Shown: positions 1 to 33,086 of the stretch, piece after piece
How positions within the stretch are numbered: position 1 is the first letter of the stretch
How the letters are laid out: every line of letters begins with the position of its first letter
Source of the DNA: a virus
IMG/VR virus record: IMGVR_UViG_3300042465_001206
Span: 1-33,086 of that record
DNA: 33,086 nucleotides
Reading direction: 5' to 3' (one strand)
The notes under the pieces: generated by a model
The model's input: only the letters and a program-made list of their open reading frames with translations
Database searches by the model: none
Told to the model about the DNA's origin: nothing
Made by a program: the position numbers and the translations under genes

Positions 1-88
1 TAGAAGCGGTAACAGTAAACACCTGCGTTACCCCCAAACTGGGGACGCCAAGCGCCACTTGGTTGGGGTCAAGTTGAAAGGTAGACAT
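1..88 (-). CDS. 5' part of the 105-aa protein gene that spans the contig joint
   Basis: This is the first 29 codons of the gene that is complete at 32653-32970. The reading frame runs off the left end of the window. The start ATG shares one base with the stop of the preceding 47-aa gene (TAATG), so the two are probably translationally coupled. Function is unknown; see the full copy. Confidence 0.8.
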   Translation of the reverse strand, partial: MSTFQLDPNQVALGVPSLGVTQVFTVTAS

Positions 89-204
89 TACTTACCTCGT
101 TTGGCTTTGGTCGCCATGTTGGTGGCAGTGCGCTGTCCACGCTTAGGCAGTGGCTTTGGCTTTCCAACGGCAACCATGATAGCCACAGGCATGGCTTTTT
201 TGCC
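1..204. repeat. Terminal direct repeat, left copy (contig closes into a circle)
   Basis: These bases match 32883-33086 with one difference, A at 77 versus G at 32959. The match makes the sequence a closed unit of about 32,882 bp. The difference is silent: TTT versus TTC for Phe5 of the 105-aa protein whose gene spans the joint. The repeat lies wholly within coding sequence, which fits assembly overlap of a circular or permuted genome better than a packaged terminal repeat of T7 type. Confidence 0.9.
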
Positions 205-231
205 GGACATTTTTGGTGCTTTACCGTACAT
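88..231 (-). CDS. Small basic protein, 47 aa, unknown function
   Basis: A 47-aa Lys/Arg-rich protein starts MYGKAPKMSGKK and ends in KAKRGK. It is preceded by AAGGA seven bases before the ATG. It begins 3 bases after the stop of the Cys-rich 135-aa gene and its stop overlaps the start of the next gene by one base, placing it firmly inside the late operon. It lies beside other small basic proteins of the structural arm (DUF6496, DUF5872 and DUF6321 types). Such proteins are common in environmental phages and their role is not established. Binding of nucleic acid is possible from charge alone. A 3' fragment of the same gene is repeated at the right end of the window. Confidence 0.7.
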   Translation of the reverse strand: MYGKAPKMSGKKAMPVAIMVAVGKPKPLPKRGQRTATNMATKAKRGK

Positions 232-234
232 GAT

Positions 235-642
235 CTAATCCTTAGTTATTGGCCCACCAGACTTCCAAGCATCACAAGTACGGGCCGCTGCACAAGTGAA
301 TTGAAACAGATCGCAGTAGCCCAAATCAGCAGCAGCTACGAACTGTTCATCGTAAGATAACTCGCCTTCGTTCTCGTCCTTCTCAAGCCCACCAACGATG
401 CACTCCATCATCTTGGGTGTTTGAACAAAAGCAGCGCAATTGCCGCAAAGCATTCCTTTAATGGAAGCCGTTGGCGCGTTGTACATCTTGGCTTTTTTTA
501 GCCAAAATACTTCGTTGGGTTCATCTGGGTTTGGTGGCCCATAGCCAAATTCTTTGAACGCATTATTGCGGTTCTTCAAATTTATAGCCACATCTTGCGT
601 GGCTACAGGACATGAAACACCAGATAAAAGACCGGTTTTCAT
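235..642 (-). CDS. Cys-rich protein with HiPIP-like cysteine spacing, 135 aa
   Basis: The protein has seven cysteines at residues 11, 66, 69, 81, 110, 117 and 123. The arrangement C66-x2-C69, C81 and then GYC (C110) resembles the four ligands of high-potential iron-sulfur proteins (C-x2-C ... C ... G-W/Y-C). That likeness is by pattern only; no search was run. Residues 31-48 are rich in Pro, Gly and Asn. The ATG overlaps the stop of the 63-aa gene (ATGA), so it belongs to the structural operon just after the terminator behind the coat genes. Similar Cys-rich proteins occur among uncultured aquatic phages without a known role. Alternatives are a disulfide-rich virion protein or a zinc-binding protein. 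Confidence 0.7.
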   Translation of the reverse strand: MKTGLLSGVSCPVATQDVAINLKNRNNAFKEFGYGPPNPDEPNEVFWLKKAKMYNAPTASIKGMLCGNCAAFVQTPKMMECIVGGLEKDENEGELSYDEQFVAAADLGYCDLFQFTCAAARTCDAWKSGGPITKD

Positions 643-830
643 GTTGTTGTTACTACTTTACGAGGCCGACCCATACGCTTGGGTGGGGCTAGCATAGGCA
701 AAGGTTTGCTTTCAGGCTCAACTTGCTCGTCCAGACGCACATAGCCCTGATGACCGCGCATCGAGTCGATGTCTACCGGCTGTGTAAAAGTCACAGTGTT
801 GCCAGACTGCAAACAACGAAATGTTGCCAT
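639..830 (-). CDS. Small hypothetical protein with AT-hook-like tail, 63 aa
   Basis: This is the first gene after the terminator at 840-863. AGGA sits about five bases before its ATG. The N-terminal half looks like a short beta-strand domain (MATFRCLQSGNTVTF). The C-terminus is basic and contains GRPRK, the core of an AT-hook, which in other proteins binds the minor groove of AT-rich DNA. The stop codon overlaps the start of the Cys-rich 135-aa gene (ATGA). Small proteins of this type (a surface-exposed beta domain and a basic tail) are frequent near coat genes of environmental phages. I do not recognise a named family. Confidence 0.65.
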   Translation of the reverse strand: MATFRCLQSGNTVTFTQPVDIDSMRGHQGYVRLDEQVEPESKPLPMLAPPKRMGRPRKVVTTT

Positions 831-839
831 GATTATCCT

Positions 840-863
840 AAAAAAGGAGGGCCGAAGCCCCCC
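840..863 (-). terminator. Rho-independent terminator after the coat/decoration genes
   Basis: Read on the minus strand, GGGGGGC, a TTCG tetraloop and GCCCTCC form a 7-bp stem with one G-U pair, followed directly by TTTTTT. The C(UUCG)G loop is the classic extra-stable tetraloop. It begins 2 bases after the stop codon of the decoration-like gene, so it should end or attenuate the transcript carrying scaffold, coat and decoration genes. Confidence 0.88.
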
Positions 864-865
864 GT

Positions 866-1189
866 TTAAACGATGCGAGCAATGACCAATCTAATAGTCG
901 TTGCCGCCAAGTCCACCGCAGCGCCAGTAGTGTTGGTCGTTGCGATTGTGACAGTGTTAGCAGCGGAAACATAGGCACGGCGAACAAGCCCTGCCTCGCT
1001 AACTCCAGCAGACAAGCCGATTACCATATCGCCTAAGACAACGCCGGGGACAGTTACGGTGTCAGTTCCAGCGGCTTGATCCGCTACGGAAGCCGAGTCT
1101 AAGGTGCACTTGACAACCCATGTGTCATTAAAGACGCCACGGAATTGGTCGTTGCCCTGTCGAGCAGTAATTGCGGTTGCAGCAGCCAT
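866..1189 (-). CDS. Putative capsid decoration protein, 107 aa
   Basis: The 107-aa protein is rich in Ala, Thr and Val and looks all-beta, with alternating strands such as TVTVPGVVLGD and NTVTIATTNTTG. A short soluble beta protein encoded immediately downstream of the coat gene is the usual position of a head decoration or stabilisation protein. AAGGAG lies seven bases before the ATG, a strong ribosome binding site that fits a high-copy product. A strong terminator follows immediately. The family assignment rests on position and composition, not on a recognised motif, so a minor head protein is also possible. Confidence 0.6.
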   Translation of the reverse strand: MAAATAITARQGNDQFRGVFNDTWVVKCTLDSASVADQAAGTDTVTVPGVVLGDMVIGLSAGVSEAGLVRRAYVSAANTVTIATTNTTGAAVDLAATTIRLVIARIV

Positions 1190-1212
1190 TTTCTAACTCC
1201 TTAAAAGTAATG

Positions 1213-1230
1213 CCCCCCATTGCTGGGGGG
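1213..1230 (-). other. GC hairpin between coat and decoration genes
   Basis: CCCCCC and GGGGGG pair around a six-base loop in the 49-base gap after the coat gene stop. The minus-strand bases that follow (CATTACTTTT) are not a clean U-tract, so this is more likely an mRNA-stabilising or attenuating hairpin than a full terminator. It leaves the decoration gene's AAGGAG site free. Confidence 0.55.
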
Positions 1231-1238
1231 AGTGGGGG

Positions 1239-2180
1239 TTAGGCTGGCACGAGCAGAGCAAACAACGATGCAGACTTAGCCGCACCGACAGACGCTGCGT
1301 TACGCAAACCAGCAACACCGTAAAGGGTGTCGGAGGTGAACAGCGTAGACAGGTAATCCTGCTTGTACTGAATCTGCGAACGGATGCCGATTTGCTCAAC
1401 CAAAACCATCGAGTCCTTGTGACCCATCAAGCACACCCGTGCGCCAGCGCTGCCAGAGGCAGTGTCAGCGTTGGAGGTAGTGAAGACAGGGATGCCGTAC
1501 AGGTTGCCGATTTCGCCATTGCGGATCGCATTGCCATTACCCACGAAGGCTTGTTCCGTATAACGGGCAAGACCCATCAGCGTGTTACGGCTTGATGGTG
1601 GGATGACAAAGAAGCGGTTATCCATAGCAGTGTCGTTGTCGTCAAGACGCTGAATAGTGCGGCGGATAGCAGCATCGGTCAAAGCTGACTCGTTGTTGCT
1701 TGCGGCAACATAAGCAGTCGTACCATCACCACCAATGAACGCACCAGTTGCGTAGGCATTAGTGCCAGCGCCACCGTTGGACGAGCGACCCAAGTTGATC
1801 AGGTCAGAGTCCACTGCACGGCTCAATGCGTAACCAGCGTCAGCAGTGTAGAACTGGCGCATAGATGCCAATGCTTGTGCTTCGGTGATGTCCTCAATGA
1901 AACGGCTGTACTCAAAGTGGCGGTTGATGCTCACTTGCACTTCAGACTCGGTATCAGCAATCAAAGTGACGGCTGTAGACGCGGCCTTCAGTGTAGCGAC
2001 ACCGCGGGTAGGTGCGGGAATGTGAATCACATCGCCTTTTTTACCCTTGAAATTCATCTTCATGACCAAATTCGCCATCACAAGATTTTTCTTGTAAGCG
2101 GCGATGATCTCGTCAGACCAAATCTCAGGGATAAACGTTGCTGCGGTGGTATTCGTTACTTGCGGGGTGGGATATGCCAT
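1239..2180 (-). CDS. Major capsid protein, 313 aa
   Basis: The protein has the look of an HK97-fold coat protein of short-tailed phages. The N-terminal arm has FIPEIWSDEI, then the NLVMANLV and KGDVIHIPAP segments typical of this group. A central region carries FIEDITEAQA and the spine-helix-like YALSRAVDSDL. A C-terminal part has FFVIPPSS, the GNLYGIPVFTTSN strand and the closing beta elements. GGAG precedes the ATG by about eight bases. It follows the scaffold gene with an 18-base gap and precedes the decoration-like gene, the normal scaffold-coat-decoration order. It should form the icosahedral shell around the scaffold core. The identification is by motif pattern and context. Confidence 0.9.
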   Translation of the reverse strand: MAYPTPQVTNTTAATFIPEIWSDEIIAAYKKNLVMANLVMKMNFKGKKGDVIHIPAPTRGVATLKAASTAVTLIADTESEVQVSINRHFEYSRFIEDITEAQALASMRQFYTADAGYALSRAVDSDLINLGRSSNGGAGTNAYATGAFIGGDGTTAYVAASNNESALTDAAIRRTIQRLDDNDTAMDNRFFVIPPSSRNTLMGLARYTEQAFVGNGNAIRNGEIGNLYGIPVFTTSNADTASGSAGARVCLMGHKDSMVLVEQIGIRSQIQYKQDYLSTLFTSDTLYGVAGLRNAASVGAAKSASLFALLVPA

Positions 2181-2198
2181 ATTAATGCTCCAGTTAAA

Positions 2199-2927
2199 TT
2201 AACGTACGCGACCCTCGGCATAAGCTGCGAGTATTTCATCATTCAGCGTTTCGTAACGCGAAGGGTCAGTCATTTTGAGACGAATAAGGTCGGCGCGTCT
2301 GTAGACTCGTTTTGAACTCTCGCCAGAGCCACCCACATCAACTTGTGCTGCTTTCATGCTCTTTGCCCGAGTAGCGTCAGACGCTTTTTCGGACTGTTGA
2401 GCTTTCACACCGCGCAATTCTTTGTAAGTGGACAACAACTCATTGGCTGAATCGAAATCAAAGTCACCATCTGCTCTTGCATAAAGTCCCAAACGAATAG
2501 GTGAAGACTTCACCCAATCTTGAAACCCAGAATCATTGACCACTTGTGAGTAGTCAGGATGCTCTGCGTTGAGCCTCTGCTGAATCTGCATCTTTTTGAA
2601 ATCTTGACCCGCTTGTCGGGCCGCAAGAACATCTGGATGCTTATCAATCTGGCCTTGAACTGCTTTTTGAGGGTTCTCAAAAAAGTCAACTTCAGGTTCT
2701 TCCTCTACTTGTTGCTGCCTAGAACCGAGGTTTTGCTTGAGTAACTCGTCTGCAAGTTTACGGACTTCGCCCACCTCTTGGGCTTGCTTGCCAATGAGCT
2801 TTTCAGCTTCTTGGTGCATCCGCACGACTTCTTCTAAACTTTTAGCCCTGTACTTGTCAGGAAGTTCAGATTTTTTCTCTTCAATTTCGAGTTCGCCTAG
2901 CGGCTCTTGTTCTTCATCAATCAACAT
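2199..2927 (-). CDS. Capsid scaffolding protein, 242 aa
   Basis: The 242-aa protein is highly charged and predicted mostly helical, with no cysteine. Residues 1-60 are acidic with coiled-coil-like heptads, including the KSLEEVVRMHQEAEKLI segment seen in phage scaffolds. A Glu-rich stretch follows near residues 73-85. The C-terminal third is basic (YRRADLIRLKMTDPSRYE), as expected for the coat-binding end of scaffolds. It lies immediately before the coat gene. AGGA sits seven bases before the ATG. Its role would be to direct procapsid assembly and then leave the head. No protease domain is visible, so exit rather than cleavage is likely. Confidence 0.85.
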   Translation of the reverse strand: MLIDEEQEPLGELEIEEKKSELPDKYRAKSLEEVVRMHQEAEKLIGKQAQEVGEVRKLADELLKQNLGSRQQQVEEEPEVDFFENPQKAVQGQIDKHPDVLAARQAGQDFKKMQIQQRLNAEHPDYSQVVNDSGFQDWVKSSPIRLGLYARADGDFDFDSANELLSTYKELRGVKAQQSEKASDATRAKSMKAAQVDVGGSGESSKRVYRRADLIRLKMTDPSRYETLNDEILAAYAEGRVR

Positions 2928-2976
2928 TTTATGTTCCTGCCAAAATGGTTGTAGGATAATTCAACTCGGCTTTCGC

Positions 2977-3204
2977 TTATGAGTTGGCTTTGCGCTCTTG
3001 GGCTAACTTGTCGCGGTGTTTTTTGTCAAACTTCCCCCATGCAGAGGGAAAATTGCCAGACCACCCTTCCAAGTTAATGCTTGGAGCGCTAATAACACGG
3101 TGGGCAAGCCCACCGCATGAACACTTAACACTGCTCATCTCATAATCGGTCAGTGACTCAGTGCGTTGCCCGCAATCGCAGACAAATTCATACATTCTTT
3201 TCAT
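2977..3204 (-). CDS. FmdB-type zinc-ribbon protein, 75 aa
   Basis: The protein starts MKRMYEFVCDCGQ and carries a second pair in CSCGG, giving a C-x-C-G ... C-x-C-G zinc ribbon followed by HRVISAP. That layout matches the FmdB/CxxC_CxxC_SSSS small zinc-ribbon family, found in bacteria and many phages and of uncertain function. The first ATG is preferred because GAGG lies six bases upstream. It overlaps the end of the 79-aa gene by 17 bases. The C-terminal half is rich in Trp and Lys and lacks further motifs. It sits in the head-assembly operon just before the scaffold. Confidence 0.75.
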   Translation of the reverse strand: MKRMYEFVCDCGQRTESLTDYEMSSVKCSCGGLAHRVISAPSINLEGWSGNFPSAWGKFDKKHRDKLAQERKANS

Positions 3205-3427
3205 TCAAGTCCTCGTAGGCTCTTGCGCTGATCTCTTTCAAGTTTACCAGCCAAGTCAGGATAGAAATCTCGCCTTTGCGGAATTGTAGACTTTTTTCAT
3301 CCGCAATGGTAGACACATTGTTCAATGCGTTGATCATGTTGTCAACGTCTTCAATAAGGTCAATCCAGCCTGGCATTGAAAACAAATCAAAACGGGCTTC
3401 GTAGTATTTTTGCAACTCTGGATTCAT
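3188..3427 (-). CDS. Hypothetical protein, 79 aa
   Basis: A small, mostly helical, acidic protein with the central segment MPGWIDLIEDV. It starts 3 bases after the stop of the membrane protein gene at 3431-3925 and overlaps the following zinc-ribbon gene, so it is part of the same operon. No cysteine, signal peptide or membrane segment is visible. Short acidic proteins of this size next to an FmdB-type ribbon recur in environmental phages. I cannot assign a function. Confidence 0.65.
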   Translation of the reverse strand: MNPELQKYYEARFDLFSMPGWIDLIEDVDNMINALNNVSTIADEKSLQFRKGEISILTWLVNLKEISARAYEDLNEKNV

Positions 3428-3430
3428 TGG

Positions 3431-3925
3431 CTAACCTTTTTGAAAACCGCATTGGCCTTGGCACTGCGCCACGGCCTCGTAGACGAAATACCCGATAGTC
3501 CCGATAAGCGCAATTGTGATAATGCTGAAAAGAACTACCTCAACAAGTTCATCAACCTCATCTTTACGGCGCTTGGCTTCTTCCCGTTCCCGGCGCTCCG
3601 CTTGAATCTGGGCGCTTGTGATGGTAGAAGCACGGGCTACGATCTTTTGCCATACGTCCATTTTGTTGGACTGAAAGAACAGCATCTTCACTTCTTCTTC
3701 AAACGCTCTGGCAGACTCAATCGCCATTTCTAACTCAAGCGCCTGACCCATTGCAGAGCCTTTGAATCCACCGGCCTTGACTACCTTAATTGCTTCAGCT
3801 TTAGCGCCAAAGAACTGACCCAGACACGGCCCCAAGCTCTCAAGGTTCTGTACTGTTTTGACAGTAGCCTTGACAAGTTTGATCGCGGTATTAACCGCTG
3901 CCAGTGCTGTGAAGGGGTCAACCAT
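3431..3925 (-). CDS. Membrane-anchored protein with coiled coil, 164 aa
   Basis: The start chosen is the ATG at 3923-3925 (MVDPFTALAAVN). An upstream ATG would overlap the 75-aa membrane gene by 61 bases, whereas this one begins 2 bases after that gene's stop. Residues 8-28 are amphipathic. Residues 105-127 are a highly charged Arg/Glu/Lys helix. Residues 128-149 form one clear transmembrane segment, followed by a short tail with two cysteines. This plan recurs in phage structural operons, where such proteins are sometimes guessed to be holin-like or DNA-ejection factors. The real three-TM holin is elsewhere (23056-23466), so a lysis role is doubtful. Confidence 0.7.
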   Translation of the reverse strand: MVDPFTALAAVNTAIKLVKATVKTVQNLESLGPCLGQFFGAKAEAIKVVKAGGFKGSAMGQALELEMAIESARAFEEEVKMLFFQSNKMDVWQKIVARASTITSAQIQAERREREEAKRRKDEVDELVEVVLFSIITIALIGTIGYFVYEAVAQCQGQCGFQKG

Positions 3926-3927
3926 GA

Positions 3928-4155
3928 CTAGCGTGACTTTAAGTGTTCTAAAAACGCCAATATAGCCGCCAGCAGACCGCAAATCCACAGCAAAGGCTTT
4001 GCCAGCTTGCCAAGTGTTTCCAGTGCGGTAAACGCGCCCTGAGCCGCGTCAAAGGCTTTGATTACGGCAGCGGTGTCACTTGCAATAGCATCAACCTTGG
4101 CCTCAACAGCCATCAGCCTGTCGTATATCTCGCGGTGTGTTACATCATTAATCAT
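3928..4155 (-). CDS. Small single-TM protein with N-terminal coiled coil, 75 aa
   Basis: Residues 8-35 form an amphipathic helix (YDRLMAVEAKVDAIASD). Residues 51-69 are one hydrophobic segment (LAKPLLWICGLLAAILAFL), ending in a basic tail. This is the shape of small phage XhlA/hemolysin-like or single-TM holin accessory proteins. It is followed 2 bases later by the 164-aa membrane protein gene, and the pair may act together at the inner membrane, either in lysis or in DNA entry. No family is recognised with certainty. Confidence 0.65.
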   Translation of the reverse strand: MINDVTHREIYDRLMAVEAKVDAIASDTAAVIKAFDAAQGAFTALETLGKLAKPLLWICGLLAAILAFLEHLKSR

Positions 4156-4164
4156 GGGTGCTTC

Positions 4165-4464
4165 TTAAACCCCCGTCGAGCCAGCCATATCGTCTTGAGC
4201 CATCACCCATGCGTAGCACTTGGCGAGGAAGCCGTCACCAGTTTGGGTTTCGACTTCTGACAATGGGCAGTGGTAACGGCGAAAATCCACATCGCGTGTG
4301 TCTTCGTCACTAGGCTGCGTAGCGTAACCAGCAACATCCAGCATGACTGAATGGCGGTTGTCTGCACTGCGGGTTCGGCTCACGGCTGCTGTGACGATGC
4401 GAAAATAAGCGCCTGTGAAAGGAACGCCGTACTGAGAAGTGGAGAGGTCAAGTTGGATAGCCAT
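4165..4464 (-). CDS. Hypothetical protein following the long fibre, 99 aa
   Basis: A 99-aa, probably beta-rich protein with a segment YFRIVTAAVSR early and CYAWVMAQDD at the end. AAGGAAAG directly precedes its ATG, and it begins 9 bases after the fibre stop. Proteins like this commonly follow fibre genes in environmental phages and could be a fibre-tip, assembly or small virion protein. There is no signal peptide or membrane segment. The function is not recognisable from the sequence. Confidence 0.6.
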   Translation of the reverse strand: MAIQLDLSTSQYGVPFTGAYFRIVTAAVSRTRSADNRHSVMLDVAGYATQPSDEDTRDVDFRRYHCPLSEVETQTGDGFLAKCYAWVMAQDDMAGSTGV

Positions 4465-4473
4465 TTTCTTTCC

Positions 4474-7323
4474 TTAGTAAGTCATTTCGGTTGTGCGAAT
4501 TTGTGCCACCCATTGAATGGTTGTAGCTGCTTGACCAGTTGCCGTGATAGCTAAAGCACCATTGGTAACGTCTGCTGTTGCAGTTAGGTTCCATGTAGCT
4601 GCCCCTGCATCTGCATACAAAGAGGTTACGCTAGGTGTACCAACAAGAACAGTAGACGCCGCATTAGCGCCGCGCTTAATTACGCCTTCAATATACCAAC
4701 CTTTACTATCGCCAGCGCCCGTAACTCCCGCAACACACTCACCACGGAAATAATATGCTGAGTTATTGGGTAGGATAACTTGATTATTTACCGAAGCGGT
4801 ATTTGAATCAGAAGATAACGCTATTGCAGTTGCGTTAGTTGTTTTTTTCGCCAGAACCAGCATTGCCAATTGTTGAGCGCCAACTGTAAAATTTACAATG
4901 CTTTCGCTTGCGCCAATTACAATATTTCCACTGATACCGCGTGTTGTGCCATTTGACGCGCCTATTGTGGCTGACCTAAGCCCAGAGGCAACATTAGATT
5001 GACCCCCCAAAACAGTTGCGCCTTGAGCAGATGCTGTGTTGGTTAGCCCACCTATAACTGTTGCGTAAACAGCAGAGGCTGTATTAGTATCTCCACCCGC
5101 AACAATTGAGCTTGTTCCTGTGGCTTTAGATAATTTCCCAATCGCAACACTGTTAGCCCCTTGCGCTCCATAGGTGGCAGTATTATTTCCAATCGCAGCA
5201 GCAAAGCTGTCCGTGCCTGATGCGTAGCTGCCGCCCAACGCCATTGCTCCTGCGCCTGTTACTGCTTGAGAGCCGTTTGCCGCGCTATTTGTACCGAGCG
5301 CAGTTGAGTAGCTAGAGGACGCTGTGATAGCGCCCGAGTATCCAATACCCAAAGCGGTAGACCCTTGCCCAGAAGCTGTTAGGTTATATCCAGCGCTAAA
5401 AGAATAACTACCAGATGCGGTAGATACAAGTCCTATAGCTACACCGTTTTCCCCTGACGCAAGCGGGGCAGGACCACCAGTATCTAAGTTTTCAGCATAC
5501 CCTCGCATTACTTTCTTATTGCCAGTTTGCCAGTTAGTCCCGTTACAGACAACTTGCATCCCTTCACCGCGCCTAAGAATTCGCGTTGCTTTACCATCAA
5601 TTGTTTCTGCACCAGCGGGGTCAATCGTGATTACGTTTGAAGCAGTAGTGCCTGTATTCCAAATAGTTACATTGAACCCAGCACCAAGCGTTGCGGCAGC
5701 AGTCAGGCTTACAGTAAACGTGCCGCTAGTGCAGTTAATAACCGCGCCAAGATCACCAGCAACAACGGTGTAGGCTGCTGTTTTGTCGGAGATAGTCAGA
5801 GTTGCGCTACCACCGCCACCACCCGCAGCGCTCGTCCAAGTCGAACCGTCTGAGGTCAGCACATTCCCGCTTGTGCCGGGAGCAACAAACAATGGCGCAG
5901 AAGTGCCATTGCCCAGCAGCACGTTGTTAGCCGTGAGCGTTGTGGCTCCTGTGCCGCCTCTGGCTACCGTTAGTGTTCCGGTAGTCCCACTTAATATCGG
6001 AAGCCCCGTAGCGTTGGTCAGAGTACCTGATTGTGGGGTGCCGAGTATGGGTGTAGTCAGTGTAGGGCTTGCAGCAAACACTAGCGCTCCCGTACCTGTT
6101 TCATCCGTGACCGCAGCAGCCAAAGTAGCAGATGTGGGTGTAGCAAGGAACGTGGAAACATTAGCACCTAAACCAGAAACCCCTGTAGTAATTGGAAGCC
6201 CAGTGACGTTGGTTAGCGTGCCTGATTGTGGGGTGCCAAGTATGGGGGTAACCAGCGTAGGGCTTGCGGCAAAGACCAAAGAACCCGTACCTGTCTCGTC
6301 AGTCACCGCAGTTCTTAAAGTAGCGGAAGTAGGGGTGGCAAGGAACGTGGAAACGTTAGCGCCTAAACCAGAAACCCCTGTAGTAATTGGAAGCCCCGTA
6401 GCATTAATTAAATTACCTGATTGTGGTGTACCCAAAACAGGCGTCACCAATGTGGGGCTGGTGGACAGCACAACATCGCCTGCTCCTGTCTTTGTAGTCA
6501 CTCCTGTGCCGCCGTTAAGTACTGCTAGCGTACCCGCCAAGGTGATGGTTCCCGATGTAGTAATTGGGCTACCAGAAACGGTTAGCCCAGTTGTGCCACC
6601 AGAAACGGCAACGCTGGTAACTGTGCCGCCGCCGCCGCCACTGCCATTTGCAGCGGCTGTAATTCTTCCTTGAGCATCAACAGTAATGTTTGCTGCGGTG
6701 TAAACCCCTGCCGTCACAGCGGTGTTTGCTAAGGCAACAGTTCCAGTTGTGGTGATTGGGCCACCTGTCAAACCTGTGCCAGTTGCAACACTCGTGACCG
6801 TGCCACTACCGCCGCCACCGCCGCCCCCTGCGCCTCCGCTGGTAATAATTTTGATGCGTTCTTCTAGGTCTTGTGAGACTACTTCGCCCACGTTGATAGC
6901 ACGGCCCGTTGATAGATCAATAATCAGGCTGCCATCAAAGTCAATGTGCGCGTCAGTGACGGAAACGCCATCTGTGCCGTCGATACCGTTGCGCCCGTCT
7001 ACGCCGTTTGTACCCCGTGGGCCAACTGCGCCGTCTCGTCCGGGTCTACCGTCTTTTCCCTCTCGACCATTAACCCCGTTTTGCCCGTCTTTGCCGTCCT
7101 TGATCGAGGCCACACGATCTTCAATAACTGCGGTAACACCGTCATACTTGTCTTGCAGATTGGACTCAATCTTCTTTAGCGCCTGGACAACTACTTTCAC
7201 GTTCTCTGAAGCCTTGCGCTTTTGCAGAGCCTTCACCTCTAAGATGGAGCTGTTTACCGCATCTAGTGCGTTGCCCCCAAGAGCGTCAACACCGTCAGAA
7301 CCAAAAATTTTATCGATTTCCAT
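4474..7323 (-). CDS. Long tail fibre: collagen-like region, tandem repeats and YadA-like beta-roll, 949 aa
   Basis: The domains are clear. Residues 20-75 are a helical coiled-coil stalk. Residues 77-119 are 14 Gly-X-Y triplets (collagen-like trimer). Gly-rich hinges follow near 163-174. Then come GTVTSV-type fibre repeats, and from residue 297 two full 65-aa units plus part of a third, each beginning LGTPQSG. Roughly residues 620-805 carry many NSVAIG/A-x-G-type repeats that resemble the left-handed beta-roll of YadA heads. The last 140 residues are probably the receptor-binding knob. All these elements are typical of homotrimeric adhesins. It overlaps the portal stop by 14 bases. Placement between portal and scaffold, away from the other tail genes, is unusual. 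Confidence 0.88.
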   Translation of the reverse strand: MEIDKIFGSDGVDALGGNALDAVNSSILEVKALQKRKASENVKVVVQALKKIESNLQDKYDGVTAVIEDRVASIKDGKDGQNGVNGREGKDGRPGRDGAVGPRGTNGVDGRNGIDGTDGVSVTDAHIDFDGSLIIDLSTGRAINVGEVVSQDLEERIKIITSGGAGGGGGGGSGTVTSVATGTGLTGGPITTTGTVALANTAVTAGVYTAANITVDAQGRITAAANGSGGGGGTVTSVAVSGGTTGLTVSGSPITTSGTITLAGTLAVLNGGTGVTTKTGAGDVVLSTSPTLVTPVLGTPQSGNLINATGLPITTGVSGLGANVSTFLATPTSATLRTAVTDETGTGSLVFAASPTLVTPILGTPQSGTLTNVTGLPITTGVSGLGANVSTFLATPTSATLAAAVTDETGTGALVFAASPTLTTPILGTPQSGTLTNATGLPILSGTTGTLTVARGGTGATTLTANNVLLGNGTSAPLFVAPGTSGNVLTSDGSTWTSAAGGGGGSATLTISDKTAAYTVVAGDLGAVINCTSGTFTVSLTAAATLGAGFNVTIWNTGTTASNVITIDPAGAETIDGKATRILRRGEGMQVVCNGTNWQTGNKKVMRGYAENLDTGGPAPLASGENGVAIGLVSTASGSYSFSAGYNLTASGQGSTALGIGYSGAITASSSYSTALGTNSAANGSQAVTGAGAMALGGSYASGTDSFAAAIGNNTATYGAQGANSVAIGKLSKATGTSSIVAGGDTNTASAVYATVIGGLTNTASAQGATVLGGQSNVASGLRSATIGASNGTTRGISGNIVIGASESIVNFTVGAQQLAMLVLAKKTTNATAIALSSDSNTASVNNQVILPNNSAYYFRGECVAGVTGAGDSKGWYIEGVIKRGANAASTVLVGTPSVTSLYADAGAATWNLTATADVTNGALAITATGQAATTIQWVAQIRTTEMTY
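5990..6435 (-). repeat. Tandem 195-bp repeats inside the long fibre gene
   Basis: Two full units (6435-6241 and 6240-6046) and a partial third (6045 to about 5990) each encode LGTPQSG...TGLP; the full units then add GVSGLGANVSTFLATPTS and TDETGTG. The protein units differ at only about seven of 65 positions. The same type of module occurs twice in the second fibre gene at 28323-29297. Confidence 0.88.
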
Positions 7324-9331
7324 TTGTCAACTCCGAGGAAAGATTTTCAAGAAAATAGTCTTCCATGTCACCAGCTTTGTTCATCTGGAGTTCAACTATC
7401 TTGGATTTGTTCTTGATGTCAGCTTCTTTTAGCATCAACTCGGCAATTTTAACCCGTTTGTCAAATTCGCTTGACTCATTTCCAGCGGGTAAGTTCCTAG
7501 ATGATGCAGAAATTACCTTGGCTTGAGTCTCAGCAGGCATCAGTTGCGTCTCGGTCATCAGTTTCTGCGCCTCTGCCCGATTCTGCTCGGCCTGAGTCGT
7601 GTCAACCGCAATCGCAGCTTGAGCCGCTTGCAAAGCGAGTTGCTGCTGCATTTGTTGCATCTGCTGCGCTTCTGGGTTGGGTTGGCTCATCTGATCAAGC
7701 GCTCCAATCAGTTCAAACCTGTTGGACAGGCTGGAATTGGTCAAGATACCCTTCAGGATCAGCGGCAGCACTGGCGTATTAGGGCCAAGTGTCTGCAACA
7801 GACCAATGAACTGCTGCTGCTCGTACTCTCTAGCAATAATGCCCAGCGTAGCCGTTGGGATGAACTTCATGTCCACCGATGGATAGCGCTCGGGGTCAAA
7901 CTGCATGTAGCGAAACGCTGCCTTTTGGATGAACGGAATCAAGAAATCCTCTTGGAAGTTCACCAGTGTGCGTTTGTACTTCTTGATGATGGTCGCTACT
8001 GCCATTGACATGCCAGCACCGTCACGGTTGCCTTGGCTGACCATACCTTGGCTGTCCATCGTGCCAGTGGCTTGAAGCAACATCCTCTCAAACTCTTTGG
8101 CCGTGTTGAGATTGTTCAGACTCGTTTCGCCAAACTTGAACGGGTAGAGAATCTCAGATGGATTGCCGTTCACCAAGAACGCTTTGCCCGGTTTAACCTC
8201 AAACTTAGCGCCCCGTGGCAGCCGAGATGCGTCCAGCCCTATCATGGGGCTGGTGGTAAGCGCCAGTGAGTCCAAGTGGCTACGCACTTGGGCGTCAATC
8301 GCCTTTTGCATGTTGTAGGACTTCTCCACCGTGCCCCTGCCCAGCAGCCGGTTCGGGACGGTATCGTCCTGATAGGACAGAACTGGCCTGTCCTTCATCA
8401 TGTACGGATTTTCTTCAGCTTTCAGTAGCATTCCATCATTGGCAATCACTACAATAGCTTCCACCATGTCGGCGTAGTCCTCTGCAACCGAGTCATCGGG
8501 AAACAGATTTTCTATCTCCACATCTTTCTCAGTCAGGTATTCCCTCGGCACAAGGCCATAATAGGTTAAGAGGCGCACTTTCCCGTCACGGTACTGGCTA
8601 ACCTCTTGAGTCGGCTCAAGATCAGTGTCTTCATCGCCAGTGGTAATGTTTACCTTGCGGTAGATGCCCTTCTCAATACCTTCCACAATCTTGTGGATGC
8701 TGACAAACTTCTCAATCGCCACACCCATGCAGTCGTCGATGCTTGTCCCGTTGGGGTCAAACAAGAAATTCTTAGGATTGACCGGCATGATCTTGACAGC
8801 AATGCGGCTTTTCTCCACCACACCAATAGCTGCTTGCCCCATCTGGCCCGGAATTGGCTGGGTAGCTGGCTCAAAGACCTTCTCAGTCTTCACCACAATC
8901 TCGCCAATGCCAGTCCCATAGATTTCTGCCATCAACTCGATCTGATCGATAGCTTTTCTTATCTTGTCCTGCTTAAAATCTTCCGTTAACTGGGCTTTAA
9001 GCATCTCGACATCTAACGGGTTGCCGTTAACGTCTTTCAGATCGTCCTCGATATCGAAGAAGTCGCCCTGACCGAAGATAGCTTCCATGATCTCAGCGTG
9101 CCGTGTCTCGACTGCCTGCTGGGTGGCTGGCGTCACAATTCGGCTGCGCTCAGACTCGCGTGTCTTGTCCTCCGCAGACCATTCGCCACGGAAAATGCGC
9201 TCGTATTCTAGGTATTGGGATAAAAAGTTCGTGTCCCGATAATCTCGCCAGCGGTCACAGTGGTCAGTGACAAAGGCTGTTAACTCTTTGTCGTTTTCTG
9301 TTGGTTCTTCGAACTCGTTTTGATCCATCAT
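7310..9331 (-). CDS. Portal (head-tail connector) protein, 673 aa
   Basis: The 673-aa protein has the size and layout of large portals of short-tailed phages. The N-terminal part has ERIFRGEW and the SRIVTPATQQAVETRHAEI region. The central part has PVNPKNFLFDP and LSYQDDTVPNRLLGRG typical of P22-like or environmental podovirus portals. The C-terminal third is a Gln-rich helical barrel with QQMQQMQQQ. It would form the dodecameric ring through which DNA is packaged and ejected. It lies next to the large terminase, separated only by an HNH gene whose stop overlaps its start. Two adjacent ATGs are possible; the second (9328) has the better spacing of 7 bases from GAGG. Confidence 0.9.
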   Translation of the reverse strand: MMDQNEFEEPTENDKELTAFVTDHCDRWRDYRDTNFLSQYLEYERIFRGEWSAEDKTRESERSRIVTPATQQAVETRHAEIMEAIFGQGDFFDIEDDLKDVNGNPLDVEMLKAQLTEDFKQDKIRKAIDQIELMAEIYGTGIGEIVVKTEKVFEPATQPIPGQMGQAAIGVVEKSRIAVKIMPVNPKNFLFDPNGTSIDDCMGVAIEKFVSIHKIVEGIEKGIYRKVNITTGDEDTDLEPTQEVSQYRDGKVRLLTYYGLVPREYLTEKDVEIENLFPDDSVAEDYADMVEAIVVIANDGMLLKAEENPYMMKDRPVLSYQDDTVPNRLLGRGTVEKSYNMQKAIDAQVRSHLDSLALTTSPMIGLDASRLPRGAKFEVKPGKAFLVNGNPSEILYPFKFGETSLNNLNTAKEFERMLLQATGTMDSQGMVSQGNRDGAGMSMAVATIIKKYKRTLVNFQEDFLIPFIQKAAFRYMQFDPERYPSVDMKFIPTATLGIIAREYEQQQFIGLLQTLGPNTPVLPLILKGILTNSSLSNRFELIGALDQMSQPNPEAQQMQQMQQQLALQAAQAAIAVDTTQAEQNRAEAQKLMTETQLMPAETQAKVISASSRNLPAGNESSEFDKRVKIAELMLKEADIKNKSKIVELQMNKAGDMEDYFLENLSSELTNGNR

Positions 9332-9879
9332 GCGACCTCGTATCGGTTGTTTTTGCGCATATTTTCAAGTGCGGGTATGACGCGTAGGTTGTTAGGTACA
9401 TGAAGACCACTAACGAACTCGCCTTGTAACGGGATTATATGGTCAACATGCCAATCGTAGCCGCTTTCACGGCTGCGCATAGCCGCCAGTTGGTACAGGC
9501 ACTTGATTTTAACTAGGTCAAACTCTGTCAACCATGTAGGTGTCCGCTGCAATTTGGCGCTTTTCCTAGCCATTTGCAGTTTTGTGCGAATTGGCTGATT
9601 TTTGGCTCGGTATCTTGTTAGCGCTGCAAGATGCGCTTGCCTTGAATCGCCCGTAGACCTACGCTGCCTCGCTGCGCCGTTTATTTTTTCTCGGTGCTCC
9701 GCATCATACTGCCTATCCCTTAGGCACTTGCAGTTTTTGCAATAGGCTTGAAGCCCGTCTCTGCGACCCTTGTGCTTAAAAAAAGAAGTTGTAGGGAGTG
9801 TCTGTTTACATTTTGGGCAGAGCTTTGTTAGCTCAAACACCTGAGATGATGTCGAGGGGTTGCCAAGAATTTTCGTCAT
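9328..9879 (-). CDS. HNH homing-type endonuclease, downstream of the terminase, 183 aa
   Basis: A zinc-binding part has C21-x2-C24 and C47-x2-C50 (CPKCK and CKNCK). A long basic linker follows. The HNH core is HVDHIIPLQG (residues 144-153), then LHVPNNLRVI with the second Asn/His position and ENMRKNNR. The start is the ATG at 9879 because GAGG lies six bases upstream; a longer open frame into the terminase gene is ignored. The 5' end overlaps the last 47 bases of the terminase and the stop overlaps the portal start. It is a free-standing nicking or cleaving enzyme likely to act as a selfish homing gene. Its core resembles that of the HNH gene at the other end of the terminase. Confidence 0.85.
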   Translation of the reverse strand: MTKILGNPSTSSQVFELTKLCPKCKQTLPTTSFFKHKGRRDGLQAYCKNCKCLRDRQYDAEHREKINGAARQRRSTGDSRQAHLAALTRYRAKNQPIRTKLQMARKSAKLQRTPTWLTEFDLVKIKCLYQLAAMRSRESGYDWHVDHIIPLQGEFVSGLHVPNNLRVIPALENMRKNNRYEVA

Positions 9880-11095
9880 CATCTTCCTCAAAGTAACTGG
9901 TAACAGCCAGTTGGTCAATGTAAGAAAGCGCATCTGGAAGGTCGTCATGGACGCCTTGGCTCGGAAACATGAGCAGTTGATCCGTAAAGTCTGACCAATC
10001 TTCCTCACTATTAAGAATGATTCTACCGTGTTCAAACCTACCTTGCAATGACCAAATAACACGATCCGTCTTTTTTCTGTTTCCATGGGTCAGATCAACA
10101 ATATGGCTATAAATGTTATTTTTACGCATTAAGTCCGATAGGTACGGAAGAACGGCGTTTTTTAATGCGCCTCTTTCGATACCTACACTTAACGGCCTGT
10201 ACTCGCGCATTGCCATGAGAATACGGGATGCCGTGTCACGAATATCCCACCTGCCATGTTCAATCTCTTTGACAAACCACTTGCCGTCGTCTGTCACTTT
10301 TACCACCGCAATGGCCGACTCATCTAGCCTTTTCTTGGAATTCGCCGCCTGCTTCGCCACTTCCTCAAATCCCGCCAAGTCCACCGCCACGAAGTAGCTG
10401 CCATACTCAGGCTCGACGCCGTACTTGATCCACTCCTCTTTAAACACATCCGCGCCAGCGTTGGAGAAAGACGCCAAGAATTCCTGCTTGAACGCGAAGC
10501 TGCTGAGTGTCTTCTTGGCTGACTCAATCTCACTAGCGTCTATCAATGGGTTATCCGCTGTCGTGAAGTGCCATGACTTCCAATCGCTGTCCTGCTCATC
10601 TTGCCCCAACTTCCACAGGTCATGGAACCAGTTGCGACCCTTTGGCGTGCCAATAAACATCGCCCGGCCCTTGCGGTCTGACAAAGACGCCCGAATGACC
10701 TGCTCCCACGCCTCGGGCTTGATGTCGGCCACCTCGTCCAGCACCGCATAGGTCAAGGAAACGCCCCGCAGCGTGTCCGGCCTGTCAGCGCCCCGCACAT
10801 AAATCCTTGCGCCATTGATCAGCGTGATGTCCAAGTTGTTGACATGGCTCGACTGGATCACCTCGCGCCCCAGATCAAGCAGCAAGTCCCAAACAATTTG
10901 CCTCGACTGCCCCATCGTAGGAGACACATACAGCACTGCCGATCCCGGTGGACAACGCAAGCCCTCAATGATAAGTGTGGTGGCTGCTAGCCTACTTTTC
11001 CCACACCGCCGTCCAGCCGCAATTACTTTGAACCTCGTGGAATCTAAATAAACTTCTTGTTGCCAAGGCAGTAAGGAAAAATTAAGGTCAGACAT
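9833..11095 (-). CDS. Terminase large subunit, 420 aa
   Basis: The packaging motor ATPase and nuclease. With the ATG at 11095, Walker A is AGRRCGKS (residues 27-34), Walker B is YAVLDE (116-121) and the coupling motif is GTPKG (149-153). The C-terminal RNase H-like nuclease shows D239 (VAVDLAG), E307 (GIERG) and HDDLPDALSY (383-392). The 420-aa length is normal for the compact terminases of this group. A TTG start 30 bases upstream is open but less likely; neither has a strong ribosome binding site, perhaps because the upstream HNH gene was inserted here. The start overlaps the upstream HNH gene by 8 bases and the end overlaps the downstream HNH gene by 47 bases. Confidence 0.95.
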   Translation of the reverse strand: MSDLNFSLLPWQQEVYLDSTRFKVIAAGRRCGKSRLAATTLIIEGLRCPPGSAVLYVSPTMGQSRQIVWDLLLDLGREVIQSSHVNNLDITLINGARIYVRGADRPDTLRGVSLTYAVLDEVADIKPEAWEQVIRASLSDRKGRAMFIGTPKGRNWFHDLWKLGQDEQDSDWKSWHFTTADNPLIDASEIESAKKTLSSFAFKQEFLASFSNAGADVFKEEWIKYGVEPEYGSYFVAVDLAGFEEVAKQAANSKKRLDESAIAVVKVTDDGKWFVKEIEHGRWDIRDTASRILMAMREYRPLSVGIERGALKNAVLPYLSDLMRKNNIYSHIVDLTHGNRKKTDRVIWSLQGRFEHGRIILNSEEDWSDFTDQLLMFPSQGVHDDLPDALSYIDQLAVTSYFEEDDDENSWQPLDIISGV

Positions 11096-11594
11096 GAAAT
11101 TTATTTTTCTTTCTTTGGTTATCAACTTTGGTCAAGACCTGTAAATTCCACGGAACATGCAGCCCACTTACCAACTTTCCGCGCAATGGTACTATGTGGT
11201 CAACATGGTAATGTTCCCCTGTGTGCATACCAAGCATGTGCGCGGTAAAGTAGTATTCTTCAATTTTCTCAAAAGCACAATCATCTAACCATTTTGGTGT
11301 TCGCAGTAGCATTTCCGACCTTTTCTTGGCGGAATACGAGGCTTGCTTGTGTCTGTTGTCTGTGCGCCAAAGCACCATACGATCGGCGTATTGTGATTTT
11401 TTTGCTGAGTAGTTCGCCCGCATTTGGCCGAGACGATCTTCTTTTTTTGCTTCAAAATCAACAGCCATGCACTCGCAACAAGTGCCCTTGCCTGTATAGC
11501 GTTTGGAAATGTGGCCGCGCTTACAGGGTTTGCCGGTACTGTAAAAACGCTCGCCAAGTTCTTTTGCCTTGGCACGATCTGCTGCTTTTGTCAT
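11088..11594 (-). CDS. HNH homing-type endonuclease, upstream of the terminase, 168 aa
   Basis: The N-terminal zinc finger is C24-x3-H28 (PCKRGH) with CCEC near residues 39-42, a pattern common in phage HNH proteins. The catalytic core is HVDHIVPLRG (130-139), then LHVPWNLQVL and a basic end RKKNKF. The start ATG at 11594 has AGAGG five bases upstream. An open frame 16 codons longer lacks a good site. It sits between the small and large terminase genes and its stop lies 5 bases inside the terminase start. It probably cuts phages lacking the insertion. Core similarity to the HNH gene at 9328-9879 suggests shared origin, while the zinc fingers differ. Confidence 0.85.
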   Translation of the reverse strand: MTKAADRAKAKELGERFYSTGKPCKRGHISKRYTGKGTCCECMAVDFEAKKEDRLGQMRANYSAKKSQYADRMVLWRTDNRHKQASYSAKKRSEMLLRTPKWLDDCAFEKIEEYYFTAHMLGMHTGEHYHVDHIVPLRGKLVSGLHVPWNLQVLTKVDNQRKKNKFHV

Positions 11595-11658
11595 GGTGGC
11601 CTCTTTTAGAAGGGTTGGGGTGGTCAGCCACGCGCACCCCAAAACGCGCTAAAAGCTC

Positions 11659-12024
11659 TTACGAGTCGGCTTGCCTATATTCTACATCTTGAGCAATAGC
11701 CGCACCTTCAATAGTAGGTAAGATTTCGCCTAACCCCGTGATATTGATCGTGACTGCTGACCTTTGGCCTTTGTCTTTTTCAAACATGCTGACTGGCAGC
11801 GTCCTGTCCATGCACATCTTCAGCGCCGCCATCTGACCGGGATGCTCATCGTTGAGCGCAATCTGGATTACCTTTTCAGCTACATCCTTACCGCCAGACC
11901 GGATCATCAACTCTTTGAGCTCCTTGATGCGCTGGTGATCCGTCTTGGGTAGCGTCGCCGGTGGATTCTCTGCGTAGCGCTGGATCGTCATCTGGACTGA
12001 ACTTAACTTTTTTTTCGTAGCCAC
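11659..12024 (-). CDS. Putative terminase small subunit, 121 aa
   Basis: The 121-aa protein starts with a basic N-terminus (MATKKKLSSVQMTIQRY). A helical centre contains VAEKVIQIALNDEHPGQMAALKMCMDRTLP, and the tail is short and beta-like (SAVTINITGLGEILP). The DEHPGQMAALK segment is one I associate with the gene preceding the large terminase in environmental podoviruses. The start is GTG with AGGG a few bases upstream. It would recognise the packaging site and feed DNA to the large subunit. No classical helix-turn-helix is obvious, so the assignment rests mostly on place, size and the helical core. It is separated from the large subunit only by the HNH gene. Confidence 0.65.
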   Translation of the reverse strand: MATKKKLSSVQMTIQRYAENPPATLPKTDHQRIKELKELMIRSGGKDVAEKVIQIALNDEHPGQMAALKMCMDRTLPVSMFEKDKGQRSAVTINITGLGEILPTIEGAAIAQDVEYRQADS

Positions 12025-12486
12025 TTTACCCTTTCGGAGTTTTTGCTATTTTAGCTTTTTCGGAGGGGAGGTGGGTACACCAATATTCACAACCAACGAC
12101 GACCCCCTCCCCCCCCCATCCAAAAGCCAAAAACCTAGGGAAAACCCTAAATCCATATTCTACGATCATCATTATGTTAAGTGATTTAAAAGTTATGCAC
12201 ATAAAATGTAATGCCAACGATCTACATTTGTGGATAACTTTTATGGGTTGTGGATAACTTTGGCAAAAACCCTGTGGATAACCCGGCTTGAGCAGAAAAA
12301 ATTGGGGGGAAAAAGAAAAGAGAAAAAGAGGCGGATGGTGCTTCCCGGCAGTACCTAATCCCGATAGCCAAATCCTATCGACATCTCCAAACCGATAGCT
12401 TCACTCAAACAATACTTTTATAACAAGCCAGTTCCCAACCATCGCCAATGCCTCGCCAAGGGCTTTAAACGGGGCTACAAGGCGTT
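12025..12486. other. Non-coding stretch, left part of the origin-like region
   Basis: No convincing gene was found in these 462 bases; a 63-codon minus-strand frame at 12026-12217 is unsupported. The stretch holds a run of nine C (12109-12117), four DnaA boxes at 12193-12281, and a purine-rich tract near 12301-12335. The remainder to 12486 has short CCGATAG/CTATCG elements but nothing I can name. Confidence 0.7.
12193..12281. promoter_or_regulatory. DnaA boxes, left cluster (four)
   Basis: TTATGCACA at 12193-12201 on the plus strand, then TGTGGATAA (TTATCCACA on minus) at 12229-12237, 12249-12257 and 12273-12281. The first three boxes also share the flank AAAG before TTAT, read in the box direction, giving a longer repeated word AAAGTTATSCACA. 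The three inverted boxes start 20 and 24 bases apart. Confidence 0.85.
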
Positions 12487-12723
12487 CTAATCGTCAGGCT
12501 CTAGGATGGTCAGGGAGACAGCATCTCGTGCCGTAGAGGGCCGCAATCCAAGATTGTAAAAAAATTGGTAGGTGTCGATAACTTCCAAGAAGCCAGCGGA
12601 CATATCACCATCACCAGCAGCCAAAAGCGTAGCCCTCTCAGCGGGCCCGAGCTTGCGCTGGAAGTGTTTGACGTTAGGGTCTGCTGGTCTGCCCAATCCA
12701 TAAACTCCCATTTGAATCACCAT
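12487..12723 (-). CDS. Small possible DNA-binding protein embedded in the origin, 78 aa
   Basis: The 78-aa protein contains GRPADPNVKHF, then LGPAERATLLAAGDGDMSAGFLEVID. The ...LLAxGdGdxSAGf... pattern is reminiscent of ribbon-helix-helix-type regulators that carry a G-N/D-x-S-x-G-I/F turn, but I cannot confirm the fold. It ends YQFFYNLGLRPSTARD. The ATG at 12723 has GGA only three bases away; the fifth codon (also ATG) has a GGA too far upstream, so the exact start is uncertain. DnaA boxes flank it on both sides, so it could act in origin control or copy control, or regulate the late operon that begins nearby. Confidence 0.6.
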   Translation of the reverse strand: MVIQMGVYGLGRPADPNVKHFQRKLGPAERATLLAAGDGDMSAGFLEVIDTYQFFYNLGLRPSTARDAVSLTILEPDD

Positions 12724-12767
12724 CTTTCCAAAAAGTAGGCAACCTCAAGTCACCCTATCCAAAAAAG

Positions 12768-12968
12768 TTATCCACAGGCAAAACTCAATTTCAAGTCTAA
12801 CCCTCAAAAACCCTGCATCGCCTTGACCCTATGACCCCAACCCTAAGGGTTGGGGGTCAGGGAGGGTCAACTTTGGCGCTGTTTTGCCCATTTTTGACCC
12901 TGACCCTAGACTTGACCCTAGGGTCATTTAGGGTCAACATTTTAAAAGTTATCCACAGGTTATCCACA
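12768..12968. promoter_or_regulatory. DnaA boxes, right cluster (three)
   Basis: TTATCCACA occurs on the plus strand at 12768-12776, 12949-12957 and 12960-12968. The last two start 11 bases apart, about one helical turn, so they face the same side of the DNA. The first two share the AAAAGTTAT flank seen in the left cluster. They lie just beyond the stop of the primase-helicase gene (12982). Confidence 0.85.
12823..12937. repeat. TGACCCT iteron array with palindromes
   Basis: TGACCCT occurs on the plus strand at 12824, 12895, 12901 and 12913, and as AGGGTCA at 12863, 12920 and 12930; TGACCCC (12832) and GGGGTCA (12853) are variants. CCAACCCT-A-AGGGTTGG (12837-12853) is a palindrome, as is TGACCCTAGGGTCA at 12913-12926. 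Short repeats clustered beside DnaA boxes are what one expects of iterons for an initiator or regulator. Confidence 0.82.
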
Positions 12969-12981
12969 GGGCAATTTGCCA

Positions 12982-15000
12982 TCAAGTCTCAGCATTCTTA
13001 CGCATCATCATGCTGCTTGCCTGCGTTTCATCGACCATAGTCCAGCCATGTTCAGTCGCCTCAATCATCCCAGACTGGATTAAAGCGCCGATCAGCTTGT
13101 CGTTGTAGGACGGGTTAATCATATTTCTGACGGTGCGCTCGGCGTTCCCATCTGCCGCTAGTTTGTCTTTCAGGGCTGATCTGGATAGATACGGGCGGTC
13201 ATCCCTGACTTCAGCATCGCTGGCCCACCAAGCGTTCTCCCACATTTTGCGGTGGGCGTCTATCTTGGAGTCCTTCTTTGATGGGGCGGCTGGTGCGGTA
13301 GCCTGGACTGGAACGGCGCTGGTGACTGGCTGGTTGTCCTCGTCGTACCAACTTGGAATAACGACTTGTTGCAAGTCCATGTAGATGGGGCTGGCAATTT
13401 CTGCGTCCTTTGACTTGCGCTGCACCAATTGCATGGGTTGGTTGGGGCTGGCGGGGATAACGCTGATCTCGATGTCCAATGCTCCACGCCAGGCTGATGA
13501 ACCTCTGGCACGGTGCTGGGCTTCTTCGGATACGCCTGTGTGGTGGACTAAGATGACTGAGCAGTTGAATTCCAGCATTAGGTTGGAGCAAGCGTCCAGC
13601 ATGGTCTTGGCATCTTGGGCACTATTCTCGTCACCGGCCAAGAATCGGTGCAGGGTATCTACTACTATGACCTTTGGCGGATCGGGGAGCATTCGGACAT
13701 GTTCGACCACCTTGAGGTAGCCGACTGGGGTGTTGAGGTCGCAGCCATGTTTGGAGAGCCACATGCTGAGTTTTCCGGCTTTGTGGTGATGCTTCCAAGC
13801 GGCTATTCGGCTTTTTAGTCCGTGGTGGCCTTCGCCTGCTAAGTAGACAACATTGCCTGCTTTGACCCTGTTTCCGCACCAATCGGGGGTGGCGCTGGCA
13901 ATTCTCAAGCACCAGTCCAGCACCACAAATGTCTTGCCGCCACCAGATGGGCCATGCACCATGACCAAAGCCTGCTCCTGAACCCAACGCTTAACCAACC
14001 ACGAGATGGGGCTGGGTTGGGATGAAAACTCGTCGGCGGGGACGAGCCAGTCGGTCACTGATGGCGCTAAAAGGCTAGCCAGATCATGCCCAGCTTGGAC
14101 ATAATCGTTGGCATCACCGAGAATCGGAGGCATAACCATGCGTGCGCCGTATTTGGCACTGGCTTGCTCGGCATAGCGTTGGCCTACGCCAGAGGCGTCG
14201 TTATCGGCCACAACCACGATTTCCTGAGTTGGGCCGTGCTTTTCTCGCAATGAGCCGGTCACTGGCACTAAGTTGCTGGCGCTGTAGGCGACCACCACAG
14301 GGCGATTTGTAGCCTCATAAATGGTAGCTGCGGTGGCAAAGCCTTCGGCAACATAAATCGTGCCGGGTTCATCTAGTGATCCTATCTGCCAAAACTTACC
14401 ACCAGTTTGACCGCCTGAGTGGTACAACTTGCCGCCTTCGTGGTCTATGTATTGCAGGGTGGACAGTGTGCCGTCTGCATCGTACAGGGGAAGAACTAAC
14501 CGCCCATCTCCTGTAATCCGTGCGCCATGCACCTTGATGCCCTTGCGCTGAAGGTAAGGATGTTCGGCACTGGCCGCTTGTGCGCCTGTCCAGATTTTCT
14601 CGACTGTGTCGCTGGCGACCTGATGCTGGCGCTCGATGGCGGCGTCCCGCAAGGCTTTGGCCTCAGCTAATCGCTTGGCGTGTGACATTTCCTCGGTTTG
14701 GCTTAGTTTTCGGCCTATATCTGCACGCCAAGTTTGCTCCATACCAGCACGCCAGCACCCAAAACGCCCAGCGGGGATGCCATCGCCAAAGACCAAGTAC
14801 CAGCCCGGTTTGTCGCCGTGTCCTGGCGATCCCTTTGTGCCAGACCGAAAGCGGTGAATCTTGCCATCGAAATTAATTTCCTCTGGTGGCTCAAGCCCCG
14901 CAGAACGCATGGCGTCAATGAGTTGGTGTTCAGGGGGAGCGACTAACTTTTCTGGGGATGGCGACCACGGGCCACCGAGGATGTTTGACAGATCAGCCAT
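12982..15000 (-). CDS. Toprim primase / RecA-fold (RepA-like) helicase, 672 aa
   Basis: A two-domain replication protein. Residues 165-310 form a toprim domain, with E219 in IYVAEGFATAAT and D266-x-D268 in VVVADNDAS. Residues 335-520 form a RecA-like AAA_25/RepA helicase domain, with Walker A GPSGGGKT (350-357), Walker B VIVVDT (444-449) and LVHHTG (484-489). The N-terminal part (1-100) contains GKIHRFR and GCWRAGMEQTWR, typical of phage toprim primases, but no clear zinc finger. The C-terminal end resembles a winged-helix or DNA-binding tail. AAGG lies six bases before the ATG. It should unwind and prime DNA at the adjacent origin. Its start overlaps the HTH regulator stop by 8 bases. Confidence 0.9.
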   Translation of the reverse strand: MADLSNILGGPWSPSPEKLVAPPEHQLIDAMRSAGLEPPEEINFDGKIHRFRSGTKGSPGHGDKPGWYLVFGDGIPAGRFGCWRAGMEQTWRADIGRKLSQTEEMSHAKRLAEAKALRDAAIERQHQVASDTVEKIWTGAQAASAEHPYLQRKGIKVHGARITGDGRLVLPLYDADGTLSTLQYIDHEGGKLYHSGGQTGGKFWQIGSLDEPGTIYVAEGFATAATIYEATNRPVVVAYSASNLVPVTGSLREKHGPTQEIVVVADNDASGVGQRYAEQASAKYGARMVMPPILGDANDYVQAGHDLASLLAPSVTDWLVPADEFSSQPSPISWLVKRWVQEQALVMVHGPSGGGKTFVVLDWCLRIASATPDWCGNRVKAGNVVYLAGEGHHGLKSRIAAWKHHHKAGKLSMWLSKHGCDLNTPVGYLKVVEHVRMLPDPPKVIVVDTLHRFLAGDENSAQDAKTMLDACSNLMLEFNCSVILVHHTGVSEEAQHRARGSSAWRGALDIEISVIPASPNQPMQLVQRKSKDAEIASPIYMDLQQVVIPSWYDEDNQPVTSAVPVQATAPAAPSKKDSKIDAHRKMWENAWWASDAEVRDDRPYLSRSALKDKLAADGNAERTVRNMINPSYNDKLIGALIQSGMIEATEHGWTMVDETQASSMMMRKNAET

Positions 15001-15178
15001 GCGCTACCTTCCGACTTTCCAGATAGTTAGACAAGGCCAACATCACTTTGTGCGTAGGGTTGGCATTTGGGTTGTCGCGCATCTGCCGGATGGTGTTGTA
15101 GTGAATGCCGGTTGCCTCGGCTACCTTGCTGGGCATTCGGTCAGAAAGTGCGTCTCGTATTTGCTCTAAGGTCATCAT
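14993..15178 (-). CDS. Small helix-turn-helix regulator, 61 aa
   Basis: Residues 15-35 (MPSKVAEATGIHYNTIRQMRD) form a good helix-turn-helix of the Cro/excisionase-like kind, followed by a helical second half (HKVMLALSNYLES). AAGGA lies about eight bases before the first of two ATGs. It is the first gene of the leftward arm, immediately beside the divergent control region at 15179-15300 with its inverted repeat. It probably represses or activates one or both divergent promoters. Its gene is coupled to the primase-helicase, so expression of replication may be self-limiting. No partner repressor gene or integrase is seen, so this is not evidence of lysogeny by itself. Confidence 0.75.
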   Translation of the reverse strand: MMTLEQIRDALSDRMPSKVAEATGIHYNTIRQMRDNPNANPTHKVMLALSNYLESRKVAHG

Positions 15179-15234
15179 GGTGCTTTTCCTTTGTTAAATT
15201 AATTTATTTCAATGGTTGTATGTTACCCCAGATT

Positions 15235-15256
15235 GTGTGCTACAGTTCAAGCACAC
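15235..15256. promoter_or_regulatory. Inverted repeat in the divergent control region, possible operator
   Basis: GTGTGCT and AGCACAC form perfect 7-bp arms around an 8-base spacer, in the 122-base gap between the leftward HTH gene and the rightward Sak4-like gene. A dyad of 22 bases is the right size for a dimeric HTH operator. I could not place convincing -35/-10 boxes on either strand. Confidence 0.5.
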
Positions 15257-15300
15257 CCAGAACAGATTTCCTGAAGTGGGTGAAAATCAAGGAGAGCCAA

Positions 15301-15978
15301 ATGGCTATCAATCTGAAGTCAACAGGTGGTCTAACCGCCAATGGAGTGAAGTTGTTGGTGTATGGGGCAGCAGGGTCAGGCAAGACTACGCTGGTCAAGA
15401 CACTGCCCAATGTGATCGTATTGTCTGCCGAGGGCGGTCTGCTGTCTATCCAAGACGCTGATTTGCCTTACATTGAGATTACGTCAATGGACGATTTGCG
15501 TGAGGCATTTGCTTGGTGCAAAGACAGTAAAGAGGCTGAAGGCTTCCAATCTGTGGCTCTGGACTCAATCAGCGAGGTGGCTGAGGTGGTGCTGCACCAT
15601 GAAATGAAGAAGTCTAAAGATGGTCGCGCAGCTTACGGCGAAATGAATAGCACCATGCAGGAGTTGATCAGGGCGTTCCGAGACTTGCCGGGCAAGCATG
15701 TTTACATGAGCGCCAAGTTGGAGAAAAGCACAGACGAGATGGGCAAGATGCTCTACAACCCGGGAATGCCAGGCAAGAGCCTCACCCAAGGCTTGCCTTA
15801 CTTCTTTGATGAAGTGTTGGCACTGCGTGTCGAGCGAGATGCCGAGGGCGTAACGCAACGCGCACTGATGTGCGATAGCGATGGCCTCTGGCTGGCCAAG
15901 GATCGCTCAGGCAAGCTGGAAGCGTGGGAAGCGCCAGATTTGGGTGCAATCATTAACAAGATTGGGGGCAAGGCATGA
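15301..15978 (+). CDS. Sak4-like RecA-fold ATPase (AAA_24), 225 aa
   Basis: Walker A is GAAGSGKT (residues 22-29), followed by PNVIVLSAEGGL, a Walker B-like VALDSISE (residues 85-92), then AYGEMN, LIRAFRDLP and VYMSAKLEK. This is the order of AAA_24 phage ATPases that include the Sak4 single-strand annealing recombinases. AAGGAG lies just before the ATG at 15301. Longer open frames upstream lack a site. It is coupled to the 128-aa gene and followed by a DUF669 SSB-like gene, a known pairing for Sak4. It probably loads on SSB-coated single strands and helps homologous recombination and replication restart. The alternative is a plain NTP-binding replication factor. Confidence 0.85.
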   Translation: MAINLKSTGGLTANGVKLLVYGAAGSGKTTLVKTLPNVIVLSAEGGLLSIQDADLPYIEITSMDDLREAFAWCKDSKEAEGFQSVALDSISEVAEVVLHHEMKKSKDGRAAYGEMNSTMQELIRAFRDLPGKHVYMSAKLEKSTDEMGKMLYNPGMPGKSLTQGLPYFFDEVLALRVERDAEGVTQRALMCDSDGLWLAKDRSGKLEAWEAPDLGAIINKIGGKA

Positions 15979-16361
15979 CTGACATCCAAACCCTAAGCGC
16001 CGAATGGGTGCGGATCAAATCCTCTGAAGAACGGGCAGTAATTGAGCGCCGCAAGATCGAAGACCAAATTGTCAAAGCCCTGCGCTTGCCTGAAGCGTTT
16101 GAGTCCACTGAAACAGCAGAGCCAGATGGCTATGTGGTCAAAATCTCTGGCCGCATTGACCGCAAGGTTGATGCTGAGAAGTTGCAAATGCTGGCTACCG
16201 AATCAGGACTGAACGAACATCTATCTACGTTATTCCGCTGGAAACCAGAGATCAATATGACTCTTTGGAAGGCAGCAGACGAATCCATCACCCGTCATCT
16301 GGCTGGTGCAATTACGGCCAAACCCGGTCGCCCATCTTTCAAAATTACTATCAAGGAATAA
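15975..16361 (+). CDS. Conserved phage protein between Sak4-like and SSB-like genes, 128 aa
   Basis: The protein starts MTDIQTLSAEWVRIKSSEER, a helical region, and then has a beta part with DGYVVKISGRIDRKVDAEKL and a C-terminus PSFKITIKE. ATGA overlap with the Sak4-like gene shows coupling. Its presence here, between two recombination proteins, suggests a role in single-strand DNA handling, but the sequence shows no catalytic motif. Proteins of this type are common in such cassettes. I do not assign a symbol. Confidence 0.75.
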   Translation: MTDIQTLSAEWVRIKSSEERAVIERRKIEDQIVKALRLPEAFESTETAEPDGYVVKISGRIDRKVDAEKLQMLATESGLNEHLSTLFRWKPEINMTLWKAADESITRHLAGAITAKPGRPSFKITIKE

Positions 16362-16364
16362 ATT

Positions 16365-16856
16365 ATGGCTTTTCTTACCGAGACTTTTGACATTAACGAA
16401 CTTCCTATTGGCAACACCAACAACTTTGAGCCACTGCCTGCTGGCTGGTACACATGCACCATCTCGCAAGCTGAACTGAAGGCGACCAAGGCTGGCAACG
16501 GTCAGTACATCAAGCTGCGCTACGACATCACTGGCCCGAGCCACCAAGGTCGTGTGGTGTTTGGCAATCTGAACATCAAGAACGCCAACCCAAAGGCCGA
16601 GGAGATTGGACGCCAGCAACTGGGCGAGATCATGCGTGCGATTGGACTAGCTAAAGTCACAGATACCGACCAATTGATTGGTGGTGAGATTGCCATCAAG
16701 CTGGACATCAAGCAAGACCCTCAGTACGGTGCAAGCAACGAGGTGCGGGGCTTCAAGTCTATGTCTGGCAGCGTAGCGCCAAGCGTTCCATCAGCACCAG
16801 CTTCTGCTCCAGCCGCTGCGGGTAGCAAGACTGCGCCACCTTGGGCTAAGAAGTAA
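16365..16856 (+). CDS. DUF669-type single-stranded DNA-binding protein, 163 aa
   Basis: The N-terminal 120 residues match the phage DUF669 pattern: PLPAGWYTCTI, KLRYDITGPSHQGRVVFGNLNI and a GEIMRAIGL helix near the middle. The C-terminus is a flexible Pro/Ala/Ser tail ending PPWAKK. DUF669 proteins act as SSB partners of phage recombinases, especially of Sak4 type. The context (two genes after the Sak4-like ATPase) matches. Unlike bacterial SSB, the tail is not acidic and lacks a DDDIPF end, so recruitment of host partners may differ. It would coat single strands during phage replication and recombination. Confidence 0.85.
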   Translation: MAFLTETFDINELPIGNTNNFEPLPAGWYTCTISQAELKATKAGNGQYIKLRYDITGPSHQGRVVFGNLNIKNANPKAEEIGRQQLGEIMRAIGLAKVTDTDQLIGGEIAIKLDIKQDPQYGASNEVRGFKSMSGSVAPSVPSAPASAPAAAGSKTAPPWAKK

Positions 16857-16940
16857 TTTTCGGGGGGAAAGCGGATGCTGTGAACTTTCGCCATAGATAG
16901 GTTCCGGCCCTATCCACAGTGCAGCGAGTACCCCCACCTT

Positions 16941-16971
16941 AAAAAAAGCCCCGACTGTTGAAGGTCGGGGC
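16941..16971 (-). terminator. Rho-independent terminator acting on minus-strand (antisense) transcription
   Basis: On the minus strand a perfect 8-bp stem GCCCCGAC/GTCGGGGC with an 8-base loop is followed by seven T. On the plus strand the same hairpin is followed by AAATATC and would not terminate well. It lies in the 138-base gap between two rightward genes, so it mainly shields the SSB/Sak4 genes from transcripts coming from the right. Confidence 0.72.
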
Positions 16972-16994
16972 AAATATCAATCAAGGAGAGAACA

Positions 16995-18020
16995 ATGAAG
17001 ATTCCCGATAGCGATATTAACATCCAATCGTTGGTTGATAAGCACCATGAAGGTCGTAGTGAGAAACCAAGGCCACATCTTGGGGCTAGTACGCTAGGCC
17101 ATGTCTGTGATCGCTGGCTGTGGTTATCGTTCCGGTGGGCGGTGCAGCCTGAGTTTCCGGGGAGAATTCTGCGCCTGTTTCGCAGGGGACAGAACGAGGA
17201 AGCCACCATCATCAGCGACTTGCGTGCTATCGGGCTGGATGTACGCAAGGTGTCAAGCCAGCATCGCGTTGACTTCGGCAGTCATGTTTCTGGCAGCTTG
17301 GACGCCATCATTGACAAGGGTGTGCCTGAAGCGCCAAAGGCCAAGCACGTTGCCGAGTTCAAAACGCATTCCAAGAAGTCCTTTGATGATTTGGCAAAGA
17401 ATGGCGTGGAGAAATCAAAGCCCGAACATTTTGTGCAGATGCAGGTCTATATGCAGGGCACTGCAATTGACCGTGCGCTGTATGTCGCCATCTGCAAGGA
17501 CGATGACCGCATCCACACGGAGCGCGTGAAGTTTGACAAAGAAGTCTCAGAAAAAGCAGTACGCCGTGGGCATTACATTGCATTGTCTGAGCGTATGCCA
17601 GCCCCAATCAGCACTGACCCAAGCTGGTATCAGTGCAAATTCTGCGATGCGTACAAGTTCTGCCATGAGAGCAAGACCACCAAGCATGTCAACTGCCGCA
17701 CCTGTGCGAATGCAACGCCAATGCCTGACTCGACTTGGCACTGCGCCAAGTGGGACGATGTGATCCCAGTGGATGCCCAGCACAAGGGTTGCGAAAGCCA
17801 TGTGCTGCACCCAGACTTAGTGCCTTGGCAACGCAAAGACGGGCCTGACGAATTTACGGCTGTATACGAGGTAAACGGTATAAATATAGCCAACGGTGAC
17901 CCAGCGCGAGAGGGCGTGTGGGGTAGTGCGGAACTACTGGCAAATGCCGAGGCTTGCGGTAGCGGTGATCCTGTGATTGCTGAGATGCGTAAAAACTTTA
18001 ATGCGCGGGTTGTGGGATGA
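16995..18020 (+). CDS. Cas4/RecB-like PD-(D/E)XK nuclease with probable Fe-S cluster, 341 aa
   Basis: The nuclease core is visible: H91 region, GSLDAIID (D103), AEFKTH (E121, K123) and Q148-x3-Y152 (QMQVY), the RecB-family motif. C38 near the start and C214-x2-C217-x5-C223 later have the spacing of the 4Fe-4S staple in Cas4 and AddB. A further C-terminal part (residues 231-275) holds C234-x2-C237 and two more cysteines, possibly zinc-binding. AAGGAGAG precedes the ATG. It would resect or trim DNA ends and give single strands to the Sak4-like/SSB pair. Phage Cas4-like proteins are alternatives; nothing links it to CRISPR here. Confidence 0.85.
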   Translation: MKIPDSDINIQSLVDKHHEGRSEKPRPHLGASTLGHVCDRWLWLSFRWAVQPEFPGRILRLFRRGQNEEATIISDLRAIGLDVRKVSSQHRVDFGSHVSGSLDAIIDKGVPEAPKAKHVAEFKTHSKKSFDDLAKNGVEKSKPEHFVQMQVYMQGTAIDRALYVAICKDDDRIHTERVKFDKEVSEKAVRRGHYIALSERMPAPISTDPSWYQCKFCDAYKFCHESKTTKHVNCRTCANATPMPDSTWHCAKWDDVIPVDAQHKGCESHVLHPDLVPWQRKDGPDEFTAVYEVNGINIANGDPAREGVWGSAELLANAEACGSGDPVIAEMRKNFNARVVG

Positions 18021-18130
18021 ACATCAACAAATTTATTGACTGGTGGTTTACAGGTCGATGTCTCAAACATCCTGTTGTTGTGGCAGTGATTTTTTATTTG
18101 ATTGGGTACGGTGTAGGGCAATCATGCTGA
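18017..18130 (+). CDS. Small single-TM protein, 37 aa
   Basis: A 37-aa protein lies between the nuclease and helicase genes, with ATGA overlap at its start and a 7-base overlap into the helicase start. Residues 19-35 (HPVVVAVIFYLIGYGVG) form one membrane segment after a short basic, Trp-containing N-terminus. It is too short for most gene callers. Coupling at both ends suggests that it is real. The function is unknown. Confidence 0.55.
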   Translation: MNINKFIDWWFTGRCLKHPVVVAVIFYLIGYGVGQSC

Positions 18131-19713
18131 GAGACTACCAACAAAGAACGATAGACCAACTTTACGCATGGTTTGAAGAAGGCGGCAAGGGCAATCCTTG
18201 TCTGGTGCTGCCCACCGGCTCTGGCAAGAGTCACATTGTGGCTGCGCTGTGCAAGGATGCCTTGCAGAACTGGCCTGAGACGCGAGTTTTGATGCTCACG
18301 CATGTCAAGGAATTGATTGAGCAGAACGCTGAGAAGATGCGCCAGCACTGGCCGGGTGCGCCGATGGGCATCTACAGCGCAAGCATTGGGCGCAAGGACT
18401 TGGGTGAGCCGATTACCTTTGCTGGCATCCAGTCTGTGCGTACCAAAGCGCATCAGTTGGGCCACATTGATCTGGTGATCATTGACGAGTGCCACTTGGT
18501 CAACCACAAAGACGAGGGCGGCTACCGCACGCTGTTGGAGCAACTCAAGGCAATCAATCCTGCTTTGCGGGTAGTTGGGTTGACCGCTACACCTTACAGG
18601 CTTGGGCATGGACTGATCACCGACAAGCCTGCGCTGTTTGACGCATTGATTGAGCCGATCAGCATTGAGGAGTTGGTGTTTAAGGGCTATCTGTCAACGC
18701 TGCGCTCAAAGGTCACCAAGGCCAAGCTGGATGTGACTGGTGTGCATAAGCGGGGCGGCGAGTTCATTGAGTCTGAGTTGCAGGCCGCTGTTGATACTGA
18801 CGATCAGAATCAGAAGGTGGTGGGCGAGGTTGTGGCTTTAGCTGGTGACCGCAAGGCATGGCTGTTTTTTTGCGCTGGCGTAAATCACGCGCAGCACGTT
18901 GCAGAAGTCTTGCGCCAGCAGGGTGTGGCGGCTGAGTGCGTGACGGGTGAGACACCAAAGAAAGAACGTGAGCGCATGATCGGCGACTTCAAGGCTGGCA
19001 AGCTAAAAGCCTTGACAAACGCCAATGTGCTGACAACTGGCTTTGACTATCCCGACATTGACCTGATCGCCATGCTGCGCCCGACGATGAGCGCCAGTCT
19101 GTACGTCCAGATGGCGGGTCGAGGGATGCGCGTCAAGAGCCACACCGATCATTGTCTGGTACTGGACTTCGCTGGTGTGGTGGCTACGCATGGCCCGATC
19201 ACTGCTGTCCAGCCCCCAAAGAAAGGTGGCGATGGTAACGGCGAAGCACCAGTGAAAGTCTGCGATAACTGCGGCGAGTTGTGCGCTATTTCAGCGTCTG
19301 TTTGCCCAGCCTGTGATACTCCATTTCCAGCCCCAGAACCCAAGAAACTCAAGCTGCACAACGATGACATCATGGGGCTGGAGGGGCGTGATTTGGATGT
19401 AACAAGCTGGACATGGCGCAGGCACATCAGTAAAGCCTCTGGAAAGGAGATGCTGGCAGTGACTTATTACGGTGGCTTGAGCGACCCAGCAGTGACCGAG
19501 TACCTCGCCGTGACGCACGATGGTTATGCAGGCCAGACGGCTTTGCAAAAGCTCGCAACCATAGCGCAAAGCGCTCAGATCAAGCAGGGTGGCCTTAATG
19601 TGCAGTCGTTGGATGAGATGGCAGTCAACATGAATCAAGCTCAACCACCGAGCAGCATTGAGTTCAAAAAGGATGGTAAGTTTTTTAGAGTAATGAGAAG
19701 GAAATGGGCATGA
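18124..19713 (+). CDS. SF2 DEAD/DEAH-type helicase with C-terminal zinc ribbon, 529 aa
   Basis: Motif I LPTGSGKS (residues 29-36), motif II DECH (121-124), motif III GLTATP (152-157) and motif VI QMAGRGMR are all present, along with TTGFDYPDID in the second RecA lobe. A C-terminal zinc ribbon CDNCGE...CPACDTPF follows, and then a beta-rich tail domain. The start at 18124 is chosen because it gives MLRDYQQRTI, the Q-motif-like beginning of this family; the longer frame is the overlapping small ORF. It resembles RAD3/SSL2-like phage helicases found beside PD-(D/E)XK and VRR-NUC nucleases, and should unwind or remodel branched DNA. Confidence 0.93.
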   Translation: MLRDYQQRTIDQLYAWFEEGGKGNPCLVLPTGSGKSHIVAALCKDALQNWPETRVLMLTHVKELIEQNAEKMRQHWPGAPMGIYSASIGRKDLGEPITFAGIQSVRTKAHQLGHIDLVIIDECHLVNHKDEGGYRTLLEQLKAINPALRVVGLTATPYRLGHGLITDKPALFDALIEPISIEELVFKGYLSTLRSKVTKAKLDVTGVHKRGGEFIESELQAAVDTDDQNQKVVGEVVALAGDRKAWLFFCAGVNHAQHVAEVLRQQGVAAECVTGETPKKERERMIGDFKAGKLKALTNANVLTTGFDYPDIDLIAMLRPTMSASLYVQMAGRGMRVKSHTDHCLVLDFAGVVATHGPITAVQPPKKGGDGNGEAPVKVCDNCGELCAISASVCPACDTPFPAPEPKKLKLHNDDIMGLEGRDLDVTSWTWRRHISKASGKEMLAVTYYGGLSDPAVTEYLAVTHDGYAGQTALQKLATIAQSAQIKQGGLNVQSLDEMAVNMNQAQPPSSIEFKKDGKFFRVMRRKWA

Positions 19714-19865
19714 CTGTTGATGAACAAATGAGCAAAGCGCAAAAGCTGAAAATTTGCGATGTGTGCAAGCTAGACACCGAGTCAAAGGGCGGCATTGATG
19801 TCAGGGCTAAATGGTATTGCGCTAGGTGCTGGATGAAATTTTCACAACAACGGGGAATTAAATGA
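19710..19865 (+). CDS. Small zinc-ribbon protein, 51 aa
   Basis: CDVC near residue 16 and CARC near residue 37 form a C-x2-C pair of pairs, a rubredoxin-like zinc ribbon, in a 51-aa basic protein. ATGA overlap at its start and again at its end links it to the helicase and the next Cys-rich gene. Such ribbons often bind nucleic acid. No more specific role is recognisable. Confidence 0.7.
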   Translation: MTVDEQMSKAQKLKICDVCKLDTESKGGIDVRAKWYCARCWMKFSQQRGIK

Positions 19866-20053
19866 GACACCAAGAGCCAGAGTTTTTGATTCAGTGGCGT
19901 GAGTGGGCTAAGGCAGGCCCACCCAAGTGCTGCCACACCTGTGAGCATTACGGCGTGGACGGCCTGTGCGTTGAGTTCTTTATGCAGCCGCCAGCGGAGT
20001 TTGCGGCCACCGTGGGCGAGTGCAACAAGTGGGAGGTTCAATGTCCGTTCTAG
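19862..20053 (+). CDS. Cys-rich small protein, 63 aa
   Basis: The pattern is CC-x2-C (KCCHTCEHY), a C after GL, then EC and a last C before the end, with WREW and NKW aromatic residues. The metal-binding look is clear, and similar short proteins ending in C...W...PF occur in phage early cassettes. It starts at ATGA overlap with the zinc-ribbon gene and overlaps the start of the VRR-NUC gene by 13 bases. Function unknown. Confidence 0.7.
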   Translation: MRHQEPEFLIQWREWAKAGPPKCCHTCEHYGVDGLCVEFFMQPPAEFAATVGECNKWEVQCPF

Positions 20054-20391
20054 ACCGCATACCAACCGAGCATGAGGAGCAGCGTGAGTTCGTGCGCTGG
20101 TTTCGCCAAGGCTACAGGGGCGTGCGTATCTTTGCCATCCCAAACGGTGGTGCTAGAAGCATGGCGACTGCTGCCCGTCTGAAGGTTGAGGGCGTATCGC
20201 CGGGTGTGCCCGACCTGTTCATTCCAGACTGGCGCTTGTGGGTGGAGATGAAGCGCACCAAGGGCGGCAGCACCAGCGCCGAGCAGAAAGACTGGATTGC
20301 CTATCTGGAGGGCTGTGGCTACACCTGTTTTGTGGCAAAGGGGGCTGATCAGGCTAAAGAGATGGTGTTAGGGTTTGTCCCTACAAAATAG
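20041..20391 (+). CDS. VRR-NUC domain nuclease, 116 aa
   Basis: The VRR-NUC signature is seen: HEEQREFVRW (Q14), IPNGGARS (N35), GVPDLFIPD (D58), VEMKR (E69, K71) and EQKDW (Q82). In standalone phage VRR-NUC proteins these residues form the PD-(D/E)XK-like centre for cleaving branched DNA such as Holliday junctions. The ATG at 20041 has GGAGG five bases before it; a GTG seven codons upstream is less likely. Following the Cas4-like nuclease and SF2 helicase, it likely resolves recombination or replication junctions before packaging. The genome has no other resolvase, so this may be the sole one. Confidence 0.9.
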   Translation: MSVLDRIPTEHEEQREFVRWFRQGYRGVRIFAIPNGGARSMATAARLKVEGVSPGVPDLFIPDWRLWVEMKRTKGGSTSAEQKDWIAYLEGCGYTCFVAKGADQAKEMVLGFVPTK

Positions 20392-20403
20392 TTGAAAAAA
20401 GAC

Positions 20404-20431
20404 TTGCTGTTACCGGAAACTATGATATAAT
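20404..20431 (+). promoter_or_regulatory. Extended -10 sigma70-type promoter for the small-gene cluster
   Basis: TATAAT at 20426-20431 is preceded by TG at 20423-20424, an extended -10. A weak -35 (TTGCTG at 20404) lies 16 bases upstream. The next gene starts at 20458 with its own AGGAG. The promoter therefore serves the cluster of small genes that follows. Confidence 0.75.
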
Positions 20432-20457
20432 AGATACATCAACAACAGGAGAACACT

Positions 20458-20664
20458 ATGAAATACAAACTCAACGCTGCCCAAGACATCGACTCTGACG
20501 AGCCAGGTGTTTACATCCTCAACCTGCCAGCAGGCTTTCGGTTTGATGAGGAAAGCTCACCCAATGACAGAAGCCATGTCAGGGGTTACGACACGATGAA
20601 AGAATTGCGTGCCGAGGTCAAGGGTGGGGTTGTTATTCCTTGCGATTGCTCGGGCTGCAAATGA
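20458..20664 (+). CDS. Small hypothetical protein, 68 aa
   Basis: The first gene of the small cluster, with AGGAG seven bases before the ATG and a promoter immediately upstream. The protein is acidic with GVYILNLPAGFRF early and CDCSGCK at the very end, a C-x-C-x2-C cluster. Its position right behind a good promoter suggests early, high expression, and such leading small phage genes often modify host functions, but nothing specific can be read from the sequence. Confidence 0.7.
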   Translation: MKYKLNAAQDIDSDEPGVYILNLPAGFRFDEESSPNDRSHVRGYDTMKELRAEVKGGVVIPCDCSGCK

Positions 20665-20813
20665 CCGCCACCACCCCCACCCAACGAGTCCAAGCCCTAC
20701 GCCAGCGCCGAAAGGCGCTTGGCCTAACCAGAGTTGAGTTCTATCTCACCCAAGAACACGCCGCCAAAGTGCGTGGATATGTCAGTAAATTAATCAAGGA
20801 GAAAACAAAATGA
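20661..20813 (+). CDS. Small putative ribbon-helix-helix-like protein, 50 aa
   Basis: A 50-aa basic protein with RVQALRQRRKALGLTRVEFYLTQEH, resembling small phage proteins where a basic helix is followed by a short strand (VEFYLT) and a helix. That could be a ribbon-helix-helix DNA-binding fold. ATGA overlaps join it to the genes on both sides. It could regulate the promoter at 20.4 kb. No family is assigned with certainty. Confidence 0.6.
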   Translation: MTATTPTQRVQALRQRRKALGLTRVEFYLTQEHAAKVRGYVSKLIKEKTK

Positions 20814-20926
20814 AACACACTCAGCAGTTGGTTCGCCGTGCATTTATGAACATCCTTGGCTCCATCGTTCTGGTCAGCCTTGGGGTGATCCTGATGCTGG
20901 CCTACTTTGATGTTCTGGTGAAGTAA
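20810..20926 (+). CDS. Small single-TM protein, 38 aa
   Basis: Only 38 aa, with a basic N-terminus (MKHTQQLVRRAFMN) and one strong membrane segment (residues 15-33, LGSIVLVSLGVILMLAYF). AAGGAG lies just upstream of the ATG, which overlaps the previous stop. It is likely inserted in the inner membrane with the N-terminus inside. Function unknown. Confidence 0.6.
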   Translation: MKHTQQLVRRAFMNILGSIVLVSLGVILMLAYFDVLVK

Positions 20927-20928
20927 TT

Positions 20929-21135
20929 ATGAACTTATATACCGAACTCAAAGAAGTATTTAAGCTGCCCTCACCCATCGAGGTAGCGGCCAAACAACTG
21001 GCGACAGCAGAGCTTGAATTGCTCAAGGCCGAGACGGGTGTTGAGTACGCATCGGCGTTAGTGACGTTCAACAAGACGCAGATCAAACGCTTGCGTGCAT
21101 ACATTTCAGCCAAGGCTGATGAGGTGTCGGAATGA
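20929..21135 (+). CDS. Small coiled-coil phage protein, 68 aa
   Basis: A helical 68-aa protein with LPSPIEVAAKQLATAELELLKAETG and a basic second half. The short form F-x-x-P-x-P-x-E-V-A-x-x-x-L is one I associate with small proteins of many phage early regions, with no established role. It starts 2 bases after the previous stop and overlaps the next ATG. Confidence 0.7.
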   Translation: MNLYTELKEVFKLPSPIEVAAKQLATAELELLKAETGVEYASALVTFNKTQIKRLRAYISAKADEVSE

Positions 21136-21269
21136 GAAAGAGCCTGCACCTGACAACCGAGTTTTTTCCGCGCAAATGGCCCGGCTTTGCTGTTGGGTTT
21201 TTCAGCAGTGGTCAAGAATTCGTCCTTCACCTTTGGCTGGTGTGTTTCCGTGTTCGGTGGGGGTATTAA
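21132..21269 (+). CDS. Possible small protein, 45 aa
   Basis: An ATGA-coupled frame of 45 codons with basic and aromatic residues (FFPRKWPGF, LHLWLVCFRVRW). The composition is odd, and I see no motif. It fills exactly the space between two coupled genes, so it is probably translated, but it could also be leader sequence for the following gene. Confidence 0.45.
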   Translation: MRKSLHLTTEFFPRKWPGFAVGFFSSGQEFVLHLWLVCFRVRWGY

Positions 21270-21270
21270 C

Positions 21271-21483
21271 ATGACCAGAATGTGTGACGGTGCTGCCGGT
21301 ATCAAGCCATGCCCTCATCCCAACAATTGCACTGTGAACTGCGAGTTCAATGACGCAGAACTACCAGAAGTTCATTGGAGCGGCATCCAGAGGCAACTGG
21401 CGTGGGCTACATGGGCGTTCGTAGGCACTGTGCTGTTTGGCCTGATGTTGGGCTTGGCTTATGTGATCGGGAGGTTGATATGA
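21271..21483 (+). CDS. Cys-rich single-TM protein, 70 aa
   Basis: Four cysteines in the N-terminal 25 residues (MCDG, PCPHP, NCTVNC) precede an amphipathic part, and residues 47-67 (WATWAFVGTVLFGLMLGLAYVIG) form one membrane segment. The N-terminal domain may bind metal or form disulfides. An upstream frame extension to 21187 would overlap the 45-aa gene and is not used. It overlaps the next gene by ATGA. Function unknown. Confidence 0.65.
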   Translation: MTRMCDGAAGIKPCPHPNNCTVNCEFNDAELPEVHWSGIQRQLAWATWAFVGTVLFGLMLGLAYVIGRLI

Positions 21484-21626
21484 CTAAAGAACAAATGCTT
21501 CAAATCATCAAACTGCTGGCCGCGCTGGAGTCGTGGGGCTTTGCGGAAAAGAACAGTCTGCCTGAGTACTTGCACGACCAGATTGATGAGTCGATTAAGG
21601 CGCTGACCAAGGAGTTGTTGAAATGA
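21480..21626 (+). CDS. Small helical protein, 48 aa
   Basis: A 48-aa protein, mostly helical (EQMLQIIKLLAALESWGF, then HDQIDESIKALTKELL), with no cysteine or membrane segment. It is coupled to its neighbours by ATGA on both sides. It is one of a run of similar small helical proteins; no function can be read. Confidence 0.6.
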   Translation: MTKEQMLQIIKLLAALESWGFAEKNSLPEYLHDQIDESIKALTKELLK

Positions 21627-21868
21627 CTAAAGACGAAGCACTTAGGCAGGCGCTTGAGGCGTTGGAGAACGCATGGGAGCGCGTCAAATATGACGCTGAG
21701 ACATGGTGGCAAATGAAGAATGCAATCACCGCACTCGAAGCAGCCTTGGCACAGCCAGAGCGCCAGCCGCTGACGGATACAGCACTTTACGAGATGATGT
21801 ACGGAAAAGACTTTATTCAGTTTGCCCGAGCCATCGAGCAAGCCCACGACATAGGTGGGAACCAGTGA
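21623..21868 (+). CDS. Small helical phage protein, 81 aa
   Basis: The N-terminal helix has ALRQALEALENAW, a pattern seen again and again in phage early-region proteins, followed by a second helix (KNAITALEAALAQPE) and an acidic tail with LYEMMYGKDF. There is no catalytic motif. The GTG start of the next gene overlaps its stop. Confidence 0.75.
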   Translation: MTKDEALRQALEALENAWERVKYDAETWWQMKNAITALEAALAQPERQPLTDTALYEMMYGKDFIQFARAIEQAHDIGGNQ

Positions 21869-22074
21869 CTGACACCTATCTGCCCTCTTACGCGCTCAAC
21901 ACCGCCAAGACGGTTGCGGTATCAACCGACACGTACTGGATGCACATCAACTCAGCGCCGAGGGGCGTGAAGGTGCAGCTACTCGGGCTTGGTGGGGTTG
22001 CCACCTACGGAACTTATCACGGTGATAAATTTTGGACGCATTGGTCGCCTTTGCCTAAACTTCCAAAGGAATAA
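21865..22074 (+). CDS. Conserved small phage protein, GTG start, 69 aa
   Basis: The start is GTG at 21865, overlapping the upstream TGA; the longer frame from 21703 is inside another gene. The core APRGVKVQLLGLGGVATYG and FWTHWSPLPKLP fit a short beta-sheet family that I recognise from many proteobacterial phages but cannot name. It is probably a soluble cytoplasmic protein of unknown function. Confidence 0.75.
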   Translation: MTDTYLPSYALNTAKTVAVSTDTYWMHINSAPRGVKVQLLGLGGVATYGTYHGDKFWTHWSPLPKLPKE

Positions 22075-22075
22075 T

Positions 22076-22291
22076 ATGACGAACGCATTTAACTGGAAGC
22101 AGTACACCGACGAAGAACGCAAGGGTAAGAAGGATGACAACAACACAGCTTTAAAACGTAGCGTTGCGTCTACGCGGGCTATTGAGCGTGCCCGCGAAGG
22201 CACGCCCACTTACGGTACAGTCGGCATTGGCGCGAAGACCGCCGCTATGATGGCCCAGAAACCCAAACACTTTAACGTACACAAACAATGA
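22076..22291 (+). CDS. Small basic hypothetical protein, 71 aa
   Basis: A 71-aa Lys/Arg-rich protein with KQYTDEERKGKKDDNN and TRAIERAREG. It starts at ATG 22076 after AAAGGA and its stop overlaps the following NrdR-like gene. No motif is recognised; the charge suggests contact with nucleic acid. Confidence 0.65.
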   Translation: MTNAFNWKQYTDEERKGKKDDNNTALKRSVASTRAIERAREGTPTYGTVGIGAKTAAMMAQKPKHFNVHKQ

Positions 22292-22482
22292 ACTGTCCAA
22301 TCTGCAACGCATGGACAACCGTAAATGACACAAGAAACAAAGAAGAATTCACAACAAGGCGGCGTGAGTGTGCCAACGGGCACAAGTTCACAACCGAAGA
22401 ACGTGTTAACTCAAGACGAATTAAAGGCGTGGTGGCCGTTCACAAGGCTAGACCCAAGCCGGATGCCAAAACCGGAACGTGA
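22288..22482 (+). CDS. NrdR-type zinc ribbon without the ATP-cone, 64 aa
   Basis: The protein begins MNCPICNAW, then VNDTR, RRRECANGHKFTTEE. This is the zinc-ribbon of the transcription repressor NrdR (C-P-x-C, V-x-D-S/T-R, R-R-R-x-C, F-T-T-x-E). The fourth ligand is His in C-A-N-G-H in place of the usual Cys. NrdR controls ribonucleotide reductase genes through this ribbon plus an ATP-cone; here the ATP-cone is absent (64 aa against about 150). It could act as a small DNA-binding regulator. No nrd gene is present in this genome. Confidence 0.75.
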   Translation: MNCPICNAWTTVNDTRNKEEFTTRRRECANGHKFTTEERVNSRRIKGVVAVHKARPKPDAKTGT

Positions 22483-22485
22483 GGA

Positions 22486-22671
22486 ATGCCTGCTATGACG
22501 CCAACCTTCAGCACTTGGACGCACGAAAACTTGGCAAAGTTTGCCGAAGAATCCTACGCCAAACTGATTGATCAGAACGAGCGTATTGAGTACCTCCAGC
22601 GCGACGTAAAGGACGCGCTAGAAGCCTACAGGTCGCTTATGCGAATCCGCGAGTCCCAGCGCGGTCAATGA
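22486..22671 (+). CDS. Small coiled-coil protein, last gene of the rightward arm, 61 aa
   Basis: A helical protein with IDQNERIEYLQRDVKDALEAY. The ATG at 22495 has GAGG ten bases upstream and may be the true start, since the first ATG is immediately after the GAGGA. The last 35 bases overlap the endolysin gene on the other strand (tail-to-tail). No function assigned. Confidence 0.6.
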   Translation: MPAMTPTFSTWTHENLAKFAEESYAKLIDQNERIEYLQRDVKDALEAYRSLMRIRESQRGQ

Positions 22672-23059
22672 TAAGGACTTGACGGCGCGGTAGCAAGCCT
22701 GGCTTGCTAACAACGCTAACGTGCGTCCAAGCGTCGAACTCACGGATTAGTTGATCGTAGGGCAGCTTGGCGTCGATTAGAAGCCTCACCACGGCGTCTG
22801 GCGTCATGCCGGGTACTCTGATGTCAGCCGCGCAGCCAATGCGGTGCTGGGACGTATCCTTGCTGCCTACGCTGTCGTTAACGGCCTTAGACCGGAATCC
22901 AGAATTAATCATGACCGGCTTGCCGCCCAACACCTTTTTGACTTGCTCTAGAAATTCGGCCAGCCGCTGAAGGTTAGCCATTTCATCAGCGTTTGGGGTA
23001 TTGTCAAACTCACGATGGCTAGTGGCCGTCAATTCTGCAAGGGTGAAGTGCGGTGTCAT
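22637..23059 (-). CDS. Endolysin, M15-type zinc peptidase, 140 aa
   Basis: Zinc-peptidase motifs of the M15 / VanY-like family are clear: SGFRSKAVN (residues 53-61), S70-Q-H72, D79 in AADI and H113 in WTHVS, the three zinc ligands being H72, D79 and H113. It should cleave the L-Ala-D-Glu or D-Ala-containing cross-links of peptidoglycan. There is no signal peptide, so release depends on the holin. The stop is inside the end of the rightward gene 22486-22671. The start overlaps the holin gene (ATGA). The basic end (RRQVL) is common in phage M15 proteins. No spanin pair is obvious. Confidence 0.92.
   Translation of the reverse strand: MTPHFTLAELTATSHREFDNTPNADEMANLQRLAEFLEQVKKVLGGKPVMINSGFRSKAVNDSVGSKDTSQHRIGCAADIRVPGMTPDAVVRLLIDAKLPYDQLIREFDAWTHVSVVSKPGLLPRRQVLIIDRAGTRGFA
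22691..22709. repeat. 19-base palindrome near the convergence point
   Basis: TAGCAAGCC-T-GGCTTGCTA is a perfect dyad with 9-bp arms, within the 3' end of the endolysin gene and about 20 bases past the end of the rightward arm. It has no T-run on either side, so it is not a standard terminator. Confidence 0.6.
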
Positions 23060-23466
23060 TTCTTAGCCTTCATTTCCATGATCTTCTCAAGCGTGCGGCC
23101 ACCAAAATATGCACTCATGACCAACATGCCCCACTGCCCTAGCAACTCGACATAGGATGCTTGCGCGTTGTACCCGAAGGCGCTCATCAGGGCGAATAAA
23201 AAGTAGGCTACAAAGATAGCTACCAAGGCCATTGGCCTGATGTTTTTAGACAGCCATGAATCGGAGGCCATGTCAGCATCCCATCGCTCAGACACGCCAG
23301 CTTGTTCTGCTTTGTACAACTCGGTGTCGTTCGCCATCTTTGCCAACTCGCCAGATTGCGCCAGCGTTGCTAGTTCAAGCTGGGCCTTGGCCTTGGCCTC
23401 TGGGTCAGGGATCAGTTTGTCAATCAGCTTACCGCCGACTTCAAGTAGGGCTGTCAATGGGAACAT
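23056..23466 (-). CDS. Holin of the three-TM / GTA-type family, 136 aa
   Basis: The N-terminal 65 residues are charged and include LIPDPEAKAKAQLELA. The family feature DSWLSKNIRPMALV follows, then membrane segments at about 79-98 and 105-121, and a C-terminus with YFGGRTLEKIM. This is the 3TM holin type known from gene transfer agents and many phages. It is coupled to the endolysin by ATGA. AGGAG sits eight bases upstream of the ATG. It controls membrane permeabilisation and lysis timing. Confidence 0.88.
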   Translation of the reverse strand: MFPLTALLEVGGKLIDKLIPDPEAKAKAQLELATLAQSGELAKMANDTELYKAEQAGVSERWDADMASDSWLSKNIRPMALVAIFVAYFLFALMSAFGYNAQASYVELLGQWGMLVMSAYFGGRTLEKIMEMKAKK

Positions 23467-23469
23467 TGG

Positions 23470-25341
23470 TTAATCTCCTAAAATGCCAGTAGCCGAGCCA
23501 ACACTGGCAGCACCAGTTAACAGTCCGGTTTTAGGTCTTTGCGCCCTGCGACTCAATTCTTGCAGAATGACTGTCTGCTCTACTGGGTCAACAGTAAACA
23601 AGCGCTTTTGCAAGGCTTCAGATGTTTCGCTGCTGATGCCCTTTGCCCTTGACAGTAAGGCTGTGCCACCTGCCCTCAACATACTTAGCATGTCGCCACT
23701 TGCCGTCGCCGTTGCAAGTGAACCTAAAAGATTAGACTCATCACGAACTGCGCGATTTTCATCTGTGCGAGAGCCGCCAAGAACTCGCTGCTTGGTGCTG
23801 CTTTGCTGGCCCAAGCTCTTAACATACTGAGAAAAGTCAGTGTAAGAAGCCTGATCTGGGAAGGCGTTTCTAAGCAACAGCTTTTGATTCTCAGACTTAA
23901 AGATTTGCTTGCTAAAGTCGCCGCCCTTAAAAGTTCCAAGTCGGTTATTAACGTCAGCCATTACGCCAAGACGAAACGCCTCTTTCTCGTCAGAGTTAAG
24001 TTTCTTAATCTTTGATGCGGCTTCTGCTGGGTCAAGTTTTTGATAGTCCTCGCCCATCTTAAAAGCATTTTTAATGCGCTCTGCATCTGCAAATTCAGCA
24101 TTGGCTTTTTTGTATTCAGGATTTAAAGACTTAATTAGGTCATTAAACTCAGTTTTTACTTTGGAAACATCACCGCCATAGCCTGACATTTTTTTGGTAA
24201 GTGGGTCTGTTTCAGCATCAACAATACGATCAAGACCAATCTTAATCTGGTGCAGAATATCTGTTGGAACTGATTGCGCGCTGCGAATTGCACTAAGATC
24301 AGGCAAAGTTTGACCAAAAACGCCAGCCCGTTTGACCGCTTCTTGGTAGGCTTTTTGAAACACAGGTCTGTCAACATACTGGCGAAACGGCGCAGCACTA
24401 ATAGCCTTGCTGTAAGCATCTGGATATGACTGGCTTGCAAGCCGTGATTGATTTTTGGTCAACGCTTCAAGGTACTCAAAACCATTGACGTTTTTAGCCA
24501 GCCCCGCTTTTTCAACCAATCCTTTTACGATCTCGTTGGGTTGGTCAATCAACCGGCCTTCAAGAAATTCTTGAGTCGAACCCTTGGCTTTTGATTGCAC
24601 GACATACGCGCTGTAGGCCAAGTCTTGCAGACTTTTGCCCAAGTCGGCAATCACTGGGTTAGGAACACCAATACGGCGCAACTCATCCAGTGCTTGCTGT
24701 GCTTCTGTTGGCGTAAGATTGTCCTTCTTGAGGTAGCTTGCCAGCATCTTGGATGTGGCGGTTTGTTGATCTCCAATGCCAGCCGAGTTCAAAACATTCT
24801 TAATCAGAGTTCCGGCCTTATCTACAACAATGGGAACAGACCCACCTAGCAAGCCGCCAAAGACGCCGCCAACCGCAGCCGCCGTGCCCTCATCTTTTTC
24901 AGCAAAACCATAACCAGAAGCCGCACCAGTTGCAGCACCAACGGCCGCGCCTCGTCCAGCTTGGCCTAGCAAAGTCTCGCCGATAACCGCTGATTGTGTT
25001 GCAGGGGCAAGTCGGCCAATCTGCTTGGCAGCGCCAAACGGGGCAATTAAACTGCCGCCAATTTCCAAACCAGTCTTGGTGATTGGCATGTCTTGGCCGA
25101 ATTGCTTTTGCTGCTCACGCAATAAATTGCGTTGGCGCTCATACTCAGGCCCACTGATTGAGCCAGTGCGGACAGCCGCCTCAATCTCGTCCAGAGTTCC
25201 AAAAGTCAAGCCCTGACCAATTGATCGAAATGCCTCGGCTGCACCGGAGTAAGGAACCCCAGGGCCAAGGACAGAGGTAAAGGCTTGCGGCTGGTTTGCT
25301 TGTGGCTGGTCGGCCAATGGTGCATCTTTATAGTTTGCCAT
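23470..25341 (-). CDS. Large internal virion / ejection-type protein, 623 aa
   Basis: A 623-aa protein with segments LTFGTLDEIEAAVR and YERQRNLLREQ near the N-terminus. A Gly/Ala-rich hydrophobic stretch (about residues 120-180) could span a membrane, and the remainder is a long helical part with repeated Leu-Lys-rich segments. These are features of internal virion proteins that are ejected with the DNA and form a channel. It is the last structural gene before the holin, and its start overlaps the preceding stop by one base. No lytic transglycosylase motif is seen. A structural function is inferred from place and build. Confidence 0.65.
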   Translation of the reverse strand: MANYKDAPLADQPQANQPQAFTSVLGPGVPYSGAAEAFRSIGQGLTFGTLDEIEAAVRTGSISGPEYERQRNLLREQQKQFGQDMPITKTGLEIGGSLIAPFGAAKQIGRLAPATQSAVIGETLLGQAGRGAAVGAATGAASGYGFAEKDEGTAAAVGGVFGGLLGGSVPIVVDKAGTLIKNVLNSAGIGDQQTATSKMLASYLKKDNLTPTEAQQALDELRRIGVPNPVIADLGKSLQDLAYSAYVVQSKAKGSTQEFLEGRLIDQPNEIVKGLVEKAGLAKNVNGFEYLEALTKNQSRLASQSYPDAYSKAISAAPFRQYVDRPVFQKAYQEAVKRAGVFGQTLPDLSAIRSAQSVPTDILHQIKIGLDRIVDAETDPLTKKMSGYGGDVSKVKTEFNDLIKSLNPEYKKANAEFADAERIKNAFKMGEDYQKLDPAEAASKIKKLNSDEKEAFRLGVMADVNNRLGTFKGGDFSKQIFKSENQKLLLRNAFPDQASYTDFSQYVKSLGQQSSTKQRVLGGSRTDENRAVRDESNLLGSLATATASGDMLSMLRAGGTALLSRAKGISSETSEALQKRLFTVDPVEQTVILQELSRRAQRPKTGLLTGAASVGSATGILGD

Positions 25342-26915
25342 TATGGTTTATTCCTTCTCACGCCATCAGGATCAACAAAAACTGTGCCACTTGGGAATTT
25401 TGGATTTTTCAAAAAGCTGTTGTATTCGGCTGGCGTAATGATTTGAACATCAAACTTAGGGACAACAATTGGTTGAGGGGTTTGAGGAAATCCCGCATTA
25501 GCTCGGCGTTTTTCAACTGAGGTTGCTGCGTTTTCTGCGCGGCGCGTGTTGATTTCAACCAGTCGCTTCATAGCAGAGGCAGCAGCCTCTTTTGATTCTG
25601 AGCTTTGAAGTGCTTTTGCCTCTCGCGCAGCATCACCCTCAGTTTGAGTTCCCTTGTTCAAACGCAAACTTTCATTGACTAAGTTTGTGACAAATTTGTC
25701 GTATTCTTCACGGGCTACAACATCAGGATCGCCAGAACCAAAAAGCTGACGCGCCCGAATGCTGGCTTTGTCTTTGATGCCAAATTTAATATCACCAGTT
25801 TTAATTCTGTTAATGTACCCATAAGCATCTGTAGCAATGTTGGTTGCTGCGTTTGCGGCAGAGAAGTCGGCCTCCTCTTCTTTGGCAAGATAACTAGGAA
25901 GCGGCTTGTTGGCTTTGGCTTCTGCCTTGGCTGCCTCTTGCTGGCGCTTCATGTCTTGCTGGAACTGAATGTTCTGCGCTTGCAATGCTTGATTGCCTCG
26001 CTGAATCAAAAGAGCTTGCTGAGAGTTCTCAAGACCTTGCTGACGCAGCGTCTGCATGACGGCTTGATTGTCTTTAATCTGCTGCTGATTTTGGTCAAAC
26101 TGCTGGACACGCTGCGTCATTTCAGACAACTCTTTGACTTTGGCGTCAGCTTTCTCGGGGTCAAGCACTCCACTAGAAAAACTCTTAGAGTATTGCTGTG
26201 CAAGTGTTTGAACATTTTTCGGAATGGTTGCATCAGTGGTAAACATCGCAAATGGATTTTCCTCACGCATTGAAGCTGCGCCAAGCCTGCGAAGGTCTGG
26301 AAGCAGTTTTGCTTGCTGAGAGATGGCCGCCTGACCTTCAGGGCCAAGCCTCATTAATTGAGGAACAACAGGGCTAATATCAAAAGACGCTGGGCTACCT
26401 GGGATCGTCACGGGCTGACCTTGATCGTCCACTTCAACAAATTGTTGTTGCTCTGGAGTAGCAGGCTGATATGCTCCTTGAATAAGTTTTTGAGCCTGAA
26501 GCGCCCGCTGCTGCGACAACTGTGCATTTTGGCGAACAAGTGCCTCATCTGAGCGAACAAGTGCCAATTGCCGAGCCTTGTCAGCTTCCATTCCAAGCAT
26601 CAAAGCACCTTGACCATCACCAGCTTGACGCATCATCTCAATGCCACGTTCAAAAGTTGACAGGTCGTTAGGGTTGAGTTGCCCTGCAATCTGCTGACGC
26701 ATCGTAATGCGCTGCAACTCAGGGTCTTGCCCACCCAAAGCACCGCCAAGAGCGCCAGCCAAACCAGTAGCGCCTCGACCGATGGCAAAGTTGGCTTGCT
26801 CAAACGGGCTTAACTTGGCGTACTGCAACGCTTGCGCGTCCATGCGGTCTTGCTGGGCTTGCTGATAAGCCTGCGGCGTAACGCCAAACAGTGATTGAAC
26901 GATGTCGGTTGCCAT
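25341..26915 (-). CDS. Gln-rich internal virion-like protein, 524 aa
   Basis: A long, mainly helical protein rich in Gln and Ala, with MATDIVQSLFGVTPQAYQQ at the start, a Gly/Ala patch (residues 48-62) and extended heptad-like helices (residues 240-330). It recalls the middle internal virion proteins of short-tailed phages. GAGGGG lies about six bases upstream of the ATG. It sits between two other proteins of similar composition, and the three probably assemble into one ejection complex. No enzymatic motif is visible. Confidence 0.65.
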   Translation of the reverse strand: MATDIVQSLFGVTPQAYQQAQQDRMDAQALQYAKLSPFEQANFAIGRGATGLAGALGGALGGQDPELQRITMRQQIAGQLNPNDLSTFERGIEMMRQAGDGQGALMLGMEADKARQLALVRSDEALVRQNAQLSQQRALQAQKLIQGAYQPATPEQQQFVEVDDQGQPVTIPGSPASFDISPVVPQLMRLGPEGQAAISQQAKLLPDLRRLGAASMREENPFAMFTTDATIPKNVQTLAQQYSKSFSSGVLDPEKADAKVKELSEMTQRVQQFDQNQQQIKDNQAVMQTLRQQGLENSQQALLIQRGNQALQAQNIQFQQDMKRQQEAAKAEAKANKPLPSYLAKEEEADFSAANAATNIATDAYGYINRIKTGDIKFGIKDKASIRARQLFGSGDPDVVAREEYDKFVTNLVNESLRLNKGTQTEGDAAREAKALQSSESKEAAASAMKRLVEINTRRAENAATSVEKRRANAGFPQTPQPIVVPKFDVQIITPAEYNSFLKNPKFPSGTVFVDPDGVRRNKP

Positions 26916-26927
26916 GTCTTACCCCTC

Positions 26928-28013
26928 TTAGAAACCGAAGTTTTGCGCGGCCAGCATTTGCGCCTGCTGCGATTGTGGATTGGCAAAAGCGCCCGACAAG
27001 TACTGATCTTGTTGACCGTAACCGCCTTGCTGCGTGCCTCCATACGGGCTAAACGCATTGGCCGCTGCATTGGTCAGCGCAGGACTACGACTTGCGCCAA
27101 CCAAAGCCGTGGCAAACGGATTGTAGGCATTGGCAGCAGCGTTTGAGCCTGCCGCAGCCATACCGCCGCCGTACAAAGCGTTTGCGCCTGAAGGGTTAGC
27201 AATACGCCCTCCCAAGGCTGAACCTAACTCTAACGGCTGCTGACCCAACGATTCCAGACCAGTAGCACCTTGCAGGTAGGCTTGGTATGGTGCAAGGGCC
27301 GCTGCCTGACCGCCGTAGCCTTGCGTCAGCAGATTGCCACCAGTACCAAACAGACCAGCACCAAAGGCAGTCTGCTGCTGACCGGCCTGCATTGCTTGAG
27401 CAGCCAGCCCCGCATCTTGCTGGGCAATGGCGTTGTAGTAGGCTTCCATCTCTGGACTTGCTGCGCCGAGACCAGCCGCACCACTAGGACGAGCGCCCGT
27501 AGCGCCAACAGCCAAGCCACCACGACCCGTCTGGAACAACTGGTTTTGCAGTTGTGAAAATTGACGTTCGCGGCTAGGGGCTAGTAAGTTCTGCTGGCCT
27601 GCCATGTACTGCTGCGCCGCTGCTTCTGGCGACTGCGCTAGGTACTGCTGGCCAAGGCCGAACAGACCTTGAGCCGCTTGGCCCAAAGGCGCAAACTGCT
27701 GCTGGGCCTGTTCCGCTTGAGAAAGACCGCCACCAGCTAGCCCCAAGAAGCGGTCTTGATAGGCACGAAGGGCAGGGTCTAACTCGTAGCTAGCGCCCGA
27801 CACACGCCCGTCTGCGTCAGTCTGGAACTGCGACGAGCCGAAGCGTGTCGTAATGCCTACTGGACGAAATCGTGCTTCTTCCGCTGCAAGTTGGGCTGCG
27901 CGTTCTTGCGCGGCTGCTTGCGTTCTAGCTGCGCTTTCAGCAGACCTGCCTGCGAGAGCGCCGCCAAGAAGACTTGCGCCTCCACCTATTAATGCTGCTT
28001 CAATTCCCATCAT
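26928..28013 (-). CDS. Gly/Ala/Gln-rich internal virion-like protein, 361 aa
   Basis: The N-terminus has GGGASLLGGALAGRSAESAA, a glycine-zipper-like hydrophobic patch that might insert in membranes, then an Ala/Gln helical repeat region. The C-terminal third has repeated Asn/Gly/Ala segments (NAAANAYNPF and similar). Such proteins are often ejection proteins in podovirus-like phages. Two adjacent ATGs are possible (28013 or 28010); the first overlaps the upstream stop as ATGA. It is the first of the three internal virion-like genes. Confidence 0.62.
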   Translation of the reverse strand: MMGIEAALIGGGASLLGGALAGRSAESAARTQAAAQERAAQLAAEEARFRPVGITTRFGSSQFQTDADGRVSGASYELDPALRAYQDRFLGLAGGGLSQAEQAQQQFAPLGQAAQGLFGLGQQYLAQSPEAAAQQYMAGQQNLLAPSRERQFSQLQNQLFQTGRGGLAVGATGARPSGAAGLGAASPEMEAYYNAIAQQDAGLAAQAMQAGQQQTAFGAGLFGTGGNLLTQGYGGQAAALAPYQAYLQGATGLESLGQQPLELGSALGGRIANPSGANALYGGGMAAAGSNAAANAYNPFATALVGASRSPALTNAAANAFSPYGGTQQGGYGQQDQYLSGAFANPQSQQAQMLAAQNFGF

Positions 28014-28288
28014 TTGCTCCTGACATATATCTGTCTGTTTTGGCCGTCTAAACCTACAAAGTCTTGCAAAAACTGAAAATCAAACAAGGCGAGAAACTTC
28101 TTATGTTTTTCATCGCCGATGTCATGTACAGCATACAAGTCCTGTTTTTGAATGCGAACTAAATCAGCCAACATTTGCTTTCTTACCAAGTTTGTCCACC
28201 GCACACAGTTGCAGTGGATAAAACAAAACCCTTCGTCATCTTCAAAAAACAAGGTGTAGTCATCACAGACTGCCACCGGAATTTTCAT
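28010..28288 (-). CDS. Conserved small phage protein, 92 aa
   Basis: The ATG at 28288 (MKIPVAVCDDYTLFFED) is chosen because AAGG lies shortly before it; a GTG four codons upstream also exists. The protein has EGFCFIHCNCVRW, DLYAVHD and KHKKFLALFDFQFL. The last segment resembles the end of small acetyltransferase-like (GNAT) phage proteins (H-x-K-F-L-x-x-x-G/D-F), but the CoA-binding loop is not seen. It is coupled to the first internal virion gene. Confidence 0.65.
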   Translation of the reverse strand: MKIPVAVCDDYTLFFEDDEGFCFIHCNCVRWTNLVRKQMLADLVRIQKQDLYAVHDIGDEKHKKFLALFDFQFLQDFVGLDGQNRQIYVRSK

Positions 28289-28322
28289 TTGCCTTGCCAC
28301 AACTTACTGAAGTGGTGCGTGA

Positions 28323-29297
28323 TCATTGGAACTGTATGTTGATAGAGCCTGAATCGAAAGTGTCTGTGCCGCCTACTGTGGTGACGCGGATACGATCAAG
28401 AACACCGGCAAGGGAAACAGTGCCCGCAAAATTGGACGTTTGCGTTCCAGAATCTGAAACGCAGCCGCTAGCAACCCAGATGTTTCCAGATATGTTGTTT
28501 AAGACAACAACCCCTTTATTTAATATCGCAGCCGATGCAAATGAGGCGACATCAAAGCCTGCTGTTGTAGTAGTAGCAAACACAGAAGTGTTGTTTATAG
28601 TGCCTCTATTTGAGGTGTAGTTGGTTGAATCTACCCCAGCGGAAGTACCCGCACGCACCATAAGATTACTTGTCCCGTTTGTACTTACGTTTTGTAGCAT
28701 CACAGTAATGCGTTTAACCCAGCTTGGGATGCTGGTGAAGTCAATTGAAGTGCCGGATGTTGAAGCAACCGCAGTTGCCGAAGTAATAACGGACGCGCCC
28801 ATTACAGGTGTTCCGGTAATGGTTGGACTGGAGATTGTTGGGCCAGTCCCAAGTACATTAGCGCCCGAACCTGTTGATGTGGTAACACCAGTGCCGCCAT
28901 TGGCGACGGGAAGTGTTCCCGTAACACCCGTTGTCAAGGGCAATCCAGTGGCGTTTGTTAATGTCCCAGAACTTGGCGTCCCAAGGACGCCGCCGTTAAC
29001 TACAGCCGCGCCAGCAGAGCCAACATTTACGGCCAGTGCCGTAGCTACGCCAGTTCCAAGCCCAGACACACCAGTAGAAACGGGAAGGCCCGTACAGTTT
29101 GTCAGAATTCCCGATGTCGGCGTGCCAAGCAAAGGGGTAGTAAACGTAGGCGACACCAAGTCAGCCTTGGTTGCAATAGCCACCGAAATGTTGACAAACT
29201 CGGTGTTAATCTCCGTGCCCTTGACGATCTTGAGTGGGTCACCACTCGTAAGCGCGTCTTTGGTTGCGAAATTAGTGCTTTGTGTGTAATTACTCAT
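28323..29297 (-). CDS. Second tail fibre / spike protein, 324 aa
   Basis: Residues 1-45 (MSNYTQSTNFATKD..., then GTEINTEF) form the N-terminal anchor typical of short-tailed phage fibres. Residues 57-150 are two LGTP-x-SG / GLP-x-TTGV repeats of the same type as in the 949-aa fibre. The C-terminal 150 residues look like an all-beta receptor-binding head. The ATG overlaps the nozzle-like gene stop (ATGA). Because it begins with a virion-anchoring end and directly follows the tail tube genes, it is the likely principal tail-tip fibre. Confidence 0.82.
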   Translation of the reverse strand: MSNYTQSTNFATKDALTSGDPLKIVKGTEINTEFVNISVAIATKADLVSPTFTTPLLGTPTSGILTNCTGLPVSTGVSGLGTGVATALAVNVGSAGAAVVNGGVLGTPSSGTLTNATGLPLTTGVTGTLPVANGGTGVTTSTGSGANVLGTGPTISSPTITGTPVMGASVITSATAVASTSGTSIDFTSIPSWVKRITVMLQNVSTNGTSNLMVRAGTSAGVDSTNYTSNRGTINNTSVFATTTTAGFDVASFASAAILNKGVVVLNNISGNIWVASGCVSDSGTQTSNFAGTVSLAGVLDRIRVTTVGGTDTFDSGSINIQFQ

Positions 29298-30853
29298 ACT
29301 GTTTTCCCGTCTTTGCTTTGGATTTCAATCCGCTGAATAGACAGCGCCGCGCCGTTGATGTTTGATTCATAGCCTGTTTGCACGATTTTACCGCTGCCAG
29401 AGGCAGAAACGCTTAAAGTTTGCAAGGCTACACCGTTGGCGTATTTAGCCACTATCGTAGCATTCGCGCCGTACTCGGCAATTCCGTACTCAGAAACCGC
29501 TTGTGTTGGGATTTGTGCATTGGTTGACAGATAGTTGGCGCTAAAGTCAAACCCCCACTTCATGGTCACAAATTGGTTTGTGCCGCCAATCACGACCACC
29601 TTTAGTCGCTTGAGTATTGAGGTTACATTGGCGTTGCCTAAGTCAGCATGATTGGTGTAGTACAGCAGCCGATATGCCGAAGTGTCATCTTGTGAGCCGG
29701 TGTACTTGGCGACATAGCTTGTCTTGCCCAACAGCAGATCGCCATTGCGCCTAGAGAGCAGTGCTGATGGCTCAATAGAGTCCCAAGTGGTGACTCTGAA
29801 CGATCCATCTTGTAATTGCCCACGGGTGTCAAAGCAAAACACAGATTTTGAAAACGGCAGCGTTATCAAATAGAACGCTTCCGACTCCGAATAGACAGAT
29901 TTAATGTTGGCTAGCGTTTCGCCAGCAACGATGCCCATAAAGTCACTACGCACATTCTTGGATAGATCGCCAATCGGCGCAGACTTCTCCGTAATTGTCC
30001 GTGCAAACGAGCGCACGCCTGAGTTGGACAAGAACAATACATCCTTGCCGGTAGTCTGGATAGAGTCGCGGGCAATGCAGCCAATGCCGCCCACTGTGTC
30101 GGCTAGCGACATGGTGGCTGGCGTGGTGGCGTTGGCGTAGACCAGAATCTGGCGTTTGCCGAAAATGATCAGAAAGCCGTTGTGCGCTGCTAACCCCTGC
30201 ACCTCGTCCGCGCCTTGAGGCCAGACGCGATCAACATTCAGTGAGCCTGCTGTGCCGGTTGACCATACTTGGCCAGCCAAGAGGTCTGAAAAATACACCG
30301 TGTTCTTGATTGTGGAGGTGTTAGCCACCCACAGACGCCCAAACGCTGCCAAAACGATGTTTCCTGATGGCACTGTTCCAACATAGCCAGACTTCTCAGT
30401 CACCCGCCGATAGGTCGTGGTGCTGACATCTGGGTCAAAGATCAGCGGGTCATGGCCGGTCTGAAAGAAATAAGTGATGCCGTTGAGCGATGCACAAGAC
30501 CAGTTACTGGCTGTGATAGTGGGGGCTGTGCCGCCCCCGCCATAGGTCAATTCGCTCACGGCGTTGCCACCATCTAACTTGAACAGCTTGTTGTTGCCAG
30601 CAAAGAGGATTGTCAGCGTACCGTCAGACTGCACCAACTCATGAATAACACCGGGCGCATTCGCACCCAAAGCACCCGCAGATGAGTTAACCCGCGCCCA
30701 GCCCTTGCGTGAACCGATTCGTCCAAACTGGTCAATCACGCAGTTAGTGGCGACCAAGGCAAAACCAGACGCCAAGTCCAAAGGCGAGTCTTGCGTATTC
30801 AGCCCAAAAAAACCTGGGGCTGCAATACTGGCGGTCTGTAGAGCTTGGCTCAT
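29294..30853 (-). CDS. Tail nozzle/stabilisation-type protein (P22 gp10-like), 519 aa
   Basis: The 519-aa protein is predicted almost wholly beta, with repeated blades. Landmarks are APGFFGLNTQDSPLDL at the N-terminus, FGRIGSRKGWARVN, HNGFLIIFGKRQILVY and GGIGCIARDSI. These match the beta-propeller tail-hub proteins of podoviruses (P22 gp10 or T7 gp12 role). ATGA coupling joins it to the adaptor gene upstream and the fibre gene downstream, the adaptor-nozzle-fibre order. The role is to extend the tail and hold DNA in the head. The name is by pattern and position. Confidence 0.72.
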   Translation of the reverse strand: MSQALQTASIAAPGFFGLNTQDSPLDLASGFALVATNCVIDQFGRIGSRKGWARVNSSAGALGANAPGVIHELVQSDGTLTILFAGNNKLFKLDGGNAVSELTYGGGGTAPTITASNWSCASLNGITYFFQTGHDPLIFDPDVSTTTYRRVTEKSGYVGTVPSGNIVLAAFGRLWVANTSTIKNTVYFSDLLAGQVWSTGTAGSLNVDRVWPQGADEVQGLAAHNGFLIIFGKRQILVYANATTPATMSLADTVGGIGCIARDSIQTTGKDVLFLSNSGVRSFARTITEKSAPIGDLSKNVRSDFMGIVAGETLANIKSVYSESEAFYLITLPFSKSVFCFDTRGQLQDGSFRVTTWDSIEPSALLSRRNGDLLLGKTSYVAKYTGSQDDTSAYRLLYYTNHADLGNANVTSILKRLKVVVIGGTNQFVTMKWGFDFSANYLSTNAQIPTQAVSEYGIAEYGANATIVAKYANGVALQTLSVSASGSGKIVQTGYESNINGAALSIQRIEIQSKDGKTV

Positions 30854-31497
30854 ACCGCTAAAAATTCTTGGTTCTCTGGGTAGCGTGTGCCTTCCAGTGC
30901 AATTTGGTCAGCCAGCATACCTCTGTAAAGCTGATACGCCTCAGACGAGCTAAGACCGCCGTCCTCACCGCGCTCTACCAGCGCTCGGGCGTAAGCGTTT
31001 TGCACCACCAGAAAGTCAGGGACAAGCACAGATGTGCCGTCGGAAGCCAATGTAGCTTGGGGTACTGTCACTGAAAATGGGACGTTGTAGACCCCATCAG
31101 GACGGGGGAACAGCACCACCTTGGTGTCGCCGTTGCCGTCTATACCATCAAAAGAATAATATTGAGGAAGCCCGTTGGTAGTGGGCACAAGGTTTTGATA
31201 GCGGTTCATCTCCACAAAACTGATGTTTTGCAGCCCTATGTTTGATGTGGTGTTAATTGCGTCTTGAACTTGGAACTTTTGACCAGCACCCGTCATGGAG
31301 TACTGATAGGTTGCGGCCACCGTGGTGATGGTAACGGTTGTGCCCAGCACGTTCCAGCTAAAAGCGTCCTCGATCTGGCGCTTGGCATCGTTGACAAACA
31401 GGCCAATCAAAGACGAATAACTTGTCTCATTGTTGGTCGATACTTGCGTCTCGCGCAAACGGATCAACACGTTGTTGATAAGTTGTAGGTAGGTCAT
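30850..31497 (-). CDS. Head-tail adaptor (T7 gp11 / P22 gp4-like role), 215 aa
   Basis: The N-terminal helices (LQLINNVLIRLRET, GLFVNDAKRQIEDAF SWN) are typical of podovirus adaptor proteins. A beta region follows (TVTITTVAATYQY, PQYYSFDG), and the C-terminus is helical (ALVERGEDGGLSSSEAYQLY). The sequence is coupled to the nozzle-like gene. It should form a ring under the portal. Family naming is inferred from these features. Confidence 0.75.
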   Translation of the reverse strand: MTYLQLINNVLIRLRETQVSTNNETSYSSLIGLFVNDAKRQIEDAFSWNVLGTTVTITTVAATYQYSMTGAGQKFQVQDAINTTSNIGLQNISFVEMNRYQNLVPTTNGLPQYYSFDGIDGNGDTKVVLFPRPDGVYNVPFSVTVPQATLASDGTSVLVPDFLVVQNAYARALVERGEDGGLSSSEAYQLYRGMLADQIALEGTRYPENQEFLAV

Positions 31498-31826
31498 TGG
31501 CGTGTCAATCCGATTTGTTCAAAGGTTGCGATGATCGCAAATGCACTTGCGGCCTCCGGTGTAACGCGCAGTTGATCACCTTCTTCAAAAACGACATAGG
31601 CGTTGTCGAATTGCGTGTACGCCTTGGAGGTGTACGTCACTGCCGTCAAGATGTCGATGGTGGTGGCCGCGCTTGCGTCATACCATTGCACCGTCAAATG
31701 CTTGGTGCTGCCCCCTGTGTTGTGAACATACAACAGATTGAACAGCGCGTAGTAACCCGTCGGCACGGTGTAAACCGTGGTTGTTACACCTGCGGTTGGG
31801 TTAATGCCGACTGATACAGGTCTCAT
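31494..31826 (-). CDS. Beta-sandwich structural protein, 110 aa
   Basis: A short all-beta protein (TTVYTVPTGYYALFNLLYVHNTGG, then LTVQWYDASAATTIDI). The pattern of a P-x-G-Y turn and strands recalls small head- or tail-associated proteins of many environmental phages, possibly a decoration or connector-plug protein. It is coupled by ATGA to genes on both sides. I cannot say more about its site in the virion. Confidence 0.72.
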   Translation of the reverse strand: MRPVSVGINPTAGVTTTVYTVPTGYYALFNLLYVHNTGGSTKHLTVQWYDASAATTIDILTAVTYTSKAYTQFDNAYVVFEEGDQLRVTPEAASAFAIIATFEQIGLTRQ

Positions 31827-32116
31827 TTCTTGTTCCTTGCGCTGATTGCCTTGGCCTTGGATTTAGCATTTACTTTGGACGATGCGCCCCAAGCCTTCAG
31901 AGACAAGAGCAAGCGAGTAGGTTCGCCATCCTTGTATTCAGGCCCGGGCATATTGCCCATGCGTGCTAAAAAGGAGGCCCGTCTAGGGTTGTCGCCTGAC
32001 TTCACTGGGGCTTTGAGATCGCCACCAGTCGCTGCATTATAAGACGAACGACCCTTGGCATTCAAGCCCCCAGTCTTGGCTTGGCCTTCTTTTCGTTGCC
32101 ATGCTGGTGTTTTCAT
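31823..32116 (-). CDS. DUF6321-type small basic protein, 97 aa
   Basis: Distinctive motifs are TPAWQRKEGQAK, GGLNAKGRSSYN, LKAPVKSGDNPRRASFLARMGN and RLLLSLKAWGASSK. These match a basic phage family I know as DUF6321, of unknown function. It is very basic, has no Cys, and is coupled to neighbours by ATGA. Similar proteins lie in the structural operon of other aquatic phages. Nucleic-acid or capsid-interior binding is a guess. Confidence 0.78.
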   Translation of the reverse strand: MKTPAWQRKEGQAKTGGLNAKGRSSYNAATGGDLKAPVKSGDNPRRASFLARMGNMPGPEYKDGEPTRLLLSLKAWGASSKVNAKSKAKAISARNKK

Positions 32117-32346
32117 CTGTATCCCGCTGTCTTTTTAGCAATCGCCTTGGGCTGCTTGACAAATTGCTTACCGGCTTTCGTTCCTGCACGCTTGGCTTTG
32201 GTAGTCGCTGCGTACTCGGCAGGCGTCAACGCTTTGATCGCAGCATCAGGCAAATAACGCTCACCCGTCTTAGATGAGGGTTTACCCGACTTGGTGCGCC
32301 ATTTCTGGTCGCCCCAATCTTTCAGTGATTGCTGCGTTGCTTTCAT
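32113..32346 (-). CDS. DUF5872-type small basic protein, 77 aa
   Basis: The sequence has WGDQKWRTKSGKPSS, TGERYLP and AAIKALTPAEYAATTKAKR, the features of the DUF5872 family. It is basic with a Gly/Lys-rich tail. It overlaps the DUF6321 gene and the next upstream gene by ATGA. The function of the family is unknown. Confidence 0.76.
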   Translation of the reverse strand: MKATQQSLKDWGDQKWRTKSGKPSSKTGERYLPDAAIKALTPAEYAATTKAKRAGTKAGKQFVKQPKAIAKKTAGYR

Positions 32347-32516
32347 TTATACCCCCCACCTTTGGCCTTGTACTCTTTTGCAAGAAGTTGCGCTTTTCTG
32401 GCTGACCATTCGCCAGCGCCTGTGCCTTGCACAGACCTAGCCTTGATTGACTCAAACAAAGCCTTCCGCATGGTGGGCTTTGTATAGACCGCCGCTTGGT
32501 TGACTTTGCTTTTCAT
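32343..32516 (-). CDS. Small basic protein with WSARKAQLLA motif, 57 aa
   Basis: This 57-aa gene begins MKSKVNQAAVYTKPTMRK and ends YKAKGGGYK. The segment GAGEWSARKAQLLAKEYKAKGGGY is well conserved in proteins of this kind in phages. ATGA overlaps tie it to DUF6496-type and DUF5872-type neighbours. Function unknown; the sequence is basic with no Cys. Confidence 0.7.
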   Translation of the reverse strand: MKSKVNQAAVYTKPTMRKALFESIKARSVQGTGAGEWSARKAQLLAKEYKAKGGGYK

Positions 32517-32656
32517 TTCTTCTTCACCTTAGCCTGCGACAGCGCAATAGCCACTGCCTGTTTGGGATTCTTGACTACCTTTTTGTTAGAAGTCAATTCA
32601 CCGGCCTTGAATTCGCGCATGACCTTGCTAATTTTCTTCTCGGCCTTGGTTTTCAT
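32513..32656 (-). CDS. DUF6496-type small basic protein, 47 aa
   Basis: KVMREFKAGELTSNKKVVKNPKQAVAIALSQA is the signature of the DUF6496 family, seen in phages and bacteria. It is very short and basic and is coupled to the 105-aa gene upstream by ATGA. The role is unknown; the family appears often near head genes of uncultured phages. Confidence 0.78.
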   Translation of the reverse strand: MKTKAEKKISKVMREFKAGELTSNKKVVKNPKQAVAIALSQAKVKKK

Positions 32657-32970
32657 ATCAACTCAGTCACAGAAAATGTAGACGTAGTAATCCCAGCATC
32701 TTTGATGACAGCAATCTTTTGACCAGGGCTGACCCGAATAATCTCAGAAAAGTTATTAGGCATCATGGGCGATGTCGTAATGCTGGCCGTTGGGTTTGTG
32801 CCGACTTGGAAATGGCAATGCCCTTGTGAGCAAGACAGCCGAACCATCGTAGTAGACGCGCCAAAGGCCGTCGATTGAACGCTAGAAGCGGTAACAGTAA
32901 ACACCTGCGTTACCCCCAAACTGGGGACGCCAAGCGCCACTTGGTTGGGGTCAAGTTGGAAGGTAGACAT
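32653..32970 (-). CDS. Small beta-rich hypothetical protein, 105 aa
   Basis: A 105-aa protein whose N-terminus (MSTFQLDPNQVALGV) lies in the terminal repeat, continuing into strands VTQVFTVTASSVQ, TMVRLSCSQGHCHFQV and KIAVIKDAGITTSTFSV. It looks like a small beta-sandwich, with two Cys (LSCSQGHC). Both ends are coupled to neighbours. It could be a minor head or tail protein. Family unknown. Confidence 0.68.
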   Translation of the reverse strand: MSTFQLDPNQVALGVPSLGVTQVFTVTASSVQSTAFGASTTMVRLSCSQGHCHFQVGTNPTASITTSPMMPNNFSEIIRVSPGQKIAVIKDAGITTSTFSVTELI

Positions 32971-33086
32971 TACTTACCTCGTTTGGCTTTGGTCGCCATG
33001 TTGGTGGCAGTGCGCTGTCCACGCTTAGGCAGTGGCTTTGGCTTTCCAACGGCAACCATGATAGCCACAGGCATGGCTTTTTTGCC
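32883..33086. repeat. Terminal direct repeat, right copy
   Basis: Bases 32883-33086 are the second copy of bases 1-204, with G at 32959 in place of A at 77. The offset of 32,882 is constant throughout, so there are no insertions or deletions. Confidence 0.9.
32970..33086 (-). CDS. 3' part of the 47-aa basic protein gene, second copy
   Basis: The last 38 codons and stop of the gene that is complete at 88-231, repeated because the contig wraps. The start lies beyond the right end. It is identical to the left copy over this stretch. Confidence 0.75.
   Translation of the reverse strand, partial: GKKAMPVAIMVAVGKPKPLPKRGQRTATNMATKAKRGK

Follow-up and report, generated by a model that had tools for sequence, protein, structure and literature searches.

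The question raised by this locus is whether two related HNH endonuclease genes that overlap the two ends of one terminase gene travel with it as a single unit or reached it separately. The locus lies in a window of 33,086 nucleotides, the whole stretch of viral DNA that was analysed. A preliminary description of the window proposed that the two nucleases make the gene for the terminase large subunit (TerL) part of a co-inherited cassette. The evidence set out below points instead, in our view with good likelihood, to two independently acquired free-standing endonuclease genes of homing type, HNH-A and HNH-B, each of which brought with it the adjacent end of TerL.

Organisation of the locus

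The genes follow one another on the minus strand in the order TerS, HNH-A, TerL, HNH-B, portal. The junction between TerS and TerL is referred to as slot A and that between TerL and the portal gene as slot B.

11659..12024, minus strand: TerS candidate, 121 aa, assigned by its position and its homology to the ORF that precedes TerL in relatives
11595..11658, minus strand: leader of 64 nt from the TerS stop to the HNH-A start, with a Shine-Dalgarno sequence (AAAAGAGG) at 11600-11607
11088..11594, minus strand: HNH-A, 168 aa, predicted free-standing HNH endonuclease in the TerS/TerL slot
11088..11095, minus strand: overlap of the HNH-A stop and the TerL start, 8 nt, ATGTCTGA
9833..11095, minus strand: TerL, terminase large subunit, 420 aa, read here as a mosaic
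10919..11095, minus strand: TerL 5' tract linked to HNH-A, about 177 nt, placed by a change point
9833..10259, minus strand: TerL 3' tract linked to HNH-B, about 427 nt, placed by identity to locus L001
9328..9879, minus strand: HNH-B, 183 aa from the preferred ATG, predicted free-standing HNH endonuclease in the TerL/portal slot
9328..9331, minus strand: overlap of the HNH-B stop and the portal start, 4 nt, with the portal Shine-Dalgarno sequence GAGGT (9335-9339) inside the 3' end of HNH-B
7310..9331, minus strand: portal protein gene, 673 aa

TerL was identified as the terminase large subunit by matches to PF03237 (1.1e-13) and phrog_2 (7e-44), and the gene after HNH-B as the portal by a match to PF23899 (1.3e-16). 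Searches of Pfam and PHROG with the TerS candidate gave no match; its C-terminal tail ends in EDVEYRQADS, where HNH-A-less relatives end in a tail of the EDITDV type. No named phage has a TerL with at least 60% identity to that of the window. Adjoining the portal gene, positions 4474-7323 encode a 949-aa protein with a stretch of collagen-like repeats and no PHROG match.

Both overlaps at the ends of TerL are as first described, on the minus strand. HNH-A runs 8 nt into TerL, which starts at 11095, the sequence ATGTCTGA serving as TerL start and HNH-A stop. At the other end two in-frame ATGs are available to HNH-B, 9882 and 9879; a Shine-Dalgarno match (GAGGAAG, 9883-9889) was found for the latter and not the former, which places the HNH-B ribosome site and start within the acidic tail of TerL and gives an overlap of 47 nt with the end of that gene (9833). 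The 4-nt overlap of HNH-B with the portal gene had gone unremarked in the preliminary description. TerL is full length and both HNH genes are separate reading frames lying between genes. An Rfam search of positions 7000-13000 gave no match, on which basis intron-associated homing was ruled out. A hairpin in the leader ahead of HNH-A, considered as a translation switch for that gene, was dropped because the leader folds no better than shuffled sequences.

The two HNH proteins are related, as had been noticed, with 35% identity over 133 aa (protein alignment, E = 8e-25) and a common core of HVDHI-x-PL-x-G and GLHVP-x-NL. Both match PHROG 1035, annotated as endonuclease VII, and neither (P0002, P0003) matches PF02945, the family of EndoVII-type homing endonucleases with zinc-binding cysteine pairs on either side of a DHDH core, their own core being of the VDHI..PL form. 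A search of the window turned up no third gene of this kind. In a protein tree, quickly built and long-branched towards its periphery, the HNH-A clade comprises 21 rows, all from slot A (99% support), and the well supported HNH-B clade 4-5 rows, all from slot B. These clades are separate and not sisters, for which reason a local duplication giving rise to one gene from the other was rejected, and their separateness also speaks against a shared block. Values of dN/dS are about 0.04-0.11 among HNH-A carriers and roughly 0.04-0.13 for HNH-A and HNH-B pairs where dS is computable, and are uncertain in that dS exceeds 1 in all HNH pairs. These codon comparisons indicate that both genes are under purifying selection, with HNH residues intact. 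AlphaFold models of both proteins have a mean pLDDT of about 65, with most of the HNH core below 50, and a PDB sequence search with both HNH family alignments returned nothing convincing.

Occupancy of the two slots

A scan by TerL protein yielded 80 close loci, from most of which both HNH genes are absent. Of the 69 loci in which the state of both slots could be determined, the window included, 22 have an occupant in slot A, 25 have one in slot B and 32 have neither slot filled. The occupants of slot A include HNH-A, EndoVII-type genes, a NUMOD3-bearing GIY-YIG-like gene and HNH_3 nucleases among others, and those of slot B include HNH-B, other nucleases and non-nuclease proteins. With the HNH-A protein as query a scan found 30 loci, in 29 of which the gene lies between TerS and TerL. 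HNH-B and its near relatives are found between TerL and the portal gene, with more distant relatives at either slot or elsewhere. Comparison with relatives lacking each HNH had been proposed at the outset, and has borne out the homing prediction: many alleles lack an HNH gene, insertion occurs at precise points and the adjacent end of TerL travels along. Universal carriage of both genes by relatives, or a lack of relationship between the two proteins, had been named as grounds for abandoning the idea, and neither was found.

It could be supposed that the two HNH proteins aid the terminase in DNA cutting or packaging, in the manner of HK97 gp74. They adjoin terminase and portal, HNH proteins in such a position act in HK97 packaging (PMC10448857), and an HNH gene is present between TerL and portal in 89/89 Skunavirus genomes (PMC12724721). 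However, most close relatives of the window lack both genes yet retain TerS, TerL and portal, which makes a packaging role very unlikely; the slots also take unrelated genes (GIY-YIG-like, EndoVII, HNH_3 and non-nuclease).

The occupancy data bear equally on the proposal that the two HNH genes act jointly as an HEG island, moving TerL as a single block of cargo. The layout is that of published HEGs which bracket essential genes and whose HEG content is unstable (PMC10448857), and both slots are occupied by something in 10/69 loci. Occupancy of one slot is nevertheless independent of the other (Fisher p = 0.30, 69 loci). HNH-A and HNH-B occur together only in the window and in contig L081/L113, which is 99.94% identical to the window and hence, being the same virus, was left out as an independent case. 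Nor are phages with a common HNH more alike in the middle of TerL, the window being 82-83% identical there to L026 (HNH-A) or L001 (HNH-B). Because this middle portion, some 640 nt, travels with neither HNH, the whole-gene cassette is not supported; together with the separate clades and the independent occupancy, this removes the basis for regarding the terminase as one co-inherited block, and joint transport is considered highly improbable.

Independent acquisition of the two genes is consistent with the junctions. In 44/49 empty loci TerS and TerL overlap by 8 nt, the same overlap as that between HNH-A and TerL in the window. Most carriers from other HNH-A subclades have HNH-A exactly in this overlap, with 8-nt overlaps of TerS with HNH-A and of HNH-A with TerL; in the subclade of the window the 64-nt leader takes the place of the TerS/HNH-A overlap. 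A similar leader is present in L042, but ahead of a different, EndoVII-type nuclease, the slot-A protein of this locus matching PF02945. In the HNH-B carriers L001 and L079 the old TerL/portal junction, GGGGTCT, is found ahead of the portal start and TerL's own end is recoded.

Several other arrangements were observed at these junctions. In L164 and L166 TerS is flanked by two different HNH genes, one upstream and one between TerS and TerL, showing recurrent stacking of such genes around packaging genes. The TerS-TerL gap of L005, L016 and L038 contains a conserved insert of about 425 nt in which two open frames overlap, one of about 146-153 aa that has no Pfam match and one of about 130 aa. 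Slot B of L010, L013, L021, L028, L031, L057, L058, L060 and L072 encodes non-nuclease proteins with varied middles and a common C-terminal tail (Y-x-DPF..T..TTR type), part of which doubles as the portal ribosome site, and several of the slot-B non-nuclease proteins also have a common N-terminal block (MADEIRATPRSPLFGLFSD...). The slot-B proteins of L049 and, weakly, L057 match acetyltransferase families and that of L021 has an HEQEH motif. Possibly the non-nuclease proteins are cargo that the virion delivers, fitted with a standard end.

Terminase ends linked to the nucleases and their translation signals

HNH-A carriers have the first 150-250 nt or so of TerL in common, and this stretch differs by about 30% from that of otherwise similar phages without HNH-A. 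When L014, L026, L035, L036, L091 and L094 are compared with the nearest HNH-A-less phage, identity is 89-93% in the middle of TerL and 67-77% in nt 1-210, and this same nt 1-210 is 97-100% identical to that of another carrier. In these six loci the change point falls 144-249 nt into TerL and raises the log-likelihood by 21-42, whereas none of the 49 controls gains more than 12. The change point of the window (177 nt) is weak (gain 8.0), although clear in other carriers, and identity to the nearest HNH-A-less backbone is 71% inside the 5' tract and 85% outside it. Mapping the HNH-A label onto trees requires 3 changes when the tree is built from TerL nt 1-210 and 10 when it is built from nt 316-840. 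Where the amino acid is the same, the codon is too in 28-38% of cases inside linked tracts and in 64-76% outside. The tract on the TerS side is short, identity between L094 and L074 dropping only in roughly the last 80-90 nt. For the carriers L104-L109 no firm tract could be drawn, all empty relatives being too distant. At the level of sequence, these comparisons argue strongly for co-conversion of the flank with HNH-A.

At the other end of the gene the window and L001, both HNH-B carriers, are 90-97% identical over the last 430 nt or so of TerL, and the 3' tract of the window is 70% identical to the nearest HNH-B-less backbone. L001 and its HNH-B-less neighbour L002 are 89% identical up to a point about 443 nt short of the TerL end and 72% identical beyond it; no tract is seen on the portal side of HNH-B, where these two are 94% identical in the first 100 nt. 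The first sample held three independent HNH-B carriers with full TerL (window, L001 and L079). L079 has no clear shared 3' tract, and the tract therefore rests on the window and L001, and on L003, which has a different nuclease in slot B and much of its TerL tail in common with L001. Mosaicism at the 3' end of TerL is also present in the slot-B-empty loci L036 and L041 (log-likelihood gain 21 and 18), so that recombination near TerL nt 840 is not tied to HNH-B alone. For both of these reasons the case for co-conversion is weaker for HNH-B than for HNH-A.

An ordinary hot spot of mosaic recombination might be proposed, at which the junctions tolerate inserts and the linked tracts are due to hitchhiking, with no drive by an endonuclease. 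This would accommodate the TerL mosaicism of some empty alleles and the frequent non-nuclease genes of slot B, which have no linked tract. It fits poorly, however, with an HNH-A linkage that is strong, recurrent and limited to the tract beside the gene, and with strong purifying selection on two HNH genes whose HNH residues are intact, and we regard it as unlikely.

We therefore return to homing by two separate genes. Each nuclease would most likely cut the terminase end beside its slot in phages that lack that nuclease. Repair would then copy the nuclease gene together with the adjoining TerL end (about 150-250 nt for HNH-A and 430 nt for HNH-B), and the recoded end would no longer be cut, which would protect the carrier. 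A computational search located no target site for HNH-A or HNH-B. If each HNH was copied with its TerL end, the TerL of the window would be a mosaic of three parts, its 5' end linked to HNH-A, its middle belonging to the backbone and its 3' end linked to HNH-B. With the boundaries of exchange inside the terminase gene and not around it, trees or taxonomy built from the TerL ends would partly follow the nuclease.

The TerL start is also altered. In empty alleles it has a Shine-Dalgarno match with a median of -5.8 kcal/mol, at -4 or better in 43/49, against a median of -0.9 and a site in 6/26 among HNH-A carriers; the starts of HNH-A itself have one in 25/26. This contrast at TerL arises from few evolutionary events and its p-value of 1e-8 is therefore an overstatement. 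The TerL site has been lost in the window group and in L088-L103 (with one exception, L098); L104-L108 have a TerL site near the 3' end of HNH-A and L109 a weaker one. The suggestion that insertion deprived TerL of a strong ribosome site thus holds for the HNH-A clade of the window, given the 43/49 empty alleles with a site, but does not extend to L104-L108. The idea that the missing site is ancestral, along with the 8-nt overlap, proved wrong, as most empty alleles have both overlap and site. Behind the GIY-YIG-like gene in slot A of L028, L030 and L039, the TerL start position is ATC (ATCAGCGAT) and not ATG. At slot B the portal ribosome site is kept in 51/51 empty and 8/8 scored nuclease-bearing alleles, and 30/52 slot-B-empty loci already have, within the TerL tail, a ribosome site and in-frame ATG comparable to those used by HNH-B.

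In the HNH-A clade of the window TerL retains only the stop/start overlap, HNH-A itself starting from the upstream ribosome site, and TerL is presumably translated by coupling to HNH-A. It is possible, though we put this forward only tentatively, that HNH-A holds TerL translation hostage, TerL being made only if ribosomes read HNH-A through to its end. Were this so, loss or frameshift of HNH-A would cripple an essential gene and so act as a translational guard against deletion, and with HNH-B at the other end both TerL termini would be owned by different selfish genes. The locus makes it possible to test an arrangement in which a selfish gene sits over the translation start of an indispensable phage gene.

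Comparison with known systems

Separate frames between genes, HNH-less alleles, orthologues at one site and apparent co-conversion of the flank (strong for HNH-A, seen in few carriers for HNH-B) are, as far as sequence can tell, the properties of free-standing homing genes. The free-standing homing endonucleases of T4-like phages (SegF, SegG and MobE) are intergenic, absent from relatives, overlap the upstream gene and co-convert their neighbours, and such genes are retained through signals needed by the downstream gene (PMC2988022). HNH-A and HNH-B appear to resemble them in being intergenic and sporadic, in overlapping the upstream gene and in the co-conversion of their flanks. The present case differs in having a single gene flanked by two members of the same wider HNH family, and a downstream gene that, in the clade of the window, has lost a ribosome site and not a promoter.

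Among cultured phages, a distant HNH occupies the TerS/TerL slot of the Xanthomonas phages FoX1, FoX2 and FoX5 and is absent from their close relative Murka. The FoX2 protein, in the same slot as HNH-A, has 34% identity to it, although these phages belong to a different lineage and no clear linked tract was seen there. The gene in this slot of FoX1, FoX2, FoX3 and FoX5 (L204, L206-L208) is annotated as glycolate dehydrogenase, an annotation that looks wrong since the FoX2 gene matches the HNH family. HK97 gp74 and Skunavirus HrdP are likewise HNH proteins adjoining terminase or portal, but have been presented as conserved components of packaging modules, whereas HNH-A and HNH-B are sporadic. 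Homing endonucleases of the F-CphI/EndoVII type (DHHRN; PMC6083498) belong to the same beta-beta-alpha-metal nuclease superfamily as HNH-A and HNH-B, whose PHROG match (1035) carries the endonuclease VII annotation; HNH-A and HNH-B differ in their HNH-type core and the absence of PF02945, and true EndoVII-type genes fill the same slots in other relatives.

The closest parallel in layout is with HEG islands, in which HEGs bracket essential genes, with terminase among their commonest neighbours (Barth, Dunham and Seed 2023, PMC10448857); bracketing of an essential gene by HEGs is thus already published. Nucleases on both sides of an essential gene, the same slots, exchangeable nuclease types and marked boundaries of exchange are common to both. 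The high-identity cargo between otherwise different phages that is expected of an island is not seen here (TerL middle 82-83%), and the exchanged units are the two TerL ends, each with its own HNH, rather than a whole gene as cargo. What is new here is that the units of exchange end inside one gene from both sides, as well as the possibility that TerL can be translated only by way of HNH-A. The locus provides, with many alleles in an uncultured phage lineage, a clear natural example of free-standing nuclease genes reshaping an essential gene from both ends.

Follow-up and report, generated by a model that had tools for sequence, protein, structure and literature searches.

A putative phage replication origin in which iterons, bracketed by DnaA boxes, covary with a C-terminal helix of the adjacent primase-helicase

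Introduction

The C-terminal domain of the SaPI Rep protein is described as recognising iterons just downstream of its own gene (PMC7581432, citing Ubeda 2007) and, in SCCmec, the isolated C-domain of Cch2 is reported to bind iterons (PMC7581432). The P4 alpha protein combines a Toprim-type primase, unwinding and a winged-helix origin-binding domain acting on repeats in one protein (PMC4234260). In P1, F, RK2 and pSC101, initiator iterons and DnaA boxes share one origin and the initiators are winged-helix proteins. According to the same source, P1 carries two DnaA-box arrays, plasmid iterons measure 17-22 bp and, in RK2, the inversion of one box abolished replication (PMC4980987). In the PLE satellites of Vibrio cholerae, initiator and origin were reported to covary and to be swapped as modules (PMC7145576, PMC8263062), and an origin-directed nuclease may select for their diversification (PMC8263062). 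Geminiviruses have iterons of 5-6 nt at a conserved position, bound by the cognate Rep, with a word that differs between close relatives and an identity argued to be non-essential for replication (PMC12548392).

Here, we describe a locus of a phage genome in which iterons and DnaA boxes lie together beside a primase-helicase gene. Relatives were placed near the phages CGphi29 and 1N2-2 by helicase (PMC12629253), in a text in which a word search found no mention of primase, iterons, DnaA or origin of replication. Among the matches listed by a literature search that left most subscription journals outside, no paper dealt with the replication origin of this group of phages.

Genome form and gene content

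The window, i.e., the whole analysed stretch of 33,086 nucleotides (IMG/VR record IMGVR_UViG_3300042465_001206), has ends that overlap by 204 bp with one mismatch (positions 1-204 and 32883-33086), hence the phage genome is probably a 32,882-bp circle, recorded with a redundant end. The ORF set comprised 52 that were translated or scanned, and 30 distinct window ORFs were profile-scanned, mostly against PHROGs. Pfam and PHROG profile searches identified structural and lysis genes (terminase, portal, major head protein, holin and endolysin), together with a replication and recombination set consisting of the primase-helicase, a Sak4-like protein, a DUF669 single-strand binding protein, a Cas4-type exonuclease, a helicase and a VRR nuclease. 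Among the 30 distinct ORFs scanned of the 52, mostly against PHROGs, none matched a DNA polymerase in its own right, an integrase or a dedicated Rep (WH1-WH2) initiator family; the primase-helicase matched phrog_906, named ‘DNA polymerase/primase’, with its helicase part only.

Two genes matching endonuclease VII/HNH PHROG families (9328-10086 and 11088-11642) flank the large terminase ORF (9833-11125), overlapping either end of it, and are possibly homing endonucleases. A 949-aa protein encoded at 4474-7323, with collagen-like Gly-X-Y and repetitive Thr/Ser/Gly-rich segments and no PHROG match at E 0.001, is probably a tail fibre.

DnaA boxes and iterons in the window

The preliminary description of this DNA had reported seven exact TTATNCACA boxes within 776 bp, five of them carrying the extended word AAAGTTATSCACA, with four to the left and three to the right of a 78-aa gene and the coding end of the primase-helicase just past the last box. 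This arrangement is borne out (Table 1) and is conserved in near relatives. The number of boxes is far above chance, with about 0.02 exact boxes expected per 776 bp and 0.89 in the whole window (sd 1.08; maximum of 4 in 100 shuffles), and the rest of the window contains one further exact box, at 18741 on the minus strand. When one mismatch is allowed, the window holds 22 boxes vs a shuffle mean of 24, hence the signal resides in the exact boxes, which were scored by a consensus that may not be the host's own DnaA box.

Two other parts of that description were only partly right. The three right-hand boxes are indeed all on the plus strand, but the left group, described as inverted, is mixed, with one plus and three minus boxes. 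Similarly, the TGACCCT iterons proved to be real repeats, but consist of nine TGACCC/GGGTCA words in both orientations, all located between the boxes at 12768 and 12949. None of 100 dinucleotide shuffles reached nine copies (locus L005 of the set described below is the window's own sequence).

Table 1. Coordinates of the features discussed, in window positions.
Feature	Coordinates	Strand	Basis or remark
Left-group DnaA box (TTATGCACA)	12193..12201	+	left cluster alignable in the GGGTCA-clade relatives compared
Left-group DnaA box	12229..12237	-	exact box; cluster alignable in GGGTCA-clade relatives
Left-group DnaA box	12249..12257	-	exact box; cluster alignable in GGGTCA-clade relatives
Left-group DnaA box	12273..12281	-	exact box; cluster alignable in GGGTCA-clade relatives
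78-aa gene between the box groups	12487..12723	-	no Pfam or PHROG match at E 0.01
Single DnaA box, far side of iterons, 181 bp from pair	12768..12776	+	exact box; conserved spacing
Iteron element, 5 TGACCC + 4 GGGTCA	12824..12936	both	starts 12824, 12832, 12854, 12864, 12895, 12901, 12913, 12921, 12931
Inverted repeat CCCCAACCC-TAA-GGGTTGGGG inside iteron element	12835..12855		sequence
Core GGGCAAAACAGCG between two iteron blocks	12877..12889	-	related core in near relatives with other words, by eye
Tandem-pair DnaA box between iterons and primase gene	12949..12957	+	11-bp pair spacing conserved
Tandem-pair DnaA box between iterons and primase gene	12960..12968	+	11-bp pair spacing conserved
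Primase-helicase, 672 aa, proposed initiator	12982..15000	-	Toprim primase, RSF1010-RepA-like helicase, C-terminal predicted winged helix
C-terminal domain, residues 575-672, proposed iteron-binding	12985..13278	-	predicted winged helix; word-associated columns
Helix 621-628 (ERTVRNMI), proposed recognition helix	13117..13140	-	peak covariation; helix in both models
61-aa helix-turn-helix protein, upstream of primase-helicase	14993..15178	-	phrog_18104 transcriptional regulator, 1.9e-10

The primase-helicase

The primase-helicase matches the Pfam families Toprim_3 (3.6e-12) and AAA_25 (2.5e-35), as well as PHROG primase/helicase families. Its helicase domain gave a profile match with the RSF1010 RepA structure 1g8y (E 1.5e-6, profile positions 322-501) and is related to the RSF1010 RepA family of hexameric helicases. 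The C-terminal domain is predicted by AlphaFold2 to fold as a winged helix (pLDDT 92.7), with generic winged helices as fold neighbours (Z up to 7), and a profile search returned no solved relative (best E 0.92). The P4 alpha structure was absent from the 50 neighbours shown in each of two fold searches, an absence that carries no evidential weight.

Iterons follow the primase-helicase gene in relatives

IMG/VR was scanned with the primase-helicase and the best 80 of 256 loci were taken; further scans and four deposited phages led to 334 loci in total. Together with the window, these are 335 sequences, of which 317 have a stop codon and 298 at least 250 bp downstream from it. Overlapping fetches of one contig occur among the loci, and the collapse of identical downstream stretches left 231 distinct ones.

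Within the first 280 bp, the top-scoring 6-mer exceeds dinucleotide shuffles in 177 of the 231 distinct relatives at p<=0.05 and in 166 at p<=0.01; in 135 of these 166, no repeat window elsewhere in the fetched locus is stronger than the iteron element. In a control stretch 700-980 bp downstream, no 6-mer exceeds four copies in 184 out of 187. The 54 relatives that miss p 0.05 partly carry 5-bp GGAAC words, which are under-called by 6-mer counting, and are partly truly without iterons. A clade with an unrelated helix sequence (GSRRNLIDG; the L164-L203 group, e.g., L164, L174 and L197) lacks iterons after the primase-helicase gene; in the remainder of the DNA fetched for this clade, the best repeat windows contain only 4-6 copies.

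A typical element follows the primase-helicase stop directly; a 5-6 bp word, present in both orientations, makes up its two blocks, and it includes an inverted repeat. By eye, a GGGGCAAAAC-like core is also found in the element of near relatives. An inverted repeat with an arm of at least 7 bp is present in 152 of the 177 iteron-positive relatives, whereas the control stretch contains one in 22 of 138; in only 44 of the 152 does the exact word lie inside this repeat. The word itself differs between groups, with GGGTCA in the window's clade and AGGGGG, GGTAAC, GGAAC, GGACAA, ACGGAC, CGTACC, AGGGTA and others elsewhere. Among named phages, it is GGGACA in Salicola phage CGphi29, GGTACA in Idiomarinaceae phage 1N2-2 and GGTTCA in Alteromonas phage PB15.

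A first scan of cellular genomes found no relative, and a second one found 39 contigs, mostly MAGs loosely tied to hosts. Fifteen of the 16 contigs L335-L350 with enough downstream DNA contain a 6-mer 5-11 times in 280 bp (a count made without shuffle comparison), and these contigs hold one exact DnaA box in all.

The iteron word covaries with a helix of the primase-helicase

Covariation was analysed in 193 loci (p<=0.2, count of at least 4, protein of more than 600 aa), thinned to 138. Each alignment column was scored for being more different between different-word than between same-word loci at equal identity of residues 1-575. The top 30 word-associated columns of 672 fall within the C-domain (residues 576-672) in 30 cases when gaps are counted and in 29 when gaps are ignored, the lone outside column being residue 572, just before the domain. 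With gaps ignored, 15 of the 30 lie within 617-634, where covariation is highest. Where residues 1-575 are at least 95% identical, the mean C-domain identity is 0.95 for 17 same-word pairs and 0.64 for 17 different-word pairs. In the predicted structure, the covarying residues are found mainly on helix 621-628 and the following loop. In the first alignment (MAFFT), for which a gap counted as a difference, a Gln/Val residue fell into column 623 for one group and 626 for others; the repeat with gaps ignored and a second alignment gave nearly the same outcome, and the top column of the second alignment (L-INS-i) is 626, which holds this residue.

The Gln/Val position, with which N626 of the window aligns, separates the relatives carrying the words GGTAAC and GGAAC. 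GGTAAC loci have Gln in 36 out of 38 and Leu and Met in the other two, while all 27 GGAAC loci have Val, so that word and residue are concordant in 65/65 loci (Gln/Leu/Met vs Val). When only C-domains sharing more than 85% identity are compared (33 different-word pairs, 160 same-word pairs), every one of the 33 different-word pairs differs at three columns, at which the same-word pairs differ in 1% (Gln/Val position), 7% (632) and 31% (633). Residues 632 and 633 hence also track the GGTAAC/GGAAC switch and the Gln/Val residue is not the sole one to do so. A tree of the rest of the protein implies nine word switches by parsimony, at least six of them on well-supported branches, and in independent pairs the residue goes with the word in 6/6 (p 0.031). 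This tree was built by a quick method, has long end branches (L213, L205, L328 and L320) and was used with Leu and Met scored with Gln.

This coupling points to the phage primase-helicase as the reader of the iterons. It could, however, partly come from recombination, and a stronger form of this explanation holds that the gene end and the iterons are exchanged as a block, which would generate the covariation around a domain that does not bind the iterons. The helix and the iterons are only ~100-350 bp apart, and the type of C-domain is independent of the rest of the protein. Yet, in near-identical C-domains, the differences concentrate at the Gln/Val position and at 632-633. Furthermore, the loci L120 and L117 hardly differ in their DnaA boxes, in the gene that follows or in the 3′ end of the primase-helicase gene, apart from the Gln/Val codon, the neighbouring Ser-Pro/Ala-Thr pair and the iteron words, the sequence between those codons and the iterons being almost unchanged. 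Such shared intervening sequence weakens the case for recombination, and block exchange around a non-binding domain is considered improbable. Because the DnaA boxes of L120 and L117 remain in place while the word changes, they form an independent layer.

Neighbouring genes as alternative readers

Two neighbouring proteins were considered as readers of the iterons. Relatives of the 78-aa gene lie at most 1 kb downstream of the primase gene in 33 of 39 GGGTCA loci, in 1 of 33 GGTAAC loci and in none of 26 AGGGGG loci. The protein is thus unlikely to be a general iteron binder, being confined almost wholly to the GGGTCA clade. The 61-aa helix-turn-helix protein is found in 78 of the 138 loci and is an unlikely reader, since its sequence shows little association with the iteron word: same-word and different-word pairs have about the same identity, except in the small top bin (0.74 vs 0.64; 10 and 14 pairs).

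The intergenic position of the repeats and the presence of this helix-turn-helix gene upstream of, and in the same direction as, the primase-helicase could also suggest that the repeats are operators, or another regulatory element for the adjoining genes, rather than an origin. However, they are located 3′ of the primase-helicase, away from its promoter, the downstream 78-aa gene is restricted almost entirely to one word group, and the protein that covaries is the primase-helicase instead of the helix-turn-helix protein. Hence, we regard an operator as very improbable.

DnaA boxes in relatives

Over the first 84 loci, the density of exact boxes is 2.26 per kb in the 1.5 kb that follow the primase-helicase vs 0.03 per kb elsewhere (raw counts, near-copies included, of 222 boxes in 98 kb and 24 in 788 kb). 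In 18 whole records of relatives, 46 of 61 exact boxes, as tallied from their positions, lie at most 1.2 kb downstream of the primase-helicase; one of these records has no box and another has its sole box inside the primase-helicase gene. Boxes are therefore rare elsewhere in these genomes, as in the window. An exact box inside the gene, ~1.1 kb before the end of the primase match, was also seen in L061-L066, L070, L072 and others. In the source records of L072 and L091 (60.7 and 39.7 kb), a further TTATGCACA/TTATCCACA pair, with ~1.3 kb between its members, is found at a great distance from the primase. Its resemblance to the gene-internal and origin boxes suggests that these records contain the region in a second or redundant copy.

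The order of the boxes was examined through their spacing, as column entropies around the boxes are circular when loci are chosen by exact boxes. In 25 window-type loci (near-copies and the window's own copy, L005, counted in), the distance from the pair to the single box is 181 bp in 24 and 182 bp in one, and the spacing within the pair, where both boxes are exact, is 11 bp in 24 of the 25. The geometry is thus conserved in near relatives. In 44 loci, mostly of the GGTAAC/GGAAC type, all three right-hand boxes are reversed; their pair is 11 or 12 bp apart and their single box lies 178-181 bp from the pair in 37. The boxes of the L072-type clade are in opposite orientation. In L100, the usual place is empty, and two boxes, seven GGTAAC words and one box are found with normal spacing ~1 kb further downstream, an arrangement from which it seems that the box-iteron-box module can relocate as a single unit.

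At least one exact box within 1.2 kb is present in 30 of 39 GGGTCA, 27 of 33 GGTAAC, 14 of 16 GGGAAC and 10 of 10 AACGGA loci, and in 19 of 26 AGGGGG loci, five of which have two or more. For the remaining words, boxes are rare within this distance, with the exceptions of L245, which has four, L223, which has one, and L328, L119, L131 and L144, all four from the GGTAAC/GGAAC neighbourhood. Where a locus has no word, an exact box within 1.2 kb is seen in 3 of 32. Exact boxes are missing from the first 1.2 kb downstream in many relatives with iterons; the iteron-bearing named phages CGphi29, 1N2-2 and PB15 contain none in the stretch searched (1.2-1.5 kb; 574 bp for 1N2-2). The iterons, and not the DnaA boxes, are the widely conserved part.

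These observations bear on the role of DnaA. The preliminary description had suggested a plasmid-like phage origin dependent on the host initiator. At such an origin, DnaA would be the main initiator as at oriC and the primase-helicase would only take over at the fork. The seven exact boxes and their conserved geometry fit this proposal. So does the cluster that L027-type relatives carry at the place of window positions 12026-12300, which is longer, has many DnaA boxes, exact or near (TTGTCCACA among them), surrounding a conserved AT-rich stretch, CATTATGTCAAAT, and may be oriC-like or a DnaA-controlled promoter of the late operon. An oriC-type origin, however, should keep its boxes wherever the origin is found, and iteron-bearing relatives without exact boxes do not; in addition, the coupling of word and helix designates the phage protein as the reader. 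Host-only initiation was rejected as the main mechanism because iterons are widespread while many of their carriers lack exact boxes in the 1.2 kb. Since boxes are absent from many iteron-bearing relatives and reversed in the L072 type, the mechanism as such is unlikely to require DnaA, and a DnaA-driven origin would be a surprising outcome. A plasmid-like iteron origin with conserved DnaA boxes is the part of the original proposal that remains the best reading.

The boxes could otherwise act outside initiation, by titrating host DnaA as phage copies build up and slowing initiation of the host, or by allowing DnaA to time late transcription. Consensus boxes such as those of the window, which we take to be high-affinity DnaA boxes, would be suited to titration. 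The left group, which has a conserved CATTATGT motif at its side, immediately precedes the leftward packaging operon and is thus a possible late-promoter site for the timing variant. Nevertheless, the three right-hand boxes bracket the iterons at fixed spacing despite changes of word and move with them in L100, neither of which titration alone would require, and a promoter scan of 11950-15350 gave 3 promoter-like sites vs 2.5 in shuffles and was not used (nor was a terminator scan of the same region, with 8 terminator-like sites vs 4.2). A role confined to titration or timing seems unlikely for the boxes as a whole; the left group (12193-12281) is probably a second DnaA-regulated site of the GGGTCA clade, perhaps as an accessory part of the origin or as a late-promoter control.

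A model for replication initiation

We infer, with a probability of about 0.75, that the segment 12768-12968 is the core of a replication origin at which the phage primase-helicase acts as initiator via the iterons and host DnaA plays an accessory role. Sequence comparison shows the boxes, the iterons, their conservation and the link between word and helix. The C-terminal winged helix of the primase-helicase would bind the TGACCC/GGGTCA iterons directly after its own gene, the RepA-like helicase domain would open the DNA or load at the iterons and the Toprim domain would prime, with a polymerase presumably supplied by the host. Host DnaA, if it occupies the tandem pair on one side of the iterons and the single box on the other, may help by bending, looping or melting the DNA. 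Contrary to the earlier statement that the phage has no initiator gene, it probably encodes one, as the iteron word follows the proposed recognition helix of the primase-helicase.

GC skew, which had been suggested as a means to map the origin, is confounded by gene direction and was given little weight. Its minimum in the window, at 13,243, lies within the terminal part of the primase-helicase gene rather than where gene direction switches, at ~15.1 kb. The window and two near relatives thus fit the proposed site, but other relatives are mixed: in ten relatives, the minimum is at most 0.3 kb from the primase stop in two, at 1.9-3.3 kb in five and elsewhere in three. GC-skew support for the origin site is weak.

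A bolder reading, towards which we lean only slightly, is that of a reprogrammable, self-primed origin. In this reading, one short helix would set the word, a Gln-to-Val change (with 632-633) would retarget the protein from GGTAAC to GGAAC, a dozen or more words would have arisen and DnaA would have been added as a second key in one branch. If true, fast changes of word could keep co-infecting phages, satellites and origin-directed nucleases from using or cutting the origin, and the system would offer a readable protein-DNA code for mutually orthogonal replicons. An odd DnaA-box cluster leads to a testable model of replication start in a large, mostly uncultivated phage group, in which repeated word switches on near-constant backgrounds are natural variants for reading how an initiator helix chooses its DNA. 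If confirmed, the model would provide compact initiator-origin pairs of different specificity and a route to asking why phages change their origin words.

Comparison with known systems

The iteron plasmids resemble the window in having iterons and DnaA boxes in one compact segment. They differ from it in that the words here are of 5-6 bp, in both orientations and with a hairpin, and the proposed initiator is a helicase-primase; we know of no helicase or primase in the Rep proteins of iteron plasmids. Unlike in RK2, all three boxes are reversed between clades. The geminiviruses are plant ssDNA viruses with an unrelated Rep protein. The PLE RepA is a RepA_N initiator with an N-terminal DNA-binding domain, and no primase or helicase activity is predicted for it (PMC7145576, PMC8263062).

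The likeness with SaPI Rep and SCCmec Cch2 lies in the short iterons directly 3′ of the helicase gene, in the window and in 177 of 231 relatives (p<=0.05). The C-domain sets origin specificity in those systems; here, it covaries strongly with the word and may have a similar function. However, theirs are satellite or cassette elements with DUF927 or D5/Primase_Cterm-type helicases. The present locus belongs to a phage whose Toprim primase is fused to a helicase resembling RSF1010 RepA; it also has DnaA boxes and shows a word-to-residue link across many relatives. Pfam identifies just AAA_25 and Toprim in the primase-helicase, and no DUF927 or D5/Primase_Cterm core. It would therefore function like the self-loading SaPI/SCCmec type although, by its domains, it is not a member of those protein families.

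P4 alpha also unites Toprim primase, helicase and winged helix in one chain, the winged helix being predicted in the present case. Its helicase, which we take to be of the SF3/D5 class, differs from the AAA_25/RSF1010 RepA core found here, and to our knowledge DnaA has no role at the P4 ori. A self-sufficient helicase-primase initiator and host DnaA are, as far as we know, separate modes that appear combined here. Judged by sequence, the proposed origin resembles the initiator origins of the SaPI and P4 type; the helicase core of its presumed initiator places that protein outside both families, and the DnaA boxes are an additional feature.
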